A stretch of DNA of 64,000 nt from Candidatus Poribacteria bacterium (GTDB lineage Bacteria > Abyssobacteria > SURF-5). Made by a program: the position numbers and the translations under genes. Of this stretch, positions 1-64,000 are shown one piece after another. The DNA is taken from contig JACRIR010000150.1 in NCBI GenBank assembly GCA_016215705.1, positions 47,842-111,841 of the forward strand, in the 5' to 3' direction. Every line of letters begins with the position of its first letter. The first letter of the stretch is position 1. The notes beneath the pieces were generated by a model. That model did no database searches, was not told where the DNA came from, and saw only the letters and a list, made by a program, of their open reading frames with translations.

Positions 1-419
1 TGCTTGATCGATTTGCTGTAGGACTTCACTTCGGCGGAGACTGCCTCGACTGCTTTGTCGATTCCGCGCTTGAGGGCCATTGCGTTGGCGCCTGAAGCGA
101 GGACTTTCACGCCAGACCGTATCATGGACTGCGCGAGCACCGTGGCCGTGGTAGTGCCATCGCCTGCATCGTCCTGAGTTTTCGTCGCAACCTCGCGGAT
201 CAGCCGCGCGCCCATATTCTCGAAGGGGTCTTCCAATTCGATATCTTTGGCTATGGTCACGCCGTCGTTGATAATGGTCGGCGGCCCGAACTTCTTGTCA
301 AGAATTACGTAGCGGCCCCGCGGACCGAGAGTGATACGAACGACGCTGGCAAGCTTATCGACTCCTCTGAGCAGAGCCTTTCTTGCCTTTTCATCATACA
401 ACAGTTGCTTTGCCGGCAT
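1..419 (-). CDS. groEL: Chaperonin GroEL (Hsp60), N-terminal part
   Basis: The first 139 residues of the 60-kDa chaperonin, which refolds proteins in the cytoplasm inside a GroES-capped ring. The rest lies beyond the window edge. Family landmarks are visible: the N-terminal [13 protein letters not shown], the nucleotide-contacting ITLGPRGR stretch near residues 29-36, [12 protein letters not shown] near 51-62, and GDGTTT at 87-92, which carries the ATPase aspartate. The ATG at 419 has GGAGG 5 bp upstream. It follows groES by 18 bp in one transcript and should share the CIRCE control upstream of groES. Identity is secure; completeness cannot be judged. Confidence 0.97.
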
Positions 420-437
420 GTGGACCTCCAAGAGTAT

Positions 438-725
438 TTATTCCAGAATCGCAAGTATGTCTTTCTCGCTGAAAATCAGGTACTCCTCGCCTTCGATCTT
501 GACCTCGTTTCCTGAGTACTTGCTAAACAGAATCTTGTCACCGACCTTCACGCTGAGAGGCGAAATTTCGCCGCTCTTCAGTCTTTTTCCGGTCCCGATT
601 GCGACCACTTTACCTTCCTGCGGCTTTTCCTTTGCAGTATCGGGCAGGAACAGTCCGCCGGTAGTTTTTCCTTTGGCTTCGAGAACCTGGACGACGACAT
701 TGTCTTTGAGAGGTTTGAATTTCAT
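438..725 (-). CDS. groES: Co-chaperonin GroES
   Basis: A 95-residue Hsp10 that caps the GroEL ring; the length is normal for the family. It begins MKFKPLKDNVVVQVLEAKGK and contains the mobile-loop region TTGGLFLPDTAKEKPQEG (about residues 21-38), then GDKILFSKYSGNEVKIEGEEYLIF and a terminal DILAILE, all typical of GroES. First gene of the groES-groEL operon, with a promoter and CIRCE operator directly upstream. Nothing is truncated or unusual. Confidence 0.98.
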   Translation of the reverse strand: MKFKPLKDNVVVQVLEAKGKTTGGLFLPDTAKEKPQEGKVVAIGTGKRLKSGEISPLSVKVGDKILFSKYSGNEVKIEGEEYLIFSEKDILAILE

Positions 726-779
726 CTTACGCTTTCCCTCCTTTGGCTATCATGGAGATTAGTAGGGATATCGGGCCTG

Positions 780-806
780 CTAGCACTCACCTTGATCGAG
801 TGCCAA
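780..806 (-). promoter_or_regulatory. CIRCE operator (HrcA site) of groESL
   Basis: Inverted repeat CTAGCACTC, 9-bp spacer, GAGTGCCAA. The known CIRCE consensus is TTAGCACTC-N9-GAGTGCTAA; this copy has one mismatch per arm and the exact spacer length. It lies just downstream of the -10 box and upstream of groES, the usual place. HrcA-type heat-shock repression of groESL is inferred; hrcA itself is not in the window. Confidence 0.92.
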
Positions 807-814
807 CGAGCGGC

Positions 815-843
815 ATAATAATACAATTCTGCCTGAAAATCAA
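815..843 (-). promoter_or_regulatory. Sigma-70-type promoter of groESL
   Basis: On the minus strand: -35 TTGATT (838-843), 17-bp spacer, -10 TATTAT (815-820). Transcription would start around 808, at the edge of the CIRCE element, so HrcA bound there would block initiation. Inferred from consensus similarity and position. Confidence 0.6.
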
Positions 844-1146
844 TCAGAACTATTCAGTAATATAGCACTATAAAGAGATATTTCGCACTTATTAGCGTGT
901 AACAGCCGTATTCCGATGTGACAACAGCCCACACGGCGCGGCATGGCCGCAACTAACCAAATCCCGGGGAAACAGTCTCCGCAGGGCAAAGGGAGCGATG
1001 ACATGAACTGTGCACCCATAAGGTTTCTTGATCGGAGCCTGTCGGGGGACTCGTAATTCATTGCTTCGCTGTAACTTACGTGCGCAAGGCTCGCCTAAGG
1101 AATCACGACAGAGATTCAAGAGGTTAGAGCAGCGAGCACGACAGAG

Positions 1147-1206
1147 TTATCCACATTATCTTTTCCGATATCGCGCCAAGTATCGATGTTTTCCACATTA
1201 TCCACC
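1147..1206 (+). promoter_or_regulatory. Cluster of DnaA-box-like 9-mers
   Basis: Three same-orientation 9-mers within 60 bp: TTATCCACA (1147-1155, perfect consensus), TTTTCCACA (1189-1197) and TTATCCACC (1198-1206), the last two directly abutting. An AT-rich stretch lies about 300 bp to the left (810-900). This could be part of a replication origin, a DnaA-regulated site or a titration site. Gene direction does not change here, so origin function is only a possibility. Confidence 0.45.
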
Positions 1207-1441
1207 ATCCGTAAGCCCAAAACGGGAAATAGGTCTCGATCCCATGTCGTTATCCTATATCAACTAAGGATTTACACCAACCTTGTCGGCAAGCGACTGA
1301 GGGCTGGACTGCGGAAGAACTGTTGATTACACGGGGAAAACCGAATCTGCAGGGAATTGCGCCCCCGGTCGACTGATTGCCGGTGTGAGTTTATTTGCTA
1401 ACAAAGACGTGCAATTGGCATTTACGCCAATCTGGATCAGG

Positions 1442-2296
1442 TTATCTGCCTTCGGCAATAAGGAGTGTAAGTCGGATGAAGCCCTCGATGGGGATGACCT
1501 CAGCGCGAGAGTCAGGCGAGATGCCGCTGGTGCGAAGCACTTGTTCTAGAACCTCTTTGTCCGGGAGCGATGGGAATGTCCGGGCGAGCGCATTTATTAC
1601 TTTTTTCCGGCGCTGGGCGAACGCTGCGTTGACTATTTCGAAGAAAACTATCCGTTCCCTTTGGCCGAGCAGTGGTTCCTTCCTGATTGCAAGGTGTACA
1701 ATGGCGGATTTTACCTTGGGTTCAGGCTGGAAGCATTTGGGGGAAACCGTGCGCGCAAGGCGGGGGAACGCGTAGAGCTGGCAGGCTATGGACAGGATGC
1801 CATAGTTCTTGCCACCTGGCCGCGCAACGATTCGGTCCGCCACCTCTTTTTGCACCATGACAGTGAGGGATTCAAATCGGGCGTCGCTCTCGAGGAAACG
1901 CATCAACACGGGTGAAGTGATGTAGAAAGGAAGGTTCGAGACCATCTTCAGAGATTCCGGCGGACGACAAAAGCGGCAGATAAGTTCATTGGCGCGATGG
2001 TTCAGGATGTCGCCAATGAATATTGTGACGTGTGGGCTGTTCTCGAATCTCTCGTGGAGAGCCGGCTCGAAGGCGCGGTCTGTCTCTATGGCGAGCACTT
2101 CGCGCGCCCTATCGGCGAGCACTTCGGTGAGATCCCCGAGCCCTGCGCCAACCTCAATGACGGAGTCTTCGGAGCCGACGCAGGCTACGTCCGCCATCTT
2201 ACGGTTGATGTTGGGATCGAGCAAGAGGTTTTGCCCGAGGGACCTTTTTAATCTGATGTCGTATTTCTTCAGGAGTTCTACGGAGCGCAGTTTCAT
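1442..2296 (-). CDS. ksgA: 16S rRNA dimethyladenosine transferase RsmA/KsgA
   Basis: A 284-residue enzyme that uses SAM to dimethylate two adjacent adenosines near the 3' end of 16S rRNA during late 30S assembly. Landmarks: the N-terminal KRSLGQNLLLDPNINRKM; SAM motif I VIEVGAGLGDLTEVL (about 47-60) with E70 of LAIETD; and the catalytic motif NLPFYIT (121-127), the NLPY-type signature of adenine-N6 methyltransferases. Normal length. It lies downstream of pdxA, and pdxA-ksgA adjacency is also seen in enterobacteria. A 125-bp gap from pdxA suggests read-through from the LPS cluster or a weak local promoter. Confidence 0.96.
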   Translation of the reverse strand: MKLRSVELLKKYDIRLKRSLGQNLLLDPNINRKMADVACVGSEDSVIEVGAGLGDLTEVLADRAREVLAIETDRAFEPALHERFENSPHVTIFIGDILNHRANELICRFCRPPESLKMVSNLPFYITSPVLMRFLESDARFESLTVMVQKEVADRIVARPGGKNYGILSIACQLYAFPRLARTVSPKCFQPEPKVKSAIVHLAIRKEPLLGQRERIVFFEIVNAAFAQRRKKVINALARTFPSLPDKEVLEQVLRTSGISPDSRAEVIPIEGFIRLTLLIAEGR

Positions 2297-2421
2297 TTGG
2301 ACTCTCTTATTCTTATCATTTCCGAATAAGCGGGAATCCGGACAATCCGGCGTGGGAACGACAAAGAAAAGCCCTTTCGCATTACATTTCTCTTTTTCCT
2401 ATGACGAGAAACCAGAACTCT

Positions 2422-3405
2422 TTATTTGGAGAGCCGAACCGCGAGTTTGATTGCCTGAACGAGGCTCTTCTCGGAAGCGATCCCCTTGCCGGCAATATCG
2501 TATGCCGTGCCATGATCAACGGAAGTGCGGACAAACGGCAGGCCGAGAGTGATATTCACGCCTTCGTCGAAGGCAACCATCTTGAAGGGCGCGAGCGCCT
2601 GGTCGTGATACATAGCGACCACGAGGTCATAAGCGCGATTGTACGCCGAGTAGAAGAGGCTGTCGGCTGGAAGGGGGCCGTTCGCGTCGACGCCCCGCTT
2701 TCGCGCCTGTCTAACCGCCGGCTCCACAATGCGCGAGTCTTCGTCACCAAAGGCGCCGTCCTCGCCCGCGTGCGGATTCAGAGCAGTGACTCCGACGCGC
2801 GGCTTGGGAAAGCCTAACTTTTTAAGTGAGTCGTTCGCGAGGAGAATGACGGAAAGAATCTGTTCGCTGCTAATCGCGAAAGCGACTTCTTTCAGAGGCA
2901 GGTGAGTAGTGACGAGAACAACCTTCAACCGCTTGCTCCAGAACATCATTGCGAAAGAGCGCGTGCTCGTCATTTCCGCTAGATACTCGGTGTGCCCGAC
3001 AAAAGCGCGGAAACCCGCCATACGGATGGCTGCCTTGCTCACGGGGGCCGTCACAAGAGCATCTATTTCGCCCCGGAGGGCTGCCCGGGTCGCCCCCTCC
3101 AGATAAGCAAGAGCCGCTTTCCCCGAAGCCGCGCTCGTCTCGCCGACACGAATATGCGGCGAGGTTTCCACTTCGACGACATCGATCGTTCCGAACTTGA
3201 ATGCGGCCTCGACGGGTGACCGAACGGAGTGGAATTGCCTCCCGATCGCGGCATGTAGACTAAGACCGGTGAGAAAACCGGCAGTTCCGAAAACCAGGGG
3301 ACTACACATCGCTTGGATTCGGGGGTTTCGGAGAGCCTTGTAGATGACCTCGGGGCCGATTCCGGCGGGGTCGCCCATCGTAATTCCGATAACTGGCCTG
3401 GTCAA
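2422..3405 (-). CDS. pdxA: 4-hydroxythreonine-4-phosphate dehydrogenase PdxA
   Basis: A 327-residue NAD-dependent dehydrogenase of the DXP-dependent pyridoxal-phosphate pathway; it oxidises 4-phosphohydroxy-threonine to the product condensed by PdxJ. It starts with ITMGDPAGIGPEVIYKAL, the family's N-terminal signature, and has VGHTEYLAEM, LNPHAGEDGAFG and VAMYHDQALAPFKM, which contribute metal-binding histidines. Translation starts at TTG (3405), overlapping the kdsB stop as TTGA, so the two are translationally coupled. Full length. Its presence at the end of an LPS cluster looks positional rather than functional. Confidence 0.95.
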   Translation of the reverse strand: MTRPVIGITMGDPAGIGPEVIYKALRNPRIQAMCSPLVFGTAGFLTGLSLHAAIGRQFHSVRSPVEAAFKFGTIDVVEVETSPHIRVGETSAASGKAALAYLEGATRAALRGEIDALVTAPVSKAAIRMAGFRAFVGHTEYLAEMTSTRSFAMMFWSKRLKVVLVTTHLPLKEVAFAISSEQILSVILLANDSLKKLGFPKPRVGVTALNPHAGEDGAFGDEDSRIVEPAVRQARKRGVDANGPLPADSLFYSAYNRAYDLVVAMYHDQALAPFKMVAFDEGVNITLGLPFVRTSVDHGTAYDIAGKGIASEKSLVQAIKLAVRLSK

Positions 3406-4160
3406 TTGGATTGCCTTCTTTGCGCAAACAGGGCGCGGACTCGTTCGAGATCGGCGAGGGTCTCGACGCTTATGGACTCATAGTTTGTTGTGAGCGCTTT
3501 GATGCGGACTCCGGCCTCGAGGGCGCGGAGTTGCTCGAGCCTTTCCGTCAGCTCGAGCGCGGACTGCGGCATTCTTGAGAACTCGAGGAGAAAATCGCGC
3601 CTGAACGAATACATCCCTACGTGTTTGAAAACCGGCCAGCATTTCCCGGGCGTCTCGAATTCGGACCGGTTGAGATAAGGGATGGGCGCGCGGGAGAAAT
3701 ATAGCGCATAATCATCTTTGTCGCAGACCACTCGAGCGTTGTTTGGGTTCACAAAGCCCTCATACGAATCGATCTGTCTCTTCAGGGTTCCCATCTTTAT
3801 CGAAGGATTTTCAAACATCATGTTTATCAGAAGATCGACCGCTGCCGGGTCGACAAAGGGCTCATCGCCTTGCACGTTTACGTACACATCGGCATCCGTT
3901 TTCAGCGCCACCTCGGCCATGCGATCAGTGCCGGAATTGTGTTGCGGAGATGTCATTACTACCTTGCTCCCGAAGCGTTCGCATGCCTGCTTGATTCGCT
4001 CGTCGTCCGTCGCGATCAGGCAGTCGGATGCCTTCTGAGAGAGGCGGGCGCGGTCATACACATGTTGAACCAGCGGCTTGCCTTCGATCTCGGCCAGGGC
4101 TTTTCCCGGCAGACGGGTGGAGCCATAGCGTGCGGGTATGACAACAATTGCCTTTTGCAT
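3402..4160 (-). CDS. kdsB: 3-deoxy-manno-octulosonate cytidylyltransferase KdsB
   Basis: A 252-residue enzyme that activates Kdo with CTP to CMP-Kdo, the donor for inner-core LPS synthesis. The N-terminal IPARYGSTRLPGKAL (8-22) is the nucleotide-binding signature. VVMTSPQHNSGTDRMAEV and VNVQGDEPFVDP (about residue 95) are characteristic of KdsB, and RAPIPYLNR follows. Normal length, with four bases of overlap with pdxA. It acts downstream of the KdsA encoded 13 kb upstream in the same cluster; KdsC and WaaA are not in the window. Confidence 0.96.
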   Translation of the reverse strand: MQKAIVVIPARYGSTRLPGKALAEIEGKPLVQHVYDRARLSQKASDCLIATDDERIKQACERFGSKVVMTSPQHNSGTDRMAEVALKTDADVYVNVQGDEPFVDPAAVDLLINMMFENPSIKMGTLKRQIDSYEGFVNPNNARVVCDKDDYALYFSRAPIPYLNRSEFETPGKCWPVFKHVGMYSFRRDFLLEFSRMPQSALELTERLEQLRALEAGVRIKALTTNYESISVETLADLERVRALFAQRRQSN

Positions 4161-4177
4161 GTCAGAATCTCACCCAT

Positions 4178-4210
4178 GGAATTGCGCAAACAAATTCGCA
4201 CCTACAAAAC
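4178..4210. repeat. Dispersed repeat, GCAAACAAATTCGC type
   Basis: The sequence GGAATTGCGCAAACAAATTCG with its CACCTACAAAAC tail recurs in close form at 34507-34540 and, inverted, at 34584-34600 and 34632-34652. It lies in the gap between the MsbA-type gene and kdsB. Non-coding; function unknown. Confidence 0.55.
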
Positions 4211-4325
4211 AAGAGAAAAAGGGAATGACTGCTTCATGCTCAGAGTCTCTGCTTTTCCAACCGGGAACCCTTCTGATCCCTTTTGACCTTTTCCTTATTG
4301 CTCCCTTGTTCTTTACCCTTTCGTC

Positions 4326-6182
4326 TCAGCTTTTCGCGACCTCGACCGACACGGGTTCGGGGGGAGCGAGGAATTGCTTGTCGTAGAGGCCTCTGTATAT
4401 TGCGCTTGTCGCGTAAAGGCTCGCATGCGGGCCCACTGCCTCGATATGCCCCTTGTCGAGCACCACTATCTTGTCCGCGTTTTGGATTGTTGACAGGCGA
4501 TGCGCGATTACAAAGGTGGTGCGTCCCTTGATCAGCCGCGCGATGGCCTCCTGAATCAAGGATTCGCTTTTGCTGTCAAGCGACGAGGTGGCCTCGTCGA
4601 GCACGAATATGGCCGGGTTCTTAAGTATTGTGCGCGCGATCGCAAGTCTCTGACGTTGACCACCCGACAAGAGCATGCCTCTCTCTCCTATCATTGTGTC
4701 GTAACCGTCGGACAACTCTTCTATGAACTCGTGCGCATTCGCAGCTTTGGCCGCCTCGACGATCTCCTCTCGTGAATAATCTCTTCTGCCAAAGGAGATG
4801 TTATTTGCGACTGTGTCGTTGAAGAGAATGGTCTCTTGCGTGACGAGCCCGATTTGCGAGCGAAGCGAGGACTGTTTGACCGACCGGATGTCCATGCCGT
4901 CGATGCGAATGCCTCCCTCAGAGACGTCGTAGAAGCGAAGCAGCAGATTGATGAGGGTTGTCTTGCCGGCGCCGCTGAAGCCCACGAGCGCGATAGTTTC
5001 ACCCGGCCGAGTCTCGAAGTCCACACAATTGACAACCGTGTTCTTGCCGTCGTAGCTGAAACTGATATGATCGAAGACAACCTCTCCCCTGATGGGAGGC
5101 ATATCCGCCGCGTCGGGAGGGTCTTTGATTCCCGGCAACTTATCCATGAATTCGAATACGCGCACGGCTCCCGCAAGGCTCGCCTGTATCTCACCCACTG
5201 CCTTGGATAACGTCCGCAGAGGATTCAAGACCGAGCCGAGCGCCGCATAGAACGTAAGGAAACCGCTTATCGACATCTTGCCCGACAACACGTCGCGCCC
5301 GCCGAGAAGGATAAATAAGGCGACAGCGAGGGCAGCTATGATCTCGACGAGGGGCGCCATGAGTTCGCGCGCCTGGACGGCGCGCATGGTGTTTTTCAAG
5401 AGCCGTCCGTTCTCGGCGCGGAACCGCTCGCGCTCGTAGTTCTCCATCACGAACGATTTTATTATTTTGATGCCGAAGAGCGATTCTTGAAGGAGGGAGA
5501 GAATATTGGCCGTGTTGCGGAGACTCTTGCGCGTATTCTTTTTGACGCGGCGCCCGAACTGGCTGACGGCGTAGCCAAATACGGGCAATCCTACGACGGC
5601 TATGGTTGCAAGCCTGGGATTCAGGACGAAAGCGATAATGAGGGCCGCCGTTATGTTGAGCGGCTCAAGAACCATCTTGTCGAGGATAATCACGGCGCCG
5701 CGCTGAATCAAGGCGGCATCGTTATTCAAAACGGAAATCGTGTTGCCGACTCCCTGTTGCGTGAAGAAGGACAATGATTGGTTCATGATCCTATCATGTA
5801 ACTGAACGACGATGTCCATGCGTATCCGATTTGCCAAGTATGCGGCAGTATAGCCCTGCACGAATTTAAAGACGGCGCGAAGGCACGCGAGGACAACGAT
5901 TACCAGCACAATCATGATGAGCAGATCAGATTTGTCGCGATCCAGCAGGCTCTGGATTCCGTTGAGCAACGCGCCGCCATACTCTGTGTTCATGAACGGC
6001 AAGTTCCGGTAGGCATCGAGGTCAAATTTGCCAAAGAGCAGGTCGCCAGCAGGCAGGATGCCGCCGATGGCCCCGGCGAAGGAACTCGCCACGAGCAAAG
6101 AGCTGAGAACCGTCAGGAGAACCAGCCACTTGTATGGCTTGAGATACGAAAGGATTCTGAGATATTTTCTTAGGTCGTTCAT
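4326..6182 (-). CDS. msbA: MsbA-like lipid/LPS ABC exporter (permease-ATPase fusion)
   Basis: A 618-residue half-transporter in the inner membrane. The transmembrane domain (about 1-340) contains hydrophobic stretches near 19-45, 88-105, 160-205 and 277-295. The ATPase domain (about 365-600) has Walker A GFSGAGKTT (401-409), signature LLSGGQRQRLAIAR, Walker B IFVLDEATSSLD and a switch histidine in VIAHRLSTI. It most resembles MsbA, which flips lipid A-core across the inner membrane, and the LPS context supports that, although ABCB-type exporters for other lipids look similar. The ATG overlaps the upstream glycosyltransferase stop by 4 bp. Confidence 0.88.
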   Translation of the reverse strand: MNDLRKYLRILSYLKPYKWLVLLTVLSSLLVASSFAGAIGGILPAGDLLFGKFDLDAYRNLPFMNTEYGGALLNGIQSLLDRDKSDLLIMIVLVIVVLACLRAVFKFVQGYTAAYLANRIRMDIVVQLHDRIMNQSLSFFTQQGVGNTISVLNNDAALIQRGAVIILDKMVLEPLNITAALIIAFVLNPRLATIAVVGLPVFGYAVSQFGRRVKKNTRKSLRNTANILSLLQESLFGIKIIKSFVMENYERERFRAENGRLLKNTMRAVQARELMAPLVEIIAALAVALFILLGGRDVLSGKMSISGFLTFYAALGSVLNPLRTLSKAVGEIQASLAGAVRVFEFMDKLPGIKDPPDAADMPPIRGEVVFDHISFSYDGKNTVVNCVDFETRPGETIALVGFSGAGKTTLINLLLRFYDVSEGGIRIDGMDIRSVKQSSLRSQIGLVTQETILFNDTVANNISFGRRDYSREEIVEAAKAANAHEFIEELSDGYDTMIGERGMLLSGGQRQRLAIARTILKNPAIFVLDEATSSLDSKSESLIQEAIARLIKGRTTFVIAHRLSTIQNADKIVVLDKGHIEAVGPHASLYATSAIYRGLYDKQFLAPPEPVSVEVAKS

Positions 6183-7282
6183 CGATTCTTCAAGAGGTTC
6201 TGATAGACCGCGATTGTGCCCTCGACCATGCGGTCAGCCGTAAACCTGTTCATGACCATCGCGCGTCCTGCGTCCGCCAGCCTCCGCGCTTTCTCCGGAT
6301 TCCCGAGAAGGCCGACGATGGCTTCGGCCAATGCCGGCGGGTCTTTCGGAGGAACCAGCAAACCGGTCTTGTCGTTCACGATAATTTCCGGTATTCCACC
6401 CGCCGTCGTTCCAATCACCGGTCGCCGGAGCATCATGGCGTCCAGGATCGAGGTATTCAGGCCTTCCATATGAGACGGAACGACAAACACATCAAACGCC
6501 GAGATGTATTTGTCGGCATCGGGTCGAAATCCCGGAAACATTATAACATCCCCCACTGACAATTGAGAAGCGAGTGACTTCAGCGAATCCCGCAGTTCGC
6601 CGTCACCCACAATGACAAATCTGGTTGAAGGGATTCGCTGAAGGACAAGCGGAACGGCTTCTATCAGGAACCGATGCCCCTTGTGGTCGACCAGCGCCCC
6701 CACGTTGCCGACAAGGCTGAGGTCCGCAGGAAGTCCGAGTGACCGCCTGATCTCGACGCCAAAACCGGGATGGTTGCGTGGCTCGACTCCGCTGTAGACG
6801 ATGGAAACCTTTTCAATGCTCACTCCTCCGGATACGAGCACGCTCTTCACGGCTTCAGAAATGGCGATGTAGTGGTCTACACGCCACCGGTATTTCAGGG
6901 CGGGCAATCCGAACGGCTTCCGATTAATGGGGAAATCCACTCGCCTCGATACTACGCAGACGGGTTTACGATTGAAAGCGCAAGCCATGCAGCCTAGAGC
7001 ATGCGCATGGGCCGTGTGCATGTGAACGACATCGAAATGCCCATCGTTGACAAGTCCGGCTATTCGACGCGAAGCCGGCACGTCGATCTCCCCGCGCATC
7101 CGTACGGAATGGACGCGGATGCCTAATTCGCGGACGCGCTCACCAAGCGCGCTCTTAGGCTGAGCGACCAATTCGGCTCGATGGCCTCGCTCGTTGAGTC
7201 CTCTGAGGAGGTAATACACCTGTTTTTCGCCGCCGCGCCAGGTGGCCTGGTCGTTAATGTGAAGCGATGCGATGGAAGTCAC
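6179..7282 (-). CDS. GT4-family glycosyltransferase (LPS core)
   Basis: A GT-B retaining glycosyltransferase of about 367 residues. The N-terminal lobe opens with SIASLHINDQATWRGGEKQV, where GGEKQ is the GG-x-x motif of GT4 enzymes. The C-terminal lobe has VGNVGALVDHKGHRFLIEA, FPGFRPDADKYISAFDVFVVPS and MEGLNTSILDAMMLRRPVIGT, the donor-phosphate loop in place of the classical E-x7-E. I chose the GTG at 7282 because GAAGAAGGG lies 12 bp upstream; a TTG at 7330 would add 16 residues that do not resemble the family. It overlaps a truncated methyltransferase frame upstream and msbA downstream. Sugar specificity unknown. Confidence 0.88.
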   Translation of the reverse strand: MTSIASLHINDQATWRGGEKQVYYLLRGLNERGHRAELVAQPKSALGERVRELGIRVHSVRMRGEIDVPASRRIAGLVNDGHFDVVHMHTAHAHALGCMACAFNRKPVCVVSRRVDFPINRKPFGLPALKYRWRVDHYIAISEAVKSVLVSGGVSIEKVSIVYSGVEPRNHPGFGVEIRRSLGLPADLSLVGNVGALVDHKGHRFLIEAVPLVLQRIPSTRFVIVGDGELRDSLKSLASQLSVGDVIMFPGFRPDADKYISAFDVFVVPSHMEGLNTSILDAMMLRRPVIGTTAGGIPEIIVNDKTGLLVPPKDPPALAEAIVGLLGNPEKARRLADAGRAMVMNRFTADRMVEGTIAVYQNLLKNR

Positions 7283-7472
7283 GCCGGACTTTAACCCTTC
7301 TTCTTTCGTGCGCGCAGATGACGCGGTCAAACACGCCGGTTTCCAGCGGCCAGGGCGTCACATTCAAGTCGTGTATTATGTCAGCATGGGAATACGGGTT
7401 GAAATCGATGCCTGTGGCCCCTTGAGCTTTCTTGGTTCCGCACCCGAGATGCAGTGTTCTGGAATCGCTCAT
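7254..7472 (-). pseudogene. Truncated SAM-dependent methyltransferase
   Basis: A 72-codon frame whose first ~55 residues match the start of a class I methyltransferase: LHLGCGTKKAQGATGIDFNP (SAM motif I), ADIIHDLNVTPWPLETGVFDRVICAHE. Complete enzymes continue past 'FD-x-x-x-C-x-H-v-l-E-H'; here the frame turns at that point into RRRVKVRRDFHRIASH and stops inside the next glycosyltransferase. The rest of the enzyme is not present in another frame, so a deletion is more likely than a frameshift. Its ATG overlaps the upstream glycosyltransferase stop (ATGA), as an intact operon member would. A functional short peptide is unlikely. Confidence 0.7.
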
Positions 7473-8677
7473 GTTCGCAAGAAACCTTCCACCCGGTCGA
7501 GGAAATGACGTTGAGTAAACATCGCCTCAACTCTCTCCCTGCCGGCTCGCCCCATTCTTTGAATCCTTTCGGTATCATCCCACAGGGACGCAATGGCCTC
7601 AGCGACTTTTTCGGGGTCAAACGGATTGACCAGGAGCCCTGTTTGATTGTGCGAAACTATCTCGGACACCCCTCCGTGATCTGAAACGATGGGCGGGACA
7701 CGATGACTCATGGACTCCGCTGCGATCAGTCCGAAGGGCTCGTCGACAGGGATATAGACAGTCAGCCGGGCCTTCTTGTATGCGTCTGCCAGCTCGAAGT
7801 CGTCGAGGAATCCAAGAAACTCAACTTGCGACGTGAGGTTCCTCTCCCTCACCAGCACTTCCAATTCAGCGCGGGAAGGCCCCTGCCCCGCGATCTTCAA
7901 GCGGATATCAGTGCGGCCCATTTTCGCAGAGAGCAGATGGAGAGCCTCGATAACGTTGTGAACGTTCTTTTTTCCTCGCAGAGGGGAGACGGTTAACAAA
8001 TAGTCACCCGGCTGCGGCAGTCGAACATCCGGACACACAGGTATCCCGGGATAGCAGACTTTGACCGGCGCTTCGAACGCTCGTGAAATGTTGTCTGCGC
8101 TGAATTCGCTGTTCGCCAATATGAGATCGATCTGTTTGACGGCATCTCTGTCCCATAAGATTTGCCGGCGACTCTTCCAACTGTTCTCGCCACGAATGCG
8201 ACTCTCAACACATTTGCGCAAATGTTCATTATACAAAGGATTCTGACAATACCTGGCATGATCGACTATGTGACGGTCGGTTATCTTCCAATAATATTTC
8301 CGGGCAGGCTCTTGAAGGTACCAGATGATGCGACAGTTGACGCCTTTTCCTCTTCTTCTTGCGCGAGCGACCCAGAGATGGGTCGGAAAGAGGGAGCAGA
8401 AGACTACTTCATAGCCTGCGAGCAGACCTGATAACTGGTCACTGAAGTCGGCGACCTTCAACCGCTTGGAATTCACCATCCGCGAAAGAAAGCCGGGCTT
8501 GAGGAGAGATATGCTGAGCTGCACGCCGCCGTCTGCATTCCAAAGCTCCTCGCTGTAGTCAGTCGAAAAGAGGGTGACCGAGTAACCTCTCTCGGAAAGA
8601 CCACGCGCCATCCAGACCATCAGATTTTCTGCGCCGCCTTTGATTGCCAGCGACGGATGCACAACTGCGACTTTCAT
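7469..8677 (-). CDS. GT4-family glycosyltransferase (LPS core)
   Basis: A GT-B glycosyltransferase of 402 residues, cytoplasmic face. It begins MKVAVVHPSLAIKGGAENLMVWMARGLSERG, the GT4 N-terminal nucleotide-binding lobe with the GGAE motif. The donor lobe has TVSPLRGKKNVHNVIEALHLL, VEFLGFLDDFELADAYKKARLTVYIPVDEPFGLIAAESMSHRVPPIVSD, with the E-x7-E signature. I chose the ATG at 8677 because GGAGAGG stands 9 bp upstream; the ATG at 8698 lies before that site. One of five GT4 genes in tandem. Acceptor and donor unknown. Confidence 0.9.
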   Translation of the reverse strand: MKVAVVHPSLAIKGGAENLMVWMARGLSERGYSVTLFSTDYSEELWNADGGVQLSISLLKPGFLSRMVNSKRLKVADFSDQLSGLLAGYEVVFCSLFPTHLWVARARRRGKGVNCRIIWYLQEPARKYYWKITDRHIVDHARYCQNPLYNEHLRKCVESRIRGENSWKSRRQILWDRDAVKQIDLILANSEFSADNISRAFEAPVKVCYPGIPVCPDVRLPQPGDYLLTVSPLRGKKNVHNVIEALHLLSAKMGRTDIRLKIAGQGPSRAELEVLVRERNLTSQVEFLGFLDDFELADAYKKARLTVYIPVDEPFGLIAAESMSHRVPPIVSDHGGVSEIVSHNQTGLLVNPFDPEKVAEAIASLWDDTERIQRMGRAGRERVEAMFTQRHFLDRVEGFLRT

Positions 8678-8756
8678 ATTGACAAAGACCTCTCCCACTC
8701 GTCATTCCCCGGCTTGACCGGGAAGTCCATGACGGTCTCTTTGGGGAACACCTCGA

Positions 8757-9833
8757 TTATTCATGATAGACCGCCAGAATTCTCTCCGCCATTTCCTTCC
8801 ATGTCGGCACTGGATGGGCCATGACATTTGGTTTCTTTTGCCCGCACGCATTGTTTTGGCGGAGCATGCTGACGATTTCTTCAGCCATTCGTTCGGTGGA
8901 CAGAGGGTCCACGAGCCGGGTCGCTCCCGGCGCTATCTCGCTCATGGCGGAATTGTTGGAGGTCAGAACCGGCGCGCCACAGGCGAGCGCCTCGAGAATG
9001 GGAACGCCGAAACCCTCGTAGAGAGTTGTGAAAAGAAACAATCGCGCCCCCGAATAAAGCGCCGGAAGCTCTGCATCCTGAACGTAGCCGGGCAGCAGAA
9101 TCTCGCTTTCGCAATGATGCTCTTTCACGTATTCCAGAATCTGTTCCTTCCCGTACGCTAGCTTACCGGCAGCCACGAATTGCAGGTTTGCGCCCAATCG
9201 TTGTCGAGCCGACAAAAACGCATCGAACATGCGTAACATATTCTTTCGTATCGAGAGAGCGCCGACGAACAGAATGTAATCGGAAGCTATTCCGTATTTT
9301 GCTTTGATTTGCCGCACTTCAGCCTCCGGTCGGGGATAGAATTGGTCATCCACGCCCAAGTGAATCACGCAAATCTTCGATTCGGCCTTTGGGAAAAAGC
9401 GGACAAAATCGCGTCGTGTAGCATCCGAATCGCAGATAATGCGGTCAGCCCGCGCGGCGATGTCTCGATAGTGCGTAATCTTCCTTTCCCGAAACTTGGC
9501 GTCTGCGAACTGGTCGGAAACAAGCGAGAACACGTCGTGCACCGTTGCCACGAGCTTAGGACCACGAATCCTGGGGATTCGGGCGTCCGGCCCATGAAAC
9601 ACATCGATTCCCCGGCCTGAGAAGACCGGCTCCTGGAATAACTTAATCGTGGTCGTTTTCTTTCTGGGCGCATAAAAGCAACCGCGCCTTTTCCAACGAG
9701 AAAGCCGATAGAGGACAACATACTCGTTTTCGGTGTCCAGTTCTTCAAGATTCTCAATCAAACGGTGGACGTATTTGGCGATACCCGTTTTCTGCGGAAC
9801 GGCTGCTGAGCTGGCGTCGATCGCGATTCTCAT
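8757..9833 (-). CDS. GT4-family glycosyltransferase (LPS core)
   Basis: A 358-residue GT-B enzyme. It starts MRIAIDASSAAVPQKTGIAKYVHRLIENL, typical of mannosyl/rhamnosyl-type GT4 proteins. The donor lobe carries ILFVGALSIRKNMLRMFDAF, LLPGYVQDAELPALYSGARLFLFTTLYEGFGVPILEALACGAPVLTS with E-x7-E (EGFGVPILE), and the terminal region is normal. The ATG overlaps the stop of the upstream gene as ATGA, so translation is coupled. The gap to the next gene downstream (8678-8756) holds a TCATTCCCCGGC-type repeat. Substrate unknown. Confidence 0.9.
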   Translation of the reverse strand: MRIAIDASSAAVPQKTGIAKYVHRLIENLEELDTENEYVVLYRLSRWKRRGCFYAPRKKTTTIKLFQEPVFSGRGIDVFHGPDARIPRIRGPKLVATVHDVFSLVSDQFADAKFRERKITHYRDIAARADRIICDSDATRRDFVRFFPKAESKICVIHLGVDDQFYPRPEAEVRQIKAKYGIASDYILFVGALSIRKNMLRMFDAFLSARQRLGANLQFVAAGKLAYGKEQILEYVKEHHCESEILLPGYVQDAELPALYSGARLFLFTTLYEGFGVPILEALACGAPVLTSNNSAMSEIAPGATRLVDPLSTERMAEEIVSMLRQNNACGQKKPNVMAHPVPTWKEMAERILAVYHE

Positions 9834-10966
9834 TTCCGGAAGCCCTCAATCGTTCGTCGGTAGACTTCCAGTGTCTTCTGAACGGAAATCTTCGCAGAAA
9901 ATTCCTGCTCCACCCTTCTCCGGCCCGCTTTCCCCATCTGTTCCCGCATTTCCCTGGAGCGGCACAATTCCGCGATGCGCTCCCTCAGCGAATCAGAATC
10001 CCGCGGCGGAACGATGTAGCCCGTCACCCCATCCTCAGCAATCTCCTTGAGCCCTCCGTAGCTTGAACAGACGACGGGTTTCTGCATTGCCATGATTTCC
10101 TTCATGGAATAAGAGGAGGTATCGACTGCGATTGACGGCTGAACTCCGATGTCGAAGATGGATATGATCTCTCTGATGTCATTCCGCTGTCCTGCAAATA
10201 CGACATTGCGCGAGATGCGCAGTTGCTCGCAAAACTGTTTCAAACGCTCGAGTTCCTTGCCAAAGCCGACGGCGATTATCTTGATGTTCGCGAACTTCCC
10301 GTTGATCAAAGGCGCAGCCGCTTCGAACAGGTATTTGTGGCCTTTGTCCCAGTCGAGCCTGCCAACGAGCCCGATAACGATGTCGGTTTCGGAAATTCCA
10401 AGCTCTTTGCGAAGCTCCGGATCGGGTGGAATCGGGGCAAACTTGTCTGTGTCGACGCCGTTATGAATTACGCTGATCTCGCGCTTCTCGAAGACCGGAG
10501 ACTCCTCAAGCATTTCCTTCACGTAGTTACATACCGAGATCGTTCCATGCGCACACTCGCGGTGCAAGTACCTGTTCAAGAAATGATTCTTGACCGGATT
10601 CGTATTGTGAAGCGTGCGCACAAGTGGGAGCTTTTCCCTTGAGAGAAGGTTTGCCGCCGCCATAACCCAATGGTCCCTGGAGCCGTTTGCGTGAATCAAA
10701 TCAAGCCTATTCTCCGATCTGACCCTCAGAGCAAGCGCAACGTCCCTGGAAAAACTGACCGGCGTGAACCCCCTTCCGAAATCGAATCTGTCAAGCGTCT
10801 CGATGCCGTCCTTGCGGCAATCACGCGCAAGGAAGCTGTCGCGCGGGCATGCCACAAGAGGACGGTGGCCGAAGCGAAGCAGATGACAGGCAAGAATATG
10901 CACATAGACCCGCTGGCCGCCTCCGTGACGATGAAAGTTTGATATGAGGATTGCGTACGACATCAT
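9830..10966 (-). CDS. GT4-family glycosyltransferase (LPS core)
   Basis: A 378-residue GT-B enzyme. The acceptor lobe starts ILISNFHRHGGGQRVYVHILACHLLRFGH, with the GGGQR loop of GT4 enzymes. The donor lobe shows VIGLVGRLDWDKGHKYLFEAAAPL, VVFAGQRNDIREIISIFDIGVQPS and MKEIMAMQKPVVCSSYGGLKEIAEDGVTGYIVP. Residues before MKEIMAM (VDTSSYS) depart from the usual EG-G-x7-E, so the first acidic residue of the pair is not obvious. Two ATG codons in a row open the gene. Coupled to the next gene by ATGA. Likely LPS core assembly; substrate unknown. Confidence 0.88.
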   Translation of the reverse strand: MMSYAILISNFHRHGGGQRVYVHILACHLLRFGHRPLVACPRDSFLARDCRKDGIETLDRFDFGRGFTPVSFSRDVALALRVRSENRLDLIHANGSRDHWVMAAANLLSREKLPLVRTLHNTNPVKNHFLNRYLHRECAHGTISVCNYVKEMLEESPVFEKREISVIHNGVDTDKFAPIPPDPELRKELGISETDIVIGLVGRLDWDKGHKYLFEAAAPLINGKFANIKIIAVGFGKELERLKQFCEQLRISRNVVFAGQRNDIREIISIFDIGVQPSIAVDTSSYSMKEIMAMQKPVVCSSYGGLKEIAEDGVTGYIVPPRDSDSLRERIAELCRSREMREQMGKAGRRRVEQEFSAKISVQKTLEVYRRTIEGFRK

Positions 10967-11071
10967 TTATCCTGTTCGGTCAGACCTCGGAGAGCATGAA
11001 TGTTTCGAGCCTCCTCCCACTTCAGGTGGAAATTCCTTTGTATAGAAAAGAATATTCATGCAAGGGTGGAG

Positions 11072-12223
11072 TTACCCGGTCATTCGCCCCATTTTCAGGA
11101 CCTCTTCATAGATGCGCGCGACTTCTCTGGCCTGGCGATCCAGCCGAAACTTTTCACTTGCTTTCTTGAACGATTGGGCGGACATCGACCTGGCCACGTC
11201 GCGATTGCGGACAAGGTAACGGATGGCCTCGGCCAAAGCGTCCGGAGAATCCTCGATGATCAGGCCGTTTCGGCCGTGATCCACGATTTCGGGAAGCATT
11301 CCCCGGCGGGCCGCTATTATTGGTTTACCCATCGCCATCGCTTCCCTTACTGCGCGGCAGGTGCCATCGGTTCCCGGCATAAGATATATCAAGGCATCGA
11401 GACACGCAAGCGTGTCCACATAATCCTGGCCAACCTGGTAGCCCGCGAATTTCACGAAGTTCTCGAGCCGCATCCGACGAACGGGTTCGACCGCAACCTC
11501 GCGCATGTGCGTGCCTCTTCCTGCGATGAGAAGCCTTACCGCAGGGTCTCTCCCCGACACACGGCTTATCGCTTCGAGGATGACATTGAATCGACGATGA
11601 GGCTGGATTCTTGCCACCACTCCGAAAACGAAGTCTTCTTCGCAAAGCCCGAATCGCGAGCGCACACTCGGTGAGCCGTCAGCGCCATTGAATCGGTCGG
11701 TATCGACGGCGCCGCCCACGACCCAAATTCTTTCTTCGGGAAAATTGAATTGCTCGATAATGGACAGCTTCGCGGACTCGGACGCAACGAGCAGGCCGTC
11801 AGTCAACTTACGCAGCAGGTACCTGGTGCGAAAAGAGGGCTTCATTCCCTCGCCGGAATAGCTGCTTCGCACAACAACGGTCTTCTGGCCGGCTTTGCGC
11901 GCGGAGCGGCCACCCACAAGATGGTCGTTATCCATATGCGCATGAACAATTGTAGTACGGGCCTCTTTCAGGAAGGAGGGCATCCTGCGCAGGTCATACA
12001 TGTTGTCCTTGATATTCAAATGCTTGTTGAGCCTGAACCGCGTAATGGGCTCAAGGCCGCGTTCAGCGGCTGTGGCAAGAACGCTCTTGCTGCCGGTCTT
12101 TGATGACGTGCAGCACGCAAACATCACCCTATAGCCAATTTTCTTGAGCGAAGCGCAGAGATTAATCGCCGGTTCGGCCGGCCCGGTTAATTTCGTGTTA
12201 CTGAAGAGATGTAATATCCTCAT
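11072..12223 (-). CDS. GT4-family glycosyltransferase (LPS core)
   Basis: A 383-residue GT-B enzyme. It opens MRILHLFSNTKLTGPAEPAINLCASLKKIGY, in which GPAEPAI takes the place of the GG-E loop. The donor lobe has VFGVVARIQPHRRFNVILEAI, VKFAGYQVGQDYVDTLACLDALIYLMPGTDGTCRAVREAMAMGKPIIAARRGMLPEIVDHGRNGL; the aspartate-rich DGTCRAVREAM region occupies the E-x7-E position. Its start lies 26 bp inside the end of the upstream kinase gene. About 105 bp without a gene separate it from the next glycosyltransferase. Substrate unknown. Confidence 0.88.
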   Translation of the reverse strand: MRILHLFSNTKLTGPAEPAINLCASLKKIGYRVMFACCTSSKTGSKSVLATAAERGLEPITRFRLNKHLNIKDNMYDLRRMPSFLKEARTTIVHAHMDNDHLVGGRSARKAGQKTVVVRSSYSGEGMKPSFRTRYLLRKLTDGLLVASESAKLSIIEQFNFPEERIWVVGGAVDTDRFNGADGSPSVRSRFGLCEEDFVFGVVARIQPHRRFNVILEAISRVSGRDPAVRLLIAGRGTHMREVAVEPVRRMRLENFVKFAGYQVGQDYVDTLACLDALIYLMPGTDGTCRAVREAMAMGKPIIAARRGMLPEIVDHGRNGLIIEDSPDALAEAIRYLVRNRDVARSMSAQSFKKASEKFRLDRQAREVARIYEEVLKMGRMTG

Positions 12224-13940
12224 ATGCTTCTGATTCCTCGGGGTCAGGCCCCCGCAGAGCTTCGTCGATCCGCCGCGAAATCGCGACTCGCCGGCCGCTA
12301 ATCAGGCGGATGATGGACAAGAACAGCCTGTGCCTGAGCGTAATGTTCTGAACCCCGAAATACTCCTTGTAGAACCTGAGCCGATCGGTTGTCGTGATGC
12401 ACGTCGGGAGGCCATTGAGCTGAGCCAGGTTCTTGATTCGGCGCCGAAATGAGACCCGCCACGGGAACTCGACGCTGTCGGAATCCACGCAGTAGAATCG
12501 GACTTTGCCGTCACCGTCATTACGAACGAGTACGTTCTTTGGCGACAGGTCTTTCTGGTAGATTCTTTTTGCATGGAATTCCCTCAGAGCATGCGCGCCC
12601 GCTCTGACAAAGCTCCTTTTTCTCAGAATTTCCTGATGAGCAAGGCGGCCTGAGATGCGGAAATATGAGCGCTGCAGGAAGACATCGAGACGGGCAGCGT
12701 CGGATATCTCTTTCATAAGAAGGTAGCTGGTATGAAGCAACCCCAGTTTTCTTTCCTCGACAAGCGCGATGGGCTCAGCGCAGGGAACGTCGAGAATCCG
12801 GAGGAGATGACTCGCTTTCCACGCACGCCGACCGCGATGAATGTAGAACGTGTTTTCCAGGAATCTGATAATCCCGCGATTGGCGAACTGCTTGACATAA
12901 ATACTTTCGCCCGCGCCGCGCGGCAATGAGAACGCCGTAAGCATGCTCTTTTTTGTCTCCTTGATGAAGCCGGGCCCTTTCGATGCGGTGATTTGCCTGT
13001 GGCAGTTGATCGCGTCAAGTATCATGGCTTCATCAACATCGCGTCTTCGATAGATTCTGCTATTCATTCGCTCCTCAACGACAAATCTTCCACTCGTCTT
13101 CAGGCATCGCATTGCCCGACTCTTCTGACGTCGTCTCCGAAGAGACGCGGCGGCGACTAGAAGCCTGGCGAGCATCTCACCGATTTTGGCCGCCGAGGCT
13201 TCCGGGCAGTAGCCTGTGAGCACCTTGCGCAACTGGGATTGGTCCAGAAAACCATCCAGCGAGAAGATCATCTTGGCGAGGTCTGCAATACGTCTGCGAG
13301 ACGATAAATCGGATGCGTGACCTGCGGAATGAAGATCGACCAGCCATAGTTTCGGCGGAGCGGTCCCCGTTTCCACAAGGATGTTACCCGTGTGGAGGTC
13401 GGGATGCCAGAACCCGGCAGAATGCATTTGCCGGATTAGCCTGCCGAGAGAACCCAGGAACGCATCAATGGCTTCCGAAACGAGAACGGACTCCTTATTG
13501 GTCAAGCGCGAAAGTTCCTTGACAATATATCCGCTCAACGTATCGCATTCAGGAAGCGCGCGTTGAATGAGCGCACAACCGGTTACGACACCCCCCGAAC
13601 TGCGCTCGCCGAACGCCAGCGGCTCCGCAACCGGAAGACCGGTGTCGAACATTTGTCCCGACATTCTCCATTCCGCCTTCGCCTTTGAAGCGCGGAACAA
13701 TGTCTTGAGTCGCTCGGCCGGTCGCTCGTATTTGTGGACTTTGACAAACATATCAGGAGAGGAGTCGCGAGATGAGATGATGAATGAATCACGAAGCAGT
13801 TTGTGTTTGATCACGCGCACTTCAGGCGAAGTCTCGCCCGATAGAGCAAGAGGAATGACTCTTTCCTTGATGGCATGGGCGAATTCCGTCCTGGCGGTCC
13901 AGCGATACCCCAATAGGCCGAAACAGACATATCTCTCCAT
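12198..13940 (-). CDS. Two-domain Kdo/heptose-kinase-like protein (tandem WaaP/KdkA domains)
   Basis: 580 residues from the ATG at 13940, chosen because AGGGAAGAG lies about 10 bp upstream; a frame back to 13967 overlaps the preceding gene. Two protein-kinase-fold domains of the LPS-kinase type appear in series. The first has FVKVHK (K67), MHSAGFWHPDLHTGNIL (catalytic D181, N186) and LWLVDLHSA (metal-binding D202). The second has SIYVKQF (K350), FHAKRIYQKDLSPKNVLV (D464, N469) and FYCVDSDSV (D486). In the second the usual histidine of HxD is Gln. Family members are about 250-300 residues, so this is a fusion or internal duplication. Likely phosphorylates inner-core Kdo or heptose; which domain is active is unknown. 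Confidence 0.82.
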   Translation of the reverse strand: MERYVCFGLLGYRWTARTEFAHAIKERVIPLALSGETSPEVRVIKHKLLRDSFIISSRDSSPDMFVKVHKYERPAERLKTLFRASKAKAEWRMSGQMFDTGLPVAEPLAFGERSSGGVVTGCALIQRALPECDTLSGYIVKELSRLTNKESVLVSEAIDAFLGSLGRLIRQMHSAGFWHPDLHTGNILVETGTAPPKLWLVDLHSAGHASDLSSRRRIADLAKMIFSLDGFLDQSQLRKVLTGYCPEASAAKIGEMLARLLVAAASLRRRRQKSRAMRCLKTSGRFVVEERMNSRIYRRRDVDEAMILDAINCHRQITASKGPGFIKETKKSMLTAFSLPRGAGESIYVKQFANRGIIRFLENTFYIHRGRRAWKASHLLRILDVPCAEPIALVEERKLGLLHTSYLLMKEISDAARLDVFLQRSYFRISGRLAHQEILRKRSFVRAGAHALREFHAKRIYQKDLSPKNVLVRNDGDGKVRFYCVDSDSVEFPWRVSFRRRIKNLAQLNGLPTCITTTDRLRFYKEYFGVQNITLRHRLFLSIIRLISGRRVAISRRIDEALRGPDPEESEAYEDITSLQ

Positions 13941-13947
13941 TACGGAA

Positions 13948-14781
13948 TCAGCTCTTCCCTCGCACACTTTCAGGCCGGGCGGCTGCGGCGGTTGGGCCTT
14001 GACGCTCGGGCTCTCCCACTTTCCGCGGCGCTTCCCTAACGCTCATTTCCCATAGCCTGGCATATTTGGTGAACACGCTGAAAGCGGCGAGCATGCTTAA
14101 CACAAGTCCGTGTTTTCCATCGAGGAACCCGAGACGCATAACGTACATTTTCAAGAACCGCATACATGGCCGGATAGAAAGGTTAGTCCATGATGGGCTC
14201 CGTTCGCCGGACTTAAGGTCCCCCGCCGCCCACTTCGTATAGCGAAGAAACTTCTCGAAATACTGATCGAGGTTTCTATAGGTATAGTGATAAAGGGGTC
14301 CATCGAGGTACCCCCTCTTGCCTTCGACTTCGATGCAGGCGTGCACTTGCCGGTCCTGGTATCGCCCACGCTCTTTATTAAACAATCTCAAAACGTAGTC
14401 CTTCTCCCAGCCGCCGTGCATGATGGGTTTTCCCAGGAAGAAGCTCTGCCGCTGGACAAAGAACCCGTCGAAGTCCTTCGGATTCTCAAGAACCCGGCAT
14501 ATTGATTGCCGGAGACGCTCGCTCACGCGCTCGTCGGAATCGACAATCATGACCCACTTATGAGTGGCCTGCGGAATCGCCCAGTTTTTCTGCGCAGCCG
14601 AGTTGACGTACTCATGCTGGGCGATCCTGTCGGTGTATTCTCTGCATATCTCAAGCGTGCGATCCGTACTGAAAGAATCCACGACGAAGATTTCATCGGC
14701 CCACTTGACCGAATCGAGACATTCACGAATATTCCCCTCTTCGTTGTATGCGGGAATCAGGATTGTCAGCGGCTCACGCAT
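13948..14781 (-). CDS. GT2-family glycosyltransferase, WaaE/KdtX-like
   Basis: A GT-A inverting glycosyltransferase of 277 residues. MREPLTILIPAYNEEGNIRECLDSVKWADEIFVVDSFSTDRTLEICREY is the nucleotide-sugar domain start; VMIVDSDERVS is the DxD motif region, and DGFFVQRQSFFLGKPIMHGGWEKDYVLRLF is typical of the WaaE group that adds glucose to LPS-core heptose. The ATG at 14781 has AGGA upstream and sits just past the hldC stop; the frame extends upstream to 14805 but would overlap hldC. Position between hldC and the kinase supports a core-LPS role. Exact sugar not provable. Confidence 0.85.
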   Translation of the reverse strand: MREPLTILIPAYNEEGNIRECLDSVKWADEIFVVDSFSTDRTLEICREYTDRIAQHEYVNSAAQKNWAIPQATHKWVMIVDSDERVSERLRQSICRVLENPKDFDGFFVQRQSFFLGKPIMHGGWEKDYVLRLFNKERGRYQDRQVHACIEVEGKRGYLDGPLYHYTYRNLDQYFEKFLRYTKWAAGDLKSGERSPSWTNLSIRPCMRFLKMYVMRLGFLDGKHGLVLSMLAAFSVFTKYARLWEMSVREAPRKVGEPERQGPTAAAARPESVRGKS

Positions 14782-14782
14782 C

Positions 14783-15265
14783 TTATTTCCTGCCTGAATT
14801 CGCAATCTTCTCGATAATAGCCGTGGATGAGTGCCGCTTTGCGTCGCCTACGATGGCTATCTCACCGCCATAGGAAAGAACCGTCTCCCGCTCCGGCACG
14901 CTTTCCTGTGTGTAGTCGGTCCCCTTTGCGTGAACATGTGGTTTCATCTTCAGCAACAGCGAATCGACCGTAGGTTCATCGAACAACGTCAGGTAGTCAA
15001 TCATCTCGAGAGATTCCAGAATCTCAACTCGCTCGTCATCCGACATTACCGGCCGGTTCGGTTTGCCGAGGCGAATCATCGATTTGTCGCTGTTAACCGC
15101 GACGACGAGCACGTCGCCTTCGCGTTTTGCGCCACGCAGATAGCGTATGTGGCCGACGTGGAGCACGTCAAAGCAGCCATTAGCCATGACGATACGTTTG
15201 CCCTGCTTCTTGAGGGTCTCGATCATTTTGACCAGAGTGTTGCGATTTCTTATCAGTTTGGTCAT
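14783..15265 (-). CDS. hldC: D-glycero-beta-D-manno-heptose 1-phosphate adenylyltransferase (HldC / RfaE domain II)
   Basis: A 160-residue nucleotidyltransferase that makes ADP-D-glycero-D-manno-heptose, the precursor of the LPS-core heptoses. MANGCFDVLHVGHIRYL contains the HxGH motif (36-39) of the cytidylyltransferase superfamily, followed by VVAVNSDKSMIRLGKPNRPVMSDDERVEIL and the terminal HSSTAIIEKI equivalent to the STT/SS-I-I signature. In E. coli the function is the C-terminal half of HldE. Here it is a separate frame that overlaps the hldA gene by 86 bp. The ATG at 15265 gives the family's full N-terminus. Confidence 0.93.
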   Translation of the reverse strand: MTKLIRNRNTLVKMIETLKKQGKRIVMANGCFDVLHVGHIRYLRGAKREGDVLVVAVNSDKSMIRLGKPNRPVMSDDERVEILESLEMIDYLTLFDEPTVDSLLLKMKPHVHAKGTDYTQESVPERETVLSYGGEIAIVGDAKRHSSTAIIEKIANSGRK

Positions 15266-16262
15266 TGGTTTGGCCTGTGATGAGTTCCAGAATCTCCTCG
15301 CGTGTCGTCGTTGCCGTGCCGCTTTTCATGACGACGAGCGCAGCCGCAAAATTCGCCAGATTGGCGGATTCCGCAAATGTGCCGCCGGCAAGCAGTCCAA
15401 GTGTGGCCGTTGCGGCAACCGTGTCGCCCGCCCCCGAGACATCGACTATATCTTCGCCTCCGCAGATGGGGATATCGACGGTCGGCGCATCTTTTTCAAA
15501 AAGCATCATGCCGCGGTTGCCGCGAGTTATCAGGACCGCCGCGTTTCCCGTGCATTCGAGAAGTTTCCGGCCCGCCCTGACGACGTCGGCCTCCGATGTA
15601 ATCGCGATACCTGTCGCCGCCTCGGCCTCGGCCTCGTTCGGCGTAGCAAGCGCAACACCTGTGAGCTCGCAGAGCCGCGAACGCGAATCCACCACGACAA
15701 CTTTCTCGCGGGCCAGTTTCTTGATCAATTGCATAAGACGCGGACACATTACGTCGTAGTCGTAGTCCGAGACGATGATTCCATCGATCTCCGGCACAAT
15801 CGCATCCAGCCGCTCGACCAGAAGATTCTCCGTTGCGGGGGAAATCGGATTCGACGGCTCGCGATCAATGCGTATCACCTGCTGCTTTGTTGTGTGCAAG
15901 TCACCCGCCATGATTCGCGTCTTGGTGATCGTATGGCGGGTCTCATCCACAACAATCCCCATAGGTCGAGCGAGGCGTCCATCAAAAAACTGGATGACTG
16001 CGTGGCCCGGAGCGTCGTTGCCGACGACTCCGATTGGGTGGACAGTGGCTCCCAGTGCCATGAGGTTGTGCGCCGTGTTGGCGGCGCTTCCGGGAACGAG
16101 CTTCTCGCTTTCATGGCGGACCACTATGACGGGCGCCTCGCGCGATAGTTTGTGTGGCTTTCCGAAAATATAGATATCGGCGACCATGTCACCGACGACC
16201 GCGACATGGGCATTGCCGAAATTCTCAAGAAGCTGTCGATATCTTTCTTTCTCGATCATCAT
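15180..16262 (-). CDS. hldA: D-beta-D-heptose 7-phosphate kinase (HldA / RfaE domain I)
   Basis: A 360-residue PfkB/ribokinase-fold kinase that phosphorylates heptose-7-phosphate to the 1,7-bisphosphate. It has VAVVGDMVADIYIFGKPHKLSREAPVIVV near the N-terminus, PGSAANTAHNLMALGATVHPIGVVGNDAPG (substrate pocket), and IVDVSGAGDTVAATATLGLLAGG, with the PfkB catalytic GAGD. The catalytic domain ends near EEILELITG; the following ~30 hydrophilic residues (NDQTDKKSQHSGQNDRDPQE...) are read in the region shared with hldC and have no family counterpart. Its ATG overlaps the transaldolase stop as TAATG. Confidence 0.93.
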   Translation of the reverse strand: MMIEKERYRQLLENFGNAHVAVVGDMVADIYIFGKPHKLSREAPVIVVRHESEKLVPGSAANTAHNLMALGATVHPIGVVGNDAPGHAVIQFFDGRLARPMGIVVDETRHTITKTRIMAGDLHTTKQQVIRIDREPSNPISPATENLLVERLDAIVPEIDGIIVSDYDYDVMCPRLMQLIKKLAREKVVVVDSRSRLCELTGVALATPNEAEAEAATGIAITSEADVVRAGRKLLECTGNAAVLITRGNRGMMLFEKDAPTVDIPICGGEDIVDVSGAGDTVAATATLGLLAGGTFAESANLANFAAALVVMKSGTATTTREEILELITGQTNDQTDKKSQHSGQNDRDPQEAGQTYRHG

Positions 16263-16912
16263 TACTTCTTGAATTTCTTCGCATCCTCGAGGAACGCTGC
16301 GATACCGGCATCGGTAAGCGGATGCTTCTCCATCATTTCGAGAACCTTCGGAGGGATGGTCAGAACGTCGGCCCCCATCAGGCCCGCCTGGATCACATGT
16401 AACGGATGTCTGATGCTCGCGACGATGACCTCGGTCTCCATCGTCGGATAGTTGTTATATATACTCATGATCTGCGAAATCAGCTCCATTCCGTCGGTGC
16501 TTATGTCGTCCAGCCTTCCGACGAACGGGCTAACGTAGCTCGCGCCCGCCTTGGCAGCCAGGATTGCCTGCGTCGGCGAAAAGATAAGGGTGACGTTGCT
16601 CTTGATGCCTTCGTCCGCAAGTATCTTGACGGTTTTTAGTCCCTCTTTCATCATCGGAATCTTTATGACAATGTTCTTGGCCCACTTCGCGATGCCTCGG
16701 GCCTCCTTCACCATCTCGTCGCATTTGAGGCTGAGCACTTCGGCATTGACCGGTCTGCCTTCGACAACCGCACATATCTCCTTGACGATTTTCTCGGGGT
16801 TGTCGCCCTCTTTCGCCACAAGCGTCGGGTTCGTCGTGACTCCGTCCACGATTCCGAGCGCCATAGCCTCTTTGATTGCCTTCACGTTGGCGGTGTCAAC
16901 AAAGATTTTCAT
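16262..16912 (-). CDS. tal: Short transaldolase / fructose-6-phosphate aldolase-like enzyme
   Basis: A 216-residue TIM-barrel aldolase of the compact Fsa/TalC group. [36 protein letters not shown] is the N-terminal signature; [11 protein letters not shown] holds the Schiff-base lysine at about K84; [30 protein letters not shown] follows. Transaldolase activity would make sedoheptulose-7-phosphate, the starting point of the heptose pathway whose next genes (hldA, hldC) are translationally coupled to it. Sequence alone does not separate transaldolase from fructose-6-phosphate aldolase activity; the context favours the former. Confidence 0.9.
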
Positions 16913-17119
16913 TTCTGCCTCTCCCCTTACTCCCTTTAGATTTTGGATTTTAGATTGTGAAGAAATTCAACCCGCAAGGATACACTGATGTCATCAGTCG
17001 AAAACCAAGAAGGCTACGAAATACTTCCCATCTCTTCTTGCCTCTTTTCCTTTTGACCTTGGATCTTTAACCTTCGACTTCAGACTCTCTTTTCCCTTTT
17101 CCCCCTGCTTCATGGAAGC

Positions 17120-17947
17120 TCATTCCCATTTTCGTACAATCGCTGCAATCTCCATCGCTTGTCTGACGAGTCCCTCCATCTTTGCGAGCGGCACCATGCT
17201 TGCGGCGTCGCACTTCGCTTCGGGCGGCGACGGATGACACTCGATGAAAAGCGCGTCGCTTCCCGCGGCCACGCCTGCACGGACCAGATGCGGCACATAC
17301 TCCGGCTTCCCGCCGCGAGGGTCCTTGCTCGGAACGCCATAGATTCGGATGATATGCGTCGCGTCGAAAACCACGGGGAAGCCAAGCGCCTGCATCGTCG
17401 GAATCGCGCACATATCCGACACGAGATTATTATATCCGAAGCACGAGCCCCTTTCAGTCAGTAGAATCCGATTGTTGCCCGTGCTCAGGATTTTGCCCGT
17501 TGCGCTCGACATCCCCTCGGGCGAGAGAAACTGTCCCTTCTTCACGTTCACCGGCTTCCCTGCCGCACCGGCCTTCAACAAAAGACTCGTCTGCTGGCAG
17601 AGATACGCCGGAATCTGCAGGACATCGAGCGTTTCAGCCGCCACGTCCACGTCCGTAGTCCGGTGAACGTCGGAGAGAACCGGCAGGCCGAATTCCTGCT
17701 TCACATTTCTAAGCGCCTTGAGACCATCGACAAGCCCCGGCCCGATATAATTTTTCTCGGAGCCGCGGTTGTCCTTTTCATATGAAGCCTTGAAAATAAT
17801 TGGAATCCCCAGCTTCTCCCTCAGCGAGACCAGATATTTTGCAACTTCGAAGGCTGTGGTCTCCTCTTCAAGGACGCACGGGCCGGCAATCAAAGCGAGG
17901 GGGTGTCCGTGTCCAATAACGACATTGTCAATCCTCACATCTTGCAT
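17120..17947 (-). CDS. kdsA: 3-deoxy-8-phosphooctulonate synthase KdsA
   Basis: A 275-residue aldolase that condenses PEP with arabinose-5-phosphate to Kdo-8-phosphate. Signature pieces: LIAGPCVLEEETTAFEVAKYL, IIFKASYEKDNRGSEKNYIGPGL, PVLSDVHRTTDVDVAAETLDVLQIPAYLCQQTSLL, VNVKKGQFLSPEGM, LLTERGSCFGYNNLVSDM and VFDATHIIRIYG. Full length. It starts 7 bp after the stop of the upstream Kdo-kinase-like gene and is followed by a 207-bp gene-free spacer before the transaldolase gene. First step of the Kdo branch that kdsB completes further down the cluster. Confidence 0.97.
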   Translation of the reverse strand: MQDVRIDNVVIGHGHPLALIAGPCVLEEETTAFEVAKYLVSLREKLGIPIIFKASYEKDNRGSEKNYIGPGLVDGLKALRNVKQEFGLPVLSDVHRTTDVDVAAETLDVLQIPAYLCQQTSLLLKAGAAGKPVNVKKGQFLSPEGMSSATGKILSTGNNRILLTERGSCFGYNNLVSDMCAIPTMQALGFPVVFDATHIIRIYGVPSKDPRGGKPEYVPHLVRAGVAAGSDALFIECHPSPPEAKCDAASMVPLAKMEGLVRQAMEIAAIVRKWE

Positions 17948-17954
17948 TGTGGGT

Positions 17955-19034
17955 TCACACTCCCAATATATCCGAAAACTTCCATTTTATTCGCCAAAAC
18001 GGCAACATCCTAAACAGCTTTGCGGTCAAAACCTCAACGGGCCAACCTGACTCTTCCGCATACGCCCGCAGAAAATGCAGCAAATCCGCTCGTGTCACGG
18101 CCTGATGGAACACGTTGACCTTCTCCCCTGATTGCTCCTGCAAATCACTATTCCCACGCAGGTGGGAATCCATTCTTCTGTCATCCTGACTTCTTCTGTC
18201 ATCCTGACTTCTTCTGTCACCCTGATTTCTTTCGTCATTCCGATTTCTCTTGTCATTCTGACTTCTCTTGTCATTCTGAGCGAAGCGAAGAATCTCCCTT
18301 TCACCTTTCGCCTTTCGCCCTTCGCCTCGTATCTCGTCATTCACTTTCTTTGCCGACCGCAGCAATCGCAACAGATTCATACATTTTCGGAAATCGGAAA
18401 GCGGGGAAATAATCCTTGCCGCATCCAGGTCGAGCAGGAATAGCTGTTCCGCCGATTCTTTCTCTGACAACAAGATATTCTTGAGATGCAGGTCAGCGTG
18501 ATAAATGCCCGCCTTATGCATTTTTGCAATCAACCGCCCCAATGACGCCGCCGTCTTTCCTTTCTTCGCTGACGCTGCCGAAGTTGACACCTGATCCATT
18601 CTCAGCAGCAGTGTCTGTAAATCCTCGCTCTGGGTGATCTCCCTTAGCGCTATGGCGCCCTTATAGAATATTGGTGAACTTCGCTCGACGGCGGCGGCAA
18701 GTATCTCAGGCGTCGGAATACCTCTTGACCGAGCAAACTCGGAAGCTTCCAACTCCATCAACGGGCGCGGCTTGCCCCAATTTACGTATTTTCCCTTCCA
18801 GAATCTGCCGAGAACACCTCCGCGCACATATCTTCGGACTAATGCCCGCTCTTCCGGCCTCTCGGACAGGGGGAACGGGATTAGTCGAGCGCGTCCATGA
18901 TGGGGTGAGTGTGTGTCCCTGCTGTCGGAAACCTCCGGTATTATGAAATTCTGAAAGCTGCGCGCATAACCCTCTTTAACTACAGTGGTTAGATTGTCTC
19001 TCACAACAACTTGATATCCCGGAAAACAAAGCAT
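17955..19034 (-). CDS. Kdo-kinase-like protein (KdkA/WaaP family) with repeat-derived insertion
   Basis: A 359-residue LPS kinase. LIAKMHKAGIYHADLHLKNILLS contains the catalytic HxD (D181) and N186; LFLLDLDAARI supplies the metal-binding aspartates near 202-204; an N-terminal FWKGKYVNWGKPRPLMELEASEFARSRGIPTPEILA is typical of the family. Residues about 237-305 form an odd, highly charged stretch with six-residue units (RSQNDK, RNRNDE, RNQGDR, RSQDDR twice), encoded by a DNA repeat array otherwise found between genes. The C-terminus (FHQAVTRADLLHFLRAYAEESGWP...) continues in frame. First gene of the LPS cluster. Possibly acts on Kdo of the inner core. Confidence 0.82.
   Translation of the reverse strand: MLCFPGYQVVVRDNLTTVVKEGYARSFQNFIIPEVSDSRDTHSPHHGRARLIPFPLSERPEERALVRRYVRGGVLGRFWKGKYVNWGKPRPLMELEASEFARSRGIPTPEILAAAVERSSPIFYKGAIALREITQSEDLQTLLLRMDQVSTSAASAKKGKTAASLGRLIAKMHKAGIYHADLHLKNILLSEKESAEQLFLLDLDAARIISPLSDFRKCMNLLRLLRSAKKVNDEIRGEGRKAKGEREILRFAQNDKRSQNDKRNRNDERNQGDRRSQDDRRSQDDRRMDSHLRGNSDLQEQSGEKVNVFHQAVTRADLLHFLRAYAEESGWPVEVLTAKLFRMLPFWRIKWKFSDILGV
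18150..18297. repeat. Repeat array inside the Kdo-kinase gene
   Basis: Plus-strand reading: a hairpin-like TTCCCACGCAGGTGGGAATCC (18151-18171), then about six 18-bp units of the form TCATCCTGACTTCTTCTG from about 18174, ending in GTCATTCTGAG plus CGAAGCGAAGAATCTC (about 18268-18295). These pieces match repeats located between genes elsewhere in the window (40091-40172, 49603-49638, 57123-57229). Here the unit length is a multiple of three and no stop interrupts the kinase frame. Confidence 0.8.
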
Positions 19035-19228
19035 TTTCCCATTCGCGGTCTGAGACGGTGAATATTAAGGTTCAGGGGGACTCACGGATTCACACGGGTT
19101 CGGAACCATGGACGATGTGCAATGAACCCGTACGCCTCTTCTACCAGACACACATCTACCTTGCCTTATCATCGCCCATAGTATCATTTTTCTATCGGAA
19201 ATTCAATAGAATCAAGAGATAGTGTAGG

Positions 19229-19801
19229 TTAGACGTGCCCGACTTCCCGTAGCAGGTCTGCGTTTTCTTGCAGGAAGCTTTCCTCCAGGTCGACGTGAAA
19301 CGTGAGCAGGAACCGCGCGACCATTCCCCAAAATCCGACCGATAGAGTTAGTTCGACGAGGCTCGCATTATCCAGGAAACCCGACGCCGCAGCGAAGGTC
19401 TCATCTCTAGGCTGATTCTCCCTGGAAACCTCCTCGGTATACTTCAGGACGGTTTTCTCCTGGCTTGTAAAGGCCGCCGACCCGCGCCAACCCTTGAGTT
19501 CCCCGATCTGCTCGAGGGTCACGCCGGCCTGCATCGCAATGGGGACATGATGCGCCCATTCGTAATTCGCGCCATGTATCTGCGCGATCTTGAGAATCGC
19601 CAGCTCGCGGTATCTGGGCTCAAGATGCGATTTGATTATCAGCTTTGAGCCAAGCCTGACGAATTCCCTGACCGCCGCCCCGCTGTGCGCCACCATCTTG
19701 TTGATGTTCAATACCTCGAATCCGCCCGTTTCTATCTTCTCGAAAAACTCCCGAACTTTCTGCGACGACTTCTCGATATCGGCATACGGTATCCTCGCCA
19801 T
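19229..19801 (-). CDS. Carboxymuconolactone decarboxylase / AhpD-family protein
   Basis: A 190-residue protein from the ATG at 19801 (GGAGGG 7 bp upstream); an open frame reaches 19999 but the added residues do not look like family sequence. It has SGAAVREFVRLGSKLIIKSHLEPRYRELAILKIAQIHGANYEWAHHVPIAMQAGVT, the E and H-x-x-H helix of the carboxymuconolactone-decarboxylase fold. The CxxC thiol pair of the alkylhydroperoxidase AhpD is absent, so peroxidase activity by that mechanism is unlikely. Possible lactone or quinone chemistry; substrate unknown. It stands alone between the LPS cluster and glnE. Confidence 0.82.
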   Translation of the reverse strand: MARIPYADIEKSSQKVREFFEKIETGGFEVLNINKMVAHSGAAVREFVRLGSKLIIKSHLEPRYRELAILKIAQIHGANYEWAHHVPIAMQAGVTLEQIGELKGWRGSAAFTSQEKTVLKYTEEVSRENQPRDETFAAASGFLDNASLVELTLSVGFWGMVARFLLTFHVDLEESFLQENADLLREVGHV

Positions 19802-20078
19802 TGCAATTCCCTCCGCCGTTGACAAGAAGTGTATTCTGTTCCCTGTCTGAATGTAACATATTTTAGCATCGTTGGAAGCAAGGCGCAATAGGGAAGGAGA
19901 AAGATAAAGAAGACCGCGTAGATCGCGCCGGGCGGTCCTTGTTCCGACCAAAGGGAGCGCTAAGAGTCTGGAGTCGGAAAGAAATCGGCGTTCATCCACT
20001 GTTCCCCATTATTGCGGGGTTCATCCGTTTGGTCCATTCATGCAATCCGCCACCCAAGGCTCCTTCAACGCAGACTGA

Positions 20079-20108
20079 TTGAAGCGGCCCCGCAGTTTAT
20101 GATATAAT
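20079..20108 (+). promoter_or_regulatory. Sigma-70-type promoter of glnE
   Basis: -35 TTGAAG (20079-20084), 18-bp spacer, -10 TATAAT (20103-20108), about 45 bp upstream of the TTG start of glnE. Inferred from consensus. Confidence 0.6.
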
Positions 20109-20154
20109 AAGTTTTGATTGACCCTAATCATAAGCAAATCAAGGAGTTACATTA

Positions 20155-23100
20155 TTGTTGAATCATGAAGAACTCGCCGAGGCGCTACTCACGGAAAACC
20201 TCCCCTTCGAGCATGCGCGTCGCATTCTCGCCGAGGCAGGCATAGCAGACCCGGTCAAAGCAAATAAAAACATCCAACTGCTTGCAGGGCGAGGGACAGC
20301 GTATGAAGTGTTCTGCCGGATTCTGCCCCTGGCGCTCGGTTTCCTCGACAAAGTTGCTGATCCCGATATGGCGCTCAACAACTGGGAACGCCTTGTCGAG
20401 GTAAAGCGCGACCGCGAAACGCATTTCCGCAATATCAAAAATAATCCGCAGGCGCTCGATATTCTGCTGAGAATAATCGGCGTCAGCCAATATCTTGCCG
20501 ATATCCTGATCCGAAAACCTTCGCTTTTCTCCGAAATGATCATGAGCGGTCACTGGCGGGACCTTGTCGAGACGGACACCCTCCGCTCGGAACTGGCTGA
20601 GATCATCGCCGGCGCCCCCGACTACGAACGCAAGCTCACCGCTCTTCGAGATTTCAAGAATCGCCACGTCCTCCGCATTGGCATAAAAGACATCTGCGGC
20701 GAAACCGACGTTGAAGAGATTTTGCGAGAGACCACTTCATTGGCGAATATGTGCGTTCGGACTGCGCTCGACATTGCAGAGTCAGAAGTGCGAACACGGT
20801 TCGGCAAACCAATGATTGCGGACAAGGACGGTGAGGCGTCCGTTGTCATCATGGCGCTCGGGAAACTCGGTGGTGAAGAACTGAATTACAGCTCGGACAT
20901 AGACCTTATCTTCATCTACTCGCACGAAGGTGAAACGCAGGCGATTCCCGCTTCGGAAGAGGCGACCGGATCAGTCGCCAATCATGAATACTTCTCGAAA
21001 CTTGCAGAAAAATGCATAGAACTTTTGTCGCGCGTGACCGAGCAGGGTCACTTGTTCCGCGTTGATATGCGACTGCGCCCGATGGGGAGCAAGGGACCGC
21101 TTGTCAGCTCGCTCGAAAGCCATCTCTCATATTACGAAATCTTCGGGGAGACATGGGAGCGCCAGGCGCTGCTAAAGGCGCGCCCTGTGGCCGGCGATAT
21201 GGAACTGGGGCTGCGGTTCCTCAAGGAAATCAGGCCTTTTGTCTATCCGAAATACCTCGATCATCGTGGCATACGCGAGATTCAAGAGCTTAAACGACGC
21301 ATCGAGCGCGAGGTCGATAAGCAAGGGCGCGCGGCCGCTGAAGTAAAGCTCGGGCGCGGCGGAATCCGCGATATCGAGTTTACCGTTCAGTTTCTCCAAC
21401 TGCTGAACGGCGGGAAGCATCCCGAGTTGCGCGGTACAAACACGCTCGGGACACTCAGAATGCTCGAGAGAATCAGCTACCTCTCTCCCGCCGAATGCGC
21501 AGCATTGATCGAGGCGTACAGGTTCTTGCGAAAGATCGAGAACCGGCTGCAGATAATGCAAAACCGGCAGTTGCACGTGTTGCCTTCGCGGATGGAAGAC
21601 GCGGAGGTCGTGGCGCGAAGTCTCGGTTATCAGAGGTCGGCCGGTCGGTCGGCGGCCCGGCACTTCGAACTCGAATACAAACGTCACACCGAGAAGGTGC
21701 GTGAGTTATTCAACAAGTTCTTCGGAAAGATGTTTGCAGGAGGCGAGCGCGTCTCACCCGTGATCGATCTCATATTGAATCCGGAGCCGACGGAGGTCGA
21801 GATAGAAGAGACGCTCGGGCGCTACGGTTTCCGCAACTGCGTAGCTGCCTACGAAAATCTTGTCCTGCTCGCCGACGGGCCTGTGTCGTCACCGAATCCG
21901 CCTCGCTCGCGCACCTTCTTCTGCAACATCGCGCCGCTGTTGCTCCAGCACCTCGAACAATCGCCGGACCCGGACATGGCGCTGAATAATTTGCAGAGAT
22001 GCGTCGCGGCCCTCGGAGCTCCCGCAACATTCTACGAGATTCTATCCGCCAACCCCAAGTCTCTCGAGCTATTCGTCGCGCTTTCTTCTTACAGCGATCA
22101 TCTCATCCGCCTGCTTGTGAACGACCCCGGCGTCATCGATTTTCTGATGAGCACCCGGATACTCGAGGGCGAGAGCTCACGCCTGAATATCGACAAAGCT
22201 CTCGGCAAATTTCTCGACATCAACCCGAACTTCTACGAATCGATACAGAGATTCAAGAACGGTGAATTGCTTCGCATTGGTTTGAGGGATATCCTCGGAC
22301 TCGCGGACATTATCGAAGTCACGCGCGAGCTTTCATCGGTCGCAGAGGTAATGCTTGCGCGCGTTTATCAGAAGTGTCTCGAGGAACATGTGACGCGGTA
22401 CGGTGAGCCACTCGGAGAAAACGCCGTTCCCGCGATAATGACCATTCTCGGCATGGGCAAAATCGGCGGAGCCGAGATCAACTACGCCTCCGACCTCGAC
22501 GTGGTTTTCGTATACTCGTCGGACGGGCAAACCACGGGAGGAACATCCGGCCCCATATCGTGCCAGCAATTCTTTGTCACGCTTGCAGCCCGGATAATGA
22601 AACGAATGAGCGAGTTGAATCCTTACGGCTACTTGTATAAGATGGATGCGCGGTTGCGGCCTGACGGCGATCAAGGTTTGCTCGCGGTCTCAGCCGATTC
22701 GTTTGTGGAGTACCACCGGCAAAAGAGCGCGCTGTGGGAAAAACGGGCGATGACGAAGATGCGGCCGGTCGCAGGCGATGCGGCGCTTGGAGCGCACATA
22801 CGCGACGTAGCACATTCCATTATCTACGCGCCCGGTTTCTTTACGGCGGAAGTGGTCGAGGACGCCATTGCGATGTTGAGGAAGATATTCGAGGCCGTTC
22901 GGACTGAAGAGCGCGAAGGCGTGCAGATAAAGAACGCAGCCGGCGGAATCGTCGAGATCGAGTTCCTCGTGCAGTTGCTGCAACTCAAGTACGGTCACGA
23001 GCAGGATGACCTCAGCGGCGCAAACCCGTCCGGCGCCGTTCTGAGAGGAGAGAAGAATCTCCATCCATCCTCCGACCGCTATGATCTCAGGACTACCAAC

Positions 23101-23409
23101 ACACTCGAGGCGCTCGACGCCCTCGGCGCCGCAGGATACCTCTCGCGCCAGACGCATGACGACCTCACGGCCACACTGGTCCTTTTGCGGCGAGTGGAGA
23201 ATCGGCTGCGTCTCATGCATGACCGGTCACTCAATGAACTGCCCTCCGACCCCGACGCTCTCGACAAACTCGCGCTGCGTCTGGGAACGACTGCGTCGGC
23301 AGAGCGGAGCCCCGGCGAAGCGCTCCTCGACACCTTGGAGTCCTACATCCACCGCTCCCACCGCGTATTCGAGGAATTGATGACGTCCCTAAGGCAAAAA
23401 GGAAGCTGA
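20155..23409 (+). CDS. glnE: Bifunctional glutamine synthetase adenylyltransferase/deadenylase GlnE
   Basis: 1084 residues. It adds AMP to, and phosphorolytically removes it from, a tyrosine of glutamine synthetase, tuning nitrogen assimilation in response to PII. Two nucleotidyltransferase domains are visible: SSDIDLIFIYS (D248, D250) in the N-terminal deadenylase half and ASDLDVVFVYSS (D780, D782) in the C-terminal adenylylase half, each followed by a helical domain with the family's IRDIEF / IVEIEFLVQLLQL motif. Start is TTG with AAGGAG 8 bp upstream. A stretch of about 25 residues (GANPSGAVLRGEKN...), encoded near 23010-23080, interrupts the usual 'GHE...LRTTNT' and looks like a small insertion. 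glnB/glnA are not in the window. Confidence 0.95.
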   Translation: MLNHEELAEALLTENLPFEHARRILAEAGIADPVKANKNIQLLAGRGTAYEVFCRILPLALGFLDKVADPDMALNNWERLVEVKRDRETHFRNIKNNPQALDILLRIIGVSQYLADILIRKPSLFSEMIMSGHWRDLVETDTLRSELAEIIAGAPDYERKLTALRDFKNRHVLRIGIKDICGETDVEEILRETTSLANMCVRTALDIAESEVRTRFGKPMIADKDGEASVVIMALGKLGGEELNYSSDIDLIFIYSHEGETQAIPASEEATGSVANHEYFSKLAEKCIELLSRVTEQGHLFRVDMRLRPMGSKGPLVSSLESHLSYYEIFGETWERQALLKARPVAGDMELGLRFLKEIRPFVYPKYLDHRGIREIQELKRRIEREVDKQGRAAAEVKLGRGGIRDIEFTVQFLQLLNGGKHPELRGTNTLGTLRMLERISYLSPAECAALIEAYRFLRKIENRLQIMQNRQLHVLPSRMEDAEVVARSLGYQRSAGRSAARHFELEYKRHTEKVRELFNKFFGKMFAGGERVSPVIDLILNPEPTEVEIEETLGRYGFRNCVAAYENLVLLADGPVSSPNPPRSRTFFCNIAPLLLQHLEQSPDPDMALNNLQRCVAALGAPATFYEILSANPKSLELFVALSSYSDHLIRLLVNDPGVIDFLMSTRILEGESSRLNIDKALGKFLDINPNFYESIQRFKNGELLRIGLRDILGLADIIEVTRELSSVAEVMLARVYQKCLEEHVTRYGEPLGENAVPAIMTILGMGKIGGAEINYASDLDVVFVYSSDGQTTGGTSGPISCQQFFVTLAARIMKRMSELNPYGYLYKMDARLRPDGDQGLLAVSADSFVEYHRQKSALWEKRAMTKMRPVAGDAALGAHIRDVAHSIIYAPGFFTAEVVEDAIAMLRKIFEAVRTEEREGVQIKNAAGGIVEIEFLVQLLQLKYGHEQDDLSGANPSGAVLRGEKNLHPSSDRYDLRTTNTLEALDALGAAGYLSRQTHDDLTATLVLLRRVENRLRLMHDRSLNELPSDPDALDKLALRLGTTASAERSPGEALLDTLESYIHRSHRVFEELMTSLRQKGS

Positions 23410-23535
23410 CTTTGGCTCATTGTATCATTGGAACGACTTTCCGCGTAATTGGTTTCATTCGTGACTCGCGTTCCCGGCCCTTTTCGCTTTTCTTCGCGTT
23501 ATTGCGGTTAAGCAGTGGTTTTCCGGAGCAGTGGT

Positions 23536-24273
23536 TTGGATCAAAGAAAAATCCTCTTCATTTCTGACGCGCATCTCGGCTCGGGCTTGAACGAGACCGA
23601 AAAAGAGCGTAATCTCATCGAGTTTCTCAACGGCTTGTCGCCCGAGCGCGTCTCCACTCTCTATATCCTGGGAGATCTGTTCGATTTCTGGTTCGAGTAT
23701 GGAACAGTTATCTTCTCGCGCCATTTCCGCGTGTTGTCCGCGCTCGCTCAGGTGGTCGGGAGAGGAATCGATGCTCATCTGGTCGTGGGCAACCACGACT
23801 TCTGGGCGAGCGACTTCCTCACAAAAACAGTCGGCCTGAAAGTGCACTACGACCCGATCGAGGTCAATATCGAAGGTCTCCGTGTTCTTTTGTGTCACGG
23901 CGACGGCGTCAACCCATACGACAGCGGATACCTGCTTTTGAAGGCGCTGATCAGGAGCAGGCCTGCCATTTGGGCCGCGCGTCTCATTCATCCCGATTTC
24001 GTCATGTGGCTCGCGCGCTGCGTCTCGAAGCTCAGCCGGAAGAGCGCGTCAGTGGCGGGCCAGATACGGGAAGACGACGGCGTCCGCCAGTTCGCGCTGA
24101 GAAAACTGCAAGGAGATATCGACGTCGTAATAGCGGGGCATTCCCACCAGCCGCACGACGACACCTTCTCCATCAACGGAACCAACAAGCGCTACTACAA
24201 CACCGGCGACATGCAGAAACGCTACTCGTACCTCGAATACTCCAGCGGCAGATTCCAGTTGAAGACATTCTAG
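23536..24273 (+). CDS. lpxH: UDP-2,3-diacylglucosamine diphosphatase LpxH
   Basis: A calcineurin-fold metallophosphoesterase of about 245 residues that hydrolyses UDP-2,3-diacylglucosamine to lipid X in lipid A synthesis. Metal motifs are complete: ISDAHLG, LYILGDLFDFWFEYG, VVGNHDFW, LLCHGDG and VIAGHSHQPH. A hydrophobic insertion (SGYLLLKALIRSRPAIWAARLIHPDFVMWLAR) matches the lipid-gripping cap of LpxH. I prefer the TTG at 23536, with GGAG 7 bp upstream, over the GTG at 23515. Away from the LPS-core locus but functionally linked to it. UDP-diacylglucosamine specificity is by resemblance. Confidence 0.88.
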   Translation: MDQRKILFISDAHLGSGLNETEKERNLIEFLNGLSPERVSTLYILGDLFDFWFEYGTVIFSRHFRVLSALAQVVGRGIDAHLVVGNHDFWASDFLTKTVGLKVHYDPIEVNIEGLRVLLCHGDGVNPYDSGYLLLKALIRSRPAIWAARLIHPDFVMWLARCVSKLSRKSASVAGQIREDDGVRQFALRKLQGDIDVVIAGHSHQPHDDTFSINGTNKRYYNTGDMQKRYSYLEYSSGRFQLKTF

Positions 24274-24372
24274 TCATCTCTATTCCGCATCCCGTGCGGT
24301 TCGTTTCTTCTTCTCCAACCTGCAATCAGAAATTCCAAATAGGGGGTAAGTCTCATATCGATGCTATAACAT

Positions 24373-24402
24373 TTGTCAATCACGCTCATCCCGTATTATA
24401 AT
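24373..24402 (+). promoter_or_regulatory. Sigma-70-type promoter of the acylase operon
   Basis: -35 TTGTCA (24373-24378), 18-bp spacer, -10 TATAAT (24397-24402), about 145 bp upstream of the acylase start. Inferred from consensus. Confidence 0.55.
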
Positions 24403-24546
24403 CGTGGACACCGAGTCACCCGTATCGAATCCCGCAAGGTCGAGATGAACAAGCAAAGCATGACCGTGATTGTGCGGGAAAGAGAAAAAGAGACGCCGAA
24501 GAATGAGGATTGAAACGAATACTTGGCCATTGAGGAGACAAAACCC

Positions 24547-27105
24547 GTGAGAAAAGCTCTCTTTTCAGCGCTTGTCGCAATTGTCATTTCGGTCGCGAAT
24601 GGTAATTGGGCGACGGCCGAAGAGGTTGTCCGGCTCGAGAAGAATCTGGGGGGCTTGAGAGAAAACGTTGAGGTAATCACGGACAAATTCGGGATTCCTC
24701 ATATTTACGCCAAGGACGAAGCCGACGCTATGTTCGCGCTGGGATACGTACACGCGCGAGACCGGTTATGGCAGATGGACTTCAGCCGCCGGGCAGCGCA
24801 AGGAAGACTTGCTGAGGTCGTTGGACCAGATGCGCTGGAACACGATGCATTTGTCCGAACGATCGGACTCAACCGGCTGGCGGACGCCTCTGCCGAAAGG
24901 GTTAAGAATCATCCCGGGCTATACAGGAATCTCGTTGCTTATTCTTGGGGAGTGAATTCATACATAGCCGGGAAAATGCCCGAGGAGCTTCCCGTCGAAT
25001 TCCGCCGGTTGGACTATCAGCCGGGACCGTGGACAGTGGCTGATTCGCTCTCAATCGGCAAAGCGATGGCGTGGGATTTGTGCGGAAGCCTTGATGACCT
25101 GTATCTGGGAACGCTGACGGAGAAGCTCGGGCCGGCAGTTGTTGACGAGCTTTTCCCTATCGACCGATACATGGAGATACCGATTGTCCCGCCAACCGAA
25201 GATGCAAAGGAGCCTGAGATGGGTGTACCCTTTGACTCATCGGCAAGAAGGGCGCAGCATGGCGCACCCCTGCAAAGGAATGTCGAATCCGCTGGAAGCC
25301 GTAATTCTTATGTGGGCGACGGAAATGACATCGGACAGAGGACGCATACGCCCGTAAGAGTGGAAGAGGCATGCCTCGACGTAATCAGGATGGCTTCGGG
25401 CGAGATTCGCATGTTCGGCGATGAGCGCATTATCGGAAGCAATAACTGGGTAATTGACGGAAGGAAATCCGCGACCGGCAGGCCGATACTGGCTTCTGAC
25501 CCTCACCTCGGATTCCATATGCCCTGCGTATGGTATGCTGTGCACATAAGAGGAGGCGATCTTGACGTAGTCGGCGTCTCTCTGCCCGGCCTTCCGATAA
25601 TCCCCATAGGTCATAATCGCAACATCGCGTGGGGATGCACGAACACGCAGGCCGACGGGACCGACTTTTTCATCGAGACGCTGAACGAAGAAAAGACACA
25701 GTATCTGCACGAGGACCAATGGAAGCCGCTCAAGGTAGTCAACGAGACCATCGACATTCGCGGAGGCAAACCGCTCGAGCTCAAAATAATGGTTACAGCC
25801 CACGGACCGATCATGTCCACGGAAGGCGCAAATCTCGCCATGCAATGGATAGGCGCAGAACCCGATGACGACTCTCTCGCCTTCTATCTTCTCAACCACG
25901 CGGTCGATTACGACGATTTTGCAGTCGCAATGCAAACATTGAATGCCCCGCCTCAGAATTTTGCTTATGCCGACACAAACGGAATGATCGCCATGTGGGT
26001 GGCGGGCCTGTTTCCTGTTCGTAAGATGGGATTGGGCCGCCTTCCCGTGGACGGCGCCTCGGGCGATTTCGATTGGAAAGGGTTCATTCCGAGGGCGGAA
26101 ACGCCCCATAGCGCGAGTCCGACTCAGCACTACCTGGCTTCGGCAAACCAGCGTCCCTCTCCAAAGGATTATCCCTATTACCTCGGCTACGAATGGGACC
26201 CCGGCTACCGGGCCCGCCGCATAAACCAACTGCTTTCATCCCAAGAATCCATAACCGCTGAACAGATGAGAAGCTTTCAGGCAGACACTTATGATACGGC
26301 GGCTGCGTCGATGCTGCCTCGTATGACGGCTGCCTGCAAGGACAAATTCGAGGATGGGTCCCTTTACGCGCAAGTTCTCGATATCGTCTCAAAATGGGAT
26401 TTTGTCACAGCGAAGGAGAAGGCGGCTCCAGCAATATGGTGGAAATGGCTCGACAAGTTCCGCGATCTCGTGTGGAGAGATGAATGGGCGGCAGCCGGCC
26501 TCTACACGCAGGGTGAACCGTGGGGCCACACCGACATGAACAAATGGCAGCCTCCTATGGAAGTGCTGGAAAAAATGGTGGTCGAGGAGCCGAACTCGAA
26601 ATGGTTCGATGATGTTTCGACGAAGGAAGTGGAAACGCTCGAGGATATTGCGTCGAGAGGACTGCGGGAGGCGGCGGATGATCTGGCGTTGCGGTACGGC
26701 GGCGAGGCTTCCGCCTGGGTCTGGGGCAGGGCGAATCGCTTGCGCATCGAGCATCTCTCGAACAATCCGACGCTCGGACGTGGAGGACAACCGCTCAGCG
26801 GCAGCGACCTTACCTTGAATGCGCGCGGCAACGGCGGCGATGTTACCGGCGGGCCAAGCTGGCGGATGGTCGTTGATTTCACAGACCTTACGCGTACGAC
26901 GGCAGTGTTTCCGGGCGGCCAGAGCGGCGACCCCACCAGCCCGCATTACGACGACTTGATCGATGAATGGATTCAAGACAAATACGTTCCTGTGTTTTTC
27001 TATCCGAGAGCGGAGGAGTTCCCTGCAGACCAGATTGAAAGCTGGCTCGCGCTTTCGGCCCCGATCGACAGCATGGAAATCACCGGCAGCGAGACAACGG
27101 AGTAA
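24547..27105 (+). CDS. Secreted penicillin-acylase-family (S45) amidohydrolase
   Basis: 852 residues from the GTG at 24547 (GAGGAG 9 bp upstream). The signal peptide MRKALFSALVAIVISVANG plus ATA targets it to the periplasm. Ntn-hydrolase precursors of this family cleave themselves to expose a serine; RIIGSNNWVIDG places that Ser at about residue 298, with the family's downstream DPHLGFHMPCVWYAVHIRG, GHNRNIAWGCTNTQADGTDFF and, late, GNGGDVTGGPSWRMVVDF. The region before the cleavage site (about 225-270) holds a hydrophilic linker. The family cleaves beta-lactam side chains, acyl-homoserine lactones and similar amides. Genes downstream would activate and process the released acid. Substrate unknown. 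Confidence 0.88.
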   Translation: MRKALFSALVAIVISVANGNWATAEEVVRLEKNLGGLRENVEVITDKFGIPHIYAKDEADAMFALGYVHARDRLWQMDFSRRAAQGRLAEVVGPDALEHDAFVRTIGLNRLADASAERVKNHPGLYRNLVAYSWGVNSYIAGKMPEELPVEFRRLDYQPGPWTVADSLSIGKAMAWDLCGSLDDLYLGTLTEKLGPAVVDELFPIDRYMEIPIVPPTEDAKEPEMGVPFDSSARRAQHGAPLQRNVESAGSRNSYVGDGNDIGQRTHTPVRVEEACLDVIRMASGEIRMFGDERIIGSNNWVIDGRKSATGRPILASDPHLGFHMPCVWYAVHIRGGDLDVVGVSLPGLPIIPIGHNRNIAWGCTNTQADGTDFFIETLNEEKTQYLHEDQWKPLKVVNETIDIRGGKPLELKIMVTAHGPIMSTEGANLAMQWIGAEPDDDSLAFYLLNHAVDYDDFAVAMQTLNAPPQNFAYADTNGMIAMWVAGLFPVRKMGLGRLPVDGASGDFDWKGFIPRAETPHSASPTQHYLASANQRPSPKDYPYYLGYEWDPGYRARRINQLLSSQESITAEQMRSFQADTYDTAAASMLPRMTAACKDKFEDGSLYAQVLDIVSKWDFVTAKEKAAPAIWWKWLDKFRDLVWRDEWAAAGLYTQGEPWGHTDMNKWQPPMEVLEKMVVEEPNSKWFDDVSTKEVETLEDIASRGLREAADDLALRYGGEASAWVWGRANRLRIEHLSNNPTLGRGGQPLSGSDLTLNARGNGGDVTGGPSWRMVVDFTDLTRTTAVFPGGQSGDPTSPHYDDLIDEWIQDKYVPVFFYPRAEEFPADQIESWLALSAPIDSMEITGSETTE

Positions 27106-27121
27106 TTAAGGGAGCAAGCAT

Positions 27122-28456
27122 ATGACAGGCTGGCGGAAATATTGGGATGAAAAAATAGAGACGATGCCCGGCGCCGAACTCGAAAAGTTGGAGAGCGCAA
27201 GATTGCGGAAGCAACTTTCCTACGTCTATGCGAAATCTCCTTTCTACAAGAAGAAGTTCGACGAGGCCGGAATAGATGTCGTCCGCATTGCATCGGTCAG
27301 GGACTTGCCACGGCTTCCCTTCACTACAAAGGACGACCTTCGGCAGACTCAGGCCGAGTTCGGGGGGCTCGGCGGACACCAGTGCGCGCCCATGCGCGAC
27401 ATCATCAGGATTCAGGGGACAAGCGGAACAACCGGCAAACCGCTCTTCATCGGGCTTACCCGCAACGACGCCCACTTGTGGCAGGAACTGTTCGCGCGAC
27501 ATGGATGGACCGGCGGACTCCGTCCCGACGACGTCATGATAAATCCGGCTGACTTCGGTCTGTTCATAGGAGGACTGAGTGAAAGTGTCGGCGCAGAGTA
27601 TCTTGGCGTGACCGTCATTCCTCTTCCGCTTGTGAGCGCAGGCATGCAGAAACTGCTCGATATCATGGTCGAGTTCAAACCCACAGTCCTGTTCTCGACG
27701 CCTTCAGCCACCATGTTCCTCGAGAAGATTGTTCGCGATATGCTCGGCAAACAACCGATCGAGATGGGATTCAAGAAAGGCTTCATGGCAGGCGAGACAC
27801 TGACCGAAGGGGACCGCAGACACATCGAATCGACGTGGGGGATCAAAGCGCGCAACTTCTACGGCATGGCTGATGTGGCAGCGGACATAGCCGCCGAATG
27901 CGATGAAGCCGCCGGAATGCACTATTGCGCTCAAGGGGCGGTCATAGCCGAACTGCTTGACCCTGTAAGCCTCGAGCCGATCGAAATGGCCGACGGCGTC
28001 GAAGGCGAAATCGTGTTCACCACGATCGACCGCGAGGCCACGCCGGTGATTCGCTATCGAATCCGCGATGTTGTGCGCGTGCATACCGGCGATTGCGCAT
28101 GCGGGCGCACCAGCTTCCGTTTTCGCGTAATCGGCAGAACCGACGACATGCTCAAGGTGAAAGGCGTGAATGTGTTCCCTGCCGCCGTCAAGAACGTCAT
28201 CGCCTCGTTCTCGCCCCGGACAACCGGCGAGATGCGCATCGTGCTCAGAAAACCCGGCCCTGCGGTCGGCGAGAACCTGCGCATAAAGGTCGAACATGGA
28301 TCCGGACTCTCGCCTGCTGAACTCGAAGACCTGAAGGAATCGCTGACACGCGCCATTCGCGAAAAGCTGGTCTTCAAGCCGGTAATCGAACTAGTACCGC
28401 CCGACACATTCCCGAAATCAGAATATAAGATCGAGTATTTCGAGAAGTTGTTTTGA
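27122..28456 (+). CDS. Phenylacetate-CoA ligase-like adenylating enzyme (PaaK family)
   Basis: A 444-residue ANL-superfamily ligase converting an aromatic or related acid, ATP and CoA to the acyl-CoA. P-loop-like IRIQGTSGTTGKPLFIGLT (about 96-114), FYGMADVAADIAAEC, VIRYRIRDVVRV (adenylate binding) and GRTDDMLKVKGVNVFPAAV (hinge and C-domain) are family landmarks; paired cysteines (GDCACG) may contribute to a zinc site. The ATG follows GGGAGC, 16 bp after the acylase stop, so the two are co-transcribed. It may activate the acid freed by the upstream acylase. Phenylacetate is not proven as substrate. Confidence 0.88.
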   Translation: MTGWRKYWDEKIETMPGAELEKLESARLRKQLSYVYAKSPFYKKKFDEAGIDVVRIASVRDLPRLPFTTKDDLRQTQAEFGGLGGHQCAPMRDIIRIQGTSGTTGKPLFIGLTRNDAHLWQELFARHGWTGGLRPDDVMINPADFGLFIGGLSESVGAEYLGVTVIPLPLVSAGMQKLLDIMVEFKPTVLFSTPSATMFLEKIVRDMLGKQPIEMGFKKGFMAGETLTEGDRRHIESTWGIKARNFYGMADVAADIAAECDEAAGMHYCAQGAVIAELLDPVSLEPIEMADGVEGEIVFTTIDREATPVIRYRIRDVVRVHTGDCACGRTSFRFRVIGRTDDMLKVKGVNVFPAAVKNVIASFSPRTTGEMRIVLRKPGPAVGENLRIKVEHGSGLSPAELEDLKESLTRAIREKLVFKPVIELVPPDTFPKSEYKIEYFEKLF

Positions 28457-28596
28457 TCGCAATGGACGTAAAGTAACATATTCTGTGGCCTGAGACCTCT
28501 CTCTACGCCTTTGCGGTTCAGCTCGGTTTTGGTCCAAAACCTGGAATCCCAAATAAGGATATCTACAGTCAATAGCTCTCCTATGGGGGAATTATC

Positions 28597-29559
28597 ATGA
28601 GCGGAATTATTGACGTCTCGAGCACAGTGCCGACACCCGAATTCTTGTATGACGGCATTTTGCATATGCCGGAAATATATAGGGGCTATCTGCGTGTGTT
28701 TGCGCCTCCAGGCCTTCGGGCGGCGGGCTTCGGCCTGGAGAGAATCGAGCAAATACTCAAATCGATGACACAGGAGGACCTCATTGATTTTCTGTCCCAG
28801 CAGATGGATGGGTTTCCGCGCGATGTGGATGAATTCATCGCGGCGCTCGATTCCGCCGGAATACGAGCGTCGGCTCTCCACAATTTCGACGAGCAGACTA
28901 CCACGGGCGTAGAGCCGATTCCGAACGACAAGGTCGCGGAGATTACAAAGAAATACCCGGAAAGATTTATCGGCTTTGCCGGAATTGACCCGCACAAGGG
29001 AAAAGCGGCCATTGCAGAAATCGACAAGTGCATCAGAGAGCTTCGATTGAGCGGAGTCGCGTTGCGGCCGTTCATGCACGATATCTATGCAAACGATCAA
29101 AAATACTTCCCGATTTACGAACGATGCGAAGAACTCGGCGTGCCGATATGGATACACACGTCAATCAACTGGACAACGAAGAGGCGAATGGACTATGGTC
29201 GGCCGATATACCTGGATGACGTGTGCATCAGATACCCGGGATTGAAACTCATCGCCGGCCATGGCGGCTGGCCGTGGGTGAATGAGATGGTCGCGCTCGC
29301 ATGGAGGCATGATAATCTATACCTCGACATTTCGGCCCATCGCCCGAAATATCTTGCAACTCAAGGCAGCGGCTGGGAGATGCTGCTGCATTTCGGCAAT
29401 ACTACGATTCAGGACAAAGTGCTCTTCGGCTCCGATTGGCTCAATCTCGGCATGCACATCTCAAAGGTCCTGGAGGAAGTCCGCTCGCTTCCTTTAAAAC
29501 CGTCCGTGCTCGACAAATGGTTGCACGCGAACGCCGAGCGTGTATTTGGACCAAGCTGA
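28597..29559 (+). CDS. Amidohydrolase-2 family metal-dependent hydrolase/decarboxylase
   Basis: A 320-residue TIM-barrel protein of the Amidohydro_2 (ACMSD-like) group. Features: ERFIGFAGIDPHKGKAAIAEI, LSGVALRPFMHDIYANDQKYFPIYERCEELGVPIWIHTSINW, LKLIAGHGGWPWVNEMVALAWRHDNLYLDISAHRPKY and VLFGSDWLNLGMH, supplying the metal and catalytic histidines and the final aspartate. The usual N-terminal HxH is not evident (it begins MSGIIDVSSTVPTPEF), as in some atypical members. ATG with GGGGGA 6 bp upstream; the 140-bp gap from the ligase carries a degenerate CGCAAAGGCG-type repeat. Function within the acylase operon is inferred only. Confidence 0.8.
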   Translation: MSGIIDVSSTVPTPEFLYDGILHMPEIYRGYLRVFAPPGLRAAGFGLERIEQILKSMTQEDLIDFLSQQMDGFPRDVDEFIAALDSAGIRASALHNFDEQTTTGVEPIPNDKVAEITKKYPERFIGFAGIDPHKGKAAIAEIDKCIRELRLSGVALRPFMHDIYANDQKYFPIYERCEELGVPIWIHTSINWTTKRRMDYGRPIYLDDVCIRYPGLKLIAGHGGWPWVNEMVALAWRHDNLYLDISAHRPKYLATQGSGWEMLLHFGNTTIQDKVLFGSDWLNLGMHISKVLEEVRSLPLKPSVLDKWLHANAERVFGPS

Positions 29560-29612
29560 TCTCAAGTACTAGTGCAGCGTTTCTTAAATAACATGCGTTA
29601 GCTCGACGATGT

Positions 29613-29713
29613 CCCCCCCTTTGCAAAGGGGGGAGGGGGGATTTAAAACTCCTGTTTCCCAAGGACTTCTGTGACTTCTCAATCCCCCTTTGTCCCCCTT
29701 TTTCAAAGGGGGA
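29613..29713. repeat. Poly-C/poly-G hairpin repeats (CCCCCTTTG...CAAAGGGGG)
   Basis: Two copies in the gap after the amidohydrolase: a perfect 20-bp palindrome CCCCCCTTTGCAAAGGGGGG (29614-29633) and a longer pair CCCCCTTTG ... CAAAGGGGG (about 29684-29712). The same core occurs at 38066-38106 and partly at 32762-32790. They may act as bidirectional terminators. Confidence 0.7.
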
Positions 29714-29792
29714 GCACTGCAATAAAATCTGGGAAGCGCTCTACTAGATGCTCTCAAGCTCAACAACCGGCTTATGCTCTGGATAAGTCATT

Positions 29793-30380
29793 ATGCTTAT
29801 AGAAATCCTATTGGTGCTGCTGATTATCGGCGTGCTTCTAGCGGGGCCCACCTTCGAGAGCATTTGGACGGCGATAGCGGTATACGGCGGAATCATTATG
29901 GGAATGATTCTTGCCCTTTGGTACTCAGGGCGGCTTTCGGGCGAAATTGCCGGTTTCCTGCTCGGTGGCTCGGCTGCCGGAAAAGCAAAGAAGACCTACG
30001 ATCTGGCGCAGAAATGCGAGGTCGAGCACAAATTCGAAGAAGCTGTCGCCTTGTACCGCAGCGCACTCGAAAGCGACAAGAAGAATCCGTCGCCGAGAAT
30101 CAGACTTGCCGATCTCTACTACAGGTTGGAGGATTACGACAATTGCATCAGATATATGCGCGAGGCGCTGACCTTGGCGGCAAGCATGAGCGAGAGCGAG
30201 CGTGTCTCATTGATGAACCGCCTCGCGGACGTGTACATGCAGCGGAAACAGGACACAGCAGCGGCCATTTCCATCCTTAAGAGAATCACCGAGGAATTCC
30301 CTAAGAGCAAACATGCCGTTTATGCGCGCGAACGCATGATACAGATAAGGGACGAGATCAGAAACGAAAACAAAGGCTGA
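29793..30380 (+). CDS. Membrane-anchored TPR protein
   Basis: 195 residues. Two N-terminal hydrophobic segments (LIEILLVLLIIGVLLAG, about 2-18, and AIAVYGGIIMGMILALWY, about 27-44) are followed by a soluble region of TPR-like helix pairs: YDLAQKCEVEHKFEEAVALYRSALESDKKNPSPRIRLADLYYRLEDYDNCIRYMREAL and a third starting ERVSLMNRLADVYMQRKQDTAAAISIL. Such proteins are scaffolds; partners are unknown. It stands in its own transcription unit between repeats, ahead of the Acs-like gene. Function not assigned. Confidence 0.75.
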   Translation: MLIEILLVLLIIGVLLAGPTFESIWTAIAVYGGIIMGMILALWYSGRLSGEIAGFLLGGSAAGKAKKTYDLAQKCEVEHKFEEAVALYRSALESDKKNPSPRIRLADLYYRLEDYDNCIRYMREALTLAASMSESERVSLMNRLADVYMQRKQDTAAAISILKRITEEFPKSKHAVYARERMIQIRDEIRNENKG

Positions 30381-30383
30381 TTA

Positions 30384-30488
30384 GACCGCAAAGGCGCAAA
30401 GTGCGCAAAGAAGAAGGCGACGGAAATCCTTCTTTTGTTTCGTTCCTTTTGTCTCTGACCTTTGCGAACTTCGCGCTTCTGCGGTTCA
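30384..30488. repeat. Imperfect inverted repeat, CCGCAAAGGCGCAAAG type
   Basis: Arm 1 ACCGCAAAGGCGCAAAGTG (from 30385) pairs imperfectly with arm 2 CCTTTGCGAACTTCGCGCTT plus CTGCGGTT (about 30459-30486). A degenerate single copy is near 28508-28520. Non-coding; a repeat of this type is widespread in environmental genomes. Confidence 0.6.
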
Positions 30489-30509
30489 ATTATGTCCGCA
30501 TCGTTGATG

Positions 30510-30518
30510 TGGTATAAT
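30510..30518 (+). promoter_or_regulatory. Extended -10 promoter of the acyl-CoA synthetase gene
   Basis: TGGTATAAT at 30510-30518 fits the extended -10 pattern TGnTATAAT; no good -35 box lies 16-18 bp upstream. It is 51 bp before the synthetase ATG. Confidence 0.45.
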
Positions 30519-30568
30519 GTCCGCGTTTTGTATGGAGCGGCCGGATGGGACTACATGAGGAGAGAGCG

Positions 30569-32503
30569 ATGAAGAATATCATTTGGAAGCCATACGGAGA
30601 CTATAAGACCAAGAGTAACATCAAGCGTTTCATGCGGAAACACAAGATCAAGGACTATGACGAGCTCATCAAGAAATCAATAGCTGACACAGAATGGTTT
30701 TGGGATGCGGCGCTGAAGGACCTTGGTGTCGAATGGTACGAGCCCTACACAAAGGTGCTTGATGCCTCGGCCGGCTTCCCGTGGGCAAAGTGGTTCATCG
30801 GCGGCAAAATGAACATTGTCCACAACTGCCTCGATCGCCACGCTCTAGGTTGGCGTCGCAACAAGCTTGCAGTCATTTGGGAAGCCGATGACGGTTCGGT
30901 CCGCACCGTTTCTTACTGGCAGTTGTATAACGAGGTGAACCGGCTCGCAAATGCGCTCAAGAGCCTCGGCATCAAGAAGGGCGACGCCGTAGGCATCTAT
31001 ATGCCAATGGTGCCTGAGATAGTGACCGTGCTGATGGGCTGCCTGAAAATCGGCGCGGTCGCCATTCCGGTCTTTTCGGGTTTCGGCGCAACTGCGCTTG
31101 CGACACGCCTGGGCGACGCCGAAGCCAAGGTTCTGTTCACCGCCGACGGCTCGGCCCGCCGTGGCAAGTTGGTGCAGATAAAGAGAGAGGCGGACAAAGC
31201 CGTCGCAATGACCCCGAGCATCAAGAGCGTGGTAGTACTCAAGCGCATGGGAGTCGATATAGATTTCAAAGAAGGTCGCGACATATGGTGGCACGACCTC
31301 GTCCCGAAACAATCGTCGCAATGCGAGACCGAAAAGCTCGACGCCGAGGATTATTCACTCATCATCTACACTTCGGGCACAACCGGCAAACCGAAGGGAA
31401 CCGTGCACACGCACGCAGGCTGCATGGCGCAGATGGCGAAGGAATTGGGCTACTATTTCGACGTCAAGGAAGAGGACACCTTCTTTTGGGTGACCGACAT
31501 CGGCTGGATGATGGGCCCGTGGGAAATAATCGGTGTGCAGAACTTCGGCGGCACATATCTGATATTCGAGGGAGCGCCGGACTATCCGCAGCCGGACCGG
31601 CTGTGGGACGTGTGCGAGCGGCACGGAGTGACCATCCTCGGCATCTCACCAACCGCAATCAGGCTGCTCATGCGTTCGGGAGTCGATTGGGTGAAGAAAC
31701 ATGACCTCTCGAAGATCAGGATTCTCGGCTCGACCGGAGAGCCGTGGGACCCTGAATCGTACCAGTGGTTCTTCGAGCACGTCGGCGGCAAGCGGTGTCC
31801 AATCATCAATATTTCGGGTGGCACGGAAATCGTCGGCTGCCTGATGGCGCCCCTCCCCATCGCAAGTTTGAAGCCATGTACACTCCGCGGCCCGGGACTC
31901 GCGATGGATATTGACGTATACGATGAGGACGGCAAGCCCATTCGCGGAGGCATCGGCCATCTTGTGTGCAAGAAGCCGGCGCCCTCGATGACCAAGGGAT
32001 TCCTTAAAGACCCGGACCGCTACATCTCAACCTACTTCTCTCGCTGGCCGAACATATGGTATCACGGCGACTGGGCGCACGTCGATGAGGACGGCTATTG
32101 GTTCCTGCACGGACGCGCCGACGACACTATCAAGGTATCGGGCCGGCGAACGGGCCCTGCGGAAATCGAGGCGGCCCTGATCGAGCACCCTGCCGTCTCC
32201 GAAGCGGCTGCCATCGGGGTCCCGCACGAAATAAAAGGCGAGGGTGTCGTCTGCTTCGTTGTGCTGCACCCTGCCCACCAGCCAAGCGAGGAGTTACGCA
32301 ACGAGCTGAAGGAGCAAGTAGTCAAAATCATGGGGAAGACGCTGCGGCCGGAAGACCTGCGGTTCGTTACAGCGCTCCCCAAAACACGCTCGGCCAAGAT
32401 AGTGCGCGGGGTCATACGAAAGAAATGGCTCGGTCAGGACGTCGGCGATATCGCATCGGTTGAGAACACGGATGCAATCGAAGAGATAGCGCGCGCGAAA
32501 TGA
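30569..32503 (+). CDS. Acetyl/acyl-CoA synthetase (AMP-forming), Acs-like
   Basis: 644 residues from the ATG at 30569, which has GAGGAG 6 bp upstream; an ATG at 30545 precedes that site. The N-terminal domain resembles acetyl-CoA synthetase (MNIVHNCLDRH, GDAVGIYMPMVPEIVTVLMGCLKIGAVAIPVFSGFGATALATRL). The P-loop is SLIIYTSGTTGKPKGTVHTHAG; WYHGDWAHVDEDGYWFLHGRADDTIKVSGRRTGPAEIEAAL is the hinge and C-domain, and LPKTRSAKIVRGVIRK holds the acetylation-sensitive catalytic lysine. Cytoplasmic, making acyl-CoA from acetate or another short acid; chain length is uncertain. Confidence 0.9.
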   Translation: MKNIIWKPYGDYKTKSNIKRFMRKHKIKDYDELIKKSIADTEWFWDAALKDLGVEWYEPYTKVLDASAGFPWAKWFIGGKMNIVHNCLDRHALGWRRNKLAVIWEADDGSVRTVSYWQLYNEVNRLANALKSLGIKKGDAVGIYMPMVPEIVTVLMGCLKIGAVAIPVFSGFGATALATRLGDAEAKVLFTADGSARRGKLVQIKREADKAVAMTPSIKSVVVLKRMGVDIDFKEGRDIWWHDLVPKQSSQCETEKLDAEDYSLIIYTSGTTGKPKGTVHTHAGCMAQMAKELGYYFDVKEEDTFFWVTDIGWMMGPWEIIGVQNFGGTYLIFEGAPDYPQPDRLWDVCERHGVTILGISPTAIRLLMRSGVDWVKKHDLSKIRILGSTGEPWDPESYQWFFEHVGGKRCPIINISGGTEIVGCLMAPLPIASLKPCTLRGPGLAMDIDVYDEDGKPIRGGIGHLVCKKPAPSMTKGFLKDPDRYISTYFSRWPNIWYHGDWAHVDEDGYWFLHGRADDTIKVSGRRTGPAEIEAALIEHPAVSEAAAIGVPHEIKGEGVVCFVVLHPAHQPSEELRNELKEQVVKIMGKTLRPEDLRFVTALPKTRSAKIVRGVIRKKWLGQDVGDIASVENTDAIEEIARAK

Positions 32504-32561
32504 GGAAGCTTTACTTCGCGGAGAGTATCCCAGCGGGGATGACGCCGACCGAATTTTCGCC

Positions 32562-32590
32562 TTGACCCACGCGGGAAAACGCAGTATAAT
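32562..32590 (+). promoter_or_regulatory. Strong sigma-70 promoter
   Basis: -35 TTGACC (32562-32567), exact 17-bp spacer, -10 TATAAT (32585-32590). One mismatch to full consensus. The first thing downstream is the hairpin-rich segment, not a gene. Confidence 0.75.
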
Positions 32591-32596
32591 AAAAAT

Positions 32597-32687
32597 TGAA
32601 AGCTCCGGACAGGGACATACCCGCAAATTGGGTTTGTCCCTGTTCTCCCGGACATTCCGCCGTACCAAAAAACGGCGGTATTTTGTT
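32597..32687 (+). ncRNA. Candidate ~90-nt structured small RNA
   Basis: Starts about 7 bp after a near-perfect -10 box. Contains a 9-bp stem ACAGGGACA/TGTCCCTGT (32609-32617 with 32635-32643) with an inner ACCC/GGGT, then CCGCCGT/ACGGCGG (32657-32663 with 32672-32678) followed by TATTTTGTT, which could terminate transcription. The first hairpin resembles the element at 50925-50952, so part of it may be a dispersed repeat. RNA status is inferred from promoter, stem and U-rich end only. Confidence 0.4.
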
Positions 32688-33064
32688 AATGTCTCCCGGA
32701 AAATGGGGCAGAAACCTGGTCTTGTTATTTCTCCTTTGATGCCGGAAGCATTGTGAAAATCCTCCCTACCCCCATTGTAAAAGGGGGACAAGAGAAGCTT
32801 TTTGCGGAGAGGGTAATAAGAGATCAGAGTTTCAGGAGAGGGTAATGAGAGATTAGGGTTTCAACACTGGAATAATATATGGAAGACCCTGGCAGTACAA
32901 GCCGAAAATATGCAGACGCAAATCTGCACGAAAGAACATTCCGATACTCTGGATCCGTTGCCGCTGCTTCGGCCAACCCGATGAATATTTGTCGAGTGGC
33001 CGCGGCCTGAGGCGCCCTGATTCGCCTCCGGCGGCAAGCGATACGATCCTGCCGGAGGTGAATA

Positions 33065-34444
33065 GTGAAGAATATCCTTCTTGTTCCGGAACTCCGCGAG
33101 CTCCTTGCGGAAAACAACCCCCAGAACCTGCGTGAGTTCTGCGAGTCATCCCACCCTGCCGACATCGCCGAGTTTCTTAGCGCGCTGGAACCGGATGAGA
33201 TTGGCCGCGTGCTTTCCTGCGCTGACCCGCGCATACGGGTCGCTATCTTCCCTTACTTCGATATCGACGTCCAGTTGGGGCTCGCCGAGAGAATGCGTCG
33301 CGCAGAACTCGTCGAACTCGTCTCGAACATGTCCTCGGACGAGCGTGTCGACTTCATAAAGAAGTTGCCCGAGGAAGAAATACAACTGCTGATGCCCGGC
33401 ATCGCTCAGGCCGAGCGTGAAGACATCCGAAAACTTGCCTCGCACCCGGAAGGCACGGCAGGCGCCGTCATGTCATCGGATTACGCCACGCTGTCAGCCG
33501 GACTCACGGTTCAAGAGGCAATCGAGAAGCTCCGACTCGAAGCGCCCGACAAAGAGACCATCTACTATGCGTACGTCATTGACGACCAGCGTAAGCTCAT
33601 AGGCATCGTTTCCTTGAAGGACCTTATCCTCGCCAGGCCGAACCAACGCATGGCCGACATCATGCATCCGGAGCCGATCTACGCTCGAGTCGACGAAGAC
33701 CAGGAAGAAGTGGCCCGCAAGATTGCGAAATACGACCTTATTGCCATTCCGGTCATAAACGGAGGAGGAGGGCTGGTTGGCATTGTCACACATGATGATG
33801 CGATGGACATATTGCGGGTTGAGCAGACAGAGGACCTGGAAAAATTCATGGGCTTGACCGGCGCCGTCAGGGAGGAAGACTATCTCTCTGTGCCCATATT
33901 CACCCACTATCGAAGAAGAGTCATCTGGCTGGCCACGCTCGCCATGTTGGAGCTGATTTCGGGCACAATACTTCATGTATACGAACACGTGCTTACCAGC
34001 GTATTCATTCTGGCTCTTTACATGCCTATGCTAGCGGGCTCAGGCGGCAATTCGGGTTCTCAGTCGGCCACGGTCGTGGTGCGGGCTCTTGCGCTCCAGC
34101 AAGTAAGGTCCGGCGATGTCCTCCGTGTCCTGTGGAGAGAACTGAGAGTCGGACTCCTTTTGAGTATGACTCTGATGCTGGTCTCCACCGGCAGAATTAT
34201 TCTCCTGGGACGTGAAACCGCGCTCCTGGGAGGATTCTCGTTGTCCCATATAGGAGCCGTTGTCGCGACGGCCCTTGGGTTGCAGGTAGTGAGTTCGACG
34301 CTTTTCGGATCGTTGCTGCCGCTGATTGCGGCAAAAGTGAAACTTGATCCGGCAGTAGTGGCCAGCCCCTTGCTGGCAAGCATGGTGGACATAACCGGGC
34401 TGCTGATTTATTTTAATACTGCGAGGTTGATGCTGGGAGTCTGA
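33065..34444 (+). CDS. mgtE: Magnesium transporter MgtE
   Basis: 459 residues, normal for MgtE, a dimeric Mg2+ channel of the inner membrane gated by cytoplasmic magnesium. The N domain (about 1-130, LRELLAENNPQNLREFCESSHPADIAEFLSALEPDEIGRVL) is followed by two CBS domains (about 135-260: MSSDYATLSAGLTVQEAIEKLR ... DIMHPEPIYARVDEDQEEVARKIAKYDLIAIPVING) and a membrane domain with five hydrophobic segments including ILALYMPMLAGSGGNSGSQSATVVVRALAL, the conserved pore motif. GTG start with GGAGGTG upstream. Neighbours suggest no special link. Confidence 0.95.
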   Translation: MKNILLVPELRELLAENNPQNLREFCESSHPADIAEFLSALEPDEIGRVLSCADPRIRVAIFPYFDIDVQLGLAERMRRAELVELVSNMSSDERVDFIKKLPEEEIQLLMPGIAQAEREDIRKLASHPEGTAGAVMSSDYATLSAGLTVQEAIEKLRLEAPDKETIYYAYVIDDQRKLIGIVSLKDLILARPNQRMADIMHPEPIYARVDEDQEEVARKIAKYDLIAIPVINGGGGLVGIVTHDDAMDILRVEQTEDLEKFMGLTGAVREEDYLSVPIFTHYRRRVIWLATLAMLELISGTILHVYEHVLTSVFILALYMPMLAGSGGNSGSQSATVVVRALALQQVRSGDVLRVLWRELRVGLLLSMTLMLVSTGRIILLGRETALLGGFSLSHIGAVVATALGLQVVSSTLFGSLLPLIAAKVKLDPAVVASPLLASMVDITGLLIYFNTARLMLGV

Positions 34445-34507
34445 TCAGTCTCCGAGCAGACCATGTGCCTATGGAAACTTCCGGCTTCCCTCATGGTGAG
34501 CGGGCTG

Positions 34508-34652
34508 GAATTGTGCAAATAAATTCGCGCCCACAAAAACCGATTCCTGCCTTCAACGGATATTTCAACGCGATACTTTGGGGTGCGAATTTGCTCGCGT
34601 ATCGAATTCTGCCCGGACAGCCTCTCTTGATGCGAGTTTACTTGCACAATTC
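34508..34652. repeat. Nested inverted repeats upstream of acpS
   Basis: Outer arms of 21 nt at 34508-34528 (GAATTGTGCAAATAAATTCG plus C) and 34632-34652 pair with about two mismatches; an inner inverted copy, GGGGTGCGAATTTGCTCGC, sits at about 34582-34600. The same element is at 4178-4210. Non-coding. Confidence 0.65.
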
Positions 34653-34679
34653 AATGAACGATTCTGTTATAATTCTAAT

Positions 34680-35057
34680 ATGTCACTTATAGGCACCGGC
34701 ATAGACATAGTTGAAGTGGAACGAATTGAGAAGATGCTCTCTCGTCGGAAAGAGAAATTTCTGGGCCGCGTATTCACAACGGCGGAGACAGATTACTGCA
34801 TGAAAAAGGCCCGGCCGGCCGTGCATCTCGCGGCGAGGTTCGCTGCAAAAGAAGCCGTCGCCAAAGCCCTCGGGACAGGTTTTACAAAAGGTATCCAGAT
34901 GCAGGATATCGAAATTGTCGCCGCCGACAACGCTCCGCCTTCCGTCAAACTCCACGGCACAGCCGCCAGAAGATACGAAACCATCGGGGCCTCCGGGATT
35001 CTCCTTTCCCTTTCCCACACCGGCCAATACGCTCTCGCGCACGCCGATATTTTTTGA
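34680..35057 (+). CDS. acpS: Holo-[acyl-carrier-protein] synthase AcpS
   Basis: 125 residues; transfers 4'-phosphopantetheine from CoA to the ACP serine, activating fatty-acid synthesis. MSLIGTGIDIVEVERIEKML carries the magnesium-binding aspartate of GxDxV/I; FTTAETDYCMKKARPAVHLAARFAAKEAVAKALGTGF holds the RFAAKEA signature, and ISHS/SLSHTGQYALA closes the fold. The ATG at 34680 fits the family length; an open frame extends further upstream into the repeat region and is rejected. Single gene between repeat and promoter. Confidence 0.95.
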   Translation: MSLIGTGIDIVEVERIEKMLSRRKEKFLGRVFTTAETDYCMKKARPAVHLAARFAAKEAVAKALGTGFTKGIQMQDIEIVAADNAPPSVKLHGTAARRYETIGASGILLSLSHTGQYALAHADIF

Positions 35058-35079
35058 CTGGCCAGACAGACAAAAAAAC

Positions 35080-35108
35080 TTGACAACATGCCTGATAGTT
35101 TATATAAT
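35080..35108 (+). promoter_or_regulatory. Perfect-consensus promoter P1 upstream of the ech-etfBA operon
   Basis: -35 TTGACA (35080-35085), exact 17-bp spacer, -10 TATAAT (35103-35108): all twelve consensus bases at optimal spacing. It lies 23 bp after the acpS stop and about 285 bp before the enoyl-CoA hydratase start. Confidence 0.85.
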
Positions 35109-35114
35109 CGCCAC

Positions 35115-35284
35115 GATCAGCGGCTCACCCTGATTGTCCTCTGCTTGAAAGGGACGCTCGATGCGCCCATGCGGCCGAGCATCACCCGGGAAAAGGACCG
35201 GCAGCGGCATCATCTGCCGCCCCTGCACCCGGAAACCCCGCGCCGGCCAGCATGGAGAGAGTTCACTCAATGGTTCAGTCTCAC
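35115..35284 (+). ncRNA. Candidate structured leader or small RNA between P1 and P2
   Basis: About 170 nt from the expected P1 start to P2. Possible stems: ATCAG/CTGAT (35116-35134), GCTCG with CGAGC (near 35156-35181), and a strong GCGGCA-TCATC-TGCCGC hairpin (about 35205-35221) enclosed by further CAG/CTG and CCGG pairing. I could not match it to a known riboswitch, 6S, SRP, tmRNA or RNase P core, and no U-rich terminator follows, so a long untranslated leader is equally possible. Confidence 0.35.
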
Positions 35285-35313
35285 TTGACCATATAAAGCC
35301 GGGATGCTATACT
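35285..35313 (+). promoter_or_regulatory. Strong promoter P2 of the ech-etfBA operon
   Basis: -35 TTGACC (35285-35290), 17-bp spacer, -10 TATACT (35308-35313), two mismatches to consensus. The expected start near 35320 falls within the first CGTTAACG palindrome. Confidence 0.75.
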
Positions 35314-35316
35314 TTC

Positions 35317-35328
35317 CGCGTTAACGCG
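35317..35328. promoter_or_regulatory. Palindromic operator 1 (CGCGTTAACGCG)
   Basis: A perfect 12-bp palindrome at the expected transcription start of P2. It shares the core CGTTAACG with operator 2, whose centre lies 42 bp downstream (four helical turns). A repressor site is inferred; the regulator gene is not in the window. Confidence 0.6.
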
Positions 35329-35359
35329 TTGCGTCAATGGGAGGCGCATACGCGGTTCC

Positions 35360-35369
35360 CCGTTAACGG
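35360..35369. promoter_or_regulatory. Palindromic operator 2 (CCGTTAACGG)
   Basis: A perfect 10-bp palindrome sharing CGTTAACG with operator 1, located between P2 and the enoyl-CoA hydratase gene (start 35393). The pair could hold a dimer of dimers or a looped repressor. Confidence 0.55.
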
Positions 35370-35392
35370 ACACGAACGGAAGAGGAGGCGCC

Positions 35393-36175
35393 GTGGCTGA
35401 ACTGAGACATGTTCACATAAGCATCGAAAACAAGGTCGCAAAACTCGTTGTTGACCACCCCCCGGCCAACGCGCTGAGCGACGCCGTCCTTGCAGACATC
35501 GAGGCCGCGATTGATTCGATAGCGTCGGACCCTGCCGCAAAGGTAGTTGTCATCACCGGGCAGGGTCGTTTTTTTATTGCCGGCGCCGACATCAATCAGT
35601 TGGACACGGTTAAAGGCGCGTCAGCCGGTGAAAGGCTTGCGTCAAACGGGCAGCGCGTCCTGAGCAAGATCGAGCAGTTGACAAAGCCCGTCATCTGCGC
35701 GATAAACGGGATGGCGCTGGGCGGAGGCTGTGAACTGGCAATGGCCTGCCACATGCGAATCGCGGTCGATTCTGCCAAGCTGGGGCAACCCGAGATAAAT
35801 CTCGGAATCATTCCGGGATTCGGCGGGACGCAGCGGCTTATGCGTATCATCGGCCCGAGCAAGGCAACCGAGTTGATCCTTACGGGTGACATGCTTACAG
35901 CCCAGGAGGCTTACCGACTCGGTCTGCTGAATGCGGTGGTCCCTGCTGACCAGTTCGAGGGAACGGTTCGTGCGCTTGCGGAGAAGATTGCAGCAAAGAG
36001 CATGCCGGCCATAAGGGCGTCGCTAAGGGCGATCGGTGGCGGGTTGGATGCCAGTCTTGCCGCAGGGCTCGCGCTTGAGGCGAAGATTTTCGGGGAAATC
36101 TGCGAGACAAAAGACAAAACGGAAGGCATCCGCGCGTTTCTGGAGAAGCGGCAGGCGAATTTCATGGATATGTGA
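35393..36175 (+). CDS. Enoyl-CoA hydratase/isomerase (crotonase family)
   Basis: 260 residues. Hydrates trans-2-enoyl-CoA in beta-oxidation or a related acyl-CoA pathway. HPPANALSDAVLADIEAAID, VVITGQGRFFIAGADINQL (oxyanion hole), PVICAINGMALGGGCELAMACHMRIAVDSAKLGQPEINLGIIPGFGGTQRLMRIIG contain the crotonase signature and both glutamates (in GGGCELA and QPEINLG). GTG start with GAGGAGG upstream. First gene of an operon with etfB and etfA 49 bp downstream, so it feeds electrons of acyl-CoA oxidation toward an ETF. Exact substrate unknown. Confidence 0.92.
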   Translation: MAELRHVHISIENKVAKLVVDHPPANALSDAVLADIEAAIDSIASDPAAKVVVITGQGRFFIAGADINQLDTVKGASAGERLASNGQRVLSKIEQLTKPVICAINGMALGGGCELAMACHMRIAVDSAKLGQPEINLGIIPGFGGTQRLMRIIGPSKATELILTGDMLTAQEAYRLGLLNAVVPADQFEGTVRALAEKIAAKSMPAIRASLRAIGGGLDASLAAGLALEAKIFGEICETKDKTEGIRAFLEKRQANFMDM

Positions 36176-36224
36176 CGCGGTAGAGGCTTTTCCGCGCGCG
36201 GTAGAGGCACGAAGGAGGATCGGA

Positions 36225-37010
36225 ATGAAGATCATTGTGTTGATGAAGCAAGTTCCGGATACTGAAACAAAGATTCAGGTGAAGCCGGGAGAGACAGCCA
36301 TCAGTACCGACGGAGTGACATTCGTCATAAATCCTTATGATGAATTCGCAATCGAGGAAGCCCTGCGCATAAAAGAGGCCAAGGGCGGAGATGTCACGCT
36401 TATCACGCTCGGATGGGACAAGGCCGCTGAAGCGCTCCGCACCGGTCTCGCAATGGGCGCTGATAAGGCTGTCCACCTGAACGACCCGGCATTCCTCACC
36501 AACGACGCGCATTCCATTGCGCTGGCTCTCTCCAAGACACTGAAGAAGCTGCAGTATGACCTCATACTCTGCGGCAAGCAGGCCATTGACTACGACAACC
36601 ACCAAATAGGCGTGAGGGTTGCAGAGATGCTCGGCATTCCGCACGTCGCGGTCGTGACCAAGCTCGTACTGGAGGACGGTAAGGCAGTAGCGCACCGGGA
36701 AATCGAGGGCGGAACGGAAGTCGTCGAGACGCCGCTCCCAGCTATTATCACCTGCCAGAAGGGACTGAATGAACCGCGATACGCTTCTTTGAAGGGAATT
36801 ATGCAAGCGAAGAAGAAGCCGCTCGAAGCCAAGAAGGTTGCCGACGTCGACGCCTCGCCCGGCGAAGTGGGTCAGGCTGGAGCAAAAACCGTTGTGCTCA
36901 CATTGACAATGCCGCCCGACAGGGCTGCCGGCAAAGTTGTCGAGGGCGAGCCGGAAGATGCGGCCCGGCAGGTAGTCAAGCTCCTCCGTGAGGAAGCAAA
37001 GGTAATCTAG
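36225..37010 (+). CDS. etfB: Electron transfer flavoprotein, beta subunit
   Basis: 261 residues. With EtfA it forms the FAD/AMP-containing carrier for acyl-CoA dehydrogenase electrons. MKIIVLMKQVPDTETKIQVKPGETAISTDGVTFVINPYDEFAIEEALRIKE is the family start, LGWDKAAEALRTGLAMGADKAVHLND and ILCGKQAIDYDNHQIGVRVAEMLGIPHV the nucleotide-binding core, and RYASLKGIMQAKKKP the ETF-beta signature. The ATG at 36225 has GGAGG upstream; an open frame reaching back to 36036 lies inside the preceding gene. AMP-site residues suggest the ordinary, non-bifurcating type, but this is not certain. Confidence 0.95.
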   Translation: MKIIVLMKQVPDTETKIQVKPGETAISTDGVTFVINPYDEFAIEEALRIKEAKGGDVTLITLGWDKAAEALRTGLAMGADKAVHLNDPAFLTNDAHSIALALSKTLKKLQYDLILCGKQAIDYDNHQIGVRVAEMLGIPHVAVVTKLVLEDGKAVAHREIEGGTEVVETPLPAIITCQKGLNEPRYASLKGIMQAKKKPLEAKKVADVDASPGEVGQAGAKTVVLTLTMPPDRAAGKVVEGEPEDAARQVVKLLREEAKVI

Positions 37011-37056
37011 GGAACGAAACCGGCATTTCTATAAGAGAGAGCAAGGAGAAGACACG

Positions 37057-38043
37057 ATGAGCGGAGTATGGGTTTTTGCTGAGACGCGCGACGGCAAAAT
37101 CATTAAAGTCGTAAATGAGATGCTCAATGCATGCAAGACAATAGGAGCGACACTCGTTGAGGACGTCGCCGCCGTTCTGATTGGCTCAGGGGTTGAGTCC
37201 CTCGCCAAGGACCTCGCCGCCATGGGCGCCAAGAAGGTTTACCTGGCGGATGACCCGAAGCTTGAAAAGTATTCCCCGGACGCATACGCAAAAGTTCTTG
37301 TCAGCCTGGTGAAACAGCATAACCCCTCGGTATTGCTGTTCGGCAATTCTGCGGTCGGCAAGGATCTTGCGCCCACGGTCGCAGCGAAACTGGGCGTAGG
37401 CATGTGTTCGGACTGCGTCGCCGTTCAACTCAACGCAGAAAAGCAACTCCTCTTTACCCGACCTGTCTATTCGGCCAAAGCCATCACGACAGTGGTCTGC
37501 AAAGACAAACCCCAAATGGCGACGATCCGCCCGAACGTTCTGCCGCCTGGCGACGCCAAGGGCGCCGGAGCCGCCGATATCGAGAAGGTGAGCGCGGCCA
37601 TTTCGGATAGTGATCTGCGTACGAAGGTGCGCGAGATTCTTAAGAGCGCCGCGGGCAAAATAGAGCTTACCGAGGCCGACGTAATCGTCGCAGGTGGCCG
37701 CGGCATGAAAGCCCCCGAAAATTTCAAGCTGCTCGAAGACCTTGCGGCGGTTCTCGGCGCGGCAGTCGGCGCATCACGCGCGGCAGTAGATGCAGGCTGG
37801 CGCGATCACCATGACCAGGTCGGCCAGACGGGCAAGGTTGTCAACCCGACGCTTTACATCGCTGCCGGCATATCCGGCTCGATCCAGCACCTTGCTGGAA
37901 TGAAGACCTCGAAGGTCATCGTCGCCGTTAACAAGGACCCCGAGGCGCCCATCTTCAAAGTTGCAAACTACGGCATTGTCGGCGACCTGTTTAAGGTGGT
38001 CCCGGTAATGACCGAAGAGTTCAAGAAGATGCTGGCACAGTAA
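37057..38043 (+). CDS. etfA: Electron transfer flavoprotein, alpha subunit
   Basis: 328 residues. [23 protein letters not shown] starts the N-terminal domain; [33 protein letters not shown] follows; the FAD-binding C-terminal domain has [103 protein letters not shown], the ETF-alpha signature. Forms the heterodimer with EtfB. Last gene of the operon; a strong hairpin follows 22 bp after the stop. Confidence 0.96.
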
Positions 38044-38065
38044 CGAAGAGTGTATCCACAAGAAA

Positions 38066-38106
38066 AATCCCCCTTTGCCTAAGCGCTGCTGAGGCAAAGG
38101 GGGATT
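38066..38106. terminator. Bidirectional hairpin terminator between etfA and the channel gene
   Basis: A 15-bp perfect stem (38066-38080 with 38092-38106; AATCCCCCTTTGCCT paired with its complement) and an 11-nt loop. Located between convergent genes, with A-rich sequence on the left side that would give a U tract for the minus-strand transcript. Shares the CCCCCTTTG core of the repeats near 29.6 kb. Confidence 0.8.
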
Positions 38107-38136
38107 CTCATTAAGAAGAGGAATCGGACCCACCGT

Positions 38137-39162
38137 TCACGTTGCCATGACAATCAACTTTTCGGTCTGCTCCAGGGTGCCGATTGTTATCAGCTTGTCA
38201 TCACTTTCGATAACATGGTCTGAAGGCGGATTGAACACCATTCTGCCGTCTTTCTTTTCAACGGCGATAACGATGATGCCAAGTTCACTTCGAATAGGTG
38301 TATCTTTGAGCGCTTTGCTGACAAGGCTCGATCGTTCGCCAACCCCTATTTCCTCGAGCCGCACGTCCATTTCGCGCTCGAGAGAGCTCAACTCGATGAA
38401 ATGTGTTACGGCCGGCTTGAGAATAGCGCCAACGAGACGATATGCGCCGATAAGATAGGGCGAAACGACCTTGTTCGCTCCCACCTGGAGCATCTTCTTG
38501 CCTGCGCCGCTCGTCTCGGCGCGCGATGTGATAAAGAGATCCTTGTTGAGGCCGCGGGCCGTTATCGTGATAAACAGGTTTTCGGCATCCGACGCGGCTA
38601 CCGCCACGAGTCCGCGGGCGCGCTCGATGCCTGCCTTGTGCAGAACGGCCTCATCCCCCGCATTTCCGTAGATAGCGAGAACGCTATTCTCATGTAGGAC
38701 CTGTATCTTGTTGGGATCGATCTCAATCACGATCAACGAAAGCTTGCGCTTCGTCAGCTCTTCGACCACAACACTGCCCATTCTCCCATAACCGCAAATA
38801 ATATAGTGATCCTTGAGTTCCCTTATTTCCCTGTGCACCCTGCGCCTCCCCAGAATATCCAGGATTCCGCCTTCGACCATCATCTCGACCACGAGCCCAA
38901 AACTGTAAAAAACAAGACCGACACCAACCACGATGAGTCCAATGGTGAAAATTCTCCCCAACGGCGACAGTGGGCGAACCTCAGAGAAACCGACCGTCGC
39001 AATTGTCGTGACTGTCATATAAAGGGCATCAAGAAACTCCCATCCCTCGATGAGCATGTAGCCGACCACGCCTGCCATCAGGACAAGGGTAACACTGGTT
39101 AGAACCAGGATGAGCCTCTGTTCAGGCGACAAAGCTGCCTGCCTGCGGATGCGGCGATTCAA
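38137..39162 (-). CDS. Potassium channel with RCK (TrkA-N/TrkA-C) regulator domain
   Basis: About 341 residues from the TTG at 39162. Two transmembrane helices (about 15-38 and 70-95) flank the pore with filter TVGFS (about 56-60; TTIATVGFSEV). The cytoplasmic RCK domain has ICGYGRMGSVVVEEL (about 123-137), a Rossmann NAD/ligand site, then ASDAENLFITITARGLN and a TrkA-C domain to the end. The frame is open to an ATG at 39306, but an extended -10 box at 39211-39219 lies between the two, and GGGGAG precedes the TTG, which favours the shorter form. K+ flow regulated by nucleotide is known for such channels. Confidence 0.85.
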   Translation of the reverse strand: MNRRIRRQAALSPEQRLILVLTSVTLVLMAGVVGYMLIEGWEFLDALYMTVTTIATVGFSEVRPLSPLGRIFTIGLIVVGVGLVFYSFGLVVEMMVEGGILDILGRRRVHREIRELKDHYIICGYGRMGSVVVEELTKRKLSLIVIEIDPNKIQVLHENSVLAIYGNAGDEAVLHKAGIERARGLVAVAASDAENLFITITARGLNKDLFITSRAETSGAGKKMLQVGANKVVSPYLIGAYRLVGAILKPAVTHFIELSSLEREMDVRLEEIGVGERSSLVSKALKDTPIRSELGIIVIAVEKKDGRMVFNPPSDHVIESDDKLITIGTLEQTEKLIVMAT

Positions 39163-39210
39163 AAGCCTCTTCTCCCCTACTTGCCATGTATACAAAGGAA
39201 TTCGGGCCTC

Positions 39211-39219
39211 ATTATAGCA
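39211..39219 (-). promoter_or_regulatory. Extended -10 promoter of the channel gene
   Basis: Minus strand TGCTATAAT (39211-39219) fits TGnTATAAT. No good -35. About 49 bp before the proposed TTG start and downstream of the alternative ATG. Confidence 0.45.
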
Positions 39220-39380
39220 CAAAGCGGGGGTTTCATTGCAGAAGGAATACGCATGAGCAAACGTCCTGAGATAGCAGGTCTTCTTGATCAGCGCCTGTAG
39301 GGGCACGATTCATTGCGCCCATCCAGGCGCAGATTCGTCGACATCATATGCAGTCGTCGCACATAGAAAAGAATGGCTGG

Positions 39381-39617
39381 CTATCTTTTTCGCTGCGGCA
39401 GGTATTTCAAGACTGATGAGATATCCCTCGAAGGAGACTGCGCGGCCTCGACATTGGCTTTCTTAATCTGTTCGTACACCTCTTGTCGATGCACCGAAAC
39501 GTCTTTGGGGGCCGTTATCCCAAGTTTTACCTGATCGTTTTCAATCCCCAAGATCGTGACCGCGACGGCGTCACCGATTATGATGCTTTCATTCAGCCTG
39601 CGAGTTAGCACAAGCAT
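39381..39617 (-). CDS. csrA: Carbon storage regulator CsrA
   Basis: A 78-residue RNA-binding dimer that blocks or modulates translation of target mRNAs at GGA motifs. MLVLTRRLNESIIIGDAVAVTILGIENDQVKLGITAPKDVSVHRQEVYEQIKKAN is the complete CsrA fold, with L4 and R44-type RNA-contact positions intact; a longer C-terminal tail (VEAAQSPSRDISSVLKYLPQRKR) is the kind of extension that FliW binds. The start overlaps fliW by 29 bp. The pair is a known flagellin-checkpoint module, here beside flgK/flgL. Confidence 0.96.
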   Translation of the reverse strand: MLVLTRRLNESIIIGDAVAVTILGIENDQVKLGITAPKDVSVHRQEVYEQIKKANVEAAQSPSRDISSVLKYLPQRKR

Positions 39618-40053
39618 GGCCCGGCGCCTCCCGCAGGACCCGATGCCTGGTTGTATAGCGAGGGTCCGTGAGCACGAGTTGTTTTGCCTTGCGAACGGAA
39701 TGATTTATGACGATGGGACCCATCAGGTTGACTGTCATCTCGCGCGGGTCGCTAGGCACTGTCACCACGGCATACACCGAGCTTTTCAGAGATGACTTTA
39801 CATATATGTCTGCTAGCTCTTCAGCGGGCAGGGAAACTTCATAGTCCGGACAAACGAGTGTCGGATCAATCAGGATGAAGCATAACGACGGCTCATCGAT
39901 GCACTGCCACCACAGAAAAGGGACATCGGGGCCCGGAAACGGGAACAACGCATAACGACGTAATGCAGGGAAACCGATCATCCCCGAAGGCATCTCTATG
40001 ACCTGCTCATCGGCGATATCAACCTGACCCAGCGTTCTACTTGTTATCTTCAT
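39589..40053 (-). CDS. fliW: Flagellar assembly factor FliW (CsrA antagonist)
   Basis: 154 residues. FliW binds CsrA and is titrated by flagellin, so flagellin translation follows export. MKITSRTLGQVDIADEQVIEMPSGMIGFPALRRYALFPFPGPDVPFLWWQCIDEPSLCFILIDPTLVCPDYEVSL covers the family core (fitGxP-L-GF-L-yl). VVTVPSDPREMTVNLMGPIVINHSVRKAKQLVL ends it. Starts upstream of csrA and overlaps it by 29 bp, so the two are coupled. Slightly longer than usual at the C-terminus. Confidence 0.94.
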   Translation of the reverse strand: MKITSRTLGQVDIADEQVIEMPSGMIGFPALRRYALFPFPGPDVPFLWWQCIDEPSLCFILIDPTLVCPDYEVSLPAEELADIYVKSSLKSSVYAVVTVPSDPREMTVNLMGPIVINHSVRKAKQLVLTDPRYTTRHRVLREAPGHACANSQAE

Positions 40054-40090
40054 ACATCAGAAGACCTTTCGAGAAGACCCGCCCCTTTTT

Positions 40091-40172
40091 ATCATTCCCA
40101 TTTCTCTTTGCCATTCCCGCTTCTCCTTGTCATTCCCGCTTCTCCTTGTCATTCCCGAAAAGACAGGAATCC
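40091..40172. repeat. Intergenic TCATTCCCG tandem repeat
   Basis: Three to four units of TCATTCCCGCTTCTCCTTG (19 bp) and a terminal AAAAGACAGGAATCCAG, in the gap between flgL and fliW. The unit is the same family as the 18-bp units inside the Kdo-kinase gene at 18150-18297, but here with a 19-bp period. Non-coding. Confidence 0.75.
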
Positions 40173-40208
40173 AGTCCAATACCCGCAGTTCCAAGTAGGA
40201 TCATCAAG

Positions 40209-42143
40209 TTACTTCATGAAGCTGAACAAAGTCGGCTGAATCACCTGGATGGTCGTCGCAAGCGCAGCCTGATAGACCGTCTCCGTGTTTGCGAGTTTTA
40301 TGGCGAACTCCGTCAGGTCCGCCTCCTCGGTTTTCGAGCGAAGGCTTTCAAAGCTGAGCTCGAGGTCTTCGAGACGAGACCTTGCAAAATCAATCTGAAC
40401 CAACTGCTGCCCTGCGCCGGCGCGCGCGTCGATGATGCGTGAGACGATATCGTCTACGTTCCCAATGAGTTCCGTCAGTCGTTCCGAGTCGTTATTCAGA
40501 AGCGCCTGCCGGATTTCCTCGGCAGTCTCGAACATTCCGGGCGAGAACAGCCCCAGGTCTTCTGCGGTCGTGGCGTCGCCCTCGCTAATGATTATTATTG
40601 GAGTGTCGCCGGATTGAGACGTTAGCACAAGCCGGTTGCCTGCTGAATCGATGGACGCTTCGACCCCGACACCCGCGCGTTCTATCGCCGCCATGACGTT
40701 TCCGAGCGTGACTGCTCCGCTCAGGTCAACCGAGGCTGACAACTCGCCGTTCGTAATGCGAATTGTGCCGAGAGAGATTCCCGAGCCGCCGTTGAGAAGC
40801 GAGACAGGAGTCGACGGACCTCCGATGGGATCAAGCCTTGCGCCTTCGAGCGTCGAGCCGGCGCCCATTCCCAGTATCCCAAGGTCCGAGGCCGTCGTGC
40901 CGCCCGCTTCGGTCACGCTGATTTGGCTTCGTCCGGTGCTCACGGTATCAGTAATATCGATGCCGCTCCCATCGGCGGCAATCGAGGCTGTGACATTGAA
41001 GGTCGGACCGGTAAGAGCATTAATGGCGGCGACAACGTCGCCGACCGTGATAGTGGCTGAGATATCTACGGTCACAGTGTTGCCGTCCCGGTCGGTTATG
41101 TTGAAAGCACCGGTGCCGACATCAAGCCCGGCGCCATAATTCAGGTCACTCAGAAGCGTGCCGGCCGTCACGACGGAAGCCCCGCCTGTCGGATTCAAAT
41201 CGCTTCCCTGGATGGAGCCCACAGAACTGCCGAGTATACCGAGGTCCACCGCCGTGGTGGTTGGAGGAACCGCCGCCGGATTCTCTGTAATGGTCAGGGG
41301 GAGCGCCGGGTTTGCCGTGTTGTCGGCTATCAGGAGGCCGTTACCGTCGGTGTTGATGCCGGCCGTGACATTGATTCCCGCAGCCGAGTTTATTGCTGTG
41401 ATAACGTCATTGATCGTCGAGGCCGCGGATAAGTCTATGGTGGCCGATGCGCCGCTTCCATCGGTTATCACAATGCTGCCTGCTTGCACGCCCCCGCCGC
41501 CATTGAGTTGCGCCAACGGCGTATCGAAGGCCGGACCGGCGCTGATGTCAGGATTCAAGTTGACGTCGCCTATTACCTGGCCGGTGGACGTCGCGAAGAT
41601 CGTGCTGCCGGGCTGATTGATGGGAATCACGTTGCCCGGCCCGATTGCCTCGTATATGATTCCGCTGTCGCCGTGATACTCGACGAATTCGCCGTTTCTC
41701 ACGTATGGGATGGTCTCAGTCTCATGACCCGCAAAAACGTAGCGACCTCCATAGTCGGAGTTCGCCGTCTGAACAAGCTGTTCTATGAGAGCGTCGACCT
41801 GCTCCGCTGCCGCTGCGCGCGATACTGCGTTGCCGGTGTCGTTTGCTTCCGTTACAGTAATCCCGCGCAATTCAGTGAGAATATCGTTCATTATGCCCAG
41901 AGCGCCCTCGCTCGCGTTCACAAACGATTCGGTGCGATCGATATTTTCCACGAACCGGTTTATTTCAGTGATTTCAGCCCGCATCCGAAGCGCTATGGCG
42001 GCCCCCAACGGATCGTCTGAGGGCCGGCGGATAGTGAGTCCGGTCGCCACGACCTCCTGGGTTTCCTGCAATTGGCGCAGAGTGATCTGCATGTTCCTGA
42101 GCGCCGTATTCACCAGAACCGGATTCGATATGCGTACAACCAC
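40209..42143 (-). CDS. flgL: Flagellar hook-associated protein 3 (FlgL) with hook-IN repeats
   Basis: 644 residues, about twice the usual length of FlgL, the hook-filament junction protein. N-terminal D0/D1 (about 1-150, VVRISNPVLVNTALRNMQITLRQLQETQEVVATGLTIRRPSDDP) and C-terminal D1/D0 (about 520-644) are conserved. Between them lie three modules of about 105 residues, each ending in 'T-T-A-x-DLGI/L-x' (TTTAVDLGILG, TTASDLGILG, TTAEDLGLFS), matching the flagellin hook-IN motif that makes surface-exposed domains. Last gene of the flagellar run, 81 bp after flgK. Could affect adhesion or antigenicity; this is inference. Confidence 0.9.
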   Translation of the reverse strand: MVVRISNPVLVNTALRNMQITLRQLQETQEVVATGLTIRRPSDDPLGAAIALRMRAEITEINRFVENIDRTESFVNASEGALGIMNDILTELRGITVTEANDTGNAVSRAAAAEQVDALIEQLVQTANSDYGGRYVFAGHETETIPYVRNGEFVEYHGDSGIIYEAIGPGNVIPINQPGSTIFATSTGQVIGDVNLNPDISAGPAFDTPLAQLNGGGGVQAGSIVITDGSGASATIDLSAASTINDVITAINSAAGINVTAGINTDGNGLLIADNTANPALPLTITENPAAVPPTTTAVDLGILGSSVGSIQGSDLNPTGGASVVTAGTLLSDLNYGAGLDVGTGAFNITDRDGNTVTVDISATITVGDVVAAINALTGPTFNVTASIAADGSGIDITDTVSTGRSQISVTEAGGTTASDLGILGMGAGSTLEGARLDPIGGPSTPVSLLNGGSGISLGTIRITNGELSASVDLSGAVTLGNVMAAIERAGVGVEASIDSAGNRLVLTSQSGDTPIIIISEGDATTAEDLGLFSPGMFETAEEIRQALLNNDSERLTELIGNVDDIVSRIIDARAGAGQQLVQIDFARSRLEDLELSFESLRSKTEEADLTEFAIKLANTETVYQAALATTIQVIQPTLFSFMK

Positions 42144-42224
42144 GCTGACTACCCTCCTATCGATATATCATTCTGAACCCTTCACCGTCATTCCACGCAG
42201 AGCGAACAATCTCCCCGAATTCGC

Positions 42225-43973
42225 TTAGCCCACCTGCTCGAGCAGAATATCGAGCACGTCGCTCACTGCCGAGATGAAGCGAGCCGAAGCTTCGTATGCC
42301 TGCTGGGCGCGAATGATATTTACGCCTTCCTCATCGAGCCAAACGCCGGCTATGGCGTCGCGCATATTAGCAATGCCGTCCACCACACCCGTCTGTATCT
42401 CCTGCCGGTCGGTCGCCAACTGCGTCGTGTACCCAAGCGTCGTCAGTGTCGCCTGGAAGAACTCCTCGAGGGTGGCGGTAGTGTTGGCGCCGAGCAAGGG
42501 CGTGTTGCGCAACTGCGCAAGCGCCAAGGCGTTGCTGTTGTCGCCCGGACCCGTCGAACGTCCGGCCGAGATAAGAGCGACGTCGTTCTGTATGGCGTCG
42601 GAAACAGCCATAGAAGCGGCCGCGCCTGCCTCGGGGTCAAATGTAAAGAATGAGTTGATTCCCATCGAGAGCAGGAAATCACTTGTATCGCCCTCCTGAG
42701 CGCCATCACCCACGAATGAAAACGTGTCGCCCGGAGTGGAGGTCTCAACCATAAGCCTGTTGTCGGCCGTCACGGTCGCAGTCAACCTCCCGCCCGACGC
42801 GAACGCCGCGTTGATTTGAGCGGCGACGGTGTTAAGCGTATCGGTATCGGCGTCAATCGTGATTTCGTGCTGTTCAAGCAACTGTCCCTGGCTGTCGTAA
42901 GCGGCCAGAAAAAACGAGCCGTCCTGGGGCGTAAACGGCAAGTCGGCGCCCGAAAGGGCTGCGTCCGCATCGGACACCGCGTAGTCGGAGGTCAGCGAAT
43001 CGTATCTCACCAACCCCTGTCCCTGGCTGTGAATCCTGTTCACTTCTTCGATTACCTCAAGCGCAAGAGTGTCAAGGTCGGCTAGTACCTGGTTGGTCGT
43101 CACGCCGTCCCTGATATCCAGATAGCCGCGAAGGTCTCCGCTCTGCACGTTGAGCGGGCGATTCCCGTCACCGGCGGCGACAACCTCATAGAAATCGCCG
43201 CGCGTGGGGTCAATATCAGAAGTGAGACGAAGCCCAATTGGATTATATGAGAAATCCTGAACGAGACCGTAGCCATCCAGGTAGACGCTGACCGTTCCAT
43301 TGTCATTTCGCCGGATTTCTACGGAGGCGAGTTCCGAAAGTTGGTTCAGAAGCAGATCACGGGAATCGAGGGCCGCATTCGCCGTTCCGGAGCCGGCTTC
43401 CAAGCCTGTTATCTGTTTATTGAGTTCGCTGATTTCGGCCGCGAGCGTGTTGATTTTATCGACCGTGGTCCGTATGAAATCATTTGTCGTGGTCCGCAAG
43501 TTATTCAGAAGCTCGTAGGACATATTTATCGAGTCGGCCAGCGCGACACCCGATTGACTGACGGTCGTCCGCACGCCCTCATCCTCGGGATTGTTCGTGA
43601 GTTCCTCAAGGCTGTCAAAGAAATTGGCCAGCGCCTGCGCAATGCCCTCCTGTGAAGGTTCAGCAAGAATATCCTCGATCTGCGAAAGATAGTCCATCCG
43701 GATGGAGTATTCGCCCATCACCGAGTTCTCGCGGCGGAACCGGTCGTCGAGCAGGCTCTCGCGGATTCGCGCGATTGTATCGACCCTCGAGCCGACTCCG
43801 AAAAGCAATCCTCCAATGCGAACACTTTGATACTGCAGGATGTCGGCGCGCTGCCGCGTATAACCTTCGGTGGACGCATTCGCCACGTTCTGGCCGGCTA
43901 TGTCCAGCAGAATTTGCTGGGTTTGCAGCGCATTCGATCCCAACGACAACATCGAGAACAAACTGACAACCAT
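42225..43973 (-). CDS. flgK: Flagellar hook-associated protein 1 (FlgK)
   Basis: 582 residues, normal for FlgK, the first junction protein above the hook. MVVSLFSMLSLGSNALQTQQILLDIAGQNVANASTEGYTRQRADILQYQ is the D0 rod/hook motif (flg_bb_rod, NVANASTEGYTRQ). C-terminal QQAYEASARFISAVSDVLDILLEQVG completes the coiled-coil core; the central region contains Asp-rich surface domains. Placed between flgN and flgL as in Desulfobacterota-type clusters. Exported by the flagellar type III system with FlgN as chaperone. Confidence 0.95.
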   Translation of the reverse strand: MVVSLFSMLSLGSNALQTQQILLDIAGQNVANASTEGYTRQRADILQYQSVRIGGLLFGVGSRVDTIARIRESLLDDRFRRENSVMGEYSIRMDYLSQIEDILAEPSQEGIAQALANFFDSLEELTNNPEDEGVRTTVSQSGVALADSINMSYELLNNLRTTTNDFIRTTVDKINTLAAEISELNKQITGLEAGSGTANAALDSRDLLLNQLSELASVEIRRNDNGTVSVYLDGYGLVQDFSYNPIGLRLTSDIDPTRGDFYEVVAAGDGNRPLNVQSGDLRGYLDIRDGVTTNQVLADLDTLALEVIEEVNRIHSQGQGLVRYDSLTSDYAVSDADAALSGADLPFTPQDGSFFLAAYDSQGQLLEQHEITIDADTDTLNTVAAQINAAFASGGRLTATVTADNRLMVETSTPGDTFSFVGDGAQEGDTSDFLLSMGINSFFTFDPEAGAAASMAVSDAIQNDVALISAGRSTGPGDNSNALALAQLRNTPLLGANTTATLEEFFQATLTTLGYTTQLATDRQEIQTGVVDGIANMRDAIAGVWLDEEGVNIIRAQQAYEASARFISAVSDVLDILLEQVG

Positions 43974-43994
43974 GATATCCTTCCTGATAATGAG

Positions 43995-44525
43995 TTAGAC
44001 TTGGTGGTCCAAAAGCGAAGCCAGAGTGGCCCGCCGTTTTGCCTGGCCCATGTTGCCGTAAATGGCCTTGGATGAAACAGGATCAACGAGATTCCTTAGC
44101 ACCGAGTCAATCAGGCCGGCGCAATACTTCAACATCTCCGCATTGATACGGTTCTGTCGCTGAACTTCGCCAATCGCGGAAATCATATCGCGCCGCAACT
44201 CCATCAGCTTCGCCGAGAGCGAACCCTGCAACCGGCGCGCTATGTGCGACAAGGTCGGATTGGACTCGGTCAGATTCAGGATAGCGGCCAACCTCTTGAC
44301 GAGATTCACGCGCGTCATCTCGATCTGATTATTGGAAGCAACAAGAAGTCCGATCTGCGAGGTGGTTTCTGACAGGTCTCTTAAGTCATTGGAAACTATG
44401 GCCTTGCGTTCTTCAAGGACTAACCCCTTCAACTCGCGATAGTTCCCTATCTGTTTCTCGAGGGTGCTGATGAGGTCTTCAACGGTCCTTTGCATCATGG
44501 TCTCCCCTTCCTCTAATATCGGCAT
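43995..44525 (-). CDS. flgN: FlgN-like flagellar export chaperone
   Basis: 176 residues of mostly helical sequence. MMQRTVEDLISTLEKQIGNYRELKGLVLEERKAIVSNDLRDLSETTSQIGLLVASNNQIEMTRVNLVKRLAAILNL is the FlgN pattern of a coiled-coil chaperone that binds FlgK and FlgL, encoded directly before flgK as expected. The start overlaps flgJ by TAATG at 44525; alternatively MMQ at 44498 with GGGGAG upstream. C-terminus (SSKAIYGNMGQAKRRATLASLLDHQV) is longer than usual. Confidence 0.8.
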   Translation of the reverse strand: MPILEEGETMMQRTVEDLISTLEKQIGNYRELKGLVLEERKAIVSNDLRDLSETTSQIGLLVASNNQIEMTRVNLVKRLAAILNLTESNPTLSHIARRLQGSLSAKLMELRRDMISAIGEVQRQNRINAEMLKYCAGLIDSVLRNLVDPVSSKAIYGNMGQAKRRATLASLLDHQV

Positions 44526-44866
44526 TACTCACCTTCGGCTTTAACAAAATCTTCCAGGCTCTTATATATCAAATCGGCCACCCCCAATTGGTTGGATCGT
44601 CCCAATTCGCGCGCCATTTCCTCATCGAGAAAATCCTGAAACACCTCTTCGGCCTTGCCTCCACTGAGAAGAGGGTTTTTCGGAACGGTCTTGCGCATCT
44701 CCCGAATGAGCATGTGGAGAAAATACGCCTCCAGCTCTTGAGCGGCGGCACGAAGTCGTTTGGGTTCGGAATCTGAGTGGGGAGAGCACAGGTATTGGAG
44801 CTTGCGTTCGGTCTGGCCGACCCCCGAATACCTGGCCGAAACCGAAGCGATATCGAATTGATTCAT
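44525..44866 (-). CDS. flgJ: Rod-binding protein, FlgJ N-terminal domain only
   Basis: 113 residues. LRAAAQELEAYFLHMLIREMRKTVPKNPLLSGGKAEEVFQDFLDEEMARELGRSNQLGVADLIYKSLEDF matches the FlgJ N-domain that caps and helps assemble the periplasmic rod (the 'aFEa-fl-qmlkeM...' pattern). The muramidase domain of enterobacterial FlgJ is missing, as in many other phyla; another peptidoglycan hydrolase must open the wall. Translationally coupled to flgI upstream (12 bp) and flgN downstream. Confidence 0.9.
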   Translation of the reverse strand: MNQFDIASVSARYSGVGQTERKLQYLCSPHSDSEPKRLRAAAQELEAYFLHMLIREMRKTVPKNPLLSGGKAEEVFQDFLDEEMARELGRSNQLGVADLIYKSLEDFVKAEGE

Positions 44867-44878
44867 TTCGTATGGTCT

Positions 44879-46003
44879 CTACATAACCTCAAGACGCCCT
44901 TGGAGCGCCCCCGCTCGTTCGATCGCCTGAAAGATCGCAATCAGGTCTTGCGGTGTAACTCCAATGGCATTCAAGGCGGCTGCTATTTCGCCTACATTCG
45001 CGCCACTCACCTCGGCCACCCGGCCTTCTGGAGGGGCGCCTTGGCCGGTTTCGCCGGCAGGCTTGCCGATAACTATGCGAATGTCTCCGTGGGAAACGGC
45101 GATGGGGGTTACGGCTACGTCGTGTCCAACCACGATGGTACCGGTCCTCTCATTCATGACCACTTTCGCCGGCGCATCGGATTTGACAGTGACTGATTCC
45201 ACCTCACCAATAAAGGCGACCCTGTCGTTTGCGAATCTTTCCGGAATCTCGACCTTGACAGTGCCTCCATCAACGGCCTGGGCGCATGCTTTCCCGAAAT
45301 GAGAGTTGACGGCGTCAGTAACTCGCGCCGCCGTCGTGAAATCTGCCCGCTTGAGACAAAGTGTCAGATACTTGCCGTCAGAGATGATCGTTGATGGGAC
45401 TTCTTTCTCGACAATAGCGCCACCCGGCACAATGCCGGCCGTCTGATGCTTTATCTGGCCTCCCCTCCGCCCGCGTGTCTCGAAACCGCCGATGGACACC
45501 GGGCCCTGAGCCACCGCATAGGTTTCATTGTCGGCGCCTCTGAGGGGGGTGAGGAGAAGAGTTCCGCCGCGCAGGCTTACAGCGTCGCCGATAGTGGACA
45601 CAACGGCGTCAATGCCTGAGCCTTCGCTTGCATATGGGGGAAGCTCGGCTGTGACCATCACGGCAGCAACGTTTTCTGCCCGCAACTGCCTGCTCTCAAA
45701 GCTGACACCGAACTGGTTCACCATGTTCGCAAGCATCTGGCGGGTGAACGGGACGCGCCGCCCGTCTCCCGTTCCGTCGAGCCCCACCACGAGCCCCTGC
45801 CCCACCAACTGGTTGCTCCTCACTCCCCGCACGAACGCAATGTCCTTGATTCTCGTCGCCGGCTCAGCAGTTGCGGAAGAGCCGGAGAGAGCCATACAAA
45901 GACACAGCGCAAGCACGAATCCTGAGAGGAAAAAGGCCAAAGTTTCCCATTTGCCTTTCGCCTTCCAGCGCTCACTTTTCGGCCCGGTTCTCCTCTTCAC
46001 CAT
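44879..46003 (-). CDS. flgI: Flagellar P-ring protein FlgI
   Basis: 374 residues. N-terminal signal sequence TLAFFLSGFVLALCLCMALSGSSATAEP leads to the periplasm; the mature part begins TRIKDIAFVRGVRSNQLVGQGLVVGLDGTGDG, the FlgI signature, and ends PQDLIAIFQAIERAGALQGRLEVM. Forms the ring around the rod in the peptidoglycan layer, with FlgA as assembly factor. Full length and well conserved. Confidence 0.96.
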   Translation of the reverse strand: MVKRRTGPKSERWKAKGKWETLAFFLSGFVLALCLCMALSGSSATAEPATRIKDIAFVRGVRSNQLVGQGLVVGLDGTGDGRRVPFTRQMLANMVNQFGVSFESRQLRAENVAAVMVTAELPPYASEGSGIDAVVSTIGDAVSLRGGTLLLTPLRGADNETYAVAQGPVSIGGFETRGRRGGQIKHQTAGIVPGGAIVEKEVPSTIISDGKYLTLCLKRADFTTAARVTDAVNSHFGKACAQAVDGGTVKVEIPERFANDRVAFIGEVESVTVKSDAPAKVVMNERTGTIVVGHDVAVTPIAVSHGDIRIVIGKPAGETGQGAPPEGRVAEVSGANVGEIAAALNAIGVTPQDLIAIFQAIERAGALQGRLEVM

Positions 46004-46024
46004 TTGACTCGCTTCCCCTTTTAT

Positions 46025-46678
46025 TCAGAACGGCCATACAAATTCGAGGAATTCCTTTATCACTCCTCGTTTTTCGACGGTGCTCAGTGGGCCTTTGCCG
46101 GCGTAATATATTTCCGAATTGGCGATCTGTGTAGAAAGAATGGTGTTTTGGGCCGAGATGTCCTGGGGACGGACGGTTCCCACGAGAATGACCGAATTCT
46201 TTTCCTCGTTTATCTTGACGGCCTGGCTGGCTTCTATTCGCAGATTACCATTGGGAAGAATCTCGGTAACCTGGCCCGATACCGTCCCCGTAATCGCGAA
46301 TGAGCGGTCGGAGGAACCCTCTCCGTCAAACTCGCTCTGGGCGTCGACATTGATGCTGGGATTTACCGAAAGTGGCCTGCCGAAAATGTGCGTCAACCCG
46401 AAAATGTCATCGATATCGTCAAAATCCAAAGAGAGCTGACTTTCCTTGTCAGTGCTCATGTTCGTGTCGTTTGTGGCAGTCGTTTCTTCAACGATCAGAA
46501 TGGTTATGATGTCGCCGATCTTGTAAACCGCCTTTGTGGTCGAATAAAGTGAGGCGGTCTTGCCGGCCGCCTTGTTCCAAATCGAGTCGGCCAGAGCGAT
46601 CTCGCTGCAACCAAGCGCCATCAGAATGAACACCGTCAAGAGAAGAAAGCGGCCTTTCGGATTCGCACACTCACTCAT
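46025..46678 (-). CDS. flgH: Flagellar L-ring lipoprotein FlgH
   Basis: 217 residues. A lipoprotein signal (FLLLTVFILMALGC, Cys24) anchors it to the outer membrane. Core motifs: VYKIGDIITILIVEETTATNDTNMSTDKESQLSLDF, GEGSSDRSFAITGTVSGQVTEILPNGNLRIEASQAVKINEEKNSVILVGTVRPQDISAQNTILSTQIANSEIYYAGKG and the terminal FLEFVWPF. Builds the ring that lets the rod pass the outer membrane, confirming a diderm. Two bases separate its ATG from the stop of the small ORF upstream. Confidence 0.96.
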   Translation of the reverse strand: MSECANPKGRFLLLTVFILMALGCSEIALADSIWNKAAGKTASLYSTTKAVYKIGDIITILIVEETTATNDTNMSTDKESQLSLDFDDIDDIFGLTHIFGRPLSVNPSINVDAQSEFDGEGSSDRSFAITGTVSGQVTEILPNGNLRIEASQAVKINEEKNSVILVGTVRPQDISAQNTILSTQIANSEIYYAGKGPLSTVEKRGVIKEFLEFVWPF

Positions 46679-46680
46679 GT

Positions 46681-46839
46681 TTACGCCTCCGGATGGGGAC
46701 CATGATACAGGATGGAAGAGTCCTGTTTGTGACGTATTCCGAGAAACATCTTCTTGGGAATCGCCTTCGGTGGCGGTTCGGCCTTCGGCTTGACCCTGAG
46801 AACCATTCTCTGGAATCCTCTATCGGGACCTTTCATCAT
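46681..46839 (-). CDS. Small ORF between flgA and flgH, unrecognised (52 aa)
   Basis: 52 codons from the ATG at 46839 to TAA at 46681, ending two bases before the flgH ATG. AAGAAGGAGAG lies 4 bp upstream of the start, within the last codons of flgA, so translation would be coupled. The product begins MMKGPDRGFQRMVLRVKPKAE, continues with a Pro/Lys-rich stretch (PPPKAIPKKMFLGI) and ends SSILYHGPHPEA. No signal peptide or membrane helix and no family recognised. It is too short for usual gene calling; the strong SD and tight spacing are the case for it, and the compositional bias argues for caution. Confidence 0.45.
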   Translation of the reverse strand: MMKGPDRGFQRMVLRVKPKAEPPPKAIPKKMFLGIRHKQDSSILYHGPHPEA

Positions 46840-47959
46840 TCTCTCCTTCTTTCGCTATCATTAGTGTGTTGGAATCCAGCACAGTGGCCTTCACAATCTT
46901 CTTCGAGGCAAGGCGAACGCGAACAAGCTCATTGGCCCGTCCGTCTTCAAGCACGCGACCGGTGGTGGCAATGGAAAACCCGTCTCCCATCCATGTGACC
47001 GAAACCTCCTTGCCCTTCTGAATGACGGAGGGGCCGACAAGCAATTTACTGTCGAGCACGGCCCCGGGGCGTATGGTCTGAGCGGCTACCAGCCCCACTG
47101 CTTGTTCCACGTGCGTGAACGATTCGTCGTCAACGAGTCCCTGCTCAATCTCTTTAGTCTCTACGTCCGATTCGGTGACTGGTTGCCCCCGTCCTATTTT
47201 GTGAGTGGCCACAAGAGCCTCAACGTAGCGTTCAACACCGAACCTGTGATTCAGCTCGCAGTACGGCCTGCCTTCCGCCATCACTTGGAATCTTGCGAGA
47301 ACGCTGCCGGAGAAGTCCTCGCTGGCAGAGACTTCTATATGTATTGCGCGCTCACCCGCAGGAACAGGCACAGGAACAAAATTCTTTGGAACCGTTACAA
47401 TGTACGAACCATGAGGCCATCCCGTCCGCCGGGATACGTATTCCGTGAATTCCCGCTGAAGCTCATCGAGCGTCACCATCTCATATGCGCGCATGACGAC
47501 AACCTCGCTCGACCCTGCGAATCTCAGGGAAGACACGTCAGCGCCGGCGATTCGGAGCGCTGTCGCAATGGCCTCATGGCTCAGCGTCAGCGTCTCCGCC
47601 GGAGGCGGAGCCGAACATAGGGGAATTGCGCTGATAGGTCCGGCAGGTCCGGATGCATCAGGCTCCGAGATGATTGCCACGTCGCCCAACCGAACTGCCG
47701 ACGTGCGAACTTCGGCTGTGCCCCTAAGCGTAATGGTAGCGGCGAGGATATCGCCGGTCCATACGTTTGAGAATACAAAGACTATGCTTGCTATGAAGAT
47801 GCATCGAACCGTGAACCTGTTCCGCGATTCTGCAGATGCGAATCTATTCGCATTCGCGCGATCAAACAGGGCCGGAAATACCATGCGAATGAATCCGCGT
47901 TTACAGCGGCCCCGTCCGAATGAACTTCTGCCACGAAGATTCAATATTCTGGCTGCCAC
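46820..47959 (-). CDS. flgA: Flagellar P-ring assembly chaperone FlgA
   Basis: 379 residues. Preceded by a hydrophobic N-terminal segment (VRCIFIASIVFVFSNVWTGDILA, about 51-74) that acts as signal sequence; the 50 residues before it are unusually long and basic, so a downstream start is possible. The body has FVPVPVPAGERAIHIEVSASEDFSG and the SAF domain EALVATHKIGRGQPVTESDVETKEIEQG ... PGAVLDSKLL with QKGKEVSVTWMGDGFSIATTGRVLEDG, which bind FlgI. Longer than E. coli FlgA through an N-terminal domain also found in other phyla. Confidence 0.92.
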   Translation of the reverse strand: MAARILNLRGRSSFGRGRCKRGFIRMVFPALFDRANANRFASAESRNRFTVRCIFIASIVFVFSNVWTGDILAATITLRGTAEVRTSAVRLGDVAIISEPDASGPAGPISAIPLCSAPPPAETLTLSHEAIATALRIAGADVSSLRFAGSSEVVVMRAYEMVTLDELQREFTEYVSRRTGWPHGSYIVTVPKNFVPVPVPAGERAIHIEVSASEDFSGSVLARFQVMAEGRPYCELNHRFGVERYVEALVATHKIGRGQPVTESDVETKEIEQGLVDDESFTHVEQAVGLVAAQTIRPGAVLDSKLLVGPSVIQKGKEVSVTWMGDGFSIATTGRVLEDGRANELVRVRLASKKIVKATVLDSNTLMIAKEGENDERSR

Positions 47960-47962
47960 GCT

Positions 47963-48748
47963 TTACTGCCTCATGTTATTTGCTACCTGCAACATCTGAT
48001 CCGAAGTGGTTATGACCGACGAGTTGATCTCGAATGCCCTTTGCGTAATGATAAGTTGAACAATCTCATCGACGACCGATACATTGGAAGCCTCGATGAA
48101 TCCCTGCCTCAACGTTCCCGCGCCCTCTTCGCCGGGATTGCTGAGAATCGGATCGCCGGAAGATTCTGACTGGCGAAACAGATTGCGCCCCTGGCTCAGG
48201 AGACCGGCCGGATTAATGAATCGCGCAAGCTCGATCTGACCAAGCTCATCCGTCGTGCCGTCCGCCAAGGTGACAGTCACGGTGCCATCGGTGCCGATAG
48301 TCGTGTTGATTGCGTCCTCGGGAATAGTGATCTCGGGTTCGAGCGCAAACCCATCTGCGGTGACAATCGTGCCGTCACGATTAATCTGAAATGAACCATC
48401 GCGCGTATATGCTATCTCTCCATCCGGCAGCGTGATCTGGAAGAAGCCGTCACCCTCGATTGCAGCATCTAGCGTGTTCCCGGTCTCGACAAAGGGACCT
48501 TGCTCGAATAGTTTGGTCACCGAGACAACTCCGACACCGGACCCGATCTGAATGCCCGCAGGTATCTCGAGCCCTTGTGCGGCGGTAGCTCCCGGAGCGC
48601 GAAGCGTCTGGTAGAGCAAGTCATGAAAATCGACCCGGCTTCGCTTGAACGAAGTGGTGTTTACGTTGGCGAGATTATTGGAGATGACATCCAGATTCAA
48701 CTGCTGGGCGGTCATGCCCGTTGCCGCTGTGAACAGAGACCTTTGCAT
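47963..48748 (-). CDS. flgG: Flagellar distal rod protein FlgG
   Basis: 261 residues. MQRSLFTAATGMTAQQLNLDVISNNLANVNTTSFKRSRVDFHDLLYQTL is the rod motif; EGDGFFQITLPDGEIAYTRDGSFQINRDG the core; VSVVDEIVQLIITQRAFEINSSVITTSDQMLQVANNMRQ the C-terminal helix. Forms the distal rod. Normal length. Just upstream of flgA, 43 bp downstream of flgF. Confidence 0.96.
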   Translation of the reverse strand: MQRSLFTAATGMTAQQLNLDVISNNLANVNTTSFKRSRVDFHDLLYQTLRAPGATAAQGLEIPAGIQIGSGVGVVSVTKLFEQGPFVETGNTLDAAIEGDGFFQITLPDGEIAYTRDGSFQINRDGTIVTADGFALEPEITIPEDAINTTIGTDGTVTVTLADGTTDELGQIELARFINPAGLLSQGRNLFRQSESSGDPILSNPGEEGAGTLRQGFIEASNVSVVDEIVQLIITQRAFEINSSVITTSDQMLQVANNMRQ

Positions 48749-48791
48749 TCCAACCTCCCCGTGGTCTTATCCGCGCGCACGCGTAAGAGCC

Positions 48792-49547
48792 TTAAGTCCG
48801 AGCTATCTGATTTACGGCTGCATTGAGCGATTCATCAATCGCCTGAATGATACGCTGATCCGCCTCATACATGCGGGCCGTATCCATTAGCGATACGAGT
48901 TCTGATATCGGATTCACGTTCGAACGCTCCAACGCACTCACCCGAAGACTTGACGTTTGAACGGGCGACTGCGTCTGGCGCACCTCTTCGACGGCGCCGT
49001 AGAGATTCTGTCCATACTTTGAAAGCTGGTACGGACGTGGAAAATCGACAACAAGAAGCCGGTCTACCGACGCGCCGTCAACAAGCACGTCTCCTGCTTG
49101 AGAGAGCCGTACGCTGGCGCCGCGCGCCACAATCGGGCCTTGTTGCCCTCGAACAAAATAACCGTCCTGACTGACAAGCCTTCCTTCAGCATCCAACGAG
49201 AAATTCCCTGCCCGTGTGTACCTTTCCCCTGCCGGCGTTTCAACGACAAAGAAGCCACTGCCCTCTATCGCGGCATCCAGTGGGTTGCCGGTGTCGATTA
49301 TGGAACCAATCGAAAAATCGCCCGCCGTCGCATCGAGCGCAGAACCACCGCCGGGAATCTCGCCTGAACCACGTTCCGACGGAAACCGTCTTATTTCGCC
49401 TGCAAAAACCTGATAGAAGCCCCTGGATATCGGCTCGGCTCTCTTGAATGCCGCCGTACTGACGTTCGTCAGATTGTCTGCGATTACATCAAGCCGTTCC
49501 CTTTGACCTATCATTCCGGAAGCCGCCGCATATACACCGCGAAGCAT
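48792..49547 (-). CDS. flgF: Flagellar proximal rod protein FlgF
   Basis: 251 residues from the ATG at 49547, with GGGAG about 10 bp upstream; the frame is open 11 codons further. MLRGVYAAASGMIGQRERLDVIADNLTNVSTAAFKRAEPIS starts the rod motif; EGSGFFVVETPAGERYTRAGNFSLDAEGRLVSQDGYFV and ERSNVNPISELVSLMDTARMYEADQRIIQAIDESLNAAVNQIART are typical of FlgF. First gene of this flagellar run. Confidence 0.94.
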   Translation of the reverse strand: MLRGVYAAASGMIGQRERLDVIADNLTNVSTAAFKRAEPISRGFYQVFAGEIRRFPSERGSGEIPGGGSALDATAGDFSIGSIIDTGNPLDAAIEGSGFFVVETPAGERYTRAGNFSLDAEGRLVSQDGYFVRGQQGPIVARGASVRLSQAGDVLVDGASVDRLLVVDFPRPYQLSKYGQNLYGAVEEVRQTQSPVQTSSLRVSALERSNVNPISELVSLMDTARMYEADQRIIQAIDESLNAAVNQIART

Positions 49548-49602
49548 GCGCTTTTTCTCCCAAGGCCCTAACGCTTCCAACCTGTAACTCTGAACAACAC
49601 TT

Positions 49603-49638
49603 TGTCATTCCGGGCGAAGCGAAGAAGCTCGCGTCAGA
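49603..49638. repeat. GTCATTC-type dispersed repeat
   Basis: TTGTCATTCCGGGCGAAGCG and AAGAAGCTCGCG: same family as the copies at 18268-18295 and 57123-57229. Non-coding, upstream of flgF. Confidence 0.6.
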
Positions 49639-49699
49639 GAATCCCTCATAAAAAAGTGTCTCGCGAACCCCTTTTGTTATATTGACCCGCATTCTCAGC

Positions 49700-49728
49700 G
49701 TAGGGGCGACCCGGCGGGTCGCCCTTAC
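49700..49728. repeat. GTAGGGGCGACCC palindrome repeat
   Basis: GTAGGGGCGACC / GGGTCGCCCTTAC inverted repeat. The same family is at 52621-52650 and, shorter, at 59561-59586. Possibly a hairpin. Confidence 0.65.
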
Positions 49729-49887
49729 AAAGAACTACGGGACACTCCCATAATCGCCAATGTGAGATACCTCGCCTGCCTACCCACTACGTTCAAACAT
49801 ATCTTGAGCAAGCGATGTGCCAACTGCGAAGCATTGTCTTCTGTGAATATGGATTGTCTAAGACAAGGACTTGCAGGATGTTATAAT

Positions 49888-49904
49888 GTGACAATAATTG
49901 TCAC
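49888..49904. promoter_or_regulatory. 17-bp palindrome GTGACAATAATTGTCAC
   Basis: Two 8-bp arms around one base, immediately after a TATAAT (49882-49887). The TGACA/TGTCA half-sites also appear as TGACATTGTCA at 50391-50401, in the promoter of the Rrf2 gene. A regulator site is likely; which one is unknown. No gene begins immediately downstream on the plus strand. Confidence 0.5.
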
Positions 49905-50144
49905 GCTCCCACTGAAGAGATGGAAGCGGAAAGAGGAGCCACGACACTAAGAAATTTTTTCCGCCCTGCGGAAAGGATTGCTCGGAAGAGTTCGCAAACA
50001 GCGAACCGTGGAAATCACAAGTGAACACGCGAATTAGCGCAAGGCAGCCGCGCTATTTGTGTCTCAGGCAATCTGCAATACCTTGCGACCTTGCCCCTTG
50101 TGCTTTGACCAACGACCGGCGAGAATTTGCGAAATCGTGAATCC

Positions 50145-50306
50145 CTAGAACGGACGCGCGCTCTGGTCACAAGAGCGATGCTTCTCATCTTGCTTGGCCT
50201 TTTCGATAAGGGCGCGGATGAACTTGAGAGCTGCCTGTGCATCTTTGTCGGTCGCAATCTGCTCAAGCTCCATGACCTGTCTTTCGTCAAGCGTAATTGT
50301 CCTCAT
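50145..50306 (-). CDS. Small conserved-looking protein (53 aa)
   Basis: 53 codons from ATG at 50306 to TAG at 50145. GGGAGG lies 9 bp before the ATG and a good promoter (50339-50367) precedes it. Residues MRTITLDERQVMELEQIAT, then DKDAQAALKFIRALIEKAK, form two amphipathic helices with the heptad-like spacing of small uncharacterised proteins; it ends SCDQSARPF. No signal, no membrane helix. Divergent from the Rrf2 gene, with which it shares a 170-bp promoter region, so possibly under Rrf2 control. Function unknown. Confidence 0.65.
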   Translation of the reverse strand: MRTITLDERQVMELEQIATDKDAQAALKFIRALIEKAKQDEKHRSCDQSARPF

Positions 50307-50338
50307 CGGAACTGTCCTCCCTGTTGGCGGCGTTATTT

Positions 50339-50367
50339 ACTATATCCCCTTCCTGCGTCGAAGGCAA
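50339..50367 (-). promoter_or_regulatory. Promoter of the 53-aa gene
   Basis: Minus strand: -35 TTGCCT (50362-50367), exact 17-bp spacer, -10 TATAGT (50339-50344). 33 bp before the ATG at 50306. Inferred from consensus. Confidence 0.55.
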
Positions 50368-50389
50368 TGGGAACAGGGTGGGAAGTGAA

Positions 50390-50419
50390 TTGACATTGTC
50401 ATGGCAATTTGCATAGAAT
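50390..50419 (+). promoter_or_regulatory. Promoter of the Rrf2 gene with overlapping palindrome
   Basis: -35 TTGACA (50390-50395), 18-bp spacer, -10 TAGAAT (50414-50419). The palindrome TGACA-T-TGTCA (50391-50401) overlaps the -35, a location expected for autoregulation by a repressor. Confidence 0.65.
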
Positions 50420-50476
50420 GATTAAAGGCGCGTTCGTCAAAGGCATTACTTCCAACCTAAGACGCGGGGCGACGAA

Positions 50477-50902
50477 ATGCAACTCACACGCGGGGCCGAT
50501 TATGCATTGCGGGGACTTTTGTATTTGGCCAGACAGCCGAAGGGAAAACTCGTGATGGCAAGCGAGATCGCCGCCGCCGAGCGAATACCCGAGTATTTCT
50601 TCTCGAAACTGTTTCAGAACCTGGCAAAGGGCGGGGTGGTAAACTCATTTAGAGGGAGCAACGGAGGTTTCGTGCTTGCAAGGTCTGCGAAAGAAATAAC
50701 CGTGCTCGAGGTTATCGAGGCAATCGACGGCCCGGTTGCTTTGAACAAATGCGCAGATTCCCCTGAAGTGTGCGAGAAAAGCGGCAGTTGTCCTTTTCAT
50801 GAGTATTGGAAGGAAGCTCAGAAAGCGCTTGTCTCAACCCTCGGGAAATACACTCTTGCAGATGCGGTTGCGCATGTTGATGCGATTGCGCCAAAGCACT
50901 GA
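50477..50902 (+). CDS. Rrf2-family transcriptional regulator (IscR/NsrR-like)
   Basis: 141 residues. MQLTRGADYALRGLLYLARQPKGKLVMASEIAAAERIPEYFFSKLFQNLAKGGVVNSFRGSNGGFVLAR is the winged helix. CADSPEVCEKSGSCPFH (about 92-108) supplies three cysteines that in IscR and NsrR bind an Fe-S cluster sensing Fe-S status, NO or redox. The spacing C-x7-C-x5-C is of the family type. Likely represses its own promoter at TGACA-T-TGTCA and perhaps the divergent small gene. Signal sensed is not deducible. Confidence 0.9.
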   Translation: MQLTRGADYALRGLLYLARQPKGKLVMASEIAAAERIPEYFFSKLFQNLAKGGVVNSFRGSNGGFVLARSAKEITVLEVIEAIDGPVALNKCADSPEVCEKSGSCPFHEYWKEAQKALVSTLGKYTLADAVAHVDAIAPKH

Positions 50903-50924
50903 TTCCCCACGCAACGCAAAGCGT

Positions 50925-50952
50925 GGACAGACCCTTCAAATAAGGTCTGTCC
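50925..50952 (+). terminator. Hairpin after the Rrf2 gene
   Basis: GGACAGACC (50925-50933) paired with GGTCTGTCC (50944-50952), 10-nt loop, followed by CTATTCTCTCCC (weak U content). It resembles the hairpin at 32608-32645 and may be a dispersed repeat serving as terminator. Confidence 0.5.
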
Positions 50953-51011
50953 CTATTCTCTCCCAGCGCCGGTTCCTTCCCCCCTTTCGCCTCTTGTTTC
51001 GCAGACGCATA

Positions 51012-51041
51012 TTGACTTTCACTCTGATGGTGTGGTACAAA
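51012..51041 (+). promoter_or_regulatory. Possible promoter of the epimerase operon
   Basis: -35 TTGACT (51012-51017), 18-bp spacer, -10-like TACAAA (51036-51041), about 50 bp before the ATG at 51090. The -10 is weak. Confidence 0.35.
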
Positions 51042-51089
51042 AGTGTAAGTTCAACTGAAACCCGTCGGAATTCACCGGGAGCGAAACTC

Positions 51090-51539
51090 ATGATCGAAGG
51101 AGTCAATTTGGTTAATCTCGTGGCGCGCGTTGACGACCGTGGGTATCTAATAGAAATTCTGAGAGCTACCGACAAGCATTTCACAAAATTCGGACAGGTT
51201 TACCTGGTCGGCAATATGGGGCGGGGCACAATCCGGGCTTTCCATAAACATCAGGCTCTTTGGGACTGGTTCTTCATCAGCCACGGGTCGGCCAAGTTCG
51301 CTCTCAGGGACGACCGCACGGACAGCCCGACCTACGAGCAGATGGAAACCTTCGTGATTACTCAGCGGAATCCGTCTCTGCTGGTTGTGCCGCCGGGCGT
51401 GTTTCATGGCTGGATGTCTCTCGAAGATGACACGCAAATGATAAGTACGGCAAGCGAGGTTTACAATCGGGAAAAACCCGATGAGGTCAGGGTCGCGCCC
51501 GACTCCTTCGGATACAAATGGGAAGTCGCAGGCAGGTAA
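51090..51539 (+). CDS. dTDP-4-dehydrorhamnose 3,5-epimerase-like (RmlC-family) protein
   Basis: 149 residues from the ATG at 51090 (GGGAG 9 bp upstream); the frame is open further upstream but that part has no family features. TIRAFHKHQALWDWFFISHGSAKFALRDDRTDS and LLVVPPGVFHGWMSLEDDTQMISTASEVYNREKPDEVRV follow the RmlC cupin pattern (RG-H..., P-GvaHGf, Y...DE). Shorter than RmlC (about 180 aa), so it may be a related sugar-nucleotide epimerase. Operon with the SDR 20 bp downstream suggests a joint sugar-nucleotide pathway. Confidence 0.82.
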   Translation: MIEGVNLVNLVARVDDRGYLIEILRATDKHFTKFGQVYLVGNMGRGTIRAFHKHQALWDWFFISHGSAKFALRDDRTDSPTYEQMETFVITQRNPSLLVVPPGVFHGWMSLEDDTQMISTASEVYNREKPDEVRVAPDSFGYKWEVAGR

Positions 51540-51559
51540 CGGCCTGAGGGAGAAAGAAC

Positions 51560-52582
51560 ATGATTTTGGTGACGGGTGGCGCTGGATATATCGGGTGTGT
51601 GCTTGTTGGAGAGCTTCTCGCGAAGGGCGAATCGGTTCGATTATACGACAAGCTCTACTTCGGCGACGCGGGACTGAATAAGTATCGCGAAAAAGTTGAC
51701 ATGGTGCAAGGTGACTTGAGGTACTTTGACCCAAAAGCGCTCGACGGAATCGACTCGGTGATTCATCTGGCGGGCCTCTCCAATGATCCGACTGCGGAAT
51801 TCAATCCCAAGGCAAACCACGAGATGAATACGGTCGCCACGGGGGTCCTTGCAAAAGCCTGCAAGGAAAGAGGGATAAAGCGATTCACGTTTGCCTCCAC
51901 ATGTTCAATCTATGACCGAGGCCTGTTCGCCGAAGATATTCTTTATAATGAAGACAGTGAGGTCGCGCCGCGCGCAGCATACGCCGTCTCGAATTACGAA
52001 GCTGAGAAGATTCTTCTGGAGATGTGCGACGAGAAATTCTGTCCGGTCATACTCCGGCAGGGAACCGTTTACGGGTTCAGCCCTCGCATGAGATACGACC
52101 TCGTCGTCAATACGTTCTTGAGAGACGCCATAACAAAGGGAGCGCTGACGGTCCATTGCGGCGGCGAGATGTGGCGGCCACTGGTAGATGTCAGCGACGT
52201 CGCAAAGGCCCATATTTGCTGCGTCGAGGCCCCGGAAGAAAAAGTAAGAGGACAGATATTCAATCTTTCATTTAAGAATTATCGAATCCTTGAGCTTGCA
52301 CATTGGGTGCGCGAAGCGTTGAAGGATCGTCTTGAGCTTGAGATCAATGTGGATTATTCGCATTATAAGGCCCGCAGTTATCGTGTTTGCGCGCAGAAGA
52401 TAGAAACCGTTCTCGGGTTCAAGCCCATTGTGCCCGTCAAGGAATCGGTTGAAAATATGATACAGAAGATTTACGAGTACGGGTACACCGATTTCCTGCA
52501 CCCGCGTTACTACAACATCGAGTGGATGACGCTGCTCTACCAAATGGAGCAAACGCTCGCGAAGATAGGGAGCGTGTTTTGA
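51560..52582 (+). CDS. NAD-dependent epimerase/dehydratase (extended SDR) with altered catalytic motif
   Basis: 340 residues. MILVTGGAGYIGCVLVGELLAKG is the Rossmann GxxGxxG (6-12) and VIHLAGLSNDPTAEFNP the nucleotide-binding region. STCSIYDRG (about 115-123) provides the active-site Ser/Thr. The catalytic YxxxK appears as Y141-A-V-S-N145 (AYAVSNYEAEK): the lysine is Asn. Such a change usually removes or alters oxidoreductase chemistry. The substrate domain (RPLVDVSDVAKAHICCVEAP) is intact. Paired with the RmlC-like gene; a role in making an unusual sugar nucleotide is plausible. Confidence 0.85.
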   Translation: MILVTGGAGYIGCVLVGELLAKGESVRLYDKLYFGDAGLNKYREKVDMVQGDLRYFDPKALDGIDSVIHLAGLSNDPTAEFNPKANHEMNTVATGVLAKACKERGIKRFTFASTCSIYDRGLFAEDILYNEDSEVAPRAAYAVSNYEAEKILLEMCDEKFCPVILRQGTVYGFSPRMRYDLVVNTFLRDAITKGALTVHCGGEMWRPLVDVSDVAKAHICCVEAPEEKVRGQIFNLSFKNYRILELAHWVREALKDRLELEINVDYSHYKARSYRVCAQKIETVLGFKPIVPVKESVENMIQKIYEYGYTDFLHPRYYNIEWMTLLYQMEQTLAKIGSVF

Positions 52583-52620
52583 GCGGGGCGTTCTTCGTTT
52601 TTTCCCGACCGTCAGATTCC

Positions 52621-52650
52621 GTAGGGGCGACTCGGCGAGTCGCCCCTATG
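52621..52650. repeat. GTAGGGGCGACTCG palindrome repeat
   Basis: GTAGGGGCGACTCGGCGAGT then CGCCCCTATG: an inverted repeat of the same family as 49700-49728. Located between the SDR and the radical-SAM gene. Confidence 0.65.
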
Positions 52651-52678
52651 TCATTGACTTGAGAAAGACTCCATTCCT

Positions 52679-53752
52679 TTGTCCAGGTCAAAGATAATTC
52701 ACCGGATAAAAGACATCACGGAGAGGACACTCGACAGAAGAGTCGCCGTGTCACATGAATTCCCTTTCGTTGAGTTTCAGAGAAGGTTCCTGACAGTAAG
52801 GATGGACCTATCCAACAAGTGCAACCTGGCATGCCGTATCTGCGTTCGCTCCGCTGAAACTTCCAAGGCCGGCCGGAGATTTGATATGGAGCCGACGCTT
52901 TTCCGGAAGATTGCCGGGGAGATACTTCCAAGAACATCGGAACTCTTCCTCAGTTGTGGAGCGGAACCCCTGATAGCGAGGAATCTTCTCGATGTCCTTC
53001 GTGTCATCGGAAAAGCACAAGTGCCTTTCGTCGCGTTCACGACTAACGCATTGCTCTTCAATGAAGAGAATATTCGCGAGGTCGTATCGTCGGGAGTGAA
53101 GGAAGTCTATGTTTCATTTGATGGGGCAACCGAAGGCACTTTTGCGAAGATTCGAGGAGGCGCATCCATATATCGTGTGATGGAGAAGATCAAGTTCATC
53201 AATGGAGTCAAACGATCTCTTTCTGCAACAACTCCGAGAATCGAACTTCATGTTACTCTTATGCGCAGTAACATTGAAGAGCTCGAAGGAATCATAGATA
53301 TTGCAGGTAGTTTGGAAATTCACCGTGTTACAGCCTTGCACGTATACCCCTTCCCCCAACTCCATCTTGAGGACGAGAGCCTTTTCAGACATAGGGACCT
53401 TTATGATGATTGTGTCAAGGCCGCGCGTGAGAGAGCATTCAGGCTTGGTATCGAATTCGATTCGCCCCCCCTTTTTGAGAAAGCCGCTCCTGCCGGCGCT
53501 TGCGACCTTCGAGAAGATCGGAACCCGGCGTGTGTTCTACCATGGAAAAGCTTTGTTATTTGGCCCAACGGCAACGTTCTGCCATGCTCTTTTTGGTATG
53601 AAGGCGAGCCATTTGGGAGCTTGACCGAATCCAGTTTTCAGAAAATATGGTACGGTCCACGATACCAGCAGCTTCGGGAAAGCATTAGAAACAACATTCT
53701 CGGAGACAATTGCATTCATTGTCCCGCGCTTCTTGCCGACTTGCGCGCATAA
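52679..53752 (+). CDS. Radical SAM protein with SPASM-type C-terminus
   Basis: 357 residues. RMDLSNKCNLACRICVRSAE holds the [4Fe-4S] motif C48-x3-C52-x2-C55 that cleaves SAM. FTTNALLFNEENIREVVSSGVKEVYVSFDGATEGTFAKIRGGASIYRVMEKI is the radical-SAM barrel, and C-terminal CDLREDRNPACVLPWKSFVIWPNGNVLPCSFWYEGEPFGSLTE...CIHC is the SPASM/twitch region binding auxiliary clusters. TTG start at 52679 with no strong SD visible. In polysaccharide clusters such enzymes are of unknown substrate; a modifier of sugar or a small peptide is possible. Confidence 0.88.
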   Translation: MSRSKIIHRIKDITERTLDRRVAVSHEFPFVEFQRRFLTVRMDLSNKCNLACRICVRSAETSKAGRRFDMEPTLFRKIAGEILPRTSELFLSCGAEPLIARNLLDVLRVIGKAQVPFVAFTTNALLFNEENIREVVSSGVKEVYVSFDGATEGTFAKIRGGASIYRVMEKIKFINGVKRSLSATTPRIELHVTLMRSNIEELEGIIDIAGSLEIHRVTALHVYPFPQLHLEDESLFRHRDLYDDCVKAARERAFRLGIEFDSPPLFEKAAPAGACDLREDRNPACVLPWKSFVIWPNGNVLPCSFWYEGEPFGSLTESSFQKIWYGPRYQQLRESIRNNILGDNCIHCPALLADLRA

Positions 53753-53833
53753 TCTTGGTACGGCCTCAGTCCGCGCACGCGGAGCGACCTCGTTTTCGGA
53801 GTCTTGCGATAGACGCCATTATCCGGAAATCCC

Positions 53834-54760
53834 TCATGCCTTTCTCAGCCAGATGCTTCCTCCCGTATTCTTCGCTGCCAAAGGGAATGCGCCCATGAAC
53901 TCATCTTTGCGAAAAAGACTGAGAAAAGAATTGAAGAACTGAATCTCGAATGCGTCATTGAACTGCAAAAATGCCTTTAGCAGGTAGGCCTCGTTCCATG
54001 CTATTCCCCGATATATCCATTCCTTAGGATAGTCGAAAGGATAAAAAATATCGTGAAAATGTATGTAAACGCCGCTCTCTAGATGGGGTAGTATCCTGAA
54101 GAAGATGTGATTTACATCGCTATCCATCTTGGTTACGTGTGTGGAGTCTATGAAGAGAATGTCGCCACTCCGCAACGATGCGAATGTTGCGGTATCGACA
54201 TCCTGTATCTTCTTTTGAATGATTCCTGCCCGCTCCGCATCGCCTTCCTTGAGGAGAGATCGCAATAATTCCGGATACGGCTCAATGAATGTGCAGGATA
54301 TCGAATTGTCGAAAAACATTTCGTTCGTGTCGAGAATCGCGCTTGAAGAGTAACCGCACCCTACTTCTATTATCCTTTTGGGCCTGAGGCGTCTGATCAT
54401 GCAATAAAAGACTATGCCGTCGCCGTGTCCGAAACTGGGGTTTTCGAAAAAATATCGCATGCCGGCTTTCTTGTGGCACTCGAACGGCAACTCGGCATAG
54501 AATCCCCGAAGCTCATCCAGCAAAGCGAGTTGTCCCGCCTCATTCAGATTGATCCCCGGAATCTCTTTGGGAATATCATCGAATATCTCATGCTCTCGAA
54601 GTCTTATCTCATCGATTGAGGGAATCGGCGAATAGTAATGCCCCGGTGGATGCGCCCACATCGTGTGTCGCTTCTTTTCGGCCCTCAATGCGTCTCTTTC
54701 CAGAATCACTTGCTTGAGATATGGCAAATGCAATGCTATGTTCTTCGCCACTCGTTTCAT
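53834..54760 (-). CDS. Class I SAM-dependent methyltransferase
   Basis: 308 residues. IIEVGCGYSSSAILDTNEMF is the SAM motif I; FIEPYPELLRSLL the second acidic contact; SGDILFIDSTHVTKMDSDVNHIFFRILPHLESGVYIHFHDIFYPF the catalytic and metal-like region. It has the Methyltransf_24-type pattern of polysaccharide-cluster enzymes. N-terminal part (1-120) is longer than the core fold. Last gene of the minus-strand polysaccharide cluster; may modify a sugar. Substrate unknown. Confidence 0.85.
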   Translation of the reverse strand: MKRVAKNIALHLPYLKQVILERDALRAEKKRHTMWAHPPGHYYSPIPSIDEIRLREHEIFDDIPKEIPGINLNEAGQLALLDELRGFYAELPFECHKKAGMRYFFENPSFGHGDGIVFYCMIRRLRPKRIIEVGCGYSSSAILDTNEMFFDNSISCTFIEPYPELLRSLLKEGDAERAGIIQKKIQDVDTATFASLRSGDILFIDSTHVTKMDSDVNHIFFRILPHLESGVYIHFHDIFYPFDYPKEWIYRGIAWNEAYLLKAFLQFNDAFEIQFFNSFLSLFRKDEFMGAFPLAAKNTGGSIWLRKA

Positions 54761-54788
54761 AAAAAATTTTCTTTCTTCATCGCCTCGG

Positions 54789-56006
54789 TTATCGCAACAA
54801 TCTCCGGACCATTTGGCGCAAAGAGGCGAGAGTTATCTTGTTCTTGAATTGCGCCAGGTCGTAACTGTATAGCTCAAACTGCTCAACCAATGCCTCAGAT
54901 TCAATCACATAGCTCATGAGCCTACTAAGAGCCTCGGACGAACGCCTTTGCGCTTTCCCGTCGAGAACCCGCTTATATGCCTGAAGTGTCATTTCGGCCG
55001 CTGACTCCCACGTGAAGTTCCGCCTTACATGCTCCTTGAGTTCGGCTGTCTTCTCAGCACGGAATGCGGAGGAAACGGCCAGTCGAATCGAGTTTATGTC
55101 TGTAGGGTCACAGTACCAAGCCGATTCGCCAAAGTATTCTTTGGCCGAGCCTCTGTCGGTCGAGACTATGTTGCATCCGGCAAGGGCGGCTTCGAGGCTT
55201 GCGAGCCCCGGTGTTTCAAACCAACTTGCGAGAACGTGGACTCTTGCCGCTTTGTACGCCGACGCAAGGTCGATTTGAGAGAGAGAAGGAATAAACCTGA
55301 CGTTCGCGTCAGCAGCCCCCTTGCATGCGCCCAGGTATTCAGGCTCGAAACAGTCTCCGATGAGAACAAGCGGAATCTTCAAATCGGCGACGGCTCTTAT
55401 CAAGCTCAATTGGTTCTTCCGCAGTTCGATGCGGGCGGCGCAGAGGACAAAGTCGCTGATTCCATGTGTTCTGACAAATTGCTCTCTCGATGCATGCTCA
55501 AAGGATAAGTCAACAGCGTTTGGCACTATCAGGAAATCCTTGTCCCCGAGCCCGAAATCGCGAACGAGCAAGTCTCTTTCGGACGCTGAGTTCGGAAGAA
55601 GAATGTCTGATAGAGCGAGCGTTGAATGTTTCTTCAGATGCTTGAGATTATCTTTGGCCTGGGACAGGTTCCGTATCCTCCCCGTGCACGTGGGCCGCTT
55701 GAGAAACACCGACAGGTTCGCTTCATACTCCTCAGAATTCCAATAGATAGTGGAAAAAACCACCGGTTTCTGTTGTGTGACCGCATTCTTGAGATACTCG
55801 AAAGTCTCGTCAACGCGAGTTACATTGAAGAGATGCACGATGTCATAGTCCGACAAGTCTTCTTGGGGATTCGTCGAAAGGTCCACATGAACACGGAGTT
55901 TCTTGAGATATTCGGAGGTCTTGGTCGCCTGAATCGCATCGCCGCCCAATCTCGTCAGATAATCGGGGCGGATTTGCATCAGCACACGCGGATTCGAACT
56001 ACACAT
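54789..56006 (-). CDS. GT4-family glycosyltransferase (polysaccharide)
   Basis: About 405 residues from the ATG at 56006, overlapping the upstream GT2 stop (ATGTGTAG); a frame opens further upstream within that gene. VLMQIRPDYLTRLGGDAIQATKTSEYLKKL starts the GT-B acceptor lobe. The donor lobe has LCAARIELRKNQLSLIRAVADLKIPLVLIGD, VRFIPSLSQIDLASAYKAARVHVLASWFETPGLASLEAALAGCNIVSTDRGSAKEYF, with ETPGLASLE as E-x7-E. 28 bp separates it from the methyltransferase. Substrate unknown. Confidence 0.88.
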   Translation of the reverse strand: MCSSNPRVLMQIRPDYLTRLGGDAIQATKTSEYLKKLRVHVDLSTNPQEDLSDYDIVHLFNVTRVDETFEYLKNAVTQQKPVVFSTIYWNSEEYEANLSVFLKRPTCTGRIRNLSQAKDNLKHLKKHSTLALSDILLPNSASERDLLVRDFGLGDKDFLIVPNAVDLSFEHASREQFVRTHGISDFVLCAARIELRKNQLSLIRAVADLKIPLVLIGDCFEPEYLGACKGAADANVRFIPSLSQIDLASAYKAARVHVLASWFETPGLASLEAALAGCNIVSTDRGSAKEYFGESAWYCDPTDINSIRLAVSSAFRAEKTAELKEHVRRNFTWESAAEMTLQAYKRVLDGKAQRRSSEALSRLMSYVIESEALVEQFELYSYDLAQFKNKITLASLRQMVRRLLR

Positions 56007-57048
56007 CGTATTCAGTTTGCCCTTTTGGCTCTTTCCCGCAGACTGCGCCTTCAGATTTCCGCTTGAATCTGAAATCATTTGAGATAAGATTCTCGAGCGT
56101 AAGCATATTCAGTATCTCGGAGTCCGAACGCACATACTCGCGTATTTCTTTCGAGCGCCTCTTGCGCACTTCCGGAAGACGACTCAGCGCCATAAGGAAA
56201 GACTTAACCTCCATGAAATCCGCTTTGAACGTTCTCTTTAGCAGCCGAGGAAGAAGGAAAAGTATGTGTTCAAACAAGACGTCTCGGTCAGTCAGGTTGC
56301 GCCACATAAACAGAAACAGATTCCGCCTGTGGATCAATTCGTAATAACTGTAGGGAAAATTGCTGCCAATGGTGGCGCTGCCTTTGTGGTGGACAATGCT
56401 GCGAGGATCAAACAGTAAATGATATCCCATTTTCCACGCACGATAACAGATGTCCAAATCCTCGCAATAGAAGGGGTGGTACAGGGCATCCATCATTCCA
56501 ATCTTCCGGAAAATGTCTTTCTTGAAAAGCATTGCTCCGCCACTCAGGTACAGTGATGGACTAAGACGATTGCAGCGATCCCTTCCATTTACGACTGTCC
56601 ACTCCTCAATCAATAGGCCTCGGCGAAGTCTCACTCCGCAGCAACTGAAAACGGCTTCCTTCGAGTTTCCCTTGAGCATGAGCGGACCTGCGGCAAAAAG
56701 CAGGTCATCCTCGAAGTGCAGCGCCAGAGGCTGAATGCAATTGGAATCCAATATCATGTCGTTATTGAGGAGAAATACCAGATCATGCGCAGATTCCTCG
56801 ACGCCTCTGTTGGAAGCCTCTTGAAAGCCTTCATTCTTTTTCAGCCGGATCGTTCGGACACTTGGAAAAGTCTCCGACAGAAAGGCAATGGTTCCATCCT
56901 CGCTCCCGTCGTCGACCACAACAACCTCGGTTTCGCCGGGATACCTCTCAGCGGCCAGCACGACGCTCGGCAGACATTCCCGCAGCAAATGCTTCCCATT
57001 CCATGTCGGGATGACCAAGCTTACGCCTTGACAAGGAAAGTCTTTCAC
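55999..57048 (-). CDS. GT2-family glycosyltransferase (paralogue A)
   Basis: 349 residues. VSLVIPTWNGKHLLRECLPSVVLAAERYPGETEVVVVDDGSEDGT is the GT-A nucleotide fold; VFLLNNDMILDSNCI is the DxD-like region (NND); LYLSGGAMLFKKDIFRKIGMMDALYHPFYCEDLDICYRAWKMGY the rhamnosyl/galactosyl-type acceptor region with ED. Close relative of the next gene upstream (57258-58349), over nearly the full length. GTG start with GAGGAACGAGGA before it. Substrate unknown. Confidence 0.92.
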   Translation of the reverse strand: MKDFPCQGVSLVIPTWNGKHLLRECLPSVVLAAERYPGETEVVVVDDGSEDGTIAFLSETFPSVRTIRLKKNEGFQEASNRGVEESAHDLVFLLNNDMILDSNCIQPLALHFEDDLLFAAGPLMLKGNSKEAVFSCCGVRLRRGLLIEEWTVVNGRDRCNRLSPSLYLSGGAMLFKKDIFRKIGMMDALYHPFYCEDLDICYRAWKMGYHLLFDPRSIVHHKGSATIGSNFPYSYYELIHRRNLFLFMWRNLTDRDVLFEHILFLLPRLLKRTFKADFMEVKSFLMALSRLPEVRKRRSKEIREYVRSDSEILNMLTLENLISNDFRFKRKSEGAVCGKEPKGQTEYDV

Positions 57049-57122
57049 TCCTCGTTCCTCTTACGACAGGTCGTTATCGTTCAAATCTTGCCGGCCTGTT
57101 GCCCAAATGGTAATAGCCGTTT

Positions 57123-57229
57123 GTCATTCTGAGCGAAGGGCCGCAGGCCCGAGCGAAGAATCTCTGTCTATAGGTCGCAAATTTGCGGGAAAACGAGAGA
57201 TCCTTCGTCGCTTCGCTCCTCAGAATGAC
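57123..57229. repeat. Hairpin repeat between the two GT2 paralogues
   Basis: Perfect 11-bp inverted arms GTCATTCTGAG (57123-57133) and CTCAGAATGAC (57219-57229), with inner CGAAG/CTTCG pairs. Same family as the repeat array in the Kdo-kinase gene and as 49603-49638. Lies in the 209-bp gap between the paralogous genes. Confidence 0.75.
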
Positions 57230-57257
57230 ATTCCTGACAACACTATGAAGCGCAACT

Positions 57258-58349
57258 TCATTTGGGCAACACGCCGTTGCGTTCCGACTCCGTTTCGTGA
57301 ATATGCGAACGGTCCTTGAACTCGATCCCACCGGCGCCTATCTCGAACATCAAACCGGGTGACAGTAGATTCTCGATTGACAGCATCCCGCAAATCTCTG
57401 CATCCGAGCGCACATACCCCTTCTTTTCGCGGAGACGTCGAGCGACGATTCGTGGAACTCTCAAGAGAGCCATGAGGAACGCATCGATTTCCAATGTGTT
57501 CCCATTCATCCATCTCCTTATGATGCGCGGGACCAGAAATGTCAGGTGCTCGACAAGATAACGGCATCCGGTAATGTTTCTCCACATGAGGATGAACTTG
57601 TTTCGGCGCATGATGAAATCGTAATATCTTCTGGAGAAAACCTTCGGAATCGTGGCGCTGTGCTTGTGGTATACGATGCTTGCGGGCTCATAGAGCATAT
57701 AGTATCCCATTTTCCATGCGCGGTAGCAGATGTCGAGGTCTTCGCAACTGAAAGGGTTGTAAAGCGCGTCGAAGAACCCCAACTCCTCGAAAATTTGTTT
57801 CTGAAACATCATGGCGCCGCCGCTCAGATAAAGAGTCGGACTGACACGCCCGCACAGATCAACGCCGTTACTGATGGCCCATTCCTCGAGTAGCTCCCCC
57901 CGCGAAAACCGGACCCCGCTGCAACTGTAAATGGCAACGCTCGAGCAGGGAAACAACATGAGCGGGCCAACCGCAAAGAGCTTCTCGTTTGTGAAATGAC
58001 GGGCCAGCGGGGCAATGCAATCTGCATCGAGCAGGATATCATTATTGAGCAGAAAAACCAACCCGTGTTTGGCTGCCTTGACGCCGGTGTTGCTGCCAAC
58101 CTGAAAACCCGTGTTGGTTCGCAGCGAAATCAAGCACACTTTGGGAAATCGTTCCCTTATGAATTCCACGCTGCCGTCAGTGCTTCCGTTGTCAACGACG
58201 ATAAGCTCTGTCTCGCCGGAGTAGCGCCCCGCGGCGGCCACCACACTCGGGAAACACTCTTCCAAGAGGTGCTTGCCGTTCCAGGTAAGAACAACGAGGC
58301 TAACAGGGGGATTCCCCCCGGGAGTTGCGCTTGCCGCTTCTGAGCTCAC
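57258..58349 (-). CDS. GT2-family glycosyltransferase (paralogue B)
   Basis: 363 residues. VSLVVLTWNGKHLLEECFPSVVAAAGRYSGETELIVVDNGSTDGS is the GT-A start; VFLLNNDILLDADCI the NND region; LYLSGGAMMFQKQIFEELGFFDALYNPFSCEDLDICYRAWKMGYYMLYEP the acceptor domain. Similar to the neighbouring paralogue throughout, including the C-terminal YVRSDAEICGMLSIENLLS. GTG start with GGGGAG 5 bp upstream. The two likely add related sugars. Substrate unknown. Confidence 0.92.
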   Translation of the reverse strand: MSSEAASATPGGNPPVSLVVLTWNGKHLLEECFPSVVAAAGRYSGETELIVVDNGSTDGSVEFIRERFPKVCLISLRTNTGFQVGSNTGVKAAKHGLVFLLNNDILLDADCIAPLARHFTNEKLFAVGPLMLFPCSSVAIYSCSGVRFSRGELLEEWAISNGVDLCGRVSPTLYLSGGAMMFQKQIFEELGFFDALYNPFSCEDLDICYRAWKMGYYMLYEPASIVYHKHSATIPKVFSRRYYDFIMRRNKFILMWRNITGCRYLVEHLTFLVPRIIRRWMNGNTLEIDAFLMALLRVPRIVARRLREKKGYVRSDAEICGMLSIENLLSPGLMFEIGAGGIEFKDRSHIHETESERNGVLPK

Positions 58350-58374
58350 ATGTGCTCCCCTTTTGCGCCCTCAG

Positions 58375-59460
58375 TCATTTTTGCCCTACAGCCTCGAGTA
58401 CTCTCTTTTCCAGTTGTCTCGCGATAGCCGGCCAAGAGTGTTGCGAAGCGAATTGGCGGTAGTGGAAGGTATTCGTATGCTGCATGGCGGCTTCAATCGC
58501 GTCGTCCAGACCCAGGCCGCCTCTTGTGCTCGAATAGTATGTGACCATGTCCCCATACTGACGTTCGATTCCCTTGTTCTTGAACGTCACGACAGGTAGG
58601 TTGCACAGAAAATACTCCAATATCTTCACGGGCATTGCGTACTGGACAACTGGATGGTCCTCTTTGAATGGGACTAACCCCACTCGTGCGGAATTAACCC
58701 ACAAATTTGCGATCGACTTGGAGATCTCAGGTATATAGTAGATGTTCTTTCTGCCGGCCTTCAGGAATTTCTGAAGATTGGTTCCACCATGTATATCCAT
58801 CGGGCCGATAATGAGTATCTGCTTTCTTGATTCCAGAATGGACTCCATGTCAAACCAACTCGCGATGCTCCCGATCACGACCGCATCGAATTTTTTTTCA
58901 CAGTCAATCGGGAAGAACTCCTCCGGATAGCAGCCGTTTGGGATAAAGAGGCCCTTGGCGTCTTTCTCCGCTTCGATTTGCTGGATATAAGTATTGAATG
59001 CCGTGGTTTTCTTGATTCTGTTCATACTTGCGATATAGCGCTCGGTGGGCGCGCCGGGCATATATTGAGTGTCATCCACGTGATCGTATGCATGCGGAAT
59101 CCCGGAACCCGCCATCGAGAGGTAATATTCGGGGTCGAGAACGATACTGAAATCGATTTTGAGCCCTCGCATTAGGCGAATCATTCTTATCGACAGAACC
59201 TTATTCATGAAGAAGTAGTTGGCGTATTTCTCATACGACCAGAAATACGGCGAGCAGAGCAAGTGAATATTCGACTCCGGCGATTCTCGCAGTCGAGCGC
59301 TCTTGAAAACCTCCCTTGCCAACAGATGCAGCTTGCGACTGAAGACAAACGGTTCCACGTAATACACTTCGTGTCCCATTCGCGCTAATTCCATCGCGAT
59401 CGCATGAGGACGCTGTCTGAGCGTTTCCCAGGGAATCAAGCTGAAAATCGCAATTCGCAT
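58375..59460 (-). CDS. GT4-like glycosyltransferase
   Basis: About 361 residues from the ATG at 59460; five extra in-frame codons lie upstream. MRIAIFSLIPWETLRQRPHAIAMELARMGHEVYYVEPF is the 'W..RPQ.la..la..GheV.yvEP' start of a GT-B subgroup used in teichuronic and capsular synthesis. GLFIPNGCYPEEF and VVIGSIASWFDMESI open the donor lobe; LVPFKEDHPVVQYAMPVKILEYFLCNLPVVTFKNKGIERQYGD is its phosphate-binding part. Separated from the upstream gene by a repeat. Substrate unknown. Confidence 0.85.
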   Translation of the reverse strand: MRIAIFSLIPWETLRQRPHAIAMELARMGHEVYYVEPFVFSRKLHLLAREVFKSARLRESPESNIHLLCSPYFWSYEKYANYFFMNKVLSIRMIRLMRGLKIDFSIVLDPEYYLSMAGSGIPHAYDHVDDTQYMPGAPTERYIASMNRIKKTTAFNTYIQQIEAEKDAKGLFIPNGCYPEEFFPIDCEKKFDAVVIGSIASWFDMESILESRKQILIIGPMDIHGGTNLQKFLKAGRKNIYYIPEISKSIANLWVNSARVGLVPFKEDHPVVQYAMPVKILEYFLCNLPVVTFKNKGIERQYGDMVTYYSSTRGGLGLDDAIEAAMQHTNTFHYRQFASQHSWPAIARQLEKRVLEAVGQK

Positions 59461-59560
59461 ACTACTCCAATTCATAATCCGGAAAACCCGCGAGAGATTG
59501 ACTCCGACAGCCTAGTGTGCTGTCAATACAAAATTTGCGGGTATTGGCGCTTGGTTCTTC

Positions 59561-59586
59561 GTAGGCACGGCGCGCCGTGCCCTTAC
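59561..59586. repeat. GTAGGCACGGCGCGCCGTGC-type palindrome
   Basis: GTAGGCACGGC / GCCGTGCCCTTAC inverted repeat in the 156-bp gap between two genes. Resembles the GTAGGGGCGACCC family of 49700-49728 and 52621-52650. Confidence 0.55.
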
Positions 59587-59616
59587 AGATACCAACAAAA
59601 TTAACTTGACCTGACA

Positions 59617-60351
59617 CTAAATCGCGATATTCTTTGCGCCGCAATTCGGACAACTCCAGTTCCGCCCGTCGTCTTCAAGTAAGTGTCCGCTGCCACATAT
59701 GCGGCAGGCAGCATTCATGAAACGCAGACCGGCCCTTTCTTCCTTCCGGAACAGAAAAAGATAATTGCTCTCTGTGAGCAGATTCCTGTTGAAAATTCTG
59801 CTGATGATCCTGAGCGCATAAAACAAAGGCATTTGGTATTTCGCGTACTTGCCGACAAGGTAGTTGAATCCTCCCGGCCAGTTGCAGAAACTGACCAGCT
59901 TGAACCCTGTATGAGTGTACATCAACTCGATGAATGACTTGAAAGTGAACTGATTGCAGTGGTCGGAAGCCAATCGCCGAAAAATGCGGTCCTCGATGCT
60001 TCCGCAGTTCGGGATCGAGACGAAGAAAAGCCCCTGCGGTTTCAGCACGCGATATACCTCGCGAACCACCTCAACCGGCCCTGGCACATGCTCCAACACG
60101 AAATTGCACAGGCAGATGTCGAATGAGTCCGTCCGGTACGGCAATTCGCAGGAATCACCTCTCACAAAACGCGCTCGTATTTTCTCCGAGGCGTCGCTTC
60201 CCATACGATCAACCGTATCCAGGAGAAAAACATTGAGGCGCATAAAACGTGAATAGTCGAGGCTTCCTTTCCCGCAGCCCAGGTCCAGAACACGCGCATC
60301 GTCCGGCGAGTGCTCAATTATTTCATGCATGAAAAGATCATCATATTTCAT
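59617..60351 (-). CDS. SAM methyltransferase with C-terminal zinc-ribbon
   Basis: 244 residues. ARVLDLGCGKGSLDYSRFM (SAM motif I), FVRGDSCELPYRTDSFDICLCNFVLEHVPGPVEVVREVYRVLKPQGLFFVSIPN (motifs II-IV) are of the Methyltransf_11 type. After a hydrophobic stretch comes CRICGSGHLLEDDGRNWSCPNCGA (about 217-240), with two CxxC pairs set 16-18 residues apart, which could bind Zn. The tail is not part of the usual fold. 12 bp downstream of the GT4-methyltransferase fusion. Perhaps acts on a glycan or lipid carrier; target unknown. Confidence 0.82.
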   Translation of the reverse strand: MKYDDLFMHEIIEHSPDDARVLDLGCGKGSLDYSRFMRLNVFLLDTVDRMGSDASEKIRARFVRGDSCELPYRTDSFDICLCNFVLEHVPGPVEVVREVYRVLKPQGLFFVSIPNCGSIEDRIFRRLASDHCNQFTFKSFIELMYTHTGFKLVSFCNWPGGFNYLVGKYAKYQMPLFYALRIISRIFNRNLLTESNYLFLFRKEERAGLRFMNAACRICGSGHLLEDDGRNWSCPNCGAKNIAI

Positions 60352-60363
60352 AGTGAAGCCAGC

Positions 60364-62448
60364 TCATTTCTTGCGTAGCATCGCCTTAAGTCTTCTATAT
60401 ATACGAACGGGCCACCTGGATAATAAGCTCTGAACGACATTCTCGCAATCTCTCAAATGCATCTGTGTCTGCTTCAAGAGCTTCTCGTTCTCATGCAACA
60501 GATGTAACGTTTGTAGATAGTGTGAAGAGAAGAAGGCCATGTGCTCTTCTGCGAGTGAATCCGTTTCTGAAACCGCGCCCAATGGATAAAGCGCTCCGAT
60601 ATCAGGCGGTGTGTTTTGCCGGACTGCGACGATTATATGTCTGTAGCAGGGCTCCTTATTATCCATTGAGTAGTAGTTCTTGTTGTAGAACTCGCTCAGA
60701 TTCCTGAGCAGTCCGTCGCCGTCTGTAATCTTCGCCAGAACATGGCTAAGCCCCATCATAACTGTCCAGCGATTCACATAGCCATTCGGCAGAACTGAAA
60801 TCGTAAAACCCTTTTTCTTTACATAATCTGTCGTCGCTTCGAGGTCGGGCAATCCGTTCCGCATGTGTTCCGCCAGCCACGGATTCTCGGCCCCATAGAG
60901 GCTTCGGTGAAACTCGCTCAGCAGATTCTCGCTCTCTTTGTTTGCATCACTCCTGAAAGGAGCGCCCAAAACGATTCCTTTCGCCGCGACCCGATCTAGT
61001 TCGTCGATGAATCCGTTCCTCTGATTAATGGGAAGATGTTCTATCATGTCGACCGCGAGAACATAGTCGAAAGCTTTCTCGCGAAAGGGAAGTGTGATAC
61101 CGTCCGCGACAACGGAAGCCCTCGTCCGGAAATAGCGGTTTCGGTCAACGGTCGCGACAAAGTCGTTTGGCAGAAACCTGACCAAATCCCCGCGCCCGCC
61201 GACATCTAATATCTTGAGATGACTGTCCCGCATATGGTCGATGGCGTCTGCGACAATCTTATATCTCTGATAAATATCGAAACTTAATCTCTTCGACTCA
61301 CGGATAAGGTTTGCAGCGCGTCTCGGCTTGAGAGATTCGGGGCTGCCCTCGATAAACTCCAACAGCTTTTCGCCCACTATCTCCGGCGTGCACGTTCTCT
61401 TTATGAATTCCGGCCCGTTACGGGCCATTCGGCAGTAGAGCTCCCGGTCGGACATCAGTTGCAGAATGCACTTTGCGAAGTCAGCCGGATTGTCAGCAAC
61501 GAGAACGTCATTGCCATGTGCGAGGCTCAATCCTTGTACTCCGACGCTCGTAGTGACTATAGGAAGTCCGTAAGAGAGGGCCTCCCCGATTTTTCCCTTC
61601 ATTCCGGCGCCGAACCGCAAAGGCGCGACGGAGATATAGCTTTCTTGCAGATACGGAGCAGTGTCAGGCACTTGTCCCAGAATCTTCACTGTCTGCGAAG
61701 CGAGAGCGCAGACCTCCGGCGGCGGCGAATCGCCGATTATCAAGACCTCCGCCGATGGTTTTTCTTCTTGCACCAAGGGGAGAACTTCGGAGCAGAAATA
61801 AAGCACTGCATCGACATTCGGAGGATGTTTGAACCCTCCCACAAAAAGCAACCTCGTTTGTTCGCGTTCCCGAATGCGCGAGTCCTCAAATATGACTCTG
61901 TGTATGTTCGGGATGACCTCGATGGTCAGAGCGGCGTCTTCACGCAGCAATGTCTCCTTATCCGCTTCCGTAACGGCAAATACAGCTTCGACGCTCTGAC
62001 ATATTTTCAACTCTCGTTCCTTCGTTCGCCTTGCTTCTTCTTCGTCGTCGAGAGCCTCGGTCACATTCGCCATTGTTTGTTCGCGGAGAAAATGAACGTC
62101 AACGGTGTCGAGCACAACGTTAAGCTCCGGCTGCGCCTCTCGCATCATTTCCAAATGGCGCTCGCCTGTATGGAAGAATTCTACGATCGCCAACTTGAAT
62201 GTATTCATAAGGAGGATTTGCGAAAGATTGTAATCCTCGATGAAGAGTCTTACCCCGTGTTTCTTCAAAAAGGAGGTGTATCTGTCGTCACCCCCTGAAT
62301 AACCCGCGTGCTTTCGTTCGGCCAGAAAGAACACTTCATAATGTTCTGAAAGTATCTCTATGACTCGGCTCAGTCTCACCCAGCCGGAGTATTTGTCAAA
62401 CTCCGGAACCTGTGGGGATAGAAACAGAATTTTTTCTCTCTCTCTCAT
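60364..62448 (-). CDS. Fused GT4 glycosyltransferase and methyltransferase
   Basis: 694 residues. The first ~380 form a GT-B glycosyltransferase: KILFLSPQVPEFDKYSGWVRLSRVIEILSEHYE, LLFVGGFKHPPNVDAVLYFCSEVLPLVQEEKPSAEVLIIG and LRFGAGMKGKIGEALSYGLPIVTTSVGVQGL. A second domain (about 400-560) has LKILDVGGRGDLVRFLPNDFVATVDRNRYFRTRASVVADGITLPFREKAFDYVLAVDMIEHLP, SAM motif I and the DMIEHL loop. The last ~80 residues are helical and basic. The two activities are probably sequential on one glycan end: sugar transfer then methyl capping. ATGA overlap with the upstream GT2 gene. Confidence 0.87.
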   Translation of the reverse strand: MREREKILFLSPQVPEFDKYSGWVRLSRVIEILSEHYEVFFLAERKHAGYSGGDDRYTSFLKKHGVRLFIEDYNLSQILLMNTFKLAIVEFFHTGERHLEMMREAQPELNVVLDTVDVHFLREQTMANVTEALDDEEEARRTKERELKICQSVEAVFAVTEADKETLLREDAALTIEVIPNIHRVIFEDSRIREREQTRLLFVGGFKHPPNVDAVLYFCSEVLPLVQEEKPSAEVLIIGDSPPPEVCALASQTVKILGQVPDTAPYLQESYISVAPLRFGAGMKGKIGEALSYGLPIVTTSVGVQGLSLAHGNDVLVADNPADFAKCILQLMSDRELYCRMARNGPEFIKRTCTPEIVGEKLLEFIEGSPESLKPRRAANLIRESKRLSFDIYQRYKIVADAIDHMRDSHLKILDVGGRGDLVRFLPNDFVATVDRNRYFRTRASVVADGITLPFREKAFDYVLAVDMIEHLPINQRNGFIDELDRVAAKGIVLGAPFRSDANKESENLLSEFHRSLYGAENPWLAEHMRNGLPDLEATTDYVKKKGFTISVLPNGYVNRWTVMMGLSHVLAKITDGDGLLRNLSEFYNKNYYSMDNKEPCYRHIIVAVRQNTPPDIGALYPLGAVSETDSLAEEHMAFFSSHYLQTLHLLHENEKLLKQTQMHLRDCENVVQSLLSRWPVRIYRRLKAMLRKK

Positions 62449-63434
62449 TGTCTGGCGATCAGTCCTATGACGGCGCAGATTTCCTGCCGCAACTGGCCAA
62501 GCTCGTATGCGAGCACGATGACCGTGGTGAGCGTTTCACCGCGTTCGCCAAGAATGTCTCTCCTCACTAGTTGATAGGTGACTTTCAGAATCTTGCCGAT
62601 TCGCGTCAAAGCGTTCCCGAAGAGCCTCGACCTACCGGGACGGTTCATTTGATATTCGCATATCGCGTCTGATACTCCCTGCCAGTAGAATCTGGATAAC
62701 AAATAGCGCGGAGTGATCTTGTCTCTGAATACCTTATGGAAAACGATTGCCTTTGGAGCATAGAAGACCCTGCCGCAACCGGCCTCGGCAAGTCGATGAT
62801 AGAAATCCTTCTCCTCGTTTGATAAATATCCCTTCTTCTTGCGTCCAAGTGCGATCGAGAATCCGCCGACTCGCTCGAAGGCGTCCTTCCTGACTGATAA
62901 GTTGCCGCCAAAAGGATGTGATGGAAATGGAATCTCCTTAATCTCCTCGCCAAGGTCGAGGCGGCTCAGCGTCTCGGCCACGGGCGGAAGCCAATCAGGT
63001 CTTCCTCCAACCCATTCGGGAAGGATTCTGCCGCCCACGCTGGCAGCGTCAGGAAACGCATGGTAAACCCTCCAAAGTTCGCTAAGCCATCCGGGCTCGG
63101 CCTCGGAATCGTCATCCATGAATGCCACTAGTTCTCCCGTTGCGGCCCCAACACCGGCATTGCGCGCAGCCGAAAGACCTTGCACGGGTTCGACGAGATA
63201 CTGTATGACATGGGCTTTATGCGTATCCTTGACTCGACAGACAACTTCCTTCGTCGAATCGGTGCAATTGTTGTCGACAACTATGAGCTCGAACCTGTTT
63301 GCGTCGAAATCCTGGCAGAGCACGCTTAACATGGCTCTTTCAAGCATCCCGGCGCGATTATACGTGCTGATTATCACCGAGATAGCTTCCCCGCGATTCA
63401 ATGACATGCCTCCGCTGCGCTCGACACAATTCAT
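62445..63434 (-). CDS. GT2-family glycosyltransferase
   Basis: 329 residues. ISVIISTYNRAGMLERAMLSVLCQDFDANRFELIVVDNNCTDST starts the GT-A fold; GELVAFMDDDSEAEPGWLSEL carries DDD metal ligands; KKGYLSNEEKDFYHRLAEAGCGRVFYAPKAIVFHKVF is the acceptor side. The start at 63434 overlaps the upstream stop (ATGA) and has GGAG about 10 bp before it; an ATG nine codons in is an alternative. A hydrophobic C-terminus (LTTVIVLAYELGQLRQEI) may touch the membrane. Confidence 0.9.
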   Translation of the reverse strand: MNCVERSGGMSLNRGEAISVIISTYNRAGMLERAMLSVLCQDFDANRFELIVVDNNCTDSTKEVVCRVKDTHKAHVIQYLVEPVQGLSAARNAGVGAATGELVAFMDDDSEAEPGWLSELWRVYHAFPDAASVGGRILPEWVGGRPDWLPPVAETLSRLDLGEEIKEIPFPSHPFGGNLSVRKDAFERVGGFSIALGRKKKGYLSNEEKDFYHRLAEAGCGRVFYAPKAIVFHKVFRDKITPRYLLSRFYWQGVSDAICEYQMNRPGRSRLFGNALTRIGKILKVTYQLVRRDILGERGETLTTVIVLAYELGQLRQEICAVIGLIARQ

Positions 63435-64000
63435 CGCATCACGATCTCCAGCGAGCGCTCGACAATCTTCGGCAATCGCATTCTGGCGCGGAAATATTCT
63501 TTGACCGACTCGATGCTGAACATATAGGTATCACTGAACAGGTTGCAGACTTCGCAGTGATGGATGTCTCGTGTGTGCTTCTCAGAGGCGCAGAATGAGC
63601 ACATCGGCGCCCTGCCCCTGTGTACATTGGTAAGATAATTCCGCGCCTGCCTGAATCTGGAAGAGTTGAACATGCCATTCAGACTTGCGTCGGTGATACT
63701 TGCGAAACGCTGAGCGTCTTTCCACAAGATGCAACACGGAAAAACTCCTCCGGCGGGGTCAATGGCGACTGCCGAATGTAACCACGCGCATCTATCACCC
63801 CTGCTTACTAGGAACGACCGGCGTCCTCGCCGATTATTTGCCGGTTTGCTTTTCTCGCTTTGCAGCGACCCCTTCTCGTTCCTGCTGAGCTCGCCGCTCA
63901 CCGGCTTAATCACGGGGTGTTCGACCCATACGTGCCCCGGCCCGGAAACAAAATTGTCAAATCCCCCTTGCTCGGCTAATCCTCTCGCCATCTCGAGTTC
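63431..64000 (-). CDS. Radical-SAM/SPASM protein, C-terminal part (cut by window edge)
   Basis: The frame is open to the end of the window; only about 189 residues are visible. CAWLHSAVAIDPAGGVFPCCILW, RAPMCSFCASEKHTRDIHHCEVC match the SPASM auxiliary-cluster region: the spaced cysteines and the 'G.v.pCC' motif. The radical-SAM CxxxCxxC motif must be beyond the edge. A second SPASM protein in this cluster besides the one at 52679-53752. Overlaps the next gene by ATGA. Function unknown. Confidence 0.8.
   Translation of the reverse strand, partial: ELEMARGLAEQGGFDNFVSGPGHVWVEHPVIKPVSGELSRNEKGSLQSEKSKPANNRRGRRSFLVSRGDRCAWLHSAVAIDPAGGVFPCCILWKDAQRFASITDASLNGMFNSSRFRQARNYLTNVHRGRAPMCSFCASEKHTRDIHHCEVCNLFSDTYMFSIESVKEYFRARMRLPKIVERSLEIVMR

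Follow-up and report, generated by a model that had tools for sequence, protein, structure and literature searches.

A palindromic repeat array read in frame within a Kdo/WaaP-family kinase gene of a Candidatus Poribacteria bacterium

Results

A repeat array inside an open kinase frame

The window analysed here, a stretch of 64,000 nt from contig JACRIR010000150.1 of a Candidatus Poribacteria bacterium, carries a kinase gene next to kdsA and, within the kinase gene, an array of short repeats. The features referred to below are as follows (window positions):

17120-17947, minus strand: kdsA, KDO-8-phosphate synthase, the next gene and the basis of synteny with the related genome G001 (NF003543, E=7e-101; neighbour in G001)
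17955-19034, minus strand: gene for a 359-aa Kdo/WaaP-family kinase, containing the insert (PF06293; NF002475; syntenic orthologue in G001)
18096-18353, minus strand: expanded linker, residues 228-313, 86 aa vs 11 in the orthologue, a net gain of 75 aa or 225 bp (alignment with 71 homologues)
18150-18172, plus strand: CGTC-1/dRS3-like hairpin ATTCCCAC-GCAG-GTGGGAAT-CCA with an 8-bp stem (sequence; other genome copies)
18173-18279, plus strand: tandem run of six 18-bp units (TTCTTCTGTCATCCTGAC and similar sequences), each a spacer plus the left arm TGTCAT(C/T)CTGA
18270-18296, plus strand: terminal full-length element GTCATTCTGAGCGAAGCGAAGAATCTC, a hairpin with a GAA loop
18298-18330, plus strand: CTTTCACCTTTCGCCTTTCGCCCTTCGCC low-complexity block, the remaining insert on that side (recurrent genome sequence)
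40092-40157, plus strand: array between fliW and flgL used for comparison, built of 19-bp units and closed by a CGTC-1-type element (TCATTCCCGAAAAGACAGGAATCC)

The kinase ORF matched the Pfam Kdo family (PF06293) over residues 64-230 (E=2e-25), and its best NCBIfam match was the Kdo kinase model NF002475, at 100 bits vs a cut-off of 142. Since this equivalog is the best named model and yet falls under its cut-off, "Kdo/WaaP-family kinase" is the safe name for the gene. The frame is uninterrupted, with no stops and no frameshifts in its 359 codons, the array included, and the invariant residues H179, D181, N186, D202 and D204 are all intact, as compared across 54 homologues. Elsewhere in the window, a 589-aa ORF (12198-13967, minus strand) shows two weak and separate kinase-family matches (12417-12947 and 13257-13643) and resembles a 587-aa frame in G001; it possibly holds two kinase domains in one protein.

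The array as a whole (18150-18297) consists of the hairpin, then the six 18-bp units and then the terminal full element, all read on the minus strand, and these are the parts that a sequence-only reading of this DNA had placed in frame within a Kdo-type kinase gene. The hairpin folds as DNA at -7.7 kcal/mol (z=-5.2), carries CACT at its 5' tag position instead of CGTC/TGTC, and was matched in none of 100 shuffles. On the coding strand, the 18-bp units (TRF score 123) translate into (R/K/E)R(S/N)(Q/R)(D/N/G)D repeats and the terminal element into EILRFAQND. Sequences like the adjoining CTTTCACCTTTCGCCTTTCGCCCTTCGCC block recur in the genome as well: 31 and 23 such copies were counted across 1.56 Mb (reversed control, 1 and 0). 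Recognisable repeat makes up ~49 aa of the 75-aa net insert, and ~26 aa lie outside the named repeat.

The insert follows the catalytic motifs and separates the kinase core from the final pair of helices. In an AlphaFold2 model derived from 54 sequences (mean pLDDT 86.6), the best solved structural match of which is WaaP (6dfl), the insert extends one helix (pLDDT ~77-86 up to residue 270), and disorder is predicted at ~278-314, with pLDDT <50 for residues 278-301. The two final helices follow with pLDDT ~93-98 except at the last residues; the kinase fold is thus predicted to resume past the insert, as had been proposed from the sequence.

The insert is absent from the same-family orthologue

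The searched set contained two other genomes of the phylum, G001 and G002, both of the same family as the window genome, and G001 supplied the sole same-family orthologue of the kinase. This orthologue is syntenic, beside kdsA, and is 49% identical to the window kinase, with a linker of 11 aa vs 86; an alignment with close homologues was the check that the sequence-only reading had proposed. The 45 residues downstream of the insert are still alignable (44% identity). Kinase homologues in three other families also lacked the insert, and a single-sequence search of the genome contigs found no close homologues.

The median linker was 17 aa among the window kinase, its orthologue and 71 homologues found by profile. 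Linkers longer than 30 aa occurred in only 8 of the 71, from Planctomycetota (Brocadia-like lineages), the longest having 77 aa. Homologues with repeat-free linkers of similar length, which the sequence-only reading had named as evidence that would count against it, are thus present in distant Planctomycetota (52-77 aa at the insert site, without recognisable repeats) and absent in the close relative. A repeat origin for these long linkers was not supported, as a pattern search of their own genomes gave one copy each with up to 3 mismatches. Six Planctomycetota kinases (L175, L177, L179, L194, L223 and L243) have independent, variable long linkers at this position, encoded in some of them by low-complexity DNA resembling CCTCCCTCGATGGGAGAGG. 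Because the orthologue and most homologues have short linkers, and those of Planctomycetota are long without repeats, the site is a tolerant linker that was lengthened independently at least twice; given the long repeat-free linkers of some distant homologues, part of the linker length in the window kinase could be older than the repeat.

The repeat family is expanded in the window genome

We found ~210 copies of the terminal element in the window genome (5.5 Mb), as compared with 7 and 3 in the two family relatives; a reversed-pattern control gave no matches vs at least 200 element copies. Its occurrence in other lineages is sporadic (12/60 genomes searched). The stem comprises 5 pairs, a GA/GA mismatch and 2 pairs around the GAA loop, and across genomes the hairpin is kept by two-sided changes at 4 of the 7 pairs, a level that 1 of 500 shuffles reached. 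CGTC-1 hairpins of the form CGTC/TGTC-ATTCCCGC-GAAA-GCGGGAAT-CCA are likewise present in the genome, and most other genome copies of the CGTC-1-like hairpin bear a CGTC or TGTC tag. Rfam gave no match, and neither the repeat sequence nor its translation CHSERSEES was found in a search of the literature. RAYT was considered as the mover of the element and rejected, since the element is absent from the 1.9-3.3 kb loci that hold the three PF01797 (Y1 transposase) genes of the genome.

Location relative to genes was counted in ~1.56 Mb of genome stretches, with frames read stop-to-stop. Among the 152 elements in 1.31 Mb, positions in the middle of recognisable genes were limited to the kinase pair and a single further locus, and the 16 more in the added stretches included none. 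Several copies of a ~150-bp MITE-like element with GTCATTCTGAGCGAAGCGAAGAATCTC in its middle and ends near CTAGTA.GACGTTTCC and TTAGGAAGCGCTCTACTAG were also seen (L025, L027, L028, L036 and L043). Arrays of 21-bp units (AGTCCCTCGCCGGTTTCTTGG) occur at L046 (1-303) and L077 (13709-13807), both at a contig end and one of them ending at a GTCATTCTGAG element; the repeats probably break the assembly there.

Unit length and the reading frame

The modal unit length in 23 arrays was 20 bp (10 arrays), 21 bp (11), 22 bp (1) or 18 bp (1), and one 17-bp array was seen in addition. With 21 bp as the commonest intergenic unit, multiples of three are common outside genes. The sequence-only reading had held that selection kept only frame-preserving units, and had contrasted the kinase array with one of the same family between fliW and flgL. 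The latter array does have 19-bp units, but its final element is of the other type (TCATTCCCGAAAAGACAGGAATCC). Among arrays of at least three units, all spacings were multiples of three in 3/17 non-genic and 2/2 genic arrays (Fisher p = 0.058), a comparison that rests on n=2 on the genic side and in which a gene-breaking array would have counted as non-genic. Spacer words of the kinase units, TTCTC(C/T)TTG, also turn up in non-genic arrays, there within 19-bp units, the kinase units being uniformly 1 base shorter. This modestly favours the claim; given the intergenic 21-bp units and the small genic sample, selection that kept only frame-preserving, 18-bp units is weakly supported overall.

A second array in frame in an unrelated gene

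The other mid-gene locus (L113, G000:C211, 10924-11013) consists of three 21-bp repeats and a terminal element, in frame inside an SBP_bac_5 domain, the match to which spans the array (E=1.4e-89). In the transporter genes of G001 and G002, which are 66-77% identical, exactly 38 aa are missing at the array site, making this an independent second case. The array is read on the opposite strand relative to the element, as compared with the kinase, and encodes RHSEPPP rather than RSQDDR, so that the encoded peptide is an accident of frame. The SBP_bac_5 domain shares one 1049-codon open frame with BPD_transp_1 (9471-12617), an SBP-permease fusion common to both relatives, in which it likewise occupies one open frame (871 and 915 aa). 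A further in-frame 21-bp array occupies the C-terminal end of an ORF (L121, 9292-10179, minus strand) that by eye looks like a small ThiS/MoaD-like protein and has no Pfam match; it may represent read-through beyond the real gene end.

Discussion

Origin of the insert

We consider it likely that a lineage-specific repeat expansion put a compound repeat into the kinase loop and that its units were then reiterated while the gene stayed readable. According to this model, CGTC-type palindromic repeats expanded in the lineage, and a compound repeat, composed of a CGTC-1 hairpin and a GTCATTCTGAG-type element, would have entered the loop that joins the kinase core to its two final helices. Reiteration of the left half of this second element would subsequently have produced the 18-bp units, probably through replication slippage that halted at the hairpin apex, and the outcome would be a charged spacer, partly helical and partly disordered, that is probably neutral. 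The gene would have remained readable because the units are multiples of three, the frame is open and a surface linker is tolerant; the protein would then be translated and could retain its kinase activity. The idea that a repeat had here become protein is supported, at the level of sequence comparison, by the G001 orthologue and by most of the 71 homologues, which lack the long linker, and the transporter gene displays such an event cleanly.

The arrays themselves carry information on how they might grow. An upstream copy is present at 28 loci, and at 27 of them the similarity of the reiterated unit to the terminal element is confined to bases 1 to 10-14 of that element, comprising the tag and the arm up to the hairpin apex, which suggests that slippage is limited by the hairpin. 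Some two-unit arrays are without the matching left flank expected from simple tandem duplication, and spacers recur between loci, so that ready-made arrays were probably also dispersed. A tentative and less likely extension is that the process operates genome-wide: replication would stall at the apex of CGTC-type hairpins and reiterate the tag, left arm and spacer, with a single full element left at the end each time, and of the resulting 17-22 bp tandem repeats those with lengths of 3n would be filtered into proteins at tolerant linkers.

The same observations could be read differently. Had the linker already been long and variable, the repeat could have replaced or decorated it, a swap rather than an insertion, and both the Planctomycetota homologues with long linkers at the same place and the 26 aa of the insert outside the repeat fit such a history. 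We regard it as unlikely, because the orthologue from the same family has a linker of 11 aa, the median linker is 17 aa, and the long-linker clade is distant. It is about as unlikely that the kinase gene is decaying into a pseudogene, its frame open by luck and its protein not made or inactive. An open frame is in itself not improbable, since four of the six frames of the 18-bp array are stop-free, and the 13 differences between units, which fall on codon positions 1, 2 and 3 in the proportion 4/7/2, have no third-position excess; against this stand the intact catalytic residues, the absence of stops and frameshifts, and the alignable 45-residue downstream part, which is confidently folded in the model.

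The codon-position pattern also bears on the possibility that the charged (RSQDDR)n spacer was actively favoured by selection, for example for binding to a membrane or a partner, and that the repeat was recruited for function. The strongly charged in-phase units, the long charged helix predicted for them and the 18-bp length kept in all units would agree with recruitment. With 11/13 unit differences at codon positions 1 and 2, however, we see no sign of selection on the linker amino acids, the second genic array codes for the unrelated RHSEPPP, and the orthologue manages with only 11 aa here, which together make recruitment quite improbable. Least probable of all is an assembly artefact in which a repeat-mediated join placed the array in the gene: the genome is a draft of 270 contigs with many repeats, and several contigs end in arrays, but both halves of the kinase are orthologous to and collinear with G001 beside kdsA, the frame is kept, the units have diverged, and the contig extends over 112 kb. 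Insertion of a compound repeat followed by reiteration of its units hence remains our preferred explanation.

Relation to known repeat systems

Several known repeat systems resemble the one described here. PARCEL coding repeats are tandem coding repeats with dyad symmetry that have spread between genomes; they encode a conserved 25-residue protein motif, whereas here the peptide is set by the frame of the DNA repeat (PMC2996958). CGTC-tagged REPs (Di Nocera 2013, PMC3733652) are, in the portion of that account drawn on here, short stem-loops with a CGTC/TGTC tag, AT as the first stem bases and a CCA tail. The same portion reports that both CGTC and GTAG REPs occur within genes, where clusters of them code for 43-82 aa in Thauera and R. 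conorii, and equates the dRS3 repeats of Neisseria with CGTC-1. The kinase hairpin resembles dRS3/CGTC-1 in its 8-bp stem starting with AT, its 4-base loop GCAG and its CCA tail (18170-18172), and differs from CGTC-1 in having CACT where a CGTC/TGTC/CCTC tag would be, and from dRS3 in its host, in being joined to a second element type and in its position inside a gene. Judged by these features, the hairpin family of the genome is CGTC-1-like, and the kinase copy a degenerate or related member. The terminal element (18270-18296) shares with the CGTC-type REP superfamily a TGTC tag and an AT-first palindromic stem (TGTC-ATTCT..GC-GAA-GC..AGAAT). CGTC REPs as described in the text of PMC3733652 have an 8-9 bp stem, a 4-5 base loop and a CCA tail; the GTCATTCTGAGCGAAGCGAAGAATC element has 7 standard pairs (5+2) interrupted by a GA/GA mismatch, with GAA as its 3-base loop and CTC as its tail, and may or may not be one of the four published families.

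In-frame palindromic inserts are established for the Rickettsia palindromic elements (RPE; Ogata 2000, 2002), according to the section of PMC10969869 used here. As there, a dispersed short palindromic DNA lies in frame in protein genes, and the added peptide appears tolerated by the host protein; a multi-copy dispersed repeat (~210), an insert absent from orthologues and a kept frame were all seen in both the kinase and the transporter. RPEs as described in that section are palindromic inserts, whereas the kinase insert is mostly a tandem series of 18-bp units that are truncated; the lineage is unrelated, and only two such genes were found. In the parts of the RPE and CGTC-REP literature compared, a tandem half-repeat architecture is not described. 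By analogy with these systems, the kinase array is a new instance of an in-frame palindromic repeat in a new lineage, of modest novelty: in a lineage about which little is known, intergenic repeats become protein in two unrelated genes, and relatives free of the insert fix the direction of change. The recurrent architecture, many truncated units and one full terminal palindrome, could serve for tests of how short repeats grow in number in bacteria.
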